From Amyelois transitella (taxonomy: Eukaryota > Arthropoda > Insecta > Lepidoptera > Pyralidae): a DNA stretch of 64,000 nucleotides. Positions within the stretch are counted from its first letter, which is position 1. Each line of letters starts with the position of its first letter. Location: assembly GCF_032362555.1 (NCBI RefSeq), contig NC_083525.1:8417501-8481500 (forward strand). The letters run 5' to 3'. The notes under the pieces are model-generated. The model was not told the origin of the DNA and made no database searches. It saw only the letters and a list, made by a program, of their open reading frames with translations. The position numbers were made by a program, and so were the translations under genes. Positions 1 through 64,000 of the stretch are shown one piece after another.

Positions 1-149
1 AATAGTGACAAGTTGCTAGCCTATTGCCTATTTAAAAGAATTCAAAGTTTAAGAGCCTAACCCTTAGTCGCATTTTCTGACATCCCTGGGAAAGAGATGG
101 AGTGGTCCTATTCTTTTTTGTATTAGTGCCGGGAACCTCACGGCACACT
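1..149 (+). repeat. CATA element, 3' part, cut by window start
   Basis: Begins AATAGTGACAAGTTGCTAGC and ends GCCGGGAACCTCACGGCAC, the standard far end of the family. Confidence 0.8.
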
Positions 150-325
150 ACAACCATACTTCCTCTATAAAGAGAAAAAAAATCAGGCCTCTTTCCCATA
201 GGGGTAGGCGGGGACTACATCAATCCTATAATAACAGCTGTACGTGTGTTAAATGTATACAGCTGTATGCTACAGCTGAACAATGTCTTTCAGTCTTTTC
301 AAGACTGTTGTCACTGTCTATCCCA

Positions 326-642
326 TCTACACTAATATTATAATGCTGAAGAGTTTGTTTGTTTGTTTGTTTGAACACGCTAATCTCGGGAACTACTGGT
401 TCAAATTGAAAAAATATTTTTGTGTTGAATAGACCATTTATCAAGGAAGGCTCTAAAGCCTTCCTCGATAAATGGTCCAATAGTTGCAGCATAACATCAT
501 GCTAAACCTTAGGGTTTTGGGATTGGGAGCAAAGAAATAATGGAAAATGTGACAAAAAAACGGGGAAAATTATTAATCCTTGAGGGCTTCAATGATGCCC
601 AAAATTACTATTACACGCAGACGAAGTCGCGGGCACAGCTAG
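326..642 (+). mobile_element. Helitron-like non-autonomous element, family 1
   Basis: Ends GACGAAGTCGCGGGCACAGC then CTAG before a T; the GC hairpin plus CTAG is the Helitron 3' mark. An internal palindrome at 432-477 carries 21-nt arms with one mismatch. No transposase. Confidence 0.7.
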
Positions 643-848
643 TTATGGATATAGTCGTGATTGTATGTGTGTATGTATTTTACAGCCAAGTTGTTTATTT
701 TTACTTGTAACTTGAGACAGGCGGTCTCAGTCCAACTGCAAACAAGGGCATAGTCACCTGTTATGGAGAGCCTGGTTAGAGCAAGCACCATATGTAAATT
801 GTTTGCATTTTTCTAATTTATCACCTGGATTTATTTCAATCCTGTACA

Positions 849-1105
849 TACATACACATGATCATGTCTATATCCCTTGCGGGGTAGACAGGGCCACAGA
901 ACCCACAGTCTTGAAAAGACTGATAGGCCATGTTTAGCTTCGGCTTTATGATAGAATTGAGATTCAAATAGTAATAGGTTGCTGGCCCTTCACCAAAAAG
1001 AAGAATCCAGAGTTTATAAGAAGCCTATCCCTTAGTCGCCTTTTACGACATCCATGGGAATGAGTCCTATTCTTTTTTTCTATTAGTGCCGAGAACCACA
1101 CGGCG
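849..1105 (+). repeat. CATA element, near full length
   Basis: Runs from the CATA tract through TATATCCCTTGCGGGGTAGA and TTGCTGGCCC to GCCGAGAACCACACGGC. This layout defines the family. Confidence 0.85.
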
Positions 1106-1344
1106 TTTCTCGTTATATGGAGTGGATATATGTAGTATAATCTAACTAGACCCCAGCCGCGGTTCCACCTGCAGAAATCTTATCCCTTAACTCGCGTTCG
1201 CGCGGACATTTTGAAAACTCCAGCTCACCTTCACTGGGAGAACCTACATGCCGAATTTTAGCTCACTACACCCAGTAGTTTCTTCTTCTTCTTCTTCTTT
1301 GTCTGTAATTCAGTCATTGTTGTAGCAAAAGTGATATATATTCT

Positions 1345-1602
1345 AGCATTAGTCCCGGAATAGGACCACTCCCTCTCATTCCCATGGATGTCGTAAAAGG
1401 CGACTTGGTCGCCTTTTACGACATCCATGGGCTTATAAACTTGAGATTCTTCTTTTAGGCGATGGGTACCAAAAAGTCACTATTTGAATCTCAATTCTAC
1501 TATTAAGCCGAACAGCTGAATGTGACTAAATAAGCCTTTTTAAGACTGTTGACTCTGTCTACCCCGCAAGGGATATAGACGTGAATATATGTATGTATGT
1601 AT
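1345..1602 (-). repeat. CATA element with an internal snap-back palindrome
   Basis: Minus orientation. 1381-1431 is a perfect palindrome (two 24-nt arms, 3-nt loop) where a normal copy has one arm followed by TAAGGGATAG. Confidence 0.85.
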
Positions 1603-1663
1603 TAGTCCCGGTTCAGTCTGAATCGAACATTATGTTAGTCATTATATCTGATGATTGTTCCAG

Positions 1664-4600
1664 CCGCGGCACTACCGCACCGCCATCTATGTGCTGCTTC
1701 TCATCAATCTGGTGTCGATCTTCACAGCCGCCAAGACGGTCCTGGTGCTCAACCCTGAAGACAGGTGTGTATTACGTAATTTCATAATTATTTATATGCC
1801 ACGAATTACTTATGTGCCGTGTGGTGCCGGGAGCACCAATAAAAAAGAAATAATAGGACCGCTCCATCTCGTAAAAGGCGTAGACGTGACTATATGTATG
1901 TATGCCATCGTTTAGCCAATCAGTCTTTTCAAGACGGTTGGCTCTGTCTACCCCGCAAGGGATATAGACGTGACTATATGTATGTATGTATATAGCGATA
2001 GTTTTTCAAGTTTATAAGCCTATCCCTTAGTCGCCTTTTACGACAACCATGGGAAAGAGAAGGAGTGGTCCTATTCTTTTGTTTATTGGTGCCGGGAACC
2101 ACACGGCATCGCTATATCGCTTTTTATTATGACGTGAAACGAGACAGCGATAAAGTTTCTCGCGCGTTAATAAATCTGTCAATAATAAAATAAATATATA
2201 CATTAGGGGGATCCCCATTTAATAAACTTGTTCACATACATACATAAAATCACGCCTCTTACCCGGAGGGGTAGGCAGAGACTACATCTTTCCACTTGCC
2301 ACGATCTCTGCATACTTCCTTCGCTTCATCCACATTCATAACTTTCTTCATGCAAGCTCGACGGCAATAAACTTGTTTGTTTCGTATTTTTTGCCCAGTA
2401 TATTAATAACGGTAATAGGTAGACGCTTATAATTTTCACAGAATATTTTGTTGTATCACCCTCTTGACTTTAGTCCCGGTTGCATCCTCACCACTCTGGA
2501 GAAGAGCCCGGGGTACGCTTTTGACCGTGGACCCTGGATTGGGTGAGTCAGGTTTTTACACGAAGCGACTCACATCTGACCTCCGCAACCTATGCAGGTT
2601 TACCCATCCAAATTCCTGAATGTGCAGGTTTCCTCACGATGTTTTCCCTCACCGTTAAAAAAATCGTTTAGTATTCTAACTTATGTAGGTAAGTATTATA
2701 TAATTTTCGAAAATAGTCATTGGTACATGGCCGAGGCGAGATTCGAACCTGCGCTCTTTACATACATACATATAATCACGTCTGTATCCCTTGCGGGGAA
2801 GACGGAGCCAACAGTCTTAAAAAGATAGATAGGCCGCGTTCAGCTATTTGGCTTTATGATGGAATTGAGAATCAAATAGTGACAGGTTGCTAGCCCATCG
2901 CCTAAGAGAAGCATCCCAAGTATATAAGCCTATCCCTTAGTCGTCTTTTACGACATCCATGGGAACGAGATGGAGTGGTCCTATTCTTTTTTTTTATTGG
3001 TGCCGGGAACCACACGGCACGGCGCTCTTTACTTTTAATATATTTACGGAACCCTTCGTGCGCAAGATCGACTCGCACTTGGCCGGTTTATTTTTAAACT
3101 AGCTGTGCTAACAGCAACTTCGTCCGCGTAGAATAGTTATTCTGGGCATCATTGAAGCCCTCAAGGATGAATAATTTTCCCTGTTACTTTCACATTTTCC
3201 ATTATTTCTTTGCTCCTTATAGTTGCAGCGTGATGTTATACAGCCTAAAGCCTTCCTCGATAAATGGTCTATTCAACGCAAAAAGAATTTTTCAATTCGA
3301 ACCAGTAGTTCCTGAGATTAGCGCGTTCACAATCAAACAAACTCTTCAGCTTTATAATATTAGTACCTATAGATAAATTTACTCTTCATTACTGTAATAC
3401 CTTTACTTAATTGCACAATATTGTACCTAATTGCGTTTCTAGTTTTTCAGTGCGTGTCGATTATCACACCGATTACACGCAATATGTTGTCGTTATTGGA
3501 TAATACTAGTTTTTTTAATCGACTTCAAAAAAGTCTATGGATTCCTCTTTTAGGCGATGGGCTAGCAACCTGTCGCTATTGGAATCTCAATTCTGTCATT
3601 AAGCCAAACAGCTGAACGTGGCCAATCAGTCTTTCAAAAAAGTAGGTGAATGTACTAGTAGATCACTGCGGAACAATTACAAGTTGTCGATCCCAGCACA
3701 TCGGCTGGCTAAGGTAGGGAAATCATTTCTGATTAATTGTATAAGATTTTATAATAAATTACCAAAAAGTGTTCTTGAAATGAATGATAGAAAATTCAAA
3801 CAGTATATTAAAGTTGAGCTTTGTAGGAAAGCCTATTACAGCACGGATGATTATATTAATGATAAACATGTGTGGCCCGAGCTGGACATAATGGCCTCTT
3901 AAATGCTTGTGTATTTTTGACATGATCTTGACATAATTTGTACAGTATGTACATATTTTATTTTATATTTATTTTATTTGACGAAATATTCGTATTGACA
4001 TAATCAGTTCTACATTCATACATGTTTTTTAATGTAGACAATGTGCATTCGTCCACGATTTAGATTTAAGAGATCTATATTTGTAAATTGACGTCCTGTG
4101 AAAATGCTGCAGTGTAGTTTGTTCCGCCGCTTCTTCTACACATGCGCTTTGGAAGCGGTAGTAATTATAATTAGATTTAAGTTATGTGACGTCAATAAGT
4201 GATACCTTGTATCCAATTTTGAAAATAAATCTATTCTATTCTATTCTATTCTAGTGTTTTCAAGACTGTTGGCTCTGTCTACCCTGCACGGGATATAGAC
4301 GTGACTATATGTATGTATGCCATCGTTAAGCCAAACAGCTGAACGTGGCCAATCAGTATTTTCCAGACTCTTGGCTCTGTCTACCCCGCAAGGGATATAG
4401 ATCAGAATATATGTATGTCTGTTCAAGAATGGTCACTTGAATATTATAATGCGTACTAGGTCTATTCAACGCAAAAAGAATTTTTCAATTCGAACCAGTA
4501 GTTCTTGAGATTAGCGCTTTCAAACGAACAAACTCTTCAGCTTTATAATATTAGTAAAGATATAACTTTGAACCTACTTGTTATTCAGAAGTAGGTACAT

Positions 4601-7600
4601 GTTGGTAACATACATATGTTTTGTAAATTATTTTTTAATCTGTTTCCTTATTTATCTTTTACAAATAAAACAAATTGTAGCTGTTAACAATATATGTGTT
4701 CGTAATTACGTTAGTACAAATTTAGTGCACGTTGTATAATTTTACAATTCAGCATTTCTTAGCATGAATATTTTTCCTTGGTTACACATACTTACTTACA
4801 TACATAAAGTCACGTCTATATCTCTTCCGAGTAGACAGAGACAACAACAACAGCCTCGAAGTAAGTTCGAGACTCGTGTTACGAGATACTAACTCAACGA
4901 TACTATATTTTATAATAAATACTTAAATAGATAAACATCCAAGACCCAGACCAATCAGAGAAAGTTCGTTTCTCATCATGCCCTGAACGGGATTCGAACC
5001 CGGTACCTCCGGTTTCACAGACAAGCGTATTACTCCTGCGCCACAGAGGCTTCATAAATCTATTTAAAATTGGCAATCCATAAAAAAAAATAATTATTTA
5101 TTATTAAAATCTCATATAAATAAATTAATCTGAACAATGTATTCTCTCGTCCGCATTCTATTCTAAGTTTGGATATTTGTGAAGTTGACGTTGTTGAAAA
5201 AATGCTGCAATGCAGTTTGTTACCGCTTCTTCTGCACTGACGCCTTGGAAGCGGCAGTAAACTTAGTTTTAAGTAATTTATTTCACGTCAACCAATGTTG
5301 CGAAACCAAAAGATTTGACAATTATTAAGCGATATGATCCTACTACTATTTCCTACTACTATTATAAAGGCGAAAGTTTGTATGGATGTATGGATGTTTG
5401 TTACTCTTTCACGCAAAAACTACTGAACCGATTACCATGAAATTTGGTATGTAGGTAGCTGAAGACCCAGAATAACACATAGGCTACTTTTTATCCCGGA
5501 GTTCCCGCGGGATTGATAGGGTTTCCATGCGGACGAAGTCGCGGGCGGCCTCTAGTATAATATAGGTCCGTTGCGATTCAAGTAGCGTGATCAACAGCGA
5601 TAATCGGAAAGGACACAGTTCAATCTCGTAATGCGCTCCAATGAATCAGACAGACTGACGTAAACTCCACCTTTACGATTTAGATTTAAGAGATCTATAT
5701 TTGTAAATTGACGTCCGATGTAAATGCTGCAGTGTAGTTTGTTCCGCCGCCGCAGTTTATATGTGTATAGACGATTTTCTACCGATGACTATGACGTGAT
5801 TTTATGTATGTATGTATGTTATTGGATTTCATTCAGTCAACCAAAATATAAAGGAAAATCTATAATTAAAAAGGCAGCGCACATAAAAAGCATTGAGGAT
5901 GTTTTATTAGGGTTTTTCTATAAAAGTTACATACATACATATGGTCACGTCTATATCCCTTGCGGGGTAGACATAGCCAACAGTCTTGAAATGACTGAAT
6001 GGCCACGTTCAGCTATTTGGATTAATGATAGAATTGAGATTCAAAAAGTGACAGGTTGCTAGCCCATCGCCTAAAAGAAGAATCCCAAGTTTGTAAGCCT
6101 ATCCCTTAGTCGCCTTTTACGATATCCATGGAAAAGAAATGGAGTGGTCCTATTATTTTTTGTATTGGTGCCGGGAACCACTTTATAATATGTAGTGATT
6201 AATCTTAGAACATGTGAGCTGACGTAATGTTTACATATCTATCTAATAACATAATATCTGAAACATTAATCATACGGCGTGCTTGTCTGTTTATCAAAAC
6301 ACAAACATTCAGTGTAATCTCTCGGACGAGGCACAATTAGGATGCTTCACAATGTGTCAAGGCTAAATTTCATGTAAGTATACACACATACATATGTTCA
6401 CGTCTATATCCCTTGCAGGGTAGACAGAGCTTCGTGGTCGGGGGGGCAGAAGGCGTGCACTTTATCGTGCGCGCCTACTGCCTCACTAGGGTCACTTCCC
6501 GACCCTGGGATGGAAAGGGCGGCCAGCAACTTACTGGTCGCCCATTACAGCAAGCTTCCCGGCACAGAAGCGCCGGGCAGCCAGAGGGTATCGTGGTGAA
6601 ATGCCTGCGATCCCATGATGCCCTCAAAATGGCAAGAAGAGCGAACGGAGGGGTTTTAGTGGGTAGGCTGGTATACTAGCTGCCAGGAGTCCCACACTCT
6701 CCCGGGTGAAGACCCGGGGGGTTGTCCGTAAAAAGGATTTCCCCTTCGATAACAAAAAAAAAAAAAAGGGTAGACAGAGCCAACAGTCTTGAAAATTCTG
6801 AAAGGCCACGTTCAGCTTAATGATGAATTGAGATTCAAATGGTTGCTAGCCCATCGCCTTAAAAAAGAATGTCACGTTTATAAGACTATCGCTTAGTCGC
6901 CTTTTACGACATCCGTGGGAAAGAGATGGAGTAGTAATATTCTTTTTTTTTATTTGTGTCGGAAACCACATGGAACTTCATGTAGGTATGTATTTTAAAT
7001 TTCACGTAAGTTCTCTTGTTAAAAGATGTTTACGCATGTTTTTAATTTTGAATCGGAATAGAAAAAAAAAAGAAAAAACAAAATTAAAAACAATAAGTGA
7101 TTTGTTTCTTTTATAACTACATGTGTACTTACTATTTTCTTGTTACTGTGTAAATTTCTATGCAATAAAGATATTACAAACAAACAAAATTAATTATAGA
7201 ATTAATTACTCAATAGCATGAGGAGAGTTATGAATGAGTTAATTATGGACGAAGCAAAAGAAGTAAGAATATGCAGGTATTTAGGCAGGGATCATGGCAA
7301 GTGGGTAATTAAAATAAATTAAGAACTAAAATAAATAATAATTTAATTTAATTAATTTATTATTAATTATTCTTTTCAAGACTGTTGGCTCTGTCTACCT
7401 CGCAAGTAATATAGACGTGACCATATGTATGTAATAATAAAACATACAAAACAGCACGAAACAGATAGAGATGGTACAAAGGCGGACTCATCGCTAATGC
7501 GATATCTTCCAGTCAACCTTTGAATGGAAGAATTATACATATACATACTATGCCTCCTGCAGACATGTCAATTTGATTAAACCTAATGGATGTGATTGTA

Positions 7601-10600
7601 CGAGTGGATTATGATTGATCGCGCTTGTTGTCAGAGGCGGCCGCATCGACCTGAGAGTGTAGGGACTGAGACGAGTGCATGGCAACTGTACACATACATA
7701 CATACATATTGGTCACGTCTATATCCCTTGCGGGGTAGACAGAGCAACCAGTCTTGAAAAGACTGACAGGCCACGGTCAACTGTTTGGCTTAATGATAGA
7801 AAAAAATATGATTTCAATGCGAATATTATGTCGAATAGTACTTATAATGATATATATACAATTATATATACGTACTGTATAAATATGAAGAATATTATAT
7901 GAAGAAGAAAATGCTGCAGTGCAGTTTGTTACCGCTTCTGCACTGACGCTTTGGAAGCGGCAGTAAACATAGTTTTAAGTAACTTATTTGTCGTTAACCA
8001 ACGTTGTGAATACAAAAGATATGACATTTATTAAGTGATATTGAAATGTCCCATAATAACGAATAAACGTTTTGAATTTGAATATACGTTCCATTACAGA
8101 ATCTCGGTGACCCGAGGCGCTTGGCTGACGGCGCTCGGATTCGTTTTTCAAAAGACATGACAATTATTAAACGTTTTTGAAATGTCCCATAATAACGTTT
8201 TGAATTTGAATTTATTTTCCATTACAGAATCTCGGTGACCCGAGGCGCTTGGCTGACGGCGCTCGGATTCGTTTTCTTCATGTCAATGTTCGAGCTCCTG
8301 AACGTGTGCGCTCTGTACACCGGGGTAGGCAGCCGGCTGAGGCAGAGATACCGGCTCGGCTGCGGCGACGTGCTGGACATCACCAACAAGTGAGTGCCGC
8401 GCGCGGAATGTAAGTTGAACAAGATGGCGGCGCGTCTTCTTCATGACAGCGTTGGCGCTGGTGTACACCAGGGTAGGCAGCCGGCTGAGGCAGAGATACC
8501 GGCTCGGCTGCGGCGACGTGCTGGACATCACCAACAAGTGAGTGCCGCGCGCGGAATGTAAGTTGAACAAAGATGGCGGCGCGTCTTCTTCATGACAGCG
8601 TTGGCGCTGGTGTACACCAGGGTAGGCAGCCGGCTGAGGCAGAGATAGAGGTTTCAGTTATTAAATTATTTCAAACAAGGATGGAGTTTACACAATTTAT
8701 AGTATTTATGGGGTGTTCAATAGTGATCAGTGGACTTAATGCATTGGAAAAGTTAAAAATATTCCCAAAAAATAGAAACCCGTGCCGTGTGGTTCCCGGC
8801 AACAACCAAAAAACAAAAAGAATAGAACCACTCCGTCTCATTCCCATGGATGTCGACTAAGGGATAGGCTTCTAAACTTGGGATTCTTCTTTTAGGCGAT
8901 GGGCTAGCAACCTGTCACTATTTGAAGCTCAATTCTATCATAAAACCAAGCAGCTGAACGTTGCCTATCAGTCTTTTGAAGACTGTTGGCTTTGTCTACC
9001 CCGCAATGGATATAGACGGGCTGATATGTATTTATGTAAATTGAAACCCAGGTCCTTTGATCGATGATAAAAAACCACTATCTGAACCTAATAAATCTAT
9101 TCTATTCTATTAACCTTCAAAAACAGTTGTCTTTACAAAATAAATACATATAAAAAAATAGTCATTATTCTGTATTGCTTTTTAATAACAGTGGAATTAA
9201 TGATTGTTGATAAAGTTTAACATTGCCTCGGGAAGAAAAAAAAAATAATATTGTCTATCGTCACTTGTATAGGATGTATTTCCGGTCAATAAAGTTGTTG
9301 TCACGTATCCGTTAGTCTAACTATAATAACTCCGTAACATATAGCGTTGTCGGAATTGATATGGTGGTCTATATTCCGACCGTATCTCGTAAACAAAATG
9401 ACAAGGCCGAATTAATTTAGATGTTATTCCATATTGATTGGCCTATTTTGGTGATTATAATCATTTTTTTTAATAATGTATCTACATATATCTGTTAGGT
9501 ATGTATAATTGATGAAATGTTTCAGATATATTATATGTATTATAATCGTATGTGTTATCATGGTTTTGATTGAATTAAATATATAATTCTTTATGGCACA
9601 CTAGACCATTACATGCGTAAGTGATATTAAATTAAGTTGACTTAAATCTAATTACATGACGTTTGATGTTGTAATTTGGAATGTATGAGATATCTTCATG
9701 AGAAATGTAGGGGAGCTCTAGATGTCTCTAAATACTCACAGGAACGAAGTGAACAAGATTTTTTTATACTCAACTGAAAAGAATCATTCGTTCATTCATA
9801 TAATCACGTCTATAACAATTAACAGTTAATCAAAAATTAACTGTATGTTATGACAAGTACGTTGAAAATATGATGAAAAAAAATATATATAATCCTCAAC
9901 ATCAGGTTAGTGTCGGCGGTGCAGGCGGCGTTCTGCTGCGCCACCGGCGTGGTGGTGTGCCTCTGGTCCTGCACCCGGGACTTCATGCGCACCTCCCACT
10001 ACATGTCCGAGGCGTACGCGTGGTTCGGTGCCGCCTACTTCTTCTACGACATCTGGTCTATGTACATGGTGAGTGATGAACAATAAATAAAATATATATA
10101 TATATATATATATGTATGTATATATATATGTCCTGCACCCGGGACTTCATGCGCACCTCCCACTACATGTCTGAGGCGTACGCATGGTTCGGTCACTTTT
10201 CCGCCAGCCGGGGTGATATGACGTATTTAGGATCGTGGACGTTTGATACTTTTATTTTTTTTCGTACTTTCTGAATTATGAATTGATATTTTTCTTTTAA
10301 CGTTTTTAAATATCCTTTAGATGAGTACACTTAACAGTTAAATTTATGCAGTTGAATTAAAAGTCACCCTGTATAGATCTCAATTCTATCATTAAGCCAA
10401 ACAGCTGAACGTGGCCTATCATTCTTATCAAGACTATTTCGTATAATCCAAATTAAAAGACGTCTTTTCACCAGGTACACGTTCAAATGAACACCAACGT
10501 GGACTACTTCAAGAGCAAACTCCAAAGGAAGTTATCCAAAAATGGCGACGCGTCCTTGTCTTCGGGCGACGGCGCCCCGCCCGCCAAGAGGCAGCCCACC

Positions 10601-13600
10601 TTCCTGGAGTACTGCCGATACGAGCCGGTCATACTGCTGCACCACATCTTCATTGGCGGCTTCGGGTTCCTCGTCATTGTGGTGAGTAGACATTGACAAA
10701 CTCCAAAGGAAGTTGTCCAAAAATGGCGACGCGTCCTTGTCTTCGGGCGACGGCGCCCCGCCCCCCAAGAGGCAGCCCACCTTCCTGGAGTACTGCCGAT
10801 ACGAGCCGGTCATACAGCTGCACCACATCTTCATTGGCGGCTTCGGGTTCCTCGTCATTGTGGTGAGTAACATAGACTAACGTTATCCCTCATTTATAAT
10901 ATGAGGGTTATGAGTCTTCTTAGTTTTGATGTTAGCGGGAGCGATGTTACGGGTTCAATGGAAATGGAAGATGTTTTTTTTATGTAGACAATGTGATTTA
11001 GATTTAAGAGATCTATTATCGTAAATTGACGTCCGATGAAAATGTTGCAGTGTAGTTTGTTCCGTCGTTTCTTCTACACATGCGCTTTGGATGCGGTAGT
11101 AGTTATAGTCAGATTTAATTGATGTGACGTCAATAAGTGATACCTTGTATCCAATTTTGATTCAATTCTATCATGAAGCCAAACGGCTAAACGTGGCCTA
11201 TCAGTCTTTTCACGACTGTTGGCTCTGTCTACCCCGCTAGGGATATAGACGTGATTATATGTATGAATGTAGAAGCGAAGGAAGTATGCAGAGATCGTGG
11301 CAAGTAGAAAGAGGTAGTCTCTGCCTACCCCTCCGGGAAAGAGGCGTGATTTTATGTATGTAAGTATATTTACGGCCTCTGTGCGCAGCGGTGGTGCGCT
11401 TGTCTGTGTTACCGGAGGTCCCGGGTTCGAATCCCGGCCGGGGCATGATGAGAAACGAACTTTCTCTGATTGGCCTGGGTCTTGGATGTTTATCTATATA
11501 AGTATTTATTATAAAATATAGTATCGTTGAGTTAGTATCTGTTAACACAGGTCTCGAACTTACTTCGAGGCTAACTCAATCAGTGTACCTAATTTGTAAA
11601 AAAAAAAATTGAAAAAAATTGTTACAATATTGTGTCCAGTACCTACGCGGCGACCTCGGCGACTGCACGTTCGGCTTCGTGTACCTAATGGAGCTGTCCA
11701 CCCCGTTCGTGTCGGCGCGCGGCATCCTCTCCCGGCTGCGGCTGAAGGCTTCCCGCGCTTATCTCCTCAACGGGCTGCTGATGCTGATAACCTTCCTGCT
11801 GTGTCGCGTGGTCAGCCTGCCCTCAGTGTGCTACATGTATAGCAGAGTGCTGGGACTCTCCTACTGGGAGGTGGGTCTTCGTATACTGGATACTCTGCCG
11901 TGGTATAACTAAAATGCCGTTATCTGACATCAGGATTTACACCGACGGCCTCTGTGGCGCAGCGGTAGTGCGCTTGTCTGTGGTCGGAGGCCCCGGGTTC
12001 GAATCCCGGCCAGGGCATGATGAGAAACGAACTTTCTCTGATTGGCCAGGGTCTTGGATGTTTATCTATATGTATATGTTTTTATTATAAAATATAGTAT
12101 CGTTGTGTTAGTATCTCGTAACACAAGTCTCGAACTTACTTCGAGGCTAACTTAATCAGTGTAATTTGTCCCGTATATATTTATATATATTATTTATTAA
12201 CTAAAATGCCGTTATCTGACATCAGGATTTACACCCTTTTTTACCGGTTAAATAAGAAAAAAAAATCTCTTTTTGATCTGTATATTATACGACTTTTTGG
12301 TACCTTTAAGTCATAAATAGGCGTTCTCATTGATGAATGGCATCAGTTTAAATTTTTACCGCAGTTTTTGACGTTTCACTAAAAACAAGGATTTGGCAGA
12401 TAACGGCGTTTTAGTTATACCAGGGCAGCCCTGGGAACAAGTTCAAATAGTCGGGAGTTCGGTCACTGGCCATATGCTCGACCACCACCGGGAACAAGTT
12501 CAAGGTCTTGAGAGTACACATTGACGGCCTCTGTGGCGCAGCGGTCTGTCTGTGACACCGGAAGTTCCGGGTTCGATGAGAACGGGCATAATGAGAAACG
12601 AACTATATCTGATTGATTCAAATATTGACAGATTGCTAGCTTTGTGGCCTTAAAGAAGAATCCCAAGTTTTTAAGTCCTATCCCTTAGTCGCCTTTTACG
12701 ACATCGATGGGAAAAAGATGAAGTGGTCCTATTATTTTTTATATTGGTGCCGGGAACCACACGGCATATACATACATATCTATATTCATGTAAAATTCCA
12801 CATCCATATCCATTAAGGTTTTTCGCTGTTTTTGACTGATAATAGCGTAGCGTGATTTTATTTTTATTTTTGTGTTTGTTTATTTGTAATATCTTTATTG
12901 CATAGAAATTTACACAGTACCTAACAAGGAAATAGTAAGTACATATGTAGATATAAAAGAATCAAATCACTTGCAATGGGCTTATAGATATCGCCACAAT
13001 TTGAAATATACGTAATTTTAATTCGCAGGCCATCCAGACTCTCCCGATTGGCTGCAAGATCTCCATCTGCATTCTCCTGTTGCCGCAGCTCTACTGGTTC
13101 TATCTGATGTCTGCGGGCGCCATGAAGGTATAACATGCATACATACATCATACATACACAAAGTCACGTCTATATCCCTTGCGGGGTAGACAGAGCCAAC
13201 TTACAACTTTATTGTGGTATAAATTTAACCTTTCGTTGACACTAGTATCGTGAGGTGTGGTTCCCGGCACCATTAGAAAAAAAGAATAGGACCACTCCAT
13301 CTCTTCGATGGTCGTAAAAGGCGACTAAGGAAAAAACTTGGGATACTCCTTGTAAGCGATGGGCTAGCAATCTGTCATTATTTGAATTAAATAAAAATAA
13401 AATAAAATGTTTTTATTTCAGATTTGCATCCATTAAATCAAATTGTAAACATAGTTAGCCTCATAGTTTCTTTTGTTTTCATGTCTCTTGTGGTGCTAAA
13501 GGGTTATTGTAATTTAGGGATATTGACGGCTTCTGTGGCGCAGCGGTAGTACGCTTGTCTGTGGCATCGGAGGTCCCGGGTTCGAATCCCGGCCAGGGCA

Positions 13601-13831
13601 TGATGAGAAAAGAACATTTTCTGATTGGCCTGGGTCTTGGATGTTTATCTATATAAGTATTTATTATAAAATATAGTATCGTTCAGTTAGTATCTCGTAA
13701 CACAAGTCTAGAACTTACTTCGAGGCTAACTCAATCAGTGTAATTTGTCCCGTATATATTTATTTATTGTTTCACAGATGCTCGTATCAGCCCCCGTGCT
13801 CTCGGCCGGGGATTCCCACAAGCGCAGCTGA
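1664..13831 (+). CDS. TLCD3: TLC domain-containing protein 3 (FAM57 family), 5' partial
   Basis: Multi-exon membrane protein gene. Exons that join in phase: 1664-1764, 8228-8389, 9906-10068, 10475-10681, 11640-11870, 13029-13127, 13778-13831 (stop TGA), giving 338 residues. The start codon was not found, so the 5' end probably lies upstream or outside the window. About seven hydrophobic segments are visible. TLC-domain hallmarks are present: YFFYDIWSMYM, the di-histidine in VILLHHIFIGGFG, MELSTPFV, and LLPQLYWFYLM near the end. These align by recall with human TLCD3A/TLCD3B (TLCD3B is linked to ceramide synthesis; an ER or Golgi membrane site is inferred). Exons are GC-rich against AT-rich introns. 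Introns are crowded with SINEs, CATA elements and LINE tails. Exons 2, 3 and 4 of this model each have partial extra copies nearby (see findings); I used the copies whose phases join. Paralogue A or B cannot be decided. Confidence 0.88.
1815..2107. repeat. CATA element fragments, minus (1815-1991) then plus (2005-2107)
   Basis: Two fragments in opposite orientation, in the intron after the 1664-1764 exon of TLCD3. The minus one is internally deleted. Confidence 0.7.
2235..2360 (+). repeat. Second CATA-tipped repeat (CGGAGGGGTAGGCAGAGAC type)
   Basis: CATACATACATAAAATCACG start, then CTTTCCACTTGCCACGATCT and CTTCCTTCGCTTCATCCACA. Other copies: 24384-24520 (+), 27638-27755 (+), 11262-11365 (-), 25868-25995 (-). 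Confidence 0.75.
2464..2760 (+). repeat. Dispersed repeat containing GTCCCGGTTGCATCCTCACC
   Basis: A reverse partial copy lies at 21463-21545 in DDX55 intron 6 (CTGACTCACCCAATCCAGGA). No family assigned. Confidence 0.6.
2758..3020 (+). repeat. CATA element, near full length
   Basis: CATACATACATATAATCACG start and GTGCCGGGAACCACACGGCA end. Confidence 0.85.
3099..3367 (-). mobile_element. Helitron-like element, family 1
   Basis: Reverse copy beginning CTAGCTGTGCTAACAGCAAC and ending in the TATAATATTAGTA start. Confidence 0.7.
3538..4425 (-). repeat. CATA element split by a LINE insertion, with a second fragment
   Basis: Minus-orientation CATA element: 3538-3635 and 4256-4316 are the two halves around the LINE. 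A further fragment (about 4317-4420) repeats the (TATG)-proximal part. Confidence 0.75.
3636..4255 (+). mobile_element. 5'-truncated LINE: reverse transcriptase C-terminal end, 3' UTR and (TTCTA)n tail
   Basis: Codes for the last ~90 residues of a lepidopteran LINE ORF2 (NCIRFYNKLPKSVLEM, then KAYYSTDDYINDKHVW, stop at 3902), followed by a 350-bp 3' UTR (ATGCTGCAGTGTAGTTTGTT, AAGCGGTAGTAATT) and four TTCTA repeats. It lies inside a CATA element: the element's left part ends at CAGTCTTTC and resumes at TTTTCAAGACTGTTGGC. A Jockey/CR1-type placement is a guess. Confidence 0.8.
4462..4555 (-). mobile_element. Helitron-like family 1, 5' fragment
   Basis: TCTATTCAACGCAAAAAGAA through CAGCTTTATAATATTAGTA; the hairpin end is missing. 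Confidence 0.6.
4825..5053 (-). mobile_element. tRNA-derived SINE
   Basis: Reverse copy. The B box (GGTTCGAATCC in sense) appears as GGGATTCGAACCC, the A-box region as CTGCGCCACAGAGGC. Confidence 0.75.
5120..5345 (+). mobile_element. LINE 3' UTR fragment
   Basis: GAAGTTGACGTTGTTG, TGTTACCGCTTCTTCTGCAC, CTTGGAAGCGGCAGTAAACT. Sibling copies: 7900-8083 (+), 31130-31365 (+), about 56250-56400 (-). Confidence 0.65.
5351..5555 (+). mobile_element. Helitron-like element, family 2 (205 bp)
   Basis: TCCTACTACTATTATAAAGG start, GGACGAAGTCGCGGGCGGCC hairpin and CTAG end before a T. It differs by one base from the copy at 24149. Confidence 0.8.
5928..6182 (+). repeat. CATA element, near full length
   Basis: From CATACATACATATGGTCACG to GGTGCCGGGAACCA; the last bases are missing. 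Confidence 0.85.
6383..6975 (+). repeat. CATA element interrupted by the poly(A) retroelement
   Basis: Left part 6383-6430, right part 6768-6975 (GCCAACAGTCTTG through GTGTCGGAAACCACATGG). Confidence 0.8.
6431..6767 (+). mobile_element. Poly(A)-tailed retroelement insert with a 13-bp target duplication
   Basis: A 337-bp GC-rich insert ending in about 14 A's splits a CATA element. The 13-bp target duplication GGGTAGACAGAGC is at 6418-6430 and 6768-6780. This is the mark of target-primed reverse transcription. No reverse transcriptase is visible; it could be a SINE or a 5'-truncated LINE 3' end. Confidence 0.85.
7094..7195 (+). repeat. Dispersed repeat, inverted partner at 12868-12972
   Basis: TGTGTAAATTTCTATGCAAT and TTACTATTTTCTTGTTACTG recur inverted at 12868-12972 in a TLCD3 intron. 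Confidence 0.65.
7690..7800 (+). repeat. CATA element, 5' fragment
   Basis: CATACATACATATTGGTCACG through CTGTTTGGCTTAATGATAGA, then unrelated AT-rich sequence. Confidence 0.75.
8013..8276 (+). repeat. Tandem copy of intron end plus TLCD3 exon start
   Basis: AAAAGATATGAC through the acceptor and about 47 coding bases (8013-8148), repeated as 8149-8276. The second copy joins to the rest of the exon. Confidence 0.85.
8323..8650 (+). repeat. About 148-bp tandem repeat of TLCD3 exon end plus donor
   Basis: GGGTAGGCAGCCGGCTGAGG starts at 8323, 8471 and 8620. The first two copies carry the donor AACAAGTGAGT; the third stops before it. Confidence 0.9.
8390..9905 (+). other. TLCD3 intron
   Basis: Holds the 148-bp duplications, one CATA element (8782-9040) and AT-rich unique sequence; no gene seen. 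Confidence 0.6.
8782..9040 (-). repeat. CATA element, near full length
   Basis: GTGCCGTGTGGTTCCCGGCA through GGATATAGACGGGCTGATAT. Confidence 0.8.
10129..10190 (+). repeat. Copy of TLCD3 exon 9906-10068 fragment
   Basis: TCCTGCACCCGGGACTTCAT through GCATGGTTCGGT matches the exon with two base changes; it is followed by half a TIR element. Confidence 0.85.
10193..10371. mobile_element. CAGGGTGAC TIR element, right half only
   Basis: TTTCCGCCAGCCGGGGTGAT through AAAAGTCACCCTG, in the TLCD3 intron, fused to a copy of exon 9906-10068 sequence. Confidence 0.75.
10515..10870 (+). repeat. 182-bp tandem duplication of TLCD3 exon 10475-10681 and its donor
   Basis: CAAACTCCAAAGGAAGTT starts at 10515 and 10697. 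The copies are nearly identical (a handful of changes by eye) and both end in GTCATTGTG then GTGAGTA. The second lacks the 5' end of the exon. Confidence 0.92.
10976..11160 (+). mobile_element. LINE 3' UTR fragment (same family as 3636-4255)
   Basis: GATTTAGATTTAAGAGATCT through ATACCTTGTATCCAATTTTG. Others at 5675-5755 and 21332-21460. Confidence 0.65.
11372..11600 (+). mobile_element. tRNA-derived SINE
   Basis: GGCCTCTGTGCGCAGCGGTG head, B box GGTTCGAATCC, then the body CTGATTGGCCTGGGTCTTGG. It ends 40 bases upstream of TLCD3 exon 11640-11870. Confidence 0.8.
11946..12180 (+). mobile_element. tRNA-derived SINE
   Basis: GGCCTCTGTGGCGCAGCGGT (A box TGGCGCAGCGG) and B box GGTTCGAATCC, with the same body as the previous copy. 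Confidence 0.82.
12523..12600 (+). mobile_element. tRNA-derived SINE, head fragment
   Basis: GGCCTCTGTGGCGCAGCGGT then a degraded B box; truncated at a CATA element. Confidence 0.65.
12600..12765 (+). repeat. CATA element, 3' fragment
   Basis: Ends GGTGCCGGGAACCACACGGC; lies directly against a SINE fragment. Confidence 0.7.
13130..13385. repeat. Two CATA fragments in opposite orientation
   Basis: Plus 5' end at about 13136-13200, minus far end at about 13255-13385. Confidence 0.65.
13527..13765 (+). mobile_element. tRNA-derived SINE
   Basis: GGCTTCTGTGGCGCAGCGGT and GGTTCGAATCC; it ends a dozen bases before the last TLCD3 exon and so forms its polypyrimidine-side intron. Confidence 0.8.
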
Positions 13832-14351
13832 CGCGGCCGCCGCAAGCACCGCTCGTAGGGCTCCAGCGCGAAGCCCCCAGCGACGGACATACGATAGTGA
13901 CTCATGATAGTGCAGTGTCAAATGTTACGGCTGAAAAATTGTGATGAAAAGTGTTGGTGATGAGAAATTACAGTGGATACATTGTGAATTTAGTGTTACT
14001 GATGTCAAATTGAACCAAGTAACCATTCCCACGGGAATTTGGTAACTCTCTCAGGTTGATTTCGGAGTTATGCGTTTGTGCCGTACTGCCTAGATGAGTT
14101 GGATTCTAATTACACGCGTAAAATTATTCAAGTACATTGCAAAGGTATGTGTCTCTGTTTCCATCTTTGTCTTACTCAGAATTTAACTTTAAAGACAGAC
14201 AGAGTAAGAAAACGTTAAAATGCCTTAAAAAGCGTTAAAAGCCTCCATATAGTATTCGTTTCATAGTTACCAACAAATGTGTAAACGTATGTGTAGGTAC
14301 ACACTATATCAGTTATATCACCTTTAAATTAGTGTATGTCAGGTATATGGC

Positions 14352-14603
14352 TAGGGTTGGCAGGTCGCCAAACCTAATAGCCGGACAGACCAGCCAGTTT
14401 GGCCGGACATTTGGCTAAAAAAACCGGACACCCTATATTATCGGTAGTTGACTCTCGTCGCCTGCGCTCGGCGGCTCTCGCTTGTTTGCGAAATGTAAAA
14501 AGCCTAACAAAAGCCGGACAAGACGGACACTGTTTATTTTGGCCGGACATTCGATCAAAAAGCCTAATTATGTCCGGCTATATCTGGACGCCTGGCAACG
14601 CTA
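14352..14603. mobile_element. hAT-like MITE with 8-bp target duplication
   Basis: 252 bp. Ends TAGGGTTGGCAGGTCG and CGCCTGGCAACGCTA pair as imperfect TIRs (12 of 15). TATATGGC flanks both sides (14344-14351, 14604-14611). It has no coding capacity. Confidence 0.85.
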
Positions 14604-16800
14604 TATATGGCAACGAAACGCGTAATACCAAAACTGGTACAGCAGTCTGCAGGACAAACGCGCACATTAACACTCTGAAATCAGCCTTAGTGTCTCGCTA
14701 CACAAGTAGAAACATGCATTAATATCTGTAAAAGCGATTATAAGGAAACACTAAACACGTATTTCAGACGTTCCCAGTAAATTCTTATATTTCTACAAGG
14801 CATGTTTTAAATAATGTCCTTTTTAACCAACTCTTTTAGTCTTCCAATGTTTCTTATTCCAAATGTTTCTTGTGTTGAAATATCATGATCTGAAAACATC
14901 TACAACAGCGATCTGTCTTCATATTTATCTTTTAGGCTGGTAAATGTTTGAAAAATCGTTCTGACCACGACATAAACATGTTATGCTTATTTATACGTAG
15001 AGTTACCAATAATACAGGTTACATTTTTGATTAAAAAAAATTGTTTTTCATAAAGTCTACTACACAATTAATACATGCTTTCTGATAATAACTCTTTTAC
15101 ATATACATACAATAAAGTCACGCCACATTCCTGGAGGGGTAAGCAGGGACTTCATCTTTTCTCTTGCTAATAATAATATGTGTTTATATTGAGTAATAGT
15201 ATTTTAGAAAATACCTATAAAGGTCTATTGTCAGTGAATTAATTTTGATTTAACTAGTCAACCCACACTCCAGTCACCATATAACCAGTATAATATAAAT
15301 TAATGTATGTTGTAGAATTAAATGTAGCACAATAACTTCAAGAGAGAATCATAGTGTTTAGAAATAGTTTAGTCTGTGTCATACACTTGTGTTTTGCAAA
15401 CGAACATTATATATTGTGGTGTTGTTGTCATCCTTGTCTCACTCAATGGCATTAGAGTGAGAAAGTGATACATGATTAACATAGCAATTTCAAATATATA
15501 TGAAATGAAAATTTATAAATCAAATTGGGCAGTTGCTATTTAGTTATTCCTATTTTGATCTTTGAAGCCAAGTGTTAACTTTTGTGATGATAGAATCAAA
15601 TGGCATGACCATTAGTCGTTATTTTTGGGGAGGCGATTTTAAAATTTACATATATGATAAAAATGTAGTCGACTCTCATATTTAGTGTATCCAAAGTGGT
15701 GAAATTAAAACAATCATCTCTGTATGGATTAAAAGTTATATGTATAGTTCTAATGGGATGGTGCTTGCATGTCTATATTGAAAAAAAAAGTATAAGACGA
15801 AATTTTAAATAAAATTTTATAGTATTTGGTTCATGGTAGATATATGCGTGTGCGAATGAGTAAAACTTAAATTTTATTGACGTTCACGTTAAATGTGTTA
15901 AAATGTGGTAGTTTTACTGAGTAAGAGGTTCAACCTTAATAACCATTTTAAAACAAGCTCTATTATTCTTAATAATTGTTATACTTGACGTAAAAACACG
16001 GAATAGCATCTTTATATTTAAAAAGAATTTTTTTTTCAACGTGTACTTCCCTATAGGTCTTCGTCTATTCCAAAATTGTAATTATGGCATTTCAATTGTG
16101 CATTTTAAAAGTTACGGTAATTGTTTTAAAAGTGACTGACAAATTAAATTGTTACAATTTGTTTGTTGTCAGATTATATAGATTGGCATAGCCATAATTT
16201 AAACTTAATGTACATTTTACGTGCATTAAGTTTAAATAAATTAATAAAAAATGTGCTTCCAATTTCTATTGATGAACTAATGCAATGATTTGTGCAATAG
16301 TGCAATGACCTTGCAACCATTATTCCAAAAATAAAATTCATAATATTTTTGTAGGAAAAATGCAGATTTAAAATTGTTTCTGTCTGAATGGAATAATAAA
16401 AACATAAAATAATATAGAATCTCAGTGAATACTTGTGACGATTTAACACTTAGTTCATATTCGGAACTTCGGAGCGAAAGAGACAGGCAATAAGATTAAG
16501 GCTATCATATGACGGATAGTTTTGTTTGGGGAAAGTTGGATGGTATAGAAACGTAACAGTCAAAATTTATTTTTCCTTGTTATAAAAAAAAATCCGCTTA
16601 TGGGCTGCAATCAAAATATTCCTTGGTTCAGTTCAATATAATTGTTTATTCGAAATTACTTTTTATTTCAGGCCTTAGTTTTAATCTTGTTTTCTCTCAT
16701 TGGTTTAGGTCTAATTCTAATTGTAAAAAATCACTGCATAGCAGAATTGATAGTCATGCACATAATTAAGTTTGTATCACTTAGTATTAAATAAAGGTCT

Positions 16801-17069
16801 AGGGTTGGCGCGCATTTGTATGGATACTCCCAGCGGCCGCTCGTCGCTAGCCTGAGCAGTCGTGCGCAGACGCCGCATTATATACATCGCAGTGTCTAAA
16901 ATTATGACATTGAAAGTGCTATGCGCTTCGCTTCCAGCCGCTTCCAATTTGGTGTGAAATGAGCCTTATATATACTTTTCCTTTCCGCGAATAACTTTCT
17001 TTAAATATACTTCTATGCGTAATAAAATTATGCCAATTGTATATCGTTTACAAATGCGTGCCGACCCTT
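16801..17069. repeat. TIR pair bounding a 269-bp element
   Basis: AGGGTTGGCGCGCATTTGTA (16801-16820) pairs with TACAAATGCGTGCCGACCCT (17049-17068), 18 of 20 matching. No clear target duplication. Confidence 0.65.
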
Positions 17070-17999
17070 TATAGTCGATGTTGTGATTCAACATTACTCT
17101 TATGACTTGGGCTTTCCGTTTAAACTTTGTACCTATTGTATAGATTTATTTACATACACAAAAATATATTAGAACATTCTTAGATTCATGTTTATATCGA
17201 CTTATTTTGTACTCTTGCATTTATCCATTTGTTAAATAGTAAAAAATGACCTTATGTAGTTATTTAGAAGGTTCGAAATGGTTTAGATTTTGCACTCTGA
17301 CCTGTATCACCGAAATTTTCCGATAACCAGAAAATCTCCACTAATTTATGTCTAATGTTATTAGGTGTTTTGAAACATGTAGACTTGCTTAGCAAATGTT
17401 TGACCTATTTTCGGCCTATTGATGTAATCTAGCCTAGGATTAGACTTGTAATAATGACTGTAAAAAGAGGCGTTATAATGTAGAATTTTTGTTTGTGAAA
17501 TGAATATACCTATTATTTTTCGTAACAAGTCTAGTTCTGGTGTTATGTGATTGTTAAAAAAATGTGCTTGTGTTTGTTATTGTTGTTTATTTATTATTGT
17601 GTCAAAAATATAAAGCATTTTTCATGTGTATTGTGTTATTTTAATTATGTCGTCTACTATACCCGGAATTTAAGTTGAACCAAATGGCGGCAAGTTACCT
17701 AGGCGCTTCCTCCCATTCCACTTTTCGCTTTTATTATATTCAAAATTTTTGCTCACTCAAGCTCACTGCTGGTTGAATATGTAAAAGTAAAAAAGAATAG
17801 GTATGATTTTATTTAGCAGCCCAAACGAGAAAGAGTCAGTTGCCATGTGAGAATGCACCTCAAAGGTCTGTTATTAATGGACCCTGTTCCTCCTTTATAA
17901 GTTATGTAACTTAAGACCAAAACGACCGCCATTTTTTACGAGGTAAAGTCAAGTCAAAGTTCTTCGAATAGCAAAAAGACGAAATTGATCGTTAACAAT

Positions 18000-20900
18000 T
18001 TATTTATCAACATCGAAGGCCCTGTCGAACTCCTCCTCCGTGATCTTCCTCTTCTTCAGCTTCTTCATGAGCGCCACGTCGGCCGCCAGCGACTCCAGCT
18101 CCGCCGCCGTCACCGCGCGCCGCTTGCGCCGCTTGCCTTCACTGGAAATTAAATAGGTTATTTTATTATATAACCCAATCACACACTAGACAAAAACATA
18201 CATACATAGGGTAGACAGAGTCTTGGAAAGACTGAATGGCCACGTTCAGCTATTTGGCTTATTGATAGAATTGAGATTCAAATAGTGACAGGTTGCTAGC
18301 CCATCGCCTTAAGAAGAATCCCAAGTCTGTAAGCCTATCCTTTAGTCGTCTTTTACGACATCCATAAGAAGGAGATGGAGTGGTCCTATTCTTTTTTTCA
18401 TTGGTGCGGGAACCACACGGCAAAAACAAATTCTTACTTTTGATGGCAGTTGAGCCACCTATAAGCGTATTATAAGATGATGTGAAAAGTAAATTTGTAT
18501 AAGAATATACGTAGTTATTATAAAAATATCTACGTGTTGGTAAATCAAAACTATAAAATAAAAACTTAAACCAGAAGAAATAACGTGAATAACGTTAAAA
18601 TCAACAAAAGACGATCTTTATTTTTTTCAATTAAATATTTACTTTTTTTCTTAGCGGCCAGTGCGCTATACAATAGGGAAGATGCAAATATGATATTTAT
18701 GAAAATTTTACGTATAAAATGTTAAAAAAATATAAAAGAAGGACTTCTTCAACGTTTTTATTTTAAATTATGTTGATTTTTAGCAATTATTACGAATTAA
18801 AATTACGTTAAACGAAACGCAATTCAAAACACCAATCAGCGTTCAGTGACGTCACTCGTGTTGTGTCAACTTTAAGAAGTTAACTTTGCGATTAATAGGC
18901 AGCAGTGCTTATTATTTACGTTTTTAATAAAAATGGAAGTTGGATTTAAAAAAACAGACTCCAAAAATTTACCAAAAGTTGGTGTCGACATAGTAGTAAC
19001 TTTTTTTGTCGTGAGTCCAGAGTTTTCAAGTGTAGAAATGAAAGGCACTAAATTAGTACGGTATGCATGAATGTTTTTAAACGTTGTTTGCATTTTATTC
19101 AGCAATTTCTAAACATAGCAGTTATATTTTAGCTCAACTAGCTAACTAGCTTTTTTATTTAAAGAAATTGAAAAGAAGTTAAATGTGTGTTACAATAATA
19201 ACTGCATATTTTTAGGTGGATATTTTAAAAGAATAGATGCTGTCAATAAAAATGATTGTCGGGGAAGTATTCTTTGCTACTTTTAAGAAGACAAGCATTC
19301 ATAAGGTGTGTTCAAGCTTGATTGGGAAGTTGGACTCTCCACAATCATTTCTTGAAGCATTATCAAAGCAAATGACCAACACTGATAATATAAATATGGT
19401 ATTTTCCACCACCAAACATCAAAGTGATTCACCAATGTGGTTTGAGTTGAGGTAAGTAGTAAGACTTCTAGCTTAGTTTTGTTTATTGTATTTATCACTA
19501 ACATACCATGAATAAAAAAAAATATTTTGACAAAATAAACTCATTATCATACTCACATAACATAAACTTGATTGGCATATTAGCTGTATATAAGTTTATT
19601 TTTCTACTTTACAGGTACGGTAGAATTACTGGCTCAACTTTTTATGAAGTCGCTCACTGTAAAACTATAAATGGTTCCCTTCTGAACGCAATTATGGGAG
19701 ATGATTCAAAATTTACTTCCATTGCAATGAGAAGAGGGAAAATACTAGAAAAAAAAGTTCTCAAAGTAGGTAGCAAGAAAGAAAAGGTAAGTTCGGTGGT
19801 TTTTGTTTGTTTGAATATTTTGAATAAAAGAAATTTGTAATGTTTGGTTCAAGGCTTTACGTACATAATTAATATTTTTGTTTCTGCAATTCAGATTGAA
19901 ATTGAAGAAGCTGGACTACTTCTTAATGCCGAGTATCCTATTTTTGGAGCAACAGCAACCTGACGGGCTTACTGAAAATTATACAATAGAAGTCAAATGT
20001 CCTTCAACCGAAGATGCCATACTTTCCTATGTGAAAGACAATAAAATAACACCAAAATGTTGGACACAAGTGCAACTGCAAATGTTGTGTGCAATATGAT
20101 AACATCATTGTATCTGTAATGAATATTGCAAAGAAATTCTGGATAGATGCTGTATTTCCGAAATTAAAAGATATATATAATATTTAAGCACATTTTTTTG
20201 TTTTTCAAGAATTTCATCAATTTATTAAATAAAACTATGCTTCGAAAATATTGTTTTTATTCAATTTTAATTAAAGGTGATTCACAAGTGCACAACAAAT
20301 GATTATACTATAGTCTAATTGGGGTATTAGAAAATGATCTACACAGGCATTTGGAAACTTTGTTGAAGTAGATGGACACATAGGTACAAAACATGAGTCA
20401 ACACGACTTTATATCCGAATTTTTTCGGTATTATTGTGATCACTTGATGTGGATGAATATTCCATTTTAAATTATTACAAAAAACTTAGTGAAAGTCGAG
20501 AAAATTTGCAATTTATGATAATCAACTAGTGTTTCCACTATAAAAATTTTCTTTCCCCATGCCTCAATTCCGATTTCCCCATTTCAGAACTTTTTTCCCC
20601 TCAAAAATTATTTTGCTGTAGTTTTGGCACTTTTGTTGTAACTAAAAGTTTAATATATGATTACCTAAAATTCCCCTTTTATAGTATTTCCCCTTTTTCT
20701 TCCCCTCTGGACCCTGATTACCCCTTAAAAGGGGAATTTCCCCTCATTGTGGAAACACTGTAATCAACGAAGGCAAGCACGACCAGTGTCAGACACGTGT
20801 GACGTCATTGGAAGTGTAGGTCCGTTTTGGCGCGAAAATTTAAACGATCAGTTTAAAGCCGCATTTTTTTACGATAAATTAGATTGTTTTAATTTTTTTA

Positions 20901-23900
20901 ATATGTTAAGACCTATTTTACATGGAATTCTTTAAAATGAAATCAAAACTAAAATTATTGCATGTTCCCTATTTGAAATACCATTCAATAGAGTTGCTCA
21001 CCCGTCTAGCTTTTTTAACTCTTTCCGCTTTTTCCGCCGCTGTTTCCTCTCCTCTTTGTTCTGTTTCGTTTGCTCCCACGGCTGGGTCTGAGTCTGTTAA
21101 AAAAAATATACAAATTAAAAAAAAATTCAACTTAAGCACTTTCTTAAGATTTTATGCTCAGACATATCGGTTTAGAGTGAGACAACTATACGTTAAGAGT
21201 ACTCGTATATAAGAGGAAGTATGAAAGTAGCGCCGATAAATGAAAAGATGAATGGTAATAAGCTGGGTTGGTACGGACACATCATGAGAAGAGAGGAAGG
21301 TCATGTTACTAAAAGAGCCTTAAATATAGAAGTGAAGTTTGTTCCGCCGTTTCTTCTACACATGCGCTTTGGAAGCGGTAGTAGTTATAATTAGATTTAA
21401 GTGATGTGACGTCAATAAGTGGTACCTTGTATCCAATTTTAAAAATCTATTCTCTTCTGTAAGAACCTGACTCACCCAATCCAGGATCCATGGTCAAAGG
21501 CGTACCCCGGGCTCTCCAGAGTGGTGAGGATGCAACCGGGACTAAAAGCCAGGAGGGAGTAGAGATATTACAAAAAAAAACAAACAAACAAACCATTTTC
21601 TTCTTCTTCTTGGAGGGCCACACGCCTGTTCTCTTGTATTCTTCTAGCTTCTGCAGCCGGCTCGCCTCCTTCTGTTTGTCTCTGTACGGGATGCTGTTGT
21701 AGTCAATCTGCTCAATGGGCCCTGGAACATATTGGGTGAAGATTATTTTTAAATTCAATATTGTATTAGGCACTTAGCTGTGCCCGCGACTTCGTACGCG
21801 TGGAATAGTTTTTTTGGGCATCATTGAAGTGTTCAAGGATGAATAATTTTCCCCATTTCTTTTCACATTTTCCATTATTTCTTCGCTCTTAATAGTTGCA
21901 GCGTGATGTTATATAGCCTTCCTCGATAAACGGTCTATTCAACACAAAAATAATTTTTCATTTCGAACCAGTAGTTCCTGAGATAAGCGCGTTCAAACAA
22001 ACAAACAAACTCTTCAGCTTTATAATAGTAGTATAGACTAGCTGTGCCCGCGACTTCGTCCGCGTGGAATAGTTATTTTGGGCACCATTAAAGCCCTCAA
22101 GGATGAATAATTTTCACATTTTCCATTATTTCTTCGCTCCTAATAGTTGCAGCGTGATTTTATATAGCCTAAAGGCTTCCTCGATAAATGGTCTTTTCAA
22201 CACAAAAAGAATTTTTTAATTCCAATCTTGTTTTCCAATTTTTTAATTTTGTCTTCCATCCTATCCAATATATAGCTTCCTACCAAGACAAGCGTATTAC
22301 CGCTGCGCCACAGAGGCCATCAATGGATAGGTAGGATGCTTTATCATCATCATCTTATATATAAAATTCTCGTGTCACAATGTTTGTCTCCGTACTCCTC
22401 CGAAACGGCTTTACCGATTTTAACCAAATTTTGCATGCATATTCAGTAGGTCTGAGAATCGGCAAACATCTATTTTTCATACCCCTAAGTGTTAAGGGTT
22501 GTCCACCCTTAACATTTTTTTTATAATTCTATACAAATTTTTATTTTTTTGCAAAACAGTGTTTGCCGGGACAGCTAGTATTTATATAGTAGTTGTGATT
22601 TAAAAACACGCACCAACAAACTGTTGTCTATGCTCGTCTTTTATCTCCGGCATCAATGGCAGCTTGAGCAGACCGTAACTAGTCGCTATGTGCCCCAGAG
22701 GCAGCTCTTTGCATTGCAGTAACAGGTTGCATTCGTGCTTGGAGTACGCTTGTATGTGAGACACGAACGCTCGCTGGCCCTTGTCCAAAATCGAGCGGTC
22801 TTGCTTTTGTTGCGAATGCAGAATCGTTAGAACCTGAAATAAGTATTATAATGTGTTACATACATTACATAGAACCTGGAAAATAATAATATGTATGTGT
22901 TTTACGAACGTTACAATTTAAAACTGCTTTATGTTTACAATTTGATTTGATAATGTGCGGGGGAAATACGGGTTCCCGGCACCAATAAAGAATAAGTATA
23001 GGACCGCACTGTCTCATTCCTATACATGTCGTGATGGGCGACTAAGGGATAGGCTTTTAAATTTGGGGTTCTTCTTTTAGGCGATGGGCTATCATGTCTA
23101 TATCCCTTGCGGGTAGACAGAGCCAACAGTCTTGTAAAGACTGATAGGCCACGTTCAGCTATTTGGCTTTAAGATGGCATTGAGATTCAAATAGTGACAG
23201 GTTGCTAGCCCATCGCCTAAAAGAATAATACCGAGTTTATAAGCCTACTCTTTTCGTCGCCTCTTACGACATCCACGGGAACGAGATGGACTGGTCCTAT
23301 TCTATTTTTATATTGATGCCGGGAACCACACGGCACATTTGGACTTTTCGCTGTTTTTGACTGTGACTTGTGGCGTACATACGTAGGTAGAGATTGTCTT
23401 ATTTAAAAATGCACGCCCCTCCAGTGTATTTACGCTTCCATGCAAAGTCGGTGTATTTACGCACTACATACAAATTAATCGACGTCATTGGTCATGCAAA
23501 CAGTACACATCATAAGCCCGAGAAGCTGGATCTGTTTGCCAACCAGTGCAAATGACGCGAACGAACGACAGAGCGGACGTGTCGTTCAGTACAACGAGCG
23601 CGCTCCCCGCCATACAATTAAAATGACTGGAGTGATCACACGACTAGTTGTCCATTGTTTGCGCGAGCGAGTCAAAGTATTGCAACAAAATCGCCGCACG
23701 CACACAGTAAAGTGTTGTAATAAGTATTTACTCTCCCACGTTGAAACAATTACGTTCAGTGGAGGGGCATGCATTTTTAAATTCGACAATCTCTACTCTT
23801 GCGACGCCGGAGCGTATCACTACTACACAACAATTTACCTTATCTCTCAATTTATCAGTAATCTTGATCTCATCGCCGGACTTCCTCCAGTCCTTCAACT

Positions 23901-26900
23901 CCACCATCTGATTGGTCCTGATGAAGGGGACATACGCATCCTCGGTGGGCAGCAGCGGCAGCAGCGAGCAGCCGGGCGCTCCGCCCCGCGCCGTGCGCCC
24001 CACGCGGTGCACCAGCGACGACGGCGACGTCGGAGGCTCCCATTGGAGCACCCATTCCACTTCGGGGATGTCCAGGCCCCTGGAATTTAATGTGGAAATT
24101 CATTATTGCGCATTTCTTCTTTTTAAATACTTGCATAAATAAATAATATCCTACTACTATTATAAAGGCGAAAGTTTGTATGGATGTATGGATGTTTGTT
24201 ACTCTTTCACGCAAAAACTACTGAACCGATTACCATGAAATTTGGTATGTAGGTAGCTGAAGACCCAGAATAACACATAGGCTACTTTTTATCCCAGAGT
24301 TCCCGCGGGATTGATAGGGTTTCCATGCGGACGAAGTCGCGGGCGGCCTCTAGTATAGGTATATGCGGGAAAAATGACACAGTCATACATACATAAAATC
24401 ACGCTTCTTTCCGGAGGGGTAGGCAGAGACTACCTCTTTCCACTTGCCACGATCTCTGCATAGGTACTTCCTTCGCTTCATCCACATTCATAACTCTCTT
24501 CGTGCAAGCTCGGCGGTTTCGGGTACTTTACTTACGGTAAATTAATAATACTTCGGATACTTACTTACGGGAAATTCATTATAAATATAATTATATACGG
24601 GACAAATTACACAGATTGAGTAAGCCTCGAAGTAAGTTAGAGACTTGTGTTACGAGATACTAACTCAACGATACTATATTTTATAATAAATACTTAATTC
24701 AAACCCGGGCCCTCCGGTGTCACAGAAAAGCGTACTACCGCTGCGCCACAGAGGCCGTCAAATTATTGCACATTTCCTCTTTTTAAACACTTGCATAAGC
24801 CAAGTCCATCATAACTGGTGAGTTTGTGTTTTAAAAAACATATTGGAATTTTCGAACTCTTCCTAGACCATACATACATACATATTGTCATATCTAAATC
24901 CCTTGCAGGGTAGACCAAGGAACACAGTCCCGAAAAGACAGAAAGGCCACATCCAGCAGTATGATATATTCATGAGGGAATTGAGATACAAATAGTGACA
25001 GGTTGCAAGCCTATCCTACCGAGCGTACAAGAGGAATCCCAAGTTTATAAGCCTCTCCCTTAGTCGCCTTTTACCACATCCATGGAAATGATATGGAGTG
25101 ATTCTATTCTAAAGTGCTAGAGACCTCAATTCTTTGCTGTTCCAAAGAAACTTACCAACTCCCTTGCACCCAAAAAAATCATTATCTTAGTTATACAATG
25201 CTGAAAGGTTATGTTATTCTCGTTAATAAAACTACAGCTAAATAAAATTTATATATATATATATATACATAAACAAACAACTCGTAACATACCTCGCCAG
25301 CAAATCAGTACACAGCAATATTGTACTGTCCGCTTCCCGAAACTTTTCCAAGATCTTGCCTCTCTTCAGCTTCATCTTGCCGTGTATAGCAAACACCTTT
25401 ATACCAGGCAGGAACACGGGCAGCACATCCGCCCAGTAATCGACGCACGCGCAAGTCGGCAAGAAGAATAAACCTTTCACCATTTTTCTATTACGTATAA
25501 AGTTAAGCAAGAATAAAAATTTGTCTTGTGGCTCCACTATTACATAGTAATTCTCCAACAATAACGGTGTACTTATGGTCGATTTCTCTTTAACACTGAC
25601 TATGACCGGGTTCCGGAGCCCAGCTCTGACTAGATCTTGGAGTTCTTTTGTCTGTGTGGCTGAGAACAGCCCTGTGCGTCTTTGTCTGGGCAGGTATTGG
25701 AGGATTGTGGTGAGTGTCGCATTGAAACCCAGGTCCAGCAGACGGTCTGCTTCATCTAATACCAGGAACTCCTGAAAGTAAAAATGATATAAGGTGTTTT
25801 AGGAAAAAAAACTTATATAGAAAAAAAAAATTATTATTGACCAATTCAAAATGGCGACATGACTTGCATGAAGAGAGTTATAAATAGTTATGAATGTGGA
25901 TGAAGTGAAGGAAGTATGTAGAGATCGTGACAAGTGGAAAGATGTAGTCTCTGCCTACCCTTCCGGGAAAAAGGCATGATTTTATGTATGTATACAAAAA
26001 AAGTACAAAACTTATATTGTTAATTTTAAAAGAAACTGAGTAAGACTAATAAAACATATTTATGTAACTTCAACATGAAAAATTACTTAAGCAGCAAGAT
26101 AATTGAAAAAAAAAATTCAAGTAAGGTATAAAAAAGAATCTCCGTCATACCAACCAGTTCCTTCAGCCGCCCCGCCAGATTGAGGTGCTTCCTCTCAGCC
26201 AACAGGTCACCAAACCTCCCCGGAGTGCACACCACTATATGAGCACCCTTCTGAAGCCTTTCCACATCGGCATCCACCGCTCGCCCGCCCACTAGAAGTG
26301 CTAATGTCAGGTGACCCAAATCGGGCTCTTGGAGAAACTGTTCTATGACCTAGAATTTAAAATTGAAAAAGGTTTATTGTCATTATCCTTTTTTCCTTTA
26401 ATTAAAAATATATTTTATTATATCTCTTAAGATTCTGGCGCATTTTAATTGAACAGGATAAGTGTATCAACTTTTCTAAAGTTATTTATTTTGTCACAAA
26501 ATTTTTAAAGTTACTAAAACTTTATTATAATCGCTTGAGGACTACCCTGTCTGTAAGGGATAAAGATATCATCACGTCACTTGCAGAAGTAATGGCTAAT
26601 TGGAATAGGTACTATATATTTTCGGAATACTGAATTTGTTTCCTGTGTGTAGAAGTATGTTCCTGTATTTTACAATATTTAATGCACTTTTTGCGAATCT
26701 ATCTACAAATCTACTACTACATATGATAAATACATGTCTGCAAGAAATACACAGTGTACACTCGGCACATAAAGACCTGATAAATATGGTTAAAGTTTGC
26801 AAGAACAGAGTGTCATATTCCTCTGCTATAACTGTGAACAATATTCACTTACCTTATAAATTTGCGTGGCTAGTTCTCTCGTGGGCGATATAATAACAGC

Positions 26901-27149
26901 ATATACGAAATCCTTCCTCAGCGGGCCGTCTTTCTCCTTCTTCTTCAACATCTCCAGCATCGGCACAACAAACGCGAGGGTCTTTCCTGACCCAGTCACC
27001 GCTTCTGCGGCCACATCTTTGCAAGATAACACTAAAGGTATTACAGCTGCCTGGATAGGCGTCATTGTTCTAAATCCCTGCTTGTTAATACATGATAGCA
27101 CTGACGGAGATAGCGCAGGAGTTACTTTAGACCAAATTTTGTTCACCAT
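18000..27149 (-). CDS. DDX55: ATP-dependent DEAD-box RNA helicase DDX55
   Basis: Eight exons on the minus strand: 27149-26853, 26349-26155, 25771-25293, 24079-23839, 22833-22614, 21721-21594, 21093-21002, 18141-18000. All phases join, giving 597 residues; human DDX55 is about 600. Helicase motifs appear in order: Q motif around residues 25-38 (GFRTMTPIQ), Walker [11 protein letters not shown] at 48-57, [45 protein letters not shown]. The DDX55-type C-terminal extension follows ([16 protein letters not shown]), then a Lys/Arg-rich tail with [17 protein letters not shown]. By family this is the Spb4-type nucleolar helicase acting in 60S ribosome assembly. The 3.0-kb last intron holds a relic YqaJ-like gene, a MITE and a CATA element. 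The first base of exon 8 completes a Gly codon from exon 7, which supports the junction. No missing motif was seen. Confidence 0.95.
18196..18422 (+). repeat. CATA element
   Basis: In the last DDX55 intron, 54 bases upstream (in DDX55 sense) of exon 8. A small deletion follows the CATA tract. Confidence 0.8.
18932..20187 (+). pseudogene. Relic of a YqaJ-domain (lambda exonuclease-like) protein gene
   Basis: Lies inside the last intron of DDX55 on the opposite strand. Coding-like blocks are at about 18932-19069 (start [16 protein letters not shown]), 19237-19451, 19616-19785 and 19895-20187. The second to fourth blocks read as a YqaJ-type nuclease: [43 protein letters not shown], then [11 protein letters not shown] with the E-x-K catalytic pair. 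In insects this domain is often joined to a SWIM zinc finger; the SWIM region is not seen between the first two blocks. The copy is damaged, with several breaks, so it is probably not functional. Whether it began as a host gene or as cargo of a mobile element cannot be told here. Some block boundaries look like introns (a GTAAGT follows the second block). Confidence 0.65.
20527..20760. mobile_element. hAT-like MITE with 8-bp target duplication
   Basis: 234 bp, AGTGTTTCCAC against GTGGAAACACT at the ends, with TAATCAAC at 20519-20526 and 20761-20768. The inside is rich in TTTCCCC/GGGGAA. It is in DDX55 intron 7 near the YqaJ relic. Confidence 0.88.
21774..22036 (-). mobile_element. Helitron-like element, family 1
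   Basis: GCTGTGCCCGCGACTTCGTA through CAGCTTTATAATAGTAGTAT, in DDX55 intron 5. Confidence 0.7.
22038..22225 (-). mobile_element. Helitron-like family 1, 3' part, adjacent copy
   Basis: Begins CTAGCTGTGCCCGCGACTTC one base after the previous copy; truncated after the AATTTTTTAATTCC region. Confidence 0.7.
22353..22577 (+). mobile_element. Helitron-like element, family 3
   Basis: TCTTATATATAAAATTCTCG start, GTTTGCCGGGACAG then CTAG end before a T, in DDX55 intron 5. Recognised by its ends. Confidence 0.68.
22973..23335. repeat. Back-to-back CATA elements, minus (22973-23090) and plus (23091-23335)
   Basis: In the DDX55 intron between exons 4 and 5. The minus copy runs from its far end to GGCGATGGGCTA; the plus copy starts at TCTATATCCCTTGCGGGTAG. 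Confidence 0.75.
24149..24353 (+). mobile_element. Helitron-like element, family 2 (205 bp)
   Basis: Same 205-bp sequence as 5351-5555 except one G/A difference. It lies in DDX55 intron 3. Confidence 0.8.
24597..24757 (-). mobile_element. tRNA-derived SINE, internally shortened
   Basis: Reverse copy ending CCGCTGCGCCACAGAGGCC. In DDX55 intron 3. Confidence 0.72.
24872..25112 (+). repeat. CATA element, diverged
   Basis: CATACATACATATTGTCATA start; the far end is lost. Confidence 0.7.
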
Positions 27150-28966
27150 TGTGAAATTTGTAATTTTGTTTACTTACAATCAAAAAATATATTATTCACC
27201 GATTCACCGATACGATCGACTTCGACCACATGGTTTTGACATTTGACTTTGATATAAGTATATCAATGTCAGAAGTAGATTTGTTCCAAAGTTAAGTGTT
27301 ACCATAGTTTTTTTAAATTTCCAACAAGTGGGTTTCGACTTGTCTTTGCAGACTAAAGATTACAAACAAGTATTTTTCGGTTTACTTAATTGTGGTTTGA
27401 ACTTAAAGAGGCTAGTTGTTATCTTCTGAATTCGCAATGATAAACACAAGAAAAAATAGTACACTGGTTCTGCTTATTTCTAATATACAGATACATGCAA
27501 ATTAAGCTTTCTAATTTGTGACTTGTTGCAATTAAAAATATTTAGTAGGTACGAGTGACGCCCAGCAAAGGCACTTCAACAAAGGGGCAACTAAATGCCA
27601 ACGCGCAGACCTTAGACCGGTGATGGAAGAACATACATACATACATAAAATCACGTCTTTTTCCCGGAGGGGTAGGTGGAGACTACATCTTTCCACTTGC
27701 CATGATCTCTGCATACTTCCTTCGCTTCTTTCACATTCATAAGTCTCTTAAGGGATATAAACAATGTGATGGGAGAAATCTTTGGAAAACAATTTTTAAG
27801 TAAAACCAAGTCAACATCTGACAAGATCGCATGCAAGTCCGAGCAGCAGTTTTCGCAAAGATATAAGGCGTGTATAATCATACAGACAGACATAAATTCA
27901 AAATATCACATTCTTGGCTTCTATTGGTCAAATATAGTTCCCCTTTATAGACTTTTTGCTAATATCTTCAAAATTTAGACGTCCATGAGTTACAATTTTA
28001 TTAAATGTTTAGATATGGATATACAAAAAAAAAGATAGAACCTATAACCACTGCAATAAGAGAGAATGAAACCAAGAAACATTTTGTAACTATTGCTACC
28101 AAAAGATTCCACTCAGCTTAAGATAGACAGATATCCAATGGACGATCGAGCAGTGTGTTAACAGAACCTTGTAAAAGTTAAAACAACGCTTCTCTTTTCG
28201 TAAGTTTGCTATAATTTTAAAACGATTTATTCAGGAAAGTAATGCACATAACATTGCATTTTTCCTTGTGTTCTTCAAGGCAATAAGCTCTGACTATTCC
28301 GATTAAGACTTAATTGTAATTTTAGATTTTCTTATAATATGGGAAAAAACAATAATATGGCAGCACATTGTTATTATGGTGTTTTGACGGTAATTGACCT
28401 CATAATTTGAATTTTGACCCTTGATTTGACGTTTTTGACCCTAACTTATTGCCATATTCTAAGTCTAGTACACAATCCAACAACTTCTCGGGTATCACGA
28501 GGTAGTATTGATGTGATAAACGATGATAATGGTCAGGTACGCTATAAATTAGCATTAAAATTTGCCAAGATGACTAATCGAATACAGTTCACGAGTCACA
28601 GCCACAGACCATTCAACGCCAACAACCTTTCTTCAGTCAGTGTCTTTCAGTGAGCACATTAGAAAGTTCGTTTCGTACTGTGATTTAGCGAAGATAACGT
28701 ACCTTTAAGTACCTGACTACACAACTAATTTAATTTCTTTGATTTATGTCAAAGCGCGAACTATTTAATCAAAATCAATAAAAACGTCTGTGTCATACAA
28801 AGATCCACAGTATATGAATTAAATTGAATTGAAAAATCGATCATTAATACATGGCAATACAATACAATATGGCGATGTTGTGATAAATTGACAGCTGTGT
28901 TTTGTCTTTGTGCGAACAATTTGTGATGTTTGTTTCCTACTAGGCCATATAGGAATAAATTTAACA
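27150..28966. other. Shared upstream region of DDX55 (-) and TMEM134 (+)
   Basis: 1.8 kb; one CGGAGGGGTAGG-type repeat at 27638-27755, otherwise unique AT-rich DNA. No TATA box I would defend. Confidence 0.5.
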
Positions 28967-31036
28967 ATGACCAGACCGTTCGGCAATAGTGACAAACGGT
29001 TTTCAATCGACGACGCTTTCGAAGAAGAGACTGATGAAGCGATTAAAGTTTACGGTGCAACGGGTGATAGGTCTCCGCTGCAGAATAAGTTGAAGAATGG
29101 AGGAGACTTCTTGTCAAGGTAAGTCGTAACGGCCTTTGAAAGGCTGCCCGTCTGCATTAAAGCTCTTTTTAGATCGTTTTCCTGACCTCACTTACCTGAA
29201 TAGTAATTTATAGGGCAAAGGCGTCTGAACTCTTGGTCATTAGACCGAATATAGTTGGCTAATCATTGTTAATAGCTGCTAATTAGGCACGCTCCGTTTT
29301 TGTACGGACGGCGCCTACTGATCTAGATCACCTCCCGTTATCTTTTGACAGCCAGGAATTAATTTTGTAAACAAATGTGTACAATATTTGTTTTTTTTAT
29401 AACTAAATATTAGTAAGTGGTGCTGTTAAATTTATTTAAAATGCTAATGCCCATGCTTCTCATGATGACTTTTAAATTAACAAAACAGTTTTGAAGATAT
29501 AATGAGAAGTATTTTGTTGTAATGAAGCATAGTTGAAACAGGTTGCCTAGGTAGTTGGTTCTGTATACCCTGCAAGGGGTATAGACCTGGTAATATCTAT
29601 GCATGTATGTTACACATCTTACTGGAGGGGTAGGCAGAGACTCTTCACTTGCCATGATCCCAGCATGTTTTATACCCATTCATCAATACATGCAAACCAA
29701 CGCTTTTATTATTAACCTAACCTTTTGCCAGGACATTCCTGTTCAATGGTTACTGAATTGAAGCCTCAGGTCATACACAACATCACACCTATAACATACA
29801 TACAATCACTATATCCTTTGTGGGGTAGGCAGAGCCAACAGTCTAAATGACCGATAGGCCACATTCAGCTATTTGGCTTTGAGATAGAATTAAGATTCAA
29901 ATAATGACAGGTTGTTAGCCCATTGCCTAAAAGAAGTATCCCAAGTTTATAAGCCTATCTCTTAGTTGCCTTTTACAACATCCATGGGAAAGAGATGGAG
30001 TGGTCACAGAGACTGGTGTGTCTGTAGGAATCATAGCATTTCCACTTGCTATGATTCCTACAGACCTTTTCCACTTTCTCCACACTCATTTCTCTTTTCA
30101 TGAATACATAAGTACTCTATGATTATGGGTACTCCCAACATTAGGTCATGAAACATAGATATTGTATTTTTTTCTACAGTTTAAATAGTATAATTCATAA
30201 TAGACATTTTTCCATTTATTATAATTTCTGTATGGATTATTCAAGTCTGTGACGGATGATTCCTAGTCACGATGATTTGCATTTCACTTTCACATGGTTT
30301 GCATATTTGCATGTGATTCAGATGTTAATGTTTTTATTGCCAGTCATTGTTAGATGGAATATTCTAGGTAGGATATTGGTGTAAAAATCTTCTGTTTCAT
30401 GTAAAAAGAAATCATGTTTTATATCATTAAGAATTTTCAACCCCACTTTAAAAAACCTAACTCTTGTAGGTATAAGTTGCCTTATACATTTCCTAGTGTA
30501 ATGTTGTCCAAACGGAAATATGCATCAACTTTTGTTTAGTCTCTGGGTTTTACAGTACGTAACTCTGTCAATCTGTACCACTTTGTCTAGCCTTATTCCA
30601 TTTCACATGGAATGACAGTAAAAACTAGAGTCATGATAAATGGAAATATGTACCTTTCAAGAAAGGAGGCAAGATTTTTATGTACATATGTATCATGTAC
30701 ATTAAGGATGCATCAAATGATTTAACTTTTGTCAACCGCAGCTGATAATCCTGTTGAACGAGAATTGCTTAAATATTCATGAAAAATAAAAAGTGCACAA
30801 CACAGATTATAAAAATTGGAAGACAATCTACATAAGGCATGCTTCACTTGTGAAGTGTGCTTATAAGATAATTTGCTATGTCCACAATTCATACTAATCT
30901 GTTATGCTCACGTGGCACTTAATCCCAGCAAATATTGGCACAGGAACCTCGTAATTAATTGTAGTTTAATTTGAACTTAAATCAAAATTTCAGTACACTC
31001 TGTACATAAATCTTTTTAAAATTGGCAATCCATAAA

Positions 31037-31067
<31 letters not shown>

Positions 31068-31983
31068 TTTTCTTTTTTCAATATTAAATCTCATAAATAT
31101 ATAAATCTCCCGTGAACAATGTATTCTCCCGTCCACATTATATTCTAAGTATAATTTAATATTGTGAAGTTGACGTTGTTAAAGAAAATGCTGCAGTGCA
31201 GTTTGTTACCGCTTCTTCTGCACTGACGCCTTGGAAGCGGCAGTAAACTTAGTTTTTAAGTAATATATTTGACGTCAACCAAGTTGTTAAACCATACGAC
31301 AATTATTAAGCGATATAATAATATCCTATAATAATGAATAAAAAATTTTGAATTTTTTGAATTTGAGGCACTTGCCAAATATTTAGAAAGGCGATGTGGT
31401 AAATGTCTTATCTACCCTTTACGACATTGTATTACGAATATGAAGATAATTTTTTTGTAATAATTGAGCATTATTTTATAAAATATATAATGCTCAATTA
31501 ATATAAATTATTACAAAAATAATAAAATAAAATTAATATAAATTATTACAAAAAATATATATAAATTATTACAAAAAAAATTATTGTAATAGTTTTGAAG
31601 TTAAAGATGCACAGTTACAAAAATTGAAATTTTTTCACAGTAAAACCTACAAATGCACAGAAGACACCACATCAAGAGACTCAGATTCCCTCATCCACGA
31701 GTATGTGGAAGCAACACAGTCCATGTACTGCTGGAACCACCCTAAAGTCCGGGAGAACTGGAAAACAGTCTTCGCTGCTGTCGTGCTCCTGTTAGTGGGA
31801 GTAGGCCTCCTCGGAATGGGTGTCTTCGCTGTTGCTGAACCAGAAAACGGTCTACAGGGTGCGGTGTTCTTCGTAGCTGGCCTCATATGCTTCGTACCTG
31901 GTGCATACCACGTCGTATATATCTGGCAAGCCGCGAGAGGTCAAAGAGGGTATGATTTCTACCACTTACCGCTCTTCACATGA
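28967..31983 (+). CDS. TMEM134: Transmembrane protein 134
   Basis: Two exons, 28967-29118 and 31641-31983, joined in phase 2 to give 164 residues (human TMEM134 is about 195). The N-terminus carries the family motif KRFSIDDAFEEE; the C-terminal half has two hydrophobic segments (about WKTVFAAVVLLLVGVGLL and GAVFFVAGLICFVPGAYHVV) and ends with GYDFYHLPLF, matching the GFQFFYLPYF ending recalled for the vertebrate protein. It is a small two-pass membrane protein; its cellular role is poorly defined. The single 2.5-kb intron contains CATA elements, a LINE tail and AT-rich filler. The start is the first ATG in frame with the DDAFE motif. The gene is divergent from DDX55, with 1.8 kb between start codons. 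Confidence 0.92.
29525..30003. repeat. CATA element fragments in the TMEM134 intron
   Basis: Minus fragment about 29540-29612; plus copy about 29797-30003. A fragment of the CGGAGGGGTAGGCAGAGACT repeat lies between them. Confidence 0.65.
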
Positions 31984-34900
31984 TTTGGTGAGTTTAAATC
32001 TTAGTTTTGGAGGTGTAAGTGACAGTAATACGGACTCGGTGCTGCCGGTGGCTCTCTACGGATGTACAGTCGCGTGCATAATGTGTTAACACTTGAAAAA
32101 TGTTCACGATATTATTATGTTTACATATTATTGCTCGCCTTTTTAAGTTTAAGATGACAGGTGCACGTGCTCTATACTTAATATTTGTTTTTGATCAGTA
32201 AATGAGGAAACCGTTTTCTTTAAGATGAAAATCTATAATTCATGGATATGCTGACATATTTAGAAGAAAATATTCACAAAATAGTGTCTACATCTGTAGC
32301 TTTTACTTTTAAAAATATACAAACCTAGGACATGCAAGTTAAGCTCCAAATAAGAACAAACTAAATACTTTCTTTTCACATATTTTGACGTGTATCCTAT
32401 TTATAAATAGATTTATTTTAAATTCACGAAAAACAGAGCTGTTCGCATTACATGTTATTCTCATTAATATAGATATGAAAACGTTTAATTACACGCTTTA
32501 ACTGCTTTTCGTCGCGATACCCGACGAAAAGTTTTCAAGACGATTCCCGACAATTTATTATATTCGACTCGAGTGCGCCAGAGCGAGGGATATTTATTTA
32601 GAAAATTATACCTACTTTAAGAAAATGTAAATAAGTTGTTGGATAAAATCTAAAGGATAAACAGAATATGCAGTTGTTTACATCATCAAATTATTGTCTC
32701 GAAATAAATTAGGTAAAATTTCGAAAAGGTTAATGTACCTATTACGACTACTACTAAGTGCCTAGATGCATAGGTATAGTAAAATTTCTAAACATAATTT
32801 ACTCTTTAATATGAATTTAGTTAAATTGTAATTGTAATACCTCTTTCAACGCAATTTAATAATAAAATTAAAAAAAAAATGTAAAGCTATAAATAATTAT
32901 TTATTACTTTTTTTTATTTGAATATAAACAATTAATAATTTTATCTACTTTAATGGCCATCAATTTGCATTTAATATATTAATGTGTTTTCTCTATAATA
33001 CAATTTTATTATCACCAATTGCCAAATGTCAAAATATGTATTGGAACAAATTCTCCAAAGATCGCCAGTAATTGCATTGCAATAAGTGATACCTTTACTG
33101 GTACAGTCAACAGCATCTTAACCTACATTAATTCACTCAAAAATTCGCCTCTGTTACCGCAAAATAAAGTTCCATGCAGGCTAACTTGATATGCGGTTGA
33201 CTGTACTTACTATATATACTTCTTTGTGTCATATGCCTTTTTTGCAACAGTTCATATTTGGCAGTTGGCATGTTGATAAAAAAAAAGTGAAAATAATTCA
33301 AAATTTGTCACATTTTTTATGGTTTTGTTATCATATTGCTGTGTTCATACGCTAGATTGCATATCATTATGTAACTATTTGAAGTGAAAGATAAGTCCTG
33401 CATTGTTTGAGTGAGAAATATTACCTACCTTTATAATTACGATGCTTTATTTTGTAGCATTCATTTATATTAAGTACGATATTTAATAAGTGTGTTAAAT
33501 TTAAAAGTAATGTATGTAGATGAATTACCTTCTGTTTAATTGTAAAAATAATACATCAGATTCCCGCGGAACAAGATATATAAAATAGTTAGTAATAAAG
33601 TTTCAATAATAAAATAAAAAAAATCTAGTCTGTCAGATCAACAGTACCAATATAAGAAAATGAAAAAAGTAATTTTATTTATTAAAAAATCCAGATTCCA
33701 TAGATAAAAAGCAAAATTATTATATACGGTCGAAATAAAAAAAAAAACAGGCCAAGGAGTCTGACTCGCGCACGAAGGGTTCCCTGTCATGATCAAGTTT
33801 ACTTAGATACTTAAATATTTATTTGTGAAAATTTCAGCTTTCTAGCTATGATGACGGCCTGTTGACGGACAGACCCGCTTTTACCTTTTAGGTACGGAAA
33901 TTTAAACGTATATATACTATTCTAGATGCTACATAAAAATGTAGCAGTAATCTTAATATGGCCGTATATGTTAAATTGTATCCCAAAATGAATGGAATGA
34001 AACTTAAAATAATTTAAGTTCGAATCATAAAGAAAATGCCTTTAATATTGATTAACCATTTCCTGTTTATATTGAAATGTCAGAAACAAGTTAAGCCAAC
34101 TCCAACACCACATAGGGTTAATTCAAGGTGAACGAGACTCTAATATGATTCAGTTTGTGAATGCAGTCTGTGATTTTATATAATTATCTTGACTTTAGCT
34201 GTGTAAGTTGGAAAAAAAATTTACTGCGATTCAAAAAAGTTGTTTATGCAGAAACAACTTTTTTTATATTTGTCCATAAACCTAAAGCCTGTTGCACATA
34301 TAACTGGCAAATAAGTAAGTATGTTACAAGTCTTACATTTTGGTTGTTCTTTATTTTTAAATCTTAAATATCCTTCCAAAAATTAATTTATTTATAAAAT
34401 AAAATTTAAACAAATAAATTATTTTATTAGTAATATAGTGTTGATCTCAGAAACACGTCTTATTGACGCGGTAAATAATAACAAACAAATACCTACCTAA
34501 TAATGGCTAACTAAATATGCATTATTTATTATATGAAAACCTAAAGGCTTATATTTACATCTAAACTCTAAACATCTATTTTTTTCACATAAAAGTTAGG
34601 TCAAACATCAAAATTATTGACCCAATAAATTTATTCGTAACAGACCATTGTCTCATGAATGAATCACTAAATTGATGAATCATTCTACCATATGTTTACT
34701 ACACTGCGGTCAATAGCTTCTACGAAAAAATGTTCACAAGTTTTTATAATTAGATGCAAATAGCAATAATTGTAGTACATGAATCATTTCATAAACACAT
34801 TTTTTACAATAAAAAAAAGAAAAATATCTTTATGTAATGTGGATTTTTAATGTGATATTTATTTCACATAATTTGCACTATACTAAATTTATGTACTATG

Positions 34901-35568
34901 TCTTAAAATTTTTATTATAAATGTTGTGCAGAAGAAAACAGTCAGATATTCATTATCTTGACTCGATAAATACTAATAAAGTACTTGGTTTGTTTTACTT
35001 TTCATTAAATATTTGTGTTTTCTAGTGGCATCATTACGCAGAATTGTATTTGAATATCCATTTTTTGCAGGTTTTCAATTACTAAAAATATAAAAGTTAC
35101 CTATCGCTAAGATTTTTTATTTTTGTATGTAATACAGGGACTGATTTTGTTTGTATGTACTATATCTATAAATGGGTGGTCAGACTGGTGCAGGCTGTAA
35201 ATACAGTCTTGAATGTTCCTTGTCCTTTGTCTACCTGTATCGGTCTGTACCAACCTTATCTTTGTGTTATGGCATGTTGTAAATATTTGCTGAATAAATA
35301 GCCTATTCATAGATTTGTTGTTTTATTTAACTGAGAATTTATTACTGTTACCCTATATGTATTACATGTCTTTTTTAACACATAGACTGCCATGTCAGTC
35401 ACCGGTGACTGACAGGCATATAATCTTTGTATTAGCAAATCTACTATGGCAGGCTATGTGTTAATTTGAAAATTGCTTCGTGGGAAAATCCTGTTTTTTC
35501 TTGTAATATAGACAAAATAGATTTTAAGTTACTTTTGGTGAATTAAAACTGCTTATTGATTTCTCACA
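31984..35568. other. TMEM134 3' UTR and gap to TMA16
   Basis: 3.6 kb, very AT-rich with few repeats: the MITE at 33102-33205 and a stretch at 33745-33895 containing GTCTGACTCGCGCACGAAGG, a widespread lepidopteran repeat. AATAAA sites occur (for example 35293). TMA16 ends at the right border. Confidence 0.5.
33102..33205. mobile_element. Short MITE with TACAGTCAAC/GTTGACTGTA ends
   Basis: 104 bp with 10-bp perfect terminal inverted repeats, in the region downstream of TMEM134. Confidence 0.65.
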
Positions 35569-36057
35569 TTATATTAAATGTTTTCTTGCTATTCTCCGAA
35601 GTTTGAAATGCTGTATAAACCTCAACTCTCCATTCCAGCTTTTCAGAACTTCCATCTGCTGGGCGTTCATCAGATCCGGCATCTCCAGGCCACACGATTC
35701 AAACTCTTCATGCTCTTTCTTTTTGGTGATATTGATTATGTCTTCCCTACTCGCGTGTTGGCGGTTCTTTCTCTGGCCGACAGAATTCTTTAACGCTATC
35801 TGCTCCAATTCCTCGTCAAACCTTGCCAAATAACTTTCCATCAGTTCCAAAGTCTGTTCTTTGGTCAAAACACTACATCCATCAGGTATTCTGTCTTTGA
35901 ACCACATAATTTTTTCACCTATTAAGTTCTGTTTTATATGTGTGCCAACTTTGTTTTGATCTCGTTTTTCACCTTTCTTTATTTTCTTAAACAATGACAG
36001 CGTTTTTCTGCTGTTAGGATGTTTTAATTTGTCTAGATTTTTCTTAATATTAGGCAT
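35569..36057 (-). CDS. TMA16: Translation machinery-associated protein 16
   Basis: Single-exon gene for 162 residues. It begins MPNIKKNLDKLKHPNSRKT and carries the conserved core LIGEKIMWFKDRI, LMESYLARFDEELEQIALKNS, ASREDIINITKKKEHEEFES and GLEMPDLMN, aligning by recall with human TMA16 over most of its length. The acidic Glu-rich tail of the human protein is absent, so this is a short form that stops after ARKHLI. TMA16 is a nuclear factor bound to pre-60S ribosomes. The gene is head-to-head with RPAP1 across 1.96 kb, about 1.2 kb of which is an LTR element. Confidence 0.92.
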   Translation of the reverse strand: MPNIKKNLDKLKHPNSRKTLSLFKKIKKGEKRDQNKVGTHIKQNLIGEKIMWFKDRIPDGCSVLTKEQTLELMESYLARFDEELEQIALKNSVGQRKNRQHASREDIINITKKKEHEEFESCGLEMPDLMNAQQMEVLKSWNGELRFIQHFKLRRIARKHLI

Positions 36058-36497
36058 TTTTAAACTCTAATCCTTTTAGGTACCTATTTTTTAGTTCTCT
36101 TGAATCGCACGTGTTTTTCTTGTTTAAGTGGCATTTCTAAATGACACTTGATTGACGTTGACATTGAACCAATATCAGTGTTGGCAACAATACGCAGTTT
36201 TCGTTGTAAGCGCCAAATCTAGTGCTTTAATGTCCTTCGACTAGCTAAGCTATGCCAGCGCTCAAAATTGGGATTAATCGTAAAACTTTATATACAAGAA
36301 GCCGGTGTCCGTGACTTCGTGCGCCGTAAAATCACCTCGTTCAACCCCTTCTACCCTTTTCTTTTTCAAAATAAAATATAGCCTATGTTCTTGCTCAGGG
36401 TCAAGTCTATCTCTGTATATTATTAAATTAGTTGAGTGGTTAAGGCTTAAAATCGTAACAGACAAATAGTTACTTTTGTATTAATAATATTAAGTAG

Positions 36498-37713
36498 TGT
36501 GGTGATATGCAACCTCCACATTACCTTTTATCATAAAACGAACATTACAGTTCTGTCACATGTTCAAAGTCATACTGTATAATTTTATTGAATAAAGCCA
36601 TATTTACTGAGAAATGGTTAGTTATTCTACAATTTATTCAATAAAATTATACAGTATGACTTTGAACATGTGACAGAACTGTAATGTTCGTTTTATGATA
36701 AAAGGTGTCAAAGCTAATGTGGAGGTTGCATATCACCACATCGTTATATACTTACTGTGGTGGATGAGTTTTCTAGATTTCCTTTCGCTTTCCCGTGTGC
36801 AGATGTAAGTTCATCAACTGTGCAAAAGAAACTTTCTGAATTATTTGCCATTTTTGGCTTGCCATCTTACGTTCACTCGGATAGAGGTACCGCATTTATA
36901 TCAGCCGAACTTAAAACCTTTCTGCACGGATTAGGCATAGCTACAAGCTACACTACACCATATAATCCCCAAGGCAATGGTCAGACCGAGAGATATAATG
37001 GAATCATTTGGAAAACTATACAACTTACCTTAAAATCAATTAATTTGCCTATTACTCAATGGGAAACTGTCCTTGAGAAGTCACTTCATGCTATCCGCTC
37101 ACTTCTATGCACAGCTACTGGATGTACGCCCCATGAGCGTATGTTTAATCATTCACGACGTTCTTCTAATGGACAATCAATGCCATCTTGGCTCACAGAA
37201 GCAGATAAAGCTTTATATCGAACCCCGGTGAGGAGAAGTAAATATGATCCTCTTGTAGAAGAAGTACAATTATTAGAAGCTAACAACCTTCATTCACACA
37301 TAAGATTACAGAATGGACGAGAATTAGTAGTTTCAAACAGGCACTTAGCCCCAATGGGTACTTCGTCTGATACTGAGGAGGCTGATTCTGATTCATCTAA
37401 TTGGGATTCAGCAGAGTCAAACGAAGAGACAACAACTGAAGAACAGGAACCAGTTAATTTGACTACAGATGCTACTACAACACAAAACCCTGAACTGCGA
37501 CGTTCTACTAGAGACCGACGTCCACCGTCTCATCTTCAAGATTACGATCTTTCTTAAAACCTGGGGAGAATGTGGTGATATGCAACCTCCACATTAGCTT
37601 TGACACCTTTTATCATAAAACGAACATTACAGTTCTGTCACATGTTCAAAGTCATACTGTATAATTTTATTGAATAAAGCCATATTTACTGAGAAATGGT
37701 TAGTTATTCTACA
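36498..37713 (+). mobile_element. Short Ty3/Gypsy-type LTR retrotransposon, broken, flanked by a 5-bp target duplication
   Basis: The left LTR (36498-36631) and right LTR (37571-37713) are near-identical, both starting TG and ending CA. The 5-bp target duplication AGTAG is at 36493-36497 and 37714-37718. A purine-rich stretch lies just before the right LTR. The interior holds an inverted partial LTR copy (36632-36741) followed by an integrase-core segment at 36757-37557 (HSDRGTAFIS, YNPQGNGQTERYNG, then a C-terminal SNRHLAPMG motif typical of insect Gypsy pol). Most of gag-pol is absent, so the element is broken. The close LTR match suggests a young insertion. Family placement is from motifs only. 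Confidence 0.88.
36632..36741 (-). repeat. Inverted partial LTR copy inside the LTR element
   Basis: This stretch is the reverse complement of the LTR from its first base to the AATAAAG region, placed directly after the left LTR, so the two form a long near-perfect palindrome. It sits immediately before the integrase segment. Confidence 0.85.
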
Positions 37714-38017
37714 AGTAGTGATCAGATATGCATGTGCTAACAATAAGATTCACGACGAGTCTTACAATCAATAAAAATATTGCGCTTTAGAACAAATTAT
37801 TGCGGTTTCATCAGAGACAGCTAGCAGCACTGTTAAATTTTGTTTTGTCAATGTCAATTGTCAAAGATGGCAATAGATGTCAAAACGGGTAATTCCATTG
37901 TCCATGTCCTTTGTTTTGTTGCGTTTGTGATTGTGAGATGTACTATACAATTAAGGTGTTTTTTCGTATTAATATTCTTATTCCCAAAGTAACGAATTAG
38001 TTCCATAAAATATAACC

Positions 38018-41000
38018 ATGTTTACCAGACCTAAACCCGGTGAAGATGAAGACGAAATATTACGAATGCAAGAGGAATTTTTACGCGAGAAGAATAAAAA
38101 CCAACATTTGCAACCAGCAGCACAAGTCACCAATTTACGACCGAAAGGAACCAACAATAATGTTATAAGTGATACGAGAAAACCTTCAAAGTATGCTCAG
38201 TTAAAAGGGTTAAAAAATCATGAAGAGAAACAAGATGAAGGTGAGTCTGGTGCCGAATTTGGCGCAATTGTGGGTGATATTATTGAGAAAAATACAGGAG
38301 AACTACCAAAATCAAAAGATAATGTAATAGAGGATGACAAAGTCTATTATCCCAAAGTGATTCCATCAATTTTAGGAAATATTGTAGAAAAGAATGTAGA
38401 TACCATTATGGTGTTTAATGGTAAACCAATGCCACCTCAAGGGTTTCCAGTAGCGGTTAAACGAGATCCTACTCTGAGTGTTGGCAAAAGAACTGCATCT
38501 AACCTAAAGGCTGCCAAAATTCCTAGAACAGAAACAAAAATGGACACTGATGAGTCATCTTCTTCCATTGTGCAAATAAAAGAAGGCTTGTCTGAACAAA
38601 AAAATCTTCCTACAAAAAGCTACATTGTATCATCAAGTGAAGCTGATGACATTCATAGTGAAAATGTTAAAACTCTTAGTAAATTATCTGAAAAAGAAAT
38701 TTTAGAGGAACAAAGAAAGTTGATGTCCAATTTAGATCCAAAAATAATAGAATTTATCAAAGCTCGTCGTCAGAAAGCAACTACAGAAGAAAACTATGCA
38801 CCATTTAAAAACCCTAATGCGAAATCAGAAGAAACAGATGGAAACATGGATACTGATGAATCATTGAACAACTTGCCAGCTGATGATTCTCTCTGGGAAA
38901 ATGACGTCCTCTCACATCCACAAGTAAACAATTGGGTGCACTTTGACTCTCTTGAAAAAGACAAGCTGATGTGGATGAGAGGTATTGAAGAGTGTAAAAA
39001 ACTTAGACCAGATGAGCCTTATGAGGCCAGATTTAACTTCAATGGGTACCTGTTGCCCTACACTATAGAATACACGGAGAAAACAAAAACATTGTTCCAC
39101 CATGGAGAAGAACCACACAGGCCGGGCTACACTTTATCAGAACTGTTTGAACTTTCAAGGTCTGCAGTAGCGCAACAGAGGGTCATGGCACTGAATACAA
39201 TTGCTGGAATATTAGACTACTACAATGCAGGAATTTACAAAAACATCATAGAAATTCCACTCAGCAAAATATTTTTTGTCATTCGATACGCTATGGATGA
39301 AAATAAGCCTTTGATATTAGAACCGGCTTTGAAAGCAATGAGAAATTTAGTGTACAATCGAATTGATGAAGCTAGTTTAGATGCTTTACTTGGATTCGGA
39401 GAAGGCTTGCACCAGCCATGTTTGGAGAATGACAAGTCAGAGATAGATGAATTGGAATCTAAGGAAAGTGATTTGAAAGATTTCCATTTGGCGGAAATTG
39501 ATATCATCACGGCTTTAATGAGAACTGATGTGCTACAGAGATTGTATTATATTTTGGAAACTGTTAAACCATCTTTTAACTGTGTCCATTATTGCTTACA
39601 AATATTGACAAGGCTTGCCAGGGATTCTGTTGCAACGGCAATGACAATAATTCAGACTGATCACTTGATGCAGTGTATCATTAAATATTTTCTGCCCGCT
39701 AGCAGTTTGAGCTTTGCTTTCATTCCACAAATAGTGTACAATGGTAAACCAATCTTAGCTGCTCTGAAATTCTTTAGAGTTCTGTCACTGCAAAGTATGG
39801 ATATTAGTGGCATTTTAGTACAAAAATATGATATATTGAAACCAATTTCTGAGTACATAAGCTCTGGTGTAGATGGGACGTACGGCCTTCGGGTGCAAAT
39901 AGAAGCTTACTCTATTCTTTGTAACTTGTTGCAGTTCTGTTTCGGCACACAAGTAGCTAAATCTCTGTGTCCTATGATTGTTACAACTCTTTATAAACAT
40001 GTGAGAGGAACAGATATCTTTAGTAATTCTTCTGTGGTCTCTGCCACTCACGCTGCGGTTGTTTTGCAATTCACTAATAAGTTCTTAGGTTGCTACTCTG
40101 TGAATCGTGATTCTTTCAAACAGCAGGTATATCCACTATTGAAGGAAGGGATTCAGAAGTGGCTTGCACAGTTGGCGCACTCAGAAACTTACACCTGTGG
40201 ACACCTCAGACTTATAAGTGCAGCACTGGACTGCTGTAAAACTGTTCTGTTGCTTGAAAGGTTGCAATTGAAGTTTCTCAGTGATTCCTTAAAGACGCTT
40301 TCTGCATCTAAAGGATTCAAGGAGATAATAAGAAATTTGATAGCTTCTTCTAATCTGTTGTCAAAAATTGAGAACAGTGATCTTCATTACACTAAGAATT
40401 TGAAATGTCTCGGAACATCTGTGATAGATTCTACACAAAAGGTATTACCAATCCTTAATGTGAATTCGCCTATCCCGTTTTTGTCATCACTGCTGGTTGT
40501 GTTAAGGCTAACGGAAGATTCACGGGTCACAAAATGTATTTACGATCACTTCTCAACTTATCTGAGAAATGTGGCGAATAAAGCTCCCAGTTTGTGTGAC
40601 AATTGGTTCACTAGAATCGAAACTGACTTTTTATTTAGCCTTGTGAAAATTGCTGTCCTCAATGATTTCCCAGATACAAATAAAGACCTTATTTACAAAG
40701 TTGCTAGTAAGCTTTGCTACATTTTAAGGATGGACAAGAAGTTTGAACTGGAATTTCTTTTCAACAGTGTTGTTTTCAATAAAAATTGGTTCACAGCTGA
40801 AAGACTGTTCAATTTATTATCACTATCTGATGCAGAAAACTTCTCCAAGGCTCTGACTTCAATAGGGGATATAAAACTTAGTTACCGCAAAGTAATCAAC
40901 TTGAGCTATAGAGAAACATATAATAATGTATTGAGGAAGTGGCAGGAACCATTTCTGCCAAGAGATTGGATATACATGCCTATATTGATCTTGTATAGTC

Positions 41001-41659
41001 AAGGAGGAGAAGAAAAACTAAGAACAAGCGAGGAGCAGGCTGACAAAGTGGCACCAATGAAGGAACTCATCATATCAGGCTGTTTAGAGTGGATCCTCTT
41101 CAATGAACTATGTTTCCCGGATCTACTGAACGACATAAACATCACAGATAGATTTTGCCGCATCCTGTGCGTCTTTTTATGTGATAACTCCCTGTTTCTT
41201 GAGAAAAACATAAAGCTTTTACTGCGGAAGTGTGTTCAAACTCTGTTTAAAAACAAGGCAGGTTTCGATTTTGACAAGGAGTTGACAGGGTTGCATAATT
41301 TCCAGGATTTTTACACTCAGCTGTTGGAGCAGTTCCAATCAGTTAGTTACGGGGACCACACTTTCGCTGCATGCATTTTGGTGCCTTTGGCGCAACAGCA
41401 TAACGTGAAGTGGCGAAAGTTGCTTTGGTCAGAATACGCTGGATGTTTGCGAGCGCTCGACTGCCCCGAAGAGCTTCTCTGCTACCCTGTAGAGGATTAT
41501 CTTTATCCAGAAGAAACGGACGAGTCATTGATAAAGTCTTACTTCCAAGCTGTAAACAGTAACCTGTTGAGGCCAGACACAATAGCGTATAGGATAGCTC
41601 AACATCACGTAGAGTGCTTTAAGAAAAGACAAGATGCCTTGAATAATGTTAAGCAATAA
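38018..41659 (+). CDS. RPAP1: RNA polymerase II-associated protein 1
   Basis: A single uninterrupted reading frame of 1213 residues. It starts MFTRPKPGEDEDEILRMQEE, the conserved RPAP1 N-terminus. The RPAP1 N-domain is visible as ILEEQRKLMSNLDPKIIEFI (about residues 228-247) and the central RPAP1 C-domain as RFNFNGYLLPY (about 337-347), followed by a long helical-repeat-like region to the end. By family RPAP1 links Pol II to assembly factors such as the R2TP/GPN GTPases and supports Pol II import and Mediator-dependent transcription. Human RPAP1 is about 1390 residues, so this is somewhat shorter. It has no introns, unlike the vertebrate gene. Codon use is AT-rich, unlike neighbouring CDC45 and TLCD3. 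The region upstream contains the LTR element; a clear promoter motif was not seen. Confidence 0.95.
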   Translation: MFTRPKPGEDEDEILRMQEEFLREKNKNQHLQPAAQVTNLRPKGTNNNVISDTRKPSKYAQLKGLKNHEEKQDEGESGAEFGAIVGDIIEKNTGELPKSKDNVIEDDKVYYPKVIPSILGNIVEKNVDTIMVFNGKPMPPQGFPVAVKRDPTLSVGKRTASNLKAAKIPRTETKMDTDESSSSIVQIKEGLSEQKNLPTKSYIVSSSEADDIHSENVKTLSKLSEKEILEEQRKLMSNLDPKIIEFIKARRQKATTEENYAPFKNPNAKSEETDGNMDTDESLNNLPADDSLWENDVLSHPQVNNWVHFDSLEKDKLMWMRGIEECKKLRPDEPYEARFNFNGYLLPYTIEYTEKTKTLFHHGEEPHRPGYTLSELFELSRSAVAQQRVMALNTIAGILDYYNAGIYKNIIEIPLSKIFFVIRYAMDENKPLILEPALKAMRNLVYNRIDEASLDALLGFGEGLHQPCLENDKSEIDELESKESDLKDFHLAEIDIITALMRTDVLQRLYYILETVKPSFNCVHYCLQILTRLARDSVATAMTIIQTDHLMQCIIKYFLPASSLSFAFIPQIVYNGKPILAALKFFRVLSLQSMDISGILVQKYDILKPISEYISSGVDGTYGLRVQIEAYSILCNLLQFCFGTQVAKSLCPMIVTTLYKHVRGTDIFSNSSVVSATHAAVVLQFTNKFLGCYSVNRDSFKQQVYPLLKEGIQKWLAQLAHSETYTCGHLRLISAALDCCKTVLLLERLQLKFLSDSLKTLSASKGFKEIIRNLIASSNLLSKIENSDLHYTKNLKCLGTSVIDSTQKVLPILNVNSPIPFLSSLLVVLRLTEDSRVTKCIYDHFSTYLRNVANKAPSLCDNWFTRIETDFLFSLVKIAVLNDFPDTNKDLIYKVASKLCYILRMDKKFELEFLFNSVVFNKNWFTAERLFNLLSLSDAENFSKALTSIGDIKLSYRKVINLSYRETYNNVLRKWQEPFLPRDWIYMPILILYSQGGEEKLRTSEEQADKVAPMKELIISGCLEWILFNELCFPDLLNDINITDRFCRILCVFLCDNSLFLEKNIKLLLRKCVQTLFKNKAGFDFDKELTGLHNFQDFYTQLLEQFQSVSYGDHTFAACILVPLAQQHNVKWRKLLWSEYAGCLRALDCPEELLCYPVEDYLYPEETDESLIKSYFQAVNSNLLRPDTIAYRIAQHHVECFKKRQDALNNVKQ

Positions 41660-42766
41660 TTTTTGTATGTACCTATGTAATTAAAATTTATGTAATATTA
41701 TATTTACTTTTTATGAAACAGTTGTTATTTTATTGCTGTGCACATTTTATAATTGTAGATACTTACTTTATCATTCCTGGCACCAATAGAAAAAATATTA
41801 GGACCACTCCATCTCTTTTTCATGGATGTCGTAAAAGGCGACTAAGGGGTAGACATATAAACTTGGGATTCTTTCTTTAGATGACGGGCTAGCAACCTTT
41901 TACTGTCAGTTTTTTCAAAACTAGGCTTTGTCTACCTCGTCTGAGGATATAGACGTGATTAGATGTATGTATGTATTTACTGAAATGCAAGAAGATACTG
42001 TTCTTAGATACCAGTAAAACCATTGTCTACTTTGGTCATCAATAATTCTTCTGACTAACGTCGATAGCGTTTTCCCTAGAGAAAAGCTTATGATTAGCTT
42101 CGATCCGGGAGGAAGTTACAAGGAACCACGCCCGTCACATCATATTTGTGTCCTGACCTGACTGACAAAAGAGTATTTTAACACAGTGTAACTACTGCTG
42201 GCCGAGTGATTTATTCCCGCCGTTTTATCTCTTACGACAAAATTTCTCAAGTTATTATGTTTTATTATCTGCACAATGGCACTCACGTAGAATAAAAATA
42301 TACTGCAAACGAACTATCGATGCATAAGGACCGCTTTTTGTAAAATGTTGTACCTACTCATATTATGCAAATAAAAGTTTGAATTTGAATGCTAAGTCAT
42401 TGTACAAGCTCGCATTTCTGGCAGAATTTTGCCCAAAGCTGAGATCAAAATTTCTGTCCATTATCATAAGAGGCGAGATAAGAAAGTCAGCCAGCAATCA
42501 TTCGATGGAGAAGTCTCAAAAACATATTTATTAAGTAAATGAAGGTTTCGATCTCACTGGAACGCACCCAATAAATTTGGCGGGATTTTTCATGTACTTT
42601 TGACATTTCAAACTTTCAATTTGATTGACGTTTTGCGACACAAGTCGAACAGGTGTTTTTGTTGTCCATTATATTCAATTAACGAGTTACAAAATACTAT
42701 AAAATACACGAAAAATACTTAGATAATCAGATTAAAATGGAAAATTAATATAATTGCTGGATCAAA
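41660..42766 (+). other. RPAP1-CDC45 intergenic region
   Basis: 1.1 kb with one CATA element (41770-41975) and a possible LINE tail (AATAAAAGTTTGAATTTGAA near 42370). Confidence 0.5.
41770..41975 (-). repeat. CATA element downstream of RPAP1
   Basis: CCTGGCACCAATAG through GATTAGATGTATGTATGTAT. Confidence 0.75.
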
Positions 42767-45700
42767 ATGTTCATAGAAGATTTGAAGACTGATTTTTACG
42801 ACGTATTATTAGGAAATGTAAGTAATAAGTTTGAAATTATGTTGTTTACCATCTCAAAACATTCATTTTCTGACTGAAATCCATCGAATTATTAATATTT
42901 TCTTACAGAGAGTGCTGTTATTAGTTCATTACGACGTCGACGCAATATGTGCGTGTAAAATATTGCAAGAATTGTTCAAATGTGATAATATTTCGTACAC
43001 ATTAGTGCCAGTGGGGGGTATTGCAGAGTTGAAAACGGCATACGAAGAAAATAATGAAGAAATCAAATATGTGGTGATGGTTAATTGTGGTGGAACTATA
43101 GATCTAGTGGATATCTTACAGCCAGAAGAGGATGTAGTTTTTTTCGTTTTAGATTCACATAAACCAACAGACATTTGTAATGTGTATAGTGATGGACAGG
43201 TAAGACATTCAAAAAGTTATCGTATCTATATATAAATTAAAAACAACAATAGTGTTACAGGATAACACATTCTTTTAAAGCTTTGAAAGGTATTAAGGAG
43301 ATGGGAATGGTATTCAGGTAGAAACATACCTACATCAGAATATTTCTTTATTTACATATCTATGATATGCCAAAAACACAGATTGAGCTGTCTCCAAACA
43401 CAGGTATTTGCTTCATTACACCATGATCTTCCTGGCATAAGTCTCCATTTGGTCCTCCAAAATATCTGAAGTGGAGCCCAGGGATTGCCTGATATTTAAG
43501 CAAACAAATGTTACAATGCTTGACAAAAGTGGTTTCTGTTACCCTTAATGATTACAGAAAGTCAAAAAATTAACATAGGTCTCACAAGCTGAGCTTTAAA
43601 TACATTGGATTTATTAAAGCCAAATATTATGGTACATATTGTTATGGTAAGAAAAAAAAATTGCAATAGAAATCTAGTTTTTGACACGAATTAGTAAACA
43701 TATTCTTGTGTTTCAGGTGAGATTAGTGTACAAGGATAGTGAAGAGAACATTCCCAACTTTGATGATATATTCAGAGATGATGAAGAGGAGGTAAGACAT
43801 TAATAGGGTAATGGACCATACAGCTAAACATGGCCTTTCAGTCTTTTCAAGACTGTCAGCTTAGTCTACCCTGCAAGAGATATAGACGTGATTATATGTA
43901 TGTATGTAATTATCCATACACTGAAAGGGTGCCATGGAAATCTATCTGAATTGTAATTATATTTTTTTAATGTTATGTGAAATAAGAATCCCTCATTTTC
44001 TTGAGGGGATTTTTATGAACTTGCAAAGCATTTCAATGTTTTTCAATTTTTAAGAGACACTCTCTTTAGGGTTTAGCTAAAGCCACGAGAACCAGCAAGT
44101 AGCCGCCTGAGAATAGCGAGCTACTTAACTTGGTGAGAACCAGAGTAGACGAAAGGAGAGGGTCCAGGGCGCGTCCGCCTTATGAAGGGTTCCCGGGTTG
44201 TAAAGATGGTGTAGACAAGACCATGGTGGCAAGTTGAAATTCTTCAACACTTAATATTTCAGGAAGACCAGCCAACAGATAGTGGCATGGAAGCCCTAGA
44301 GGCGGTGGTGGAGAAGCGTCGTGCACGCCGAGCATGGGAGGAGCGCCGTCATACGTTGATGTTTAATTATACGCAGTTCTCGTACTTTGGGAGACCGGTG
44401 AGCGATACTAAGGATTATATAGCAAATTTAATTGAGCATTCTTTTTACAAATTTATATCTTATCCAACTGATTATATTGGTATTGTTGTGTACATCATTT
44501 ACGAGTATAGCAAACCCCGCAGGAACAGTACTTTTTCCGGTCTAAAATTACCCAATGTTTTGCCCAGGATGCAAAAGTGTAATGGTACTAAGTTTCAGCA
44601 TAATGTTATAGTTATTGCATGATTCCTAAATATATGGGCAGTTATACATTTTTACAATCTTATTTTATTGCGTATCACATAATACATGCTAATTTTTTTT
44701 TTTTGTTCAATGCACATTATTTATCATTGTACAGATTTATTATACGTGTACTGTGATAAGATGTGCCATCATTGAGTTATTGATTATCCAGTAACACAAG
44801 TTTCGAACTTACGTAGTTCATTGCGTATTGTAATGACTAATAACTTTTCCCTTTCTTACTATTTTTGTATATTACTCAGTTTTATCAATTAAAAAATCAC
44901 CCTGTGTATTTGTTTATTGATGATCAATGTTGTTCCAGAGCGCGTGCGTAGCCCTGGAAGTGTCCCAGCTAGTGTCGCGCTGCAGCGTGACGTGCGCGTG
45001 GAGCGCGAGCGTGGCGTGCACGGCGATGGAGGCGCTGTGTGCGCGTGCGCCTGCGTTGGCCGTGCTCGATGCCAGCCAGCTGCAGCGCGTGCTGGCGCAC
45101 CGGCAGCTGCAGGAGGACCAGCTGGTGAGTGTCTCAGCTAGCGTCACGTTATATCTATCGATCGAAATATGTATCTATAGTTGACCTCGAAAATCATCTA
45201 TCTACGGTATTCGAACCTGTTTTCCCAGACAATCGCCCTACCGCTGCACCACAGAGTTAGCCGTTAAAATCAATACAGGGTGATATTTTAAACAACTGCA
45301 TCCTTTTAAACATAGACTATACCCATGCTTCTGAGCCGTTTGAGCCTATTTTTATTTAAATTAAACGTCATCATTTTCACATAACCCTCAAAAATTACGT
45401 CACACGCTTTATTAAAGACCAATACTACAAAAAGAAATTAAAACTAAACATGTAAATAAATGTCTGAAAAATAAATTATTTTTCTAGTATCAAGATCAAC
45501 TAAAGTACAGAGTTGTCGAGATCGCTCAGCTGAATGAATTGTGTCGTTGACCTTTGAATCTGATGCGTCGCTTTTCCGCCGGCCGGGGTGATATGACGTA
45601 TTTAGGCTCGTGGATTTTGATATGTTTTTTTTTTTTTGTACTTTCTGAAATATGAACCGATATTTTTGTATTAACGTTTTTAAATATCCTTTAGATGAGT

Positions 45701-48700
45701 ACACTTAACATTTAAATTTATGCAGTTGAATTAAAAGTCACCCTGTATATCTGTTTCTTTCAGTCGTGTCACATAGTTATAGAGAAAGACGCGTGGCTCC
45801 CCCTGTACCGGTCGTGGTCGCTGGAGGCGGCGCTGCGGCACGCCCCCTTAATCGGTCCCGCGCTCAAGCTGCACACGCTGGCTGGGGAGGGGCGGTTACG
45901 GCAACTGCTGGCTGATATGGGGTATGTATTTTGCAACAGAACATTTAAATATTTCACTTTCGCCTGAGACATACATACATATAATCACGTATAGACGTGA
46001 TTATAATATGTTGTATTTTTAAGACTGCTGGCTCTGTCTACTATAGATATAGATCTATAGATCCATAGTAGACAGAGCCTTGAAAGATTGATAGGCCACG
46101 TTCAGCTGTTTGGCTTATTGATAGAATTAAGGTTTCGTCTGATATTCTCATTATTATTGTTATCGTCTTTTTTTTCTCGTGCCGTGTGCTCGGCACCAAT
46201 ATAAATAGAATAGGACGACTCCATCTCTTTCCCATGGACGTCGTAAAAGGCGACTAAAGGATGGGCTTATAAATTCCTTTTAGGCGATGGGCTAGCAACC
46301 GGTCACTATTTGAATCTGAATTCTATCATTAAACCTAACAGTTGGACGTGGTCTATCAGTCCTTTCTAGACTGTTGGATCTGTCTTCCCCGCAATGGATA
46401 TAGACGTGATTGTATGTATGTAAATAAGTCCACTCCGATGTTACTGTATTAATGGTCTATGGTAAATTTCTCATCCAAAATCAGGGCCTATTCATTCAGT
46501 TTACATCGATATATACCTAATTTACATGAAATGGTCCTTTGAGCCGTATCAACCATGGAGTATAGAATTTTACTAGTTTTATTTTCAAACTAGTTATGTT
46601 TCATATAATATAAATATAACTTATTGAAATCAAGCAGTATATGTACATAAGCGTCGGAAAAAACTTCATTCATTCATTTATATGATCACGTCTATATCCC
46701 TTGCGGGGTAGACAAAGCCAGCAGTCTTGAAAATATGATAGGCCACATTCAGCTGACAGGCTTAATGATCTACTAAGAATTAAAGAGAGTTCTACTCTAT
46801 TCATTTTATTTATTTATGTACACAAAATTATACAGTACACAGGTAGTAAGTATAAGTAAGTAGTAAGTATACAGCATTCAATTCAGTTATTCTAGTACTT
46901 GAAATAAGTAGCACCTTTGCTACTTATTTCAAAAGAAATCTCTTTCAGTAGAGAGGAGATATGAATTTTGGAGCGGTATGGCGTGTGCATAAACAACATT
47001 TAACTAAAGATACATGCTACTTTCATTTGAGAACATTTAATTCCAGCTACCCGCTGTCACAAGCCCGCCAAGCCTACCGCTCTATGGACGTGGAACTCCG
47101 CCGGGGATTATGCACCGCCCTCGCCACTGCGGCACCCAAACTAGGGCTCCCGGACCCCACCAGGGCCTCGTTCCTGCTGAGAAGGCCACACAAGCCTCCG
47201 CTACCCGCCCTTGACTTGGTCTACATCATCATGGCTCTCATAGAACATGTAAGTTTTTAGTTGCTGTAAGCAACCTTCATGTACGCCATAGCAACGGTTG
47301 TCATGACTAGTTTTATAGGTTAGGAAATTATGTAAGATATTGTAGGTATTTATTGTCAAATATTTTTATGTTATGTCCAACAATATTATACATACATACA
47401 TATGGTCAAGTCGATATCCCTTGCGGGGTAGACAGAGCCAACAGTCTTGAAAATACTGAATGGCCACGTTCAGCTGTTAGGCTTAATGATAGAATTGAGA
47501 TTCAAATAGTGACAGGTTGCTAGCATATCGCCTAAAAAAGAATCCCAAGTTTGTAAGCCTATCCCTTAATCGCCTTTTACGACATCCATGGAAAAGAGAG
47601 GGAGTGGTCCTATTCTTTTTTGTAGTGGTGCCGGGAACCACACGGCACTAGTTTTATTAGTTAGGAAATTATGTCAGATATTGTATTTATTGTCAAGTAT
47701 TTTTATAATATGTCCAACAGTATTATAGTATTTTTTTCTAATTGTTTCTCTCCTCTTTTCTCCTTTTGTCTTCTGTAGTGAATAAACTAACTTTGCGACT
47801 TCCTACAGTTACTGCGGCCCTCAAATCGGGGAGCCCATCGGAGTTTCATTTTTGTTGAGAAAGTCCCACAGACCATCTTATGTGGCAATGACTTTTTCTG
47901 AGTTTGAATGTTAACTAACAATTCAATGTTATATTTTTTTAAATTTGTTCAATTTTGAAAACAGGAATCCAGGTGTCGTGTTTTTTCCTATTGGGATGAA
48001 CTTGGGATTCCCCTTGTTGGATGGATTAGCGACCTGTAACTTTGTATATATGTATGTAGGAGACCTACACAACATGGTTTCAGTGCAGTGCCGTGTGGTT
48101 CCCGGTAGAAGAAAGATTAGAACCACTCCATCTTTTCCCCATGGATGTCGTAAAAGGCGAATAAGGGACAGGCATATAAACTTGGGATTCTCCTTTTAGG
48201 CGACGAGCTAGTAACCTATCACGTTATATGAATCTCAAATCCATCATTAAGCCAAACAGCTGAACGTGGCCTATCAGTCTTTTCACTGTTGGCTCTGTCT
48301 ACCCTGCAAGGGATATAGACATGATTATATGTATGTACCGCTCCAAAATTCATATCTCCTCTCTTGGGTCTACTGGAAGAGATTTCTTTTGAAATAAGTA
48401 GCACCTTTGTACTAGAATAACTGTATTGAATGCTCCTGTATATAATTTTGTGTACATAAATAAATAAAATGAATAAATAGAGTAAAGTATGTACGTACGA
48501 TTGCTACTAGGACACGATCCCCAAAGCGGAGGGCTTCCAACACGCGCTGTCGGCGCTGGAGCCGGCGGGGGGCGGCGCCGCCGTGTCGCTGGGCGCGGCG
48601 GCGGCGCAGCGCGCGCTGGCGGCCTGCCGCAAGCTGGTCGCCGCCACGCTCGGCGAGCGGAGGCTGATGCGGGCCGGGCCCTTCAGCTACTTCATAGTTC

Positions 48701-51700
48701 CTGAGGTAGGTTTTCTGCGAGAGAATATATATATATTTATATATATACATACATATACTAGCGGACCCGACAGACTTCGGTTTTCTGCGAGAGAATATTT
48801 ATGTATACAGGGTGACATTTAAAACAACTGCATCCTTTTAAACATAGACTATACCCATGCTTCTGAGCTGTTTGAACCTTTTTTTATTTAAATTAAACGT
48901 CATCATTTTCACATTTAAAAAACCTTCAAAAACTGCGTCACACGCTTTAATACAGACCAATACTACAAAAAGAAATTAAAACTAAACAAGTAAATAAATG
49001 TCTGAAAAATAAATTATTTTTCTAGTATCAAGATCAAGTAAAGTACAGAGTTGTCGAGATCGCTCAGCTGAATGAATTGTGTCGTTGACCTCTGAATCTT
49101 ACGCGTCGCTTTTCTGCCGGTCGGGGTGATATGACGTATTTAGGATCGTGGATTTTGATACTTTTATTTTTTTTCGTACTTTCTGAATATGAACCGATAA
49201 TTTTCTTTTAACGTTTTTAAATATCCTTTAGATGAGTAAACTTAACAGTAAAATTTATGCAGTTGAATTAAAAGTCACCCTGTAGAATATGATTATAAGA
49301 AAAATTTTGTTATTTTGTGAGAAATATGAATGTAAATAGAAATATGACGCTAGAAATCTTGTTTGTTTCTGTTAGTAACTTCTTTGTTTCTAACGCAATA
49401 TTATATTTGTTATTTGTTCTTTTTTTATTTGAAATGAAGACTGTCAAGATTTATTTATTTTGTTATACAACGTGTAACGCAGAGAGGGTGTATCATATGA
49501 AGTGGATGGATACTATACCTTAAATAGATTCTTCCTACTTCTACAACTGGTCCTTATCACCATGTTTATAAATGCATCATGTCAAAATAAATTCCTCTTG
49601 CCAAATACATTAAGTGGTGTACTACAACCGCTGTATTATTGGCGTCAATAAATTAAAAAAAAAAAACTGAAATGTCCTTTTTTTTTTCATTTTTCAAATT
49701 GAACATGTCAGTGTTTGGCCGCAGGGCTGCCCGGAGGCGGGCGCGGTGCGCGGCCCGCTGTGGCTGGCGCTGGCGGCGCGCGGCGCGGCGGGCGCGGCGC
49801 CCGTGCTGGCCAGCGCGCCGCGCGGCCCGCACCACGCGCTGCTGCTGGGGCTGCCGCCGCGCTCCCAGCACGAGCCGCGCAAGTCTGCTATATACTATAC
49901 ATACATACATACGGTCACGTCTATATCCCGTGCTGGCCAGCGCGCCGCGCGGCCCGCACCACGCGCTGCTGCTGGGGCTGCCGCCGCGCTCCCAGCACGA
50001 GCCGCGCAAGTCTGCTATATACTATACATACATACATACGGTCACGTCTATATCCCGTGCTGGCCAGCGCGCCGCGCGGCCCGCACCACGCGCTGCTGCT
50101 GGGGCTGCCGCCGCGCTCCCAGCACGAGCCGCGCAAGTCTGCTATATACTATACATACATACATACGGTCACGTCTATATCCCGTGCTGGCCAGCGCGCC
50201 GCGCGGCCCGCACCACGCGCTGCTGCTGGGGCTGCCGCCGCGCTCCCAGCACGAGCCGCGCAAGTCTGCTATATACTATACATACATACATACGGTCACG
50301 TCTATATCCCGTGCTGGCCAGCGCGCCGCGCGGCCCGCACCACGCGCTGCTGCTGGGGCTGCCGCCGCGCTCCCAGCACGAGCCGCGCAAGTCTGCTATA
50401 TACTATACATACATACATACGGTCACGTCTATATCCCGTGCTGGCCAGCGCGCCGCGCGGCCCGCACCACGCGCTGCTGCTGGGGCTGCCGCCGCGCTCC
50501 CAGCACGAGCCGCGCAAGTCTGCTATATACTATACATACATACAGGGTGACATTTAAAACAACTGCATCCTTTTAAACATAGACCATACTCATGCTTCTG
50601 AGCCGTTTGAGCCTATTTTTATTTAAATTAAACGTCATCATTTTCACATTTAAAACACCCTCAAAAACTACGTCACACGCTTTATTAAAGACCAATACTA
50701 CAAAAATAAATTAAAACTAAACATGTAAATAAATGTCTGAAAAATAAATTATTTTTCTAGTATCAAGATCAAGTAAAGTACAGAGTTGTCGAGATCGCTC
50801 AGCTGAATGAATTGTGTCGTTGACCTCTAAATCCTACGCGTCGCTTTTCCGTCGGCCGGGGTGATATTACGTATTTAGGATCGTGGATTTTAATACTTTA
50901 ATTTTTTTTCGTACTTTATGAAATATGAACCGATATTTTTCTTTTAACGTTTTTAAATATCCTTTAGATGAGTACACTTAACAGTTAAATTTATGGAGTT
51001 GAATTAAAAGTCACCCTGTGTACATAGCCATGGTCACGTCTATATCCCTTGCGGGGTAGAGACAACAATACATATGGCACACTCTGATATATACTATACA
51101 TACATACGGTCACGTCTATATCCCAAGCGGGGTGGACAGAGACAACAGGCTTGAAAACACTGAGTGGCCACGTTCAGCTGTTTGGCCTAATGACAGAATT
51201 GAGATTCAAATAGTGATAGGTTGCTCGCCTGTCGCCTAAAAAAGAATGCCAAGTTTGTAAGCCATTCCCTTAATAGCCTTTTACGACATCCATGGGAAAG
51301 AGTGGTCCAAATGTTTTTTGTATTGGTACCGGAAACCACACGGTACACTCTGCTGTACTATATTATACACTAGAGGCTGAACTTCGTCCGCATTGAAACC
51401 ATATCAATCCCGCGGGAACTCCGGGATAAAAAATAGCCTATATGTTATTCTGGGTCTTCAGCTATCTACATACCAAATTTCATCGTAATCGGTTTAGTAG
51501 TTTTTTGCGGTAACAGAGTAACAAACATCCATACTGACGTAAAAACTTTCGCATTTTTAATATTAGTAGGATACACACTTCACAATGTGGTGTACATTCA
51601 CTTCACTCTCAGACCAGAAGGTTGACTGGTAGATGCTGCTTCTAGCATTGAGTCCACCAATTGACCTATACATTTGTATTTTGTACCATTAAGTTGAAAT

Positions 51701-52143
51701 AAATAAATACATACATTTCTTTAATTACTAAAATATATGTGAACTTAGACGGCTTGCTGTTTAAAAAATCGTTCACGTGAGAATTTAACAAATATTTCGC
51801 GCGGACGAAGCTGCGGTTAAAAGATACTTTTGTAATTAAAACATTCACCAGTGAACCGAACAACAATAAAGATTTAACCAACTTATATTTGCGGTCAATA
51901 TGCACACATTTTATAAGAACTGACCTACATATTTAAATTTGTAATGTATTCATTTGAATGTTGTAACTACGATTTCAAAAAAAGAATATGTCCGTTTCCA
52001 GTCTATTCGGCGCGGCGTTTGAGCAGGCGGCGGCTAAATGCGGCGCGTCCATTTCCCTGGACTTTCTGGACTCGTCCGTCATCACGCTGCCGATCGCTCA
52101 GAGACCACAATTTCTGGACGCCCTCACAGCGCTACTGGCTTGA
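42767..52143 (+). CDS. CDC45: Cell division control protein 45 (replicative CMG helicase subunit)
   Basis: Ten exons: 42767-42817, 42909-43199, 43717-43791, 44263-44397, 44939-45124, 45764-45921, 47047-47248, 48511-48705, 49725-49882, 52002-52143. All phases join, giving 530 residues (human about 566). The N-terminus has the DHH-like fold signature LLLVHYDVDAICACKIL and VFFVLDSHKP; an acidic segment follows (NFDDIFRDDEEEEDQPTDSG), then FNYTQFSYFGRP; the C-terminus ends FLDALTALLA, as in the family. CDC45 binds MCM2-7 and GINS to form the replicative helicase. The donor of exon 9 (AA then GTCTGC) is weak and is present six times because the exon end is tandemly amplified (49801-50542). Exons 5-9 are very GC-rich, exons 1-4 AT-rich. 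Introns hold three copies of one TIR element and several CATA elements. Confidence 0.95.
43823..43910 (-). repeat. CATA element fragment in CDC45 intron 3
   Basis: TGGCCTTTCAGTCTTTTCAA through ATTATATGTATGTATGTAAT. Confidence 0.65.
45276..45745. mobile_element. CAGGGTGAC TIR element, copy 1
   Basis: Starts CAGGGTGATATTTTAAACAA, ends AAAAGTCACCCTG, with TA on both sides (Tc1/mariner-like target). It ends 18 bases before CDC45 exon 6. Confidence 0.82.
45970..46425. repeat. Rearranged CATA elements with palindromes in CDC45 intron 6
   Basis: The (CATA) start, a snap-back (46030-46079, 15-nt perfect arms), a plus part and a minus near-complete copy (about 46183-46425) are joined. Confidence 0.7.
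46663..46770 (+). repeat. CATA element fragment
   Basis: TATGATCACGTCTATATCCC through CAGGCTTAATGAT, in CDC45 intron 6. Confidence 0.65.
47390..47648 (+). repeat. CATA element, near full length
   Basis: In CDC45 intron 7; full layout from the CATA tract to CCGGGAACCACACGGCA. Confidence 0.85.
48085..48340 (-). repeat. CATA element, near full length
   Basis: GTGCCGTGTGGTTCCCGG through GATTATATGTATGTA, in CDC45 intron 7. Confidence 0.8.
48808..49282. mobile_element. CAGGGTGAC TIR element, copy 2
   Basis: CAGGGTGACATTTAAAACAA to AAAGTCACCCTG, in CDC45 intron 8, TA-flanked. Confidence 0.85.
49801..50542 (+). repeat. 127-bp tandem array made from the CDC45 exon 9 end, donor and CATA-element start
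   Basis: Units begin at 49801, 49928, 50055, 50182, 50309 and 50436 (the last is cut at about 50542), each a constant 127 bp with essentially no differences visible by eye. Each unit holds 82 nt of CDC45 coding sequence (beginning CCGTGCTGGCC), the donor, a short intron start, and the (CATA)3 plus GGTCACGTCTATATC start of a CATA element. Unit junctions share CCC between exon and repeat, suggesting microhomology. A CAGGGTGAC TIR element interrupts the last unit. Confidence 0.97.
50543..51018. mobile_element. CAGGGTGAC TIR element, copy 3
   Basis: Inserted at a TA in the CATA tract of the last 127-bp array unit in CDC45 intron 9. Same ends as copies 1 and 2. Confidence 0.85.
51019..51350 (+). 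repeat. CATA elements following the CDC45 127-bp array
   Basis: The interrupted start resumes at TACATAGCCATGGTCACG, then a second complete copy runs about 51095-51345. This is the probable source of the intronic part of the array unit. Confidence 0.75.
51370..51571 (-). mobile_element. Helitron-like family 2, diverged copy
   Basis: CTAGAGGCTGAACTTCGTCC through TTTAATATTAGTAGGA, in CDC45 intron 9. Confidence 0.72.
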
Positions 52144-52247
52144 TGTAAGCAGGTATAAAGAGTATTTAGGCTATTCTTTATTTTTTTTTAGTCAAAGTGA
52201 TGTTAATCACCATCAAACAGATTGAAAACATTTATATCTATATCTAT

Positions 52248-52511
52248 ACTAATATGATAAAGCTGCAGAGTTTGTTTGTTTGTTTGAACGCGCTAATCTC
52301 AGGAACTACAGGTTCGAATTGAAAAATTATTTTTGTGTTGAATAGACTATTTATCGAGGAAGGCTTTAGGCTATGTAACATCACGCTGCAACTATTAGGA
52401 GCGAAGAAATAATGGAAAATGTGATAAAAAATCGGGTAAATTATTCATCCTTGAGGGCTTCAATGATGCCGAAAATAACTATTCCACGCGGACGAAGTCG
52501 CGGGTACAGCT
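52248..52511 (+). mobile_element. Helitron-like element, family 1
   Basis: CTATACTAATATGATAAAGC start and GACGAAGTCGCGGGTACAGC end, just downstream of CDC45. Confidence 0.72.
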
Positions 52512-52792
52512 AGTTATGTATAGAATACGAGAGGATTGTATTGAGATGAGTTTTTTTTAATTGCAGTTAGCACGAAACGATGATCCCGCCGCTGCCACCT
52601 GTGTTTACATGCATACTTGCGAAGAGTCTGTTTAAATATGCATTTAGCCTCCTTTTTTAGGTACACACCACCATTACTTGGAAATTGTTAAAAAAATTGT
52701 TGTTCGTCAATATTTCGCCAGGTTAGATGTGATCTGAATTAAAAATTCTTAAAAAATCCATTGATTAAAGAAATGAATCTTAGTTCGAATCG

Positions 52793-53811
52793 TAAATACG
52801 CGCATATGGTTCTCTGCCTTTTCGGCGAAAATCGTTTGGCAGATCATCACTTGCCAATCAACGTTTCGCAAAATTTTATTTCGCGGAATAATCATTTGCC
52901 AACTATATCACTTAATTTTGTTTCATTTCCCAACTTAGGTAACTATTGCCAACTGTACGTTTGGTCTGGCTTTTATAATGACACTTTTCACAAGGCCAAC
53001 TTTCAAGTAGCGAACGTTTCAGTTAGAGTAATATTCATTTAATTTTATGTATTGTTTACCAAATAATATATTATTGTTTTTTTTTTTCCATAATTATTTT
53101 TCTACTGTAGCTAATATTCAAGTGCCCTGTGTAGTGAAACAAAAGCGATTCGGTTCTGGCACTTCGCCGGCCGCTGCCGCGGCACGCTCGCTTCGCTCGC
53201 TCGGCTCGTGCGTTGATGGTCGCAGTTCTAACCTAACCTAACCGATTTCTTTCGATTTCACCTCAACTACGTTAATAAAGGAAACCGTTGCCAACGAGGG
53301 GGAAATAGAAAATATATTAACAGGTGCCCCACCAGAACCTAAGAAAAAAAAAAACTTAGACAAAGACGAAAGAATCAACAGAATTCTTGAACACAAATCT
53401 TCATATTCACATGAAAATTATTAATGTGCATTGCTGCTAATTTAAAGTGTTAATTTTTTTTTGTAATTCTTTAATAAAAATTGCATGTCGAAATTAGTTT
53501 ACAGTACCTTTTTCGTACATTTATATTATGATATTTATATCATAATATAAATGTACTGTTATACAGACGAAACGTTATTCGTCTAAAAGTTGTCTGGCCT
53601 AGTGAAGGATTTGATAAATGATAAGTGCCCGAAACGTGTTCTGTCATTATAATAATGAGCTTAACAATAATTCTACCAAATGAAACGTTATCATACAAAA
53701 ATTTGACAATCTTTAGTTGTCAAAGTGAAAATCAGGCGAACCGTTGTTTGGCAAGTGATAATCCGCTAAACAATTTTCGGCGAGAAGGCAGGATACCACG
53801 CGCATAAATAT
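52793..53811. mobile_element. Foldback element with long, degraded terminal inverted repeats
   Basis: The left arm (GCCTTTTCGGCGAAAATCGT, CATCACTTGCCAATCAACG) pairs with the reverse complement of 53600-53811 (GCCTTCTCGCCGAAAATTGT, TATCACTTGCCAAACAACG) over more than 200 bp. The centre has (CTAAC)3, a GC-rich tract and a 60-codon frame at 53242-53424. There is no recognisable transposase. Confidence 0.7.
53242..53424 (+). other. 60-codon reading frame of unknown origin in the foldback element
   Basis: Reads PISFDFTSTTLIKETVANEG and ends NRILEHKSSYSHENY. It contains a PPEPKKKK basic stretch. No start codon in frame; composition looks protein-like. It could be a captured exon or chance. Confidence 0.35.
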
Positions 53812-54289
53812 GACAATTAATTTTATCAATAACCGATTTTCAATTAATTAATGTTGTAATAATTAAAAATGATCAATCATAAAAATTAATGAATTCCATA
53901 CTGAAATGAATGTTTGAAAACTTATGGAATTGTAGGTTAATTTAGTTTATTATTTATATAGAATTAGATTTTGTAATGAAATAAAATAATTTGAAATAAA
54001 TATATTCTGTTTTATTTCATATACACCTAGTTAACAATTTAGTATTGAGATTTGGAAACATAAAACTTGTAAATTCACATTCACAGCTTCCTTACAAATG
54101 AAAACTAAATCATAAATCTAATTAAATTTCTATGTTTTTCCCTTTATGTTTATATGTATAGTATAGACACATGAAGAACAAAGCTAAAGTTACTATTACT
54201 AAGATTCTTAGCTCTACCCAAGTATTTCGCGTTACTTATTTACCATGTTTAGTTAACAAGACTAAAATAAAAAATTATGAAGTAAACCC

Positions 54290-54425
54290 ACCTCAATTTT
54301 GTTTGCGATCCTCTTATTGTCAGGTTGGCTGGAAGAGATCTGAGATAAGCCTGCCTTCGTACTGTACTAGTGTTTTATATTTGTAATGTACTCCTTTAGT
54401 GAACAATAAAGCATTTACTTACTTA
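54290..54425 (+). mobile_element. LINE 3' tail fragment
   Basis: CAGGTTGGCTGGAAGAGATC through AACAATAAAGCATTTACTTA, a tail type I recall from other lepidopteran LINEs. Confidence 0.5.
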
Positions 54426-54588
54426 TTTACACCCAATTTAATAATTATACTTTGACAAAATAAAATATAAAAGTAAAAAAAAGAACTAAGTATTTTTATA
54501 AAACCACTCATAAGCTAATTTTAAAACTGTAGCACCAAAATTTTAATTGCACTCTGAAATTGTTACAACAACTATTGTTATACTAAAA

Positions 54589-55985
54589 TCAAAATTTTCT
54601 CTTTACAAATCTAGTTATGAGGTTTAAGGCCCACTTCGGCTGGTCGTGAGGGACCATGTGCCCAGCATTGCGCACCAAAACCTCTGTGAGGTTCCCTGCT
54701 CGCTTCACATAACCTGCAACATCATCTCTAACCCTCCAAATTTTTCTCGGTGCCCTCCTATACTCATCTGCTGAGGAAAAGTTGAGATTCCTTAAAAAGT
54801 TCTCTGTCAACGGATAAGCTACAATAATATCTAACTGCCCATTGTAGAACATAATACGATAATGCGATAACAGTTCCGAAATATAAGGTGCTACAGACTT
54901 CAAAATGTCTTTAGCAAGATACAATGCTACATTTTTTGCTTCAGCATTGAATGGTCTCCCGCCCACGTGAACACTTCGTCTGACCTCGTCCTTCTGGAGT
55001 TGCTTCACAAGCGGAGCAACGTCAAGGTCGCCCGAAGCTTGTAGGAAGTTGTAGTAATTGTCAAACCCTGTGTAAGATTTAAAGTATGAAGTGTTGGCCA
55101 CATCTCCATCCATCAGCTGATCCATCAACAGGTCTGCCTGCTCCCAGTTCTCATTTTTGATGTTCTCAGCTATTGTCGATTGGTATTTCTCAAACACTTT
55201 CAACTGAACATCGTCAATTAATCCGTGCTGATATAAATAGTTCCCATAATCTAACTGGTTGATAGGGTCACAGTACCCATTGCCTATAGCCAGCCCTTTC
55301 AAGTTAATCTTCTTTTCATGACCATTTGTATTCTGTTTATGTATTTCCATTCCTAATGCGGGTACTTTCCTGCGTAAGATTCTCCAGTAATATAAAATTC
55401 ATTGTTTCTCAATTTTGGAAATAGTGTCAGAAACTGTTGAAGACTGCTGTAGAGACCTTTGGAGACACAATCCTCGTTAGTGCAGTAGCCTTTCTCGTGA
55501 TCGGTGAAGCTGAACCCGGTACCGACGGGGTTATCAATAAAGAGCAGGTGATAACTCAGCGCCCAATGATGTTTTCGCATTATAAATCCATTATCATTAG
55601 CCGTTATCGGCCCCAATTCTTCGAATAATCCGAATAATGAACTGCCCCCTGGACCACCTTGCAGCCAGAGCAGCACCGGCGCAGATTCATCTCGAGATAT
55701 TGGCGGAAAATACCAAAAATACTGATTAGAGTTGTAAGTTTCGTTGACTGTGAAAAATCCGGCATAGCTTCGACATCCTAACTTTTCAGTAATGGAGACT
55801 TGAGAGAGGTTTTGAGCTAGAGGTATAGATCCCTTCTTTAGGTACGGGGTGAGTATGAGTGGATCACCGGCGTTTCCAAAGCTGGCTTCTAATTTTATGC
55901 GGGGATACACATAGGGAAATACGTGGGCTGTTACTTCTAAACTTAAACAAATAAGAATTTTCGTATATATTAATTTAAGAAACAT
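54589..55985 (-). pseudogene. S10 serine carboxypeptidase 1 (CPVL-like), frame-broken
   Basis: Intronless, minus strand. The upstream part (55985-55353, 210 residues) has a hydrophobic leader (MFLKLIYTKILICLSLEVTA), TYNSNQYFWYFPP, LWLQGGPGGSSLFGLF, IDNPVGTGFSF and the nucleophile motif GESYAGKY. The downstream part (55350-54589) has the family core NLKGLAIGNG, the acid motif YNGQLDIIVAYPLT and the His motif VRNAGHMVPHDQPKWAL. The frame changes right after GESYAGKY: the related genes read GKYVPAL where this one has lost four bases, as if one unit of a GTAC-GTAC pair were dropped. As sequenced, the protein stops two residues later and lacks the catalytic Asp and His. This could be a real null allele, a recent pseudogene or a sequence error; the rest is well conserved, so decay would be recent. 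Lysosomal or secreted peptidase role is by family. Confidence 0.85.
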
Positions 55986-57444
55986 GATGATGATAATAAA
56001 AAGTTCAGATTTGTATTTATTTTATTTGAAATAGGTAGTCGAAATCAAAGTTTAAATTTACGAAACCGCACAGTAAACTTCAACTAGCAAATGATAAAAT
56101 GTCAGAACGACAGTCAGAAGTCAGAAAAGAAAAACAGTTATAGTGACAGTGACTACAGAGACTGTTATGACAGCGAACTCCATGTATTGCCTCAACTTTG
56201 TATGTAAAATCTAGCGTTTTTTTGCATGATCAGGATACAGACATCTTCAAAATTCAATTTTTTTTTCATTAATATGGGACATTGAAAACATCACATATTA
56301 ATTGTCATATTGTTTGCAACATTGGTTGACGTCGAATAAATAACTTAAAACTAATAACTACACTAAAACTAATACTATAAACTAAACGCCATCCAAAAAT
56401 ATAGTTATTTCTATTAGTTTCTTTAAAAACTCTGATTTCACTTGGACAGCGGAGGCAGAAAAACAAACTATAAGTGGAATTTAGACTCACTGACACTGAC
56501 TTTTTTGTCTATGCTGACACTGGCTAATGAATTAGTTTTCAATTAGAACTTAGGTCACGTATCCTGACGCACATTGTTTGCGTCAAAAATGTAAAGAAGC
56601 ACTTAAGAAGTTTGCACTTCAAAAAAGCTAATTAACTACTAAGAAAAGAATAAGAATTTCATGGAAAAGACGTCATAAATGAACCCCAATATCTCAAGAA
56701 GCGTTGGTACTATAGTCAGTTACCCTTGCGGTAGCAAATGTCAGCAGACCTTGTCGGAGTTGACTATTAATAGTTTTGGAAAGCTAGTTTCGATGCGCAA
56801 AGTAAATCCTTGAAGTGAATATAAATCTTTGAATCACCTAGATTAATAAATCCGTAATACAAGTTTAATTCTTCAATGTTCATCCGGAAACTTGTGTAAT
56901 AATAATAAAGTCACTCGAAACCTTCGCGTATATTTTTTTCCATTCCTTATCTAAAAACTTATAAAAGGGCAAAAAAAGCTCATCCGCTGCTAAAACTTAC
57001 TTTGTGATAAAGATTTAAAAATGTACAGAAGTAGATTTCTATTTCTTATAAGGATATACCAAAGTATAGTATGGATTTAAAGCAAAGTACAGACGATTTT
57101 AAGATATATTAGATGATTTAAATATATATTCATGATTCTTTGAAATGATTTAATCACTCTTCGTAATGTATGGACTCACTCATGTTGAGGAATCACTCAA
57201 AAAGTTACATCTCTACTACTTATAGTTTTACTCTTCGTGAAGTTGGTAACACAAAAGTCAAGTCAAAAGAATAACCTATTTGAATTGTGGTGGTAGGGAT
57301 AAGTATGAAAAATTTTTGTAATCAAGTCGTATTTTGTATAATAATAATTTGAGCTGATAACACGAGTTATAAAAATAGACGAGACTTTGTATAAAAGTAA
57401 AAACCGGCTGTTTTTCTCGCAGTTTACTTGATGTAGTAGCGGCA
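55986..57444. other. Upstream region between carboxypeptidases 1 and 2
   Basis: 1.46 kb between divergent genes; a reverse LINE 3' UTR fragment at about 56250-56400, otherwise unique. Confidence 0.5.
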
Positions 57445-58896
57445 ATGGGTCGTTTAACTGAGTGTTTTATTTTCGTTCAAATATTTACTTCTTGTTATTG
57501 TTTTCTACACAATTACCCTAAAATATCGTATGGGATCGATGATGGCGGGGACACTGGTGAAGCTCTGTTCCTCACGCCATACATTGAGAGCGGTAACGTG
57601 AGTGAGGGGCGGCGACTCGCTCGTGTTCCCTTCACAGAAAGCCTCCGAATCAAAAGTTTTGCCGGCTATTTCACCGTTAACAAGACCTACAACTCCAATC
57701 AATTCTTTTGGTATTTCCCCGCCATGGCGCCAAACAGCCAATTAGCACCAGTTGTATTGTGGTTACAAGGAGGACCCGGCGCGACATCGCTTTATGGTCT
57801 TTTCACTGAAAATGGGCCACTCAGAGTTCGCAACAAGAAATTGGAGAGACGCAAGTACAACTGGGCACTGAATCACCATCTCATTTACATAGACAACCCT
57901 GTAGGAACGGGATTCAGTTTCACGAAAGATCCAAAGGGTTACTGCACGGATCAAGTTCAAGTTGGAGAAGAACTGTACTCCAGTGTGGTGCAGTTCCTGC
58001 AGCTGTTCCCGGAGTTGCAATCTAACAAGTTCTTTGTGACCGGAGAATCTTATGCGGGAAAATACGTCCCGGCATTGGCTTACACCATCCACAAAAAAAA
58101 TCCTGATGCAAAAATAAAAGTGAATTTGAAGGGGATAAGTATTGGGAATGGACTAAGTGATCCGGAACACCAGATGGTGTATGGGAAGTATCTCAACCAG
58201 ATAGGACTCCTTGACTTCAATCAGGAGAAGGTTTTTGAAGAATATCAAGACAAAACTGTTGATTACATCCGAAAAGGGAAGTGGGACAATGCGTTTGACA
58301 CTTTTGACACACTGTTGAATGGAGATCTGATAGATGGCAAGAGTGTCTTCTACAACATGACAGGCTTCACTTTGTATTTCAATTATTTGCACACCAAGGA
58401 TTACACTCAATATGAAGACTTCGGCACATTTATCCAAGCAAGTGCTACGCGAAAACAAATTCACGTGGGAAATTATCCTTTCAATAATGGAACTATTGTG
58501 GAACAGCATTTGAAACAGGACGTTATGAAATCCGTAGCTCCTTGGATTTCCGAACTACTGGATCACTACTATGTTGTAATTTACAACGGCCAGTTAGATA
58601 TAATAGTGGCGTATCCTTTGACGGTCAATTATTTGAGGAATTTAAATTTCACTGGAGCTGATGAGTATAAGACTGCAAAAAGATATATTTGGAAGGTGGA
58701 CGGAGAGGTTGCGGGCTATGTCAAGCAGGCGGGCAAGCTCGTGGAGATCATGGTGAGGAATGCGGGCCACATGGTTCCTGGAGACCAGCCAAAGTGGGCT
58801 TTAGATTTGATCACAAGGTTCACCCATGAAAAGACATTCACAAGAGACATATTGAGGCATCCTCATTTTTCAAATAAATATAACAGTAGGTTATAA
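57445..58896 (+). CDS. S10 serine carboxypeptidase 2 (CPVL-like)
   Basis: Single exon, 483 residues. The N-terminus (MGRLTECFIFVQIFTSCYCF) looks like a signal peptide, so the enzyme is probably secreted or lysosomal. The catalytic triad is visible: Ser202 in GESYAGKY, Asp385 in YNGQLD, His442 in NAGHMVPGDQPKWAL. The substrate loop LWLQGGPGATSLYGLF differs from the usual GGPGGSS near the oxyanion hole. NxT/S glycosylation sites occur (for example NKT, NMT and NFT). It removes C-terminal residues from peptides in this family. The gene is divergent from carboxypeptidase 1 and convergent with carboxypeptidase 3. The stretch around Ser202 is almost identical to carboxypeptidase 3, while flanks differ more. 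An AATAAA at 59241 may serve its 3' end. Confidence 0.94.
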   Translation: MGRLTECFIFVQIFTSCYCFLHNYPKISYGIDDGGDTGEALFLTPYIESGNVSEGRRLARVPFTESLRIKSFAGYFTVNKTYNSNQFFWYFPAMAPNSQLAPVVLWLQGGPGATSLYGLFTENGPLRVRNKKLERRKYNWALNHHLIYIDNPVGTGFSFTKDPKGYCTDQVQVGEELYSSVVQFLQLFPELQSNKFFVTGESYAGKYVPALAYTIHKKNPDAKIKVNLKGISIGNGLSDPEHQMVYGKYLNQIGLLDFNQEKVFEEYQDKTVDYIRKGKWDNAFDTFDTLLNGDLIDGKSVFYNMTGFTLYFNYLHTKDYTQYEDFGTFIQASATRKQIHVGNYPFNNGTIVEQHLKQDVMKSVAPWISELLDHYYVVIYNGQLDIIVAYPLTVNYLRNLNFTGADEYKTAKRYIWKVDGEVAGYVKQAGKLVEIMVRNAGHMVPGDQPKWALDLITRFTHEKTFTRDILRHPHFSNKYNSRL

Positions 58897-59240
58897 ACAT
58901 TATTCTCTTTATTGTTTCCAAGTAAATACCTATGTTGTTATCATAGTTATGTTTAAAATTTATAAATCTAAAATATGCAAATACATAACATGCTATTTGT
59001 TTTAAATTGTTCTAGTATAATTTAATAGCTAGATATTCTTTGGTACGTATGTAATTGTTTGTTTTCATTGATTATTTCTTTGTTAAATACCTTTGTGATT
59101 GATATCAAATTGTTAAATTTCTGAGAACACAGAATAAGGATTTATTTTGTATGTTTATTGCTTTGGTTATTGTAATTCGATCTGTAGTACTTAGAATGTA
59201 AGCGTGTTGATTGTTGTAAGGTGAAGATTATTATTACTCG

Positions 59241-59246
59241 AATAAA
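59241..59246 (+). terminator. Candidate polyadenylation signal of carboxypeptidase 2
   Basis: AATAAA lies about 345 bases after the stop codon of the plus-strand carboxypeptidase and is followed by a T-rich stretch. It is positional evidence only. Confidence 0.45.
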
Positions 59247-59514
59247 TGTTTCTATTTTTTTATGTACGCATTTGTTTCATTGCCCTTATTTTTACATTAC
59301 ACGTCTTTATTCCTTACATGTTAGACAGAGTCAGGAGGTTTTTAGTAGGTAATGTGTAGCATTTATAGAAAACCCTAGTTAAAATAGAAGATTATTCTTT
59401 TTGAGAAGCGATTAAGGGATTAAGCTGTTTCACCTAGAACAACAGTCAACCATGATTCCCAGCTGGTGGTAAATAACAAGAAAACAAAGCCAAAAATGCG
59501 TAAAATAATATAGA

Positions 59515-59682
59515 GGGATAATTCCGAGGGAACTCCGGGATAAAAGGTAGCCTATATGATATTCGGGGTCTACACCTACCTACATACATACCAAATTTTA
59601 TTGTTATCGATTCAGTAGTTTTTGCGTGAAAGAGTAACAAACATCCATACTAACACACAAACTTTCGCATTTATAATAGGAT
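59515..59682 (-). mobile_element. Helitron-like family 2, hairpin end missing
   Basis: GAACTCCGGGATAAAAGGTA through CATTTATAATAGGA, between carboxypeptidases 2 and 3. Confidence 0.65.
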
Positions 59683-59812
59683 TTATAATTTATAATGGGT
59701 AATAATGCATTCAATCAAAACAATAGAAATTACCTACACATTTTTTATTATTAAAAAGTTGGCGCACACGCAGAGAGGCCTTCGCTTCATGTCTTCCTCA
59801 TGATGGCTGAAA

Positions 59813-61210
59813 TTATGATGCCCAATACGTAGGGTAACCTGCCAGGGTCTCTTCATGAGTTAGTCTAGTGATCATGTCTAGTGCCCACTTAGGTTGATCT
59901 CCAGGCACCATGTGACCGGCATTCCTCACCATTACTTCTACCAGTCTCCCGGCCCCTTTAACATAGCCCGCAACCTCTCCATCCACACTCCAAATATATC
60001 TCTCCGCCGTCTTATACACGTCAGCTGCAGTGAAATTTAAATTACTCAAAAAATTAACTGTTAAAGGATACGCTACTATTATATCCAACTGACCGTTGTA
60101 AATAAGTATGTTGTAATGATCAAGGAGTTCCGCAATCCAAGGTGCTACGGATTTCATAATATCCTGGTTTAAATTCTGCTCTACCACACTCCCATCGTTA
60201 AAGGCATAGTTCCCAACGTGAATCTGTTGGCGTATTGTACTTTTTTGGATAAAATCACCGAAATCTATATCTTTGCTGTAAGTGCTGGTATGCAAAATAT
60301 TAAAGTGTGTCGTAAAGCCAGATAAATTGTAGAACGATTGGATTAGAGTATCCATTGTGTTTATAGCATTTGCCCATCTCTCCTGTTCAATGTTATATTT
60401 TATTTCAGCTTGATAATCTTCAAAAACCTTTTTCTGGTTGAAGTCAATGAGTCCGATCTGGCTGAGATACTCTCCATATTCTATCTGGTGGACCGGGTCG
60501 CTGAACCCGTTCCCGATGCCTAAACCTTTCAAGTTTACTTTTATTTTTGCATCAGGATTTTTCTTGTGGATGGTGTATGCCAATGCCGGGACGTACTTCC
60601 CGGCGTAAGACTCTCCAGTTACGAAGAACTTGTTTGATTGCAACTCCGGGAACAGCTGCAGGAACTGCACCACGCTGGAGTACAGTTCTTCACCAACACG
60701 GACTTGATCCGTGCAGTAACCCTTTGGGTCATCTGTGAAACTGAACCCAGTTCCTACAGGGTTGTCTATATAAATGAGGTGGTGATTCAGCGCCCAGTGA
60801 TATTTGCGTCTCTCCAACTTGTTATTACGCACTCTTATAGGTCCATTTTCTGTAAACAGGCCAAAAAGAGACGATCCGCCGGGACCTCCTTGCAACCACA
60901 GCACGATTGGGGCGTCTCGCCTGTTCTCCATGGCGGGGAAATACCAGAAGAATTGATTGGAATTATAGGTCTTGTTGACGGTTAAGTAGCCAGCGAAGCT
61001 CTCGATTCCGAGGGTGTCCGTGAGAGGCACGCGGGCGAGGCGCCGCCCCTCCGTCACGTTGCCGCTCTCCACGTATGGCGACAGGAACAGAGCCTCACCA
61101 GGGTCCCCGCCATCGCCAATCAGGCGCAATATCCTGGGATAGGTATGTAGGAAACAATTATACGAAGAGAATATTTGAAGGAACAACATGAACTTATTCA
61201 AATAACCCAT
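59813..61210 (-). CDS. S10 serine carboxypeptidase 3 (CPVL-like)
   Basis: Single exon, 465 residues. The leader (MGYLNKFMLFLQIFSSYNCF) is a likely signal peptide. The triad is intact: Ser201 (GESYAGKY), Asp376 (YNGQLD) and His433 (NAGHMVPGDQPKWAL). The oxyanion-loop motif is the canonical LWLQGGPGGSSLFGLF. It is closest to carboxypeptidase 2: both share GEALFLxPYxESGNVxEGRRLARVP near the N-terminus and a ~58-residue identical block around the active Ser. Relative to carboxypeptidase 2 it has a shorter middle (no counterpart of LNGDLIDGK) and a shorter C-terminal tail (ETLAGYPTYWAS). It forms a three-gene cluster with the two neighbours, presumably by local duplication of an intronless ancestor. 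Confidence 0.94.
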   Translation of the reverse strand: MGYLNKFMLFLQIFSSYNCFLHTYPRILRLIGDGGDPGEALFLSPYVESGNVTEGRRLARVPLTDTLGIESFAGYLTVNKTYNSNQFFWYFPAMENRRDAPIVLWLQGGPGGSSLFGLFTENGPIRVRNNKLERRKYHWALNHHLIYIDNPVGTGFSFTDDPKGYCTDQVRVGEELYSSVVQFLQLFPELQSNKFFVTGESYAGKYVPALAYTIHKKNPDAKIKVNLKGLGIGNGFSDPVHQIEYGEYLSQIGLIDFNQKKVFEDYQAEIKYNIEQERWANAINTMDTLIQSFYNLSGFTTHFNILHTSTYSKDIDFGDFIQKSTIRQQIHVGNYAFNDGSVVEQNLNQDIMKSVAPWIAELLDHYNILIYNGQLDIIVAYPLTVNFLSNLNFTAADVYKTAERYIWSVDGEVAGYVKGAGRLVEVMVRNAGHMVPGDQPKWALDMITRLTHEETLAGYPTYWAS

Positions 61211-62088
61211 TGTCGCTAGGCACTTAGCTTAGGCGCAAGTCAGGTCTGATTATTACCGACTGTCAATAAGTACCCACCAAGGAATGCACTTATGTAGAAA
61301 ATGCTTGGTCGTTAATTTCTTAAATTTCTGAGATACCTACCTACCTGTATGCTACTGCTACACACATACCCAAGTACCTTTTATTGTTTTAAGGTATGTA
61401 TTTTATGTAGGTAGGCACATTGACCATGTAATAAGAATGAAGAAAATGGATTTAGTGTCGTTTTTGCTACCAATCTAGTTGCTTTACTTCTTTTGCCAGT
61501 CAATTTCAAATAACTAGCATACTTATGTATTTTGATGCTCACAAGTGACTTATTGTAAAATTGCACTTTTAAATTTAATTCTTTTTTCTAATTTAAAGTT
61601 CAATATAATTTAAGGAACACATTACATACAATAAGGTATCCTTTTGATATTGAGCAAGCATGAATCTATGTGTTGTATAAATTTTATCATACACAACTGG
61701 ATGTTGAGAAGTTAAAATTGAACACTCAGAAATAACATGGTGTCTAGTTTTTTTATATCTGTTTAATTATCACAGAATAGCAATAGTGTTTCACTCTCAA
61801 GCAGACAAACAGGTACCTAAGCTATTACGACAGTTACAAGGCAATATTTTTGGGTTTGGCAATAAAAAGAATATTTAGTAAATACCAAATGTCAGTTTAA
61901 TTACTCTTTAACCTAAAAATATTTGGACACAAAACTAGTGTAGACTTCTTAATTATACAAACCAAATGCCTACGAGAATACTTAGACAACACGGTTCTTA
62001 AGTGTTAACAAAATCACAATTTGATATCAGCTGATTGATACAAAATTAATGAAGTTAATTAGTAGAGGAATGAAGTACATTTTTAAAT
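61211..62088. other. Gap between carboxypeptidase 3 and UAP56
   Basis: 0.9 kb of AT-rich DNA, holding the carboxypeptidase 3 promoter and UAP56 3' end; no repeat recognised. Confidence 0.45.
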
Positions 62089-63366
62089 CTATCGCCCTTC
62101 AATGTAAGTAGACAACTCAATTTCTTCCGGCAACTCTGTTATATTTACATCAAAGCGATCTTGGACCTCGTTCAAAATTTTGGCATCATTCTCATCAGAC
62201 ACCATGGTAATTGCAAGACCTTTGGTACCAAAACGGCCCGCACGAGCTACACGATGCAGGTATGTGTCCGAATCCTCAGGCATATCATAGTTGAATACAA
62301 TATTCACTCTTTCAATATCCATTCCTCGTCCAAAAAGATTAGTGGCCACTAGAATTCTCTTCTGGAAATCCTTAAATTGCTGGTATCGTGAGAGACGCTC
62401 ATCTTGTGTCATGTTACGATGAATGCCAATTGCCGGGAAGTTCTGGTCAGTCAGGAGTTGAGCTAAAGCTATGCATCTTTGCACAGACTTCACAAATATA
62501 ACCACTTGATTAAATTCTAGCACATCCAAGAGCTCAAATAATTTCTTATTTTTCTCATTTTCCTTGAGCTTGACGTAGTGCTGCTGCAGGCCGTGCAGTG
62601 TCAGCTTGGCTTCGTCATCCACATACACTTCCATGGGGTCCTGCATAAACTTCTTGCATACTGGCCGGATCTCCTTACTAAGGGTAGCAGAAAACATCAT
62701 GACCTGCTTGCCATGAGGGGTATTCCTAAATATCTCCTGTACATCCCGCCTCATATCTAGAGATTCAAGCATCTTGTCACACTCGTCCAGGATAAAATGC
62801 TTCAGATGTTTCAAATTCAGTTTTTTACTGTTCACTAACGCTAGAATTCTTCCGGGGGTACCGACAACGATGTGCGGGCAAGCCGTCTTGAGCACCTCCT
62901 CATCCTTCTGTATTGGCATGCCACCGAAGAACACCGCAACACGAACTCCCGACATGTATTTAGAAAATCTTTCGTACTCCTTGCTGATCTGGAAAGCTAG
63001 CTCTCTTGTATGGCACATAACTAGCACGTATACATGATTCTCCGAAGGCTCCAATTGCTGCAAAGTAGCCAAAACAAACACTGCTGTTTTGCCCATACCC
63101 GATTTCGCTTGGCATAGGATATCCATGCTCAATACCGCCTGCGGAATGCACTCATGTTGAACTTCTGAAGGATGTTCAAAACCACAGTCGACGATAGCAC
63201 GTAAGATCTCTGGTTTCAGGAGAAAATCCCTAAAGCCGGAGCTGTGGATAGATACGTAGGAGCCTTTAACCTCTTTTTTTGGCGCCGCTTCGGTTGCTCC
63301 ATCAGCGGTCTGCTGATCTGCCTGCTCTTCATCTTCGTAATCGAGAAGATCGTCGTTATCAGCCAT
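62089..63366 (-). CDS. Hel25E: ATP-dependent RNA helicase UAP56/DDX39B (Hel25E)
   Basis: Single exon, 425 residues, near the family length of about 424-428. It starts [14 protein letters not shown]. The DECD-box signature that defines UAP56 is present ([11 protein letters not shown]), with Walker [58 protein letters not shown] and [16 protein letters not shown]. It ends [18 protein letters not shown]56 works in spliceosome assembly and, with the TREX complex, in mRNA export from the nucleus. The reading frame is complete with no oddity; the absence of introns is notable but not unusual for insect copies. Confidence 0.97.
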
Positions 63367-64000
63367 TGTTTGTTTTATTTAACTTGATCTAGTGTCTTCA
63401 CTACAATCTCTTTGAGCACGTGAAATATATTTTCAAAACCTTTTTACAACAATGGCGTCCTCGGCGTCAATCTTTAGTAATCAGTGTTGCCAACCGATTC
63501 TTTTGAAAAAGCGCTTATTTGAACCTTAAAAAACGCTAACAGATTGTTATGAATTTGATAAAAAAGCGCTAAGATGGTTTTTATAAGATAAGGTGACTAA
63601 ATAAGGAAAAAAGTCATCCTTCGAGTTAGTGGTTGTTTTTGTAAACTGCTACCTAGCCGGACCTACACACATATTTTGAGCGCAGATATACCAAATAAGC
63701 GTTAGAACAATGTGCAACGAAAGCGCTCAGTTGGTAACATTGCACTTTGTGTAGTGAAGTGAAAGCTGAGTCAGTGTGTAAAGTAATGGAATCGGTAATC
63801 GATTAACGATTAGGAATGCTCGCAATTATTTAAATGACAATCTCATCGCAACTAATGTTATAAATGCGAAAGTAAGTTTATTTGTTTGTTTGCGTTAAAG
63901 TAAATCTATGTGTGAATTTTTGTTGTTTTCTTAATGAAAATCACAGATTTAAAAACATTATGCAAATAAAACTGCGTACATTATGTACTGAACTTTAATC
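63367..64000. other. Upstream region of UAP56 to window end
   Basis: AT-rich; the last 140 bases (AAATGCGAAAGTAAGTTTAT) resemble the start of a Helitron-like family, cut by the window. No gene seen. Confidence 0.4.

What the first reader, a model, noticed from the sequence alone, without database searches (positions are those of the whole stretch)
49801..50542. CDC45 exon end and its splice donor amplified six times as a homogeneous 127-bp array
Seen: six units, constant 127-bp spacing, each joining 82 nt of CDC45 coding sequence, the exon 9 donor and the start of a CATA element. The unit junction has CCC shared by both parents. Inference: a CATA element landed just after the donor, a microhomology-mediated tandem duplication joined exon to element, and later steps amplified it. 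Six equivalent donors now compete in an essential replication gene. Unit homogeneity suggests youth or an assembly artefact.
Basis: partly seen in the sequence, partly recalled or inferred. Interest (0 to 1): 0.85.

Follow-up and report, generated by a model that had tools for sequence, protein, structure and literature searches.

The report
Exon-end and splice-donor array in CDC45
In a moth, the end of a coding exon of the replication gene CDC45, its splice site and the tail of a neighbouring mobile element are repeated about six times in a row, and several other genes of the same genome show the same kind of array.

Summary
The array is real in this assembly: exact 127-bp period at 49800-50544, 5.87 copies, no mismatch. 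Each unit is the last 83 nt of CDC45 exon 9, its donor, and the tail of a CATA (SINE-like) element, joined through a shared CCC. Homology confirms exon 9 and the donor position. The sixth unit is cut by a 478-bp TIR element. Donors 1 and 4 keep the frame; 2, 3, 5 and 6 do not. The donor is the gene's weakest. By protein identity the window is Amyelois transitella; the NCBI model isoform X2 follows donor 6 and is frameshifted.

The locus is not unique. The same genome holds CATA-headed arrays of exon ends plus donors in glycogen synthase, VPS35, flotillin-1, a SUFU-domain gene, a chitin-binding gene and two unnamed exons, and two likely acceptor-side cases. Arrays and pairs adjoin GC-rich DNA in 10 of 17 held cases against 8 of 88 solitary copies.

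Most likely this is a young minisatellite born by tandem duplication between an exon and a nearby CATA tail, tolerated because the first donor still ends the exon. RNA usage is untested.

The parts
42767..52143 (+). CDC45 gene, ten coding exons, 530-aa product with donor 1
49725..49882 (+). CDC45 exon 9 (158 nt, ends in phase 2)
   Evidence: junction motif in 37 of 82 models
49800..50544 (+). 127-bp tandem array, 5.87 copies, 100% identical
49883..49888 (+). donor 1 (CAA|GTCTGC); repeated at 50010, 50137, 50264, 50391, 50518
49884..49900 (+). TSD-like stretch TCTGCTATATACTATAC next to the CATA tail; similar stretches at 51083-51099 and 51349-51368
   Evidence: read; the last two aligned (weak score)
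49901..49929 (-). tail piece of the CATA (SINE-like) element in unit 1, ending at the shared CCC; same in units 2-5
50542..51019 (.). TIR element (ACAGGGTGAC..GTCACCCTGT, 478 bp) inserted in the last unit; near-complete copies at 45275-45749 and 48807-49283, a partial one at 10192-10378
51020..51080 (-). remainder of the first CATA copy beyond the TIR element, diverged from the units
51090..51346 (-). near-full-length CATA element in intron 9
52002..52143 (+). CDC45 exon 10 (last coding exon), read in frame only after donors 1 and 4

Best explanation
The array is a minisatellite that began as one tandem duplication. A CATA SINE-like element inserted with its tail toward the exon, 18 nt into intron 9. 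A duplication then joined a point inside the element (TATATCCC) to a point inside the GC-rich exon (CCCGTGC) through CCC, so that exon end, donor, intron start and element tail became one 127-bp unit. Unequal exchange expanded and homogenised it. It persists because it is shielded by splicing: donor 1 still ends exon 9, and units 2-6 leave with the intron. Shown here: anatomy, junction, frame consequences, the sister arrays and the GC association. Inferred: order of events, amplification by unequal exchange, and use of donor 1.
For: Exact period and junction. Exon and donor position by homology. In TLCD3A, same window, four local duplications overlap splice sites or exons (8013-8275, 8314-8647, 9966-10193, 10516-10881; 87-99% identical), and the 253-aa product of the exons as I joined them is contained whole in the NCBI protein, so the other copies fall in introns in that model. 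Sister arrays at seven other loci have the same order, exon end - donor - 13 to 38 nt - CATA tail - exon end again (distances for the first three donors found at each). Beyond the last unit, a full-length CATA copy with a short direct repeat at C30 (CACTACATA) and C12:1.10 (ATGTAA); at C29:3.43 and C12:10.52 only 5-bp matches. Tail-side flank GC at least 0.5 in 10 of 17 arrays/pairs (8 of 12 with three or more copies) against 8 of 88 solitary copies, Fisher 1.7e-5.
Against: No RNA reads were seen. The NCBI model isoform X2 runs through to donor 6 (745 of 746 residues match that path), though reads with no more than 83 nt upstream of the junction cannot tell the donors apart. The units' CATA part (ACGGTCACG) resembles the downstream copy at 51108 more than the remainder at 51032 (AGCCATGG), so the single-duplication history is not proved. 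If the 12 clusters whose flank I did not hold are all counted as not GC-rich, the contrast falls to 10 of 29 against 8 of 88, p 0.002. In 160 kb of sampled genome, recent tandem duplications (94% identity or more, 3 loci) lie in AT-rich DNA, so exon edges are not the only place.
Confidence: 0.62

Rival explanations
1. A second, 5'-truncated CATA copy was reverse-transcribed into the tail of the first, with a long target duplication of about 100 bp that covered the exon end and donor; the unit is then TSD plus truncated element, later amplified.
For: The units' CATA part differs from the remainder of the older copy. A CATA copy at 47385-47648 is flanked by an 85-bp, 87%-identical direct repeat. 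Truncated CATA copies joined to the tail of another copy occur elsewhere.
Against: Of the five copies with adjacent flanking repeats (15 compared), three have 11-12 bp. The new 3' junction would have to fall at the same place as the old one. One duplication explains the locus with fewer steps.
Confidence: 0.22
2. Assembly artefact: a real duplication whose copy number was inflated or mis-set.
For: Perfect identity of all units. No reads could be examined. The NCBI model is probably from the same assembly and is no independent witness.
Against: 33 contigs for 327 Mb and no N in the window. Sister arrays have diverged units. The last unit is interrupted by a TIR element and continues beyond it in diverged form.
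Confidence: 0.1
3. Units 2-6 act as mini-exons: GT of one unit to GGCCAG of the next gives a 58-nt intron and a 69-nt symmetric exon, adding 23 residues per copy in frame, a case of intron gain by tandem duplication.
For: Geometry and phase. Precedents for new introns from exon-edge repeats (PMC2812944, passages) and Drosophila duplications (PMC2891723, abstract).
Against: Very weak donor. No RNA. Apart from the Amyelois model, none of the 82 CDC45 models has a long internal repeat at this exon.
Confidence: 0.06

Closest known systems
Internal tandem repeats at exon-intron boundaries of human duplicated genes (PMC2812944; passages read)
   Same: Minisatellite-type repeats over exon-intron boundaries; repeat may be kept or spliced out; may create introns
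   Different: Mean unit 30 bp in segmental-duplication paralogs; no mobile element named as part of the unit in the passages seen
SINE-derived satellites of squamates (PMC10702118; abstract read)
   Same: Part of a SINE in tandem arrays, repeatedly and independently
   Different: There the repeat derives from the SINE and is likely subtelomeric; here the unit also holds host exon and splice site
Intron gain by tandem duplication of coding sequence in Drosophila (PMC2891723; abstract read)
   Same: Local duplication of coding sequence near a splice site
   Different: No new intron is shown here
RTE-linked microsatellite families of Lepidoptera (PMC2887409; abstract and one results section read)
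   Same: Lepidopteran retroelement tails adjoin simple repeats
   Different: Simple-sequence units, not exon ends

Membership tests
Minisatellite (tandem array) | head-to-tail units of one period | tested here: met
Minisatellite (tandem array) | length polymorphism between individuals | not testable with these tools
   only one assembly held
SINE (the CATA element) | short dispersed element with defined ends and a simple-repeat tail | tested here: met
   46 BLAST hits in the window (array units and fragments included), 14 of them, the query itself included, reaching the same CGGCAC end; (CATA)n tail
SINE (the CATA element) | flanking target site duplications | tested here: inconclusive
   15 copies compared; adjacent repeats at five (11, 11, 12, about 25, 85 bp), only the 85-bp one clearly above shuffles
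SINE (the CATA element) | tRNA-, 7SL- or 5S-related head | tested here: inconclusive
   Rfam scan of 46000-52200 gave no tRNA, 7SL or 5S match, only four sub-threshold others; SfSE1 with (ATGT)n tail (PMC8010984, passages) is only a lead, sequences not compared
Intron gain by tandem duplication | a new intron removed from RNA | not testable with these tools
   no RNA data
Mutually exclusive exon arrays | whole exons with both splice sites duplicated | tested here: not met
   only nt 76-158 of exon 9 and the donor are repeated

The most novel reading that the evidence does not exclude
A recurrent, mechanism-driven class: CATA elements whose tail sits 13-38 nt from a splice site trigger repeated tandem amplification of the exon edge together with that splice site, in many genes of one moth genome. 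This would be a standing supply of duplicate splice sites and potential mini-exons, with CDC45 as the most homogeneous member seen here.
Probability: 0.4. Interest if true: 0.8.

Novelty: new variant of a known kind. Interest (0 to 1): 0.6.

Why it matters
It shows a splice donor of an essential gene multiplied while an intact reading frame remains available through donor 1, and that this recurs next to one mobile element. That makes donor choice among identical competing sites, birth of introns from tandem duplications, and annotation errors in repeated exon ends testable in natural alleles of one insect.

Tried and rejected
A donor elsewhere in exon 9 was considered: GCGGTGCGC at 49746 scores better, but it drops conserved sequence and shifts the frame. 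One search used a mistyped acceptor for exon 10, one search did not find it either; the isoform lines are void and one search replaces them. A claim that all recent tandem duplications lie at exon edges was dropped after the random-sample control. A special hairpin in the CATA tail was dropped: z -1.1. 'No stop in any frame of the unit' is not special: 502 of 2000 shuffles do the same. Small control for 5'-end pairs in 224 kb: 1 pair among 51 5' ends against 2 among 54 tail heads, no power. The 17 clusters are those whose flank I held, out of 29 seen; C22 was taken because of its sequence, and the other places were not examined. In one search, CATA hits without the tail end or without 100 bp of flank were left out before the count of 88.

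Paper searches whose listings showed no report of this class (listings only, not all hits listed): 18 of 18 listed; 6 of 6; 11 of 11; 12 of 22; 12 of 35; 12 of 79.

Full report
Observation. Tandem Repeats Finder and a direct self-comparison give an exact 127-bp period at 49800-50544, 745 nt, 5.87 copies, zero mismatches. In each unit, nt 1-83 equal exon 9 nt 76-158, nt 84-101 are intron start (GTCTGCTATATACTATAC), and nt 102-127 plus the next CCC are the tail of a CATA element, a dispersed element with 46 BLAST hits in the window, array units and fragments included. The exon has GCGCCCGTGC and the element has TATATCCCTTGC at the joint, so CCC is shared. The sixth unit stops after 110 nt at a 478-bp element with 10-bp inverted ends; beyond it the CATA sequence resumes in diverged form.

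The gene. Ten exons (42767-52143) give a 530-aa protein that matches solved CDC45 chains over its length (6raw_A 3.6e-103 in two stretches, 5dgo_A 4.8e-101 over residues 1-529). Exon 9 ends ...CGC AA|GTCTGC in phase 2 and joins ...|T CTA TTC, giving PRNLFGAAF; the motif .R[NK][LF]FG.AFE is found in 37 of 82 homologous models. The other 45 were not examined one by one; the Amyelois model lacks it because it is rerouted. By protein identity the window is Amyelois transitella: the NCBI model P0001 is identical for 483 residues, and the TLCD3A exons at 8.2-11.9 kb are identical over 253 of 253. The window lies in G000 contig 21, in an assembly of 33 contigs and 327 Mb, where only one full-length match to the array is listed.

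Consequences for splicing. Donors 1 and 4 keep frame (530 and 657 aa); donors 2, 3, 5 and 6 give altered C-termini. All three forward frames are open through the array, but a quarter of shuffled units (502 of 2000) have no stop either. The donor is weak: U1 duplex -1.0 kcal/mol against -4.9 to -11.0 for the other eight donors. The NCBI isoform X2 (746 aa) follows donor 6 for 745 of 746 residues and so is predicted to lose the native C-terminus. I read this as a modelling consequence of identical donors, since a read with no more than 83 nt upstream of the junction cannot separate them; this is inference. A GGCCAG in each unit could pair with the previous donor to give a 58-nt intron and a 69-nt symmetric exon; nothing shows that it does.

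Age. The TIR element in the last unit has 12 private substitutions in 471 three-way columns (the two other near-complete copies have 15 and 13), some of which may be older than its insertion. At that divergence about 16 differences would be expected over 618 compared array positions, and none are seen. If the element entered after the first duplication, the units were homogenised or expanded later. An alternative is that the CATA part of the units came from the downstream copy at 51090-51346, which it resembles more than the remainder at 51020; then the order is open.

Other duplications in the window. TLCD3A has four local duplications that overlap splice sites or exons: 8013-8275 (acceptor side, 87%), 8314-8647 (donor side, 99%), 9966-10193 (97%) and 10516-10881 (donor side, 97%). 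The 253-aa product of the exons as I joined them is contained whole in the NCBI protein, which leaves the other copies intronic. As a control, 160 kb from 16 contigs held three non-dispersed duplications of 94% identity or more, all with GC 0.35 or less, and others less alike. Local duplication is therefore a general process; its visibility at exon edges here may come from GC-rich exons plus splice shielding.

Sister arrays. Searching G000 for two CATA heads 35-65 or 65-95 bp apart gave 33 and 47 matches in 28 places; one more (C22:570514) came from the 395-425 spacing. The 95-125 spacing, which would hold the CDC45 units themselves, did not complete. Many of the 28 are one element inside the tail of another. 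Others repeat exon ends. Glycogen synthase (C29; PDB E 3.9e-50, Pfam 1.2e-38), VPS35 (C23; PDB 7.2e-7, no Pfam match), flotillin-1 (C31; PDB 6.9e-11, no flotillin match in Pfam), a SUFU_C exon (C30; Pfam 2.5e-6) and a CBM_14 exon (C28; Pfam 2.1e-6) were identified by homology. C22 and C1 show an open exon with a donor; C12:1.10 and C19:0.59 look like acceptor-side cases on the other strand; none of these four has a family match above cut-off. C19:9.37 (GC-rich, exon-like, not tested) and C12:10.52 (coding-like, no match) are weaker. In C28 only two donors fit the strict motif, the other copies being changed, and in C1 the three donors are irregularly spaced (384, 473). In the seven sister donor-side arrays the CATA tail starts 13-38 nt after the first three donors found; for CDC45, where the script's motif caught an earlier TATATAC, the distance read from the sequence is 18 nt. 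TRF matches within the exon-edge sister arrays are 91-98% (best-period rows; C12:10.52 left out, its rows range from 67 to 99) against 100% in CDC45. The tail-side 100 bp has GC of at least 0.5 in 10 of 17 clusters whose flank I held and in 8 of 88 solitary copies; with 12 unheld clusters counted against, 10 of 29, p 0.002.

Other species. Among 82 CDC45 models, four have long internal repeats: this one, Achroia grisella (five copies of a 32-residue peptide that ends at the position of the exon 5 end, with the linker VPPPLPP, whose first residue fits a read-through GT) and two Plutella xylostella models, whose repeated parts lie near the end of exon 7 (P0040, aligned to residues 335-363) and, by eye, of exon 6 (P0042). 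Only proteins were seen for these. Among the 120 listed TLCD3A models (of 211 matched) three have such repeats.

Reading. The simplest account is insertion of a CATA element beside the donor, a tandem duplication across exon and element, and later amplification, tolerated because the first donor still ends the exon. A reinsertion with a long target duplication is the main rival, and the 5'-end control that would separate them did not complete. I call the element SINE-like; its tail and ends fit, but no RNA-gene head was found and its flanking repeats are mostly near chance level.

Noticed in passing
window 8013-8275, 8314-8647, 9966-10193, 10516-10881: Four local duplications of exon edges in the TLCD3A gene; the second copy at 10130-10193 is also followed by part of the TIR element.
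   Followed up: partly
window 47306-47390 and 47647-47727: A full-length CATA element is flanked by an 85-bp, 87%-identical direct repeat, far longer than the 11-12 bp repeats seen at three other copies.
   Followed up: partly
protein P0001: The NCBI CDC45 model isoform X2 of Amyelois transitella reads through the array to donor 6 and ends in a shifted frame.
   Followed up: yes
proteins P0026, P0040, P0042: CDC45 models of Achroia grisella and Plutella xylostella also contain repeated exon ends, at or near the ends of exons 5, 7 and 6.
   Followed up: partly
proteins P0086, P0087, P0121: Three of the 120 listed TLCD3A models of other moths also have long internal repeats.
   Followed up: no
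L009 (C27:4760500-4765000) 1725-3079: A 64-bp array of 21 copies made mostly of the CATA tail, with no exon recognised beside it.
   Followed up: no
window 36498-36632 and 37571-37714: Two 94%-identical direct repeats about 1.07 kb apart that may be the ends of a mobile element.
   Followed up: no
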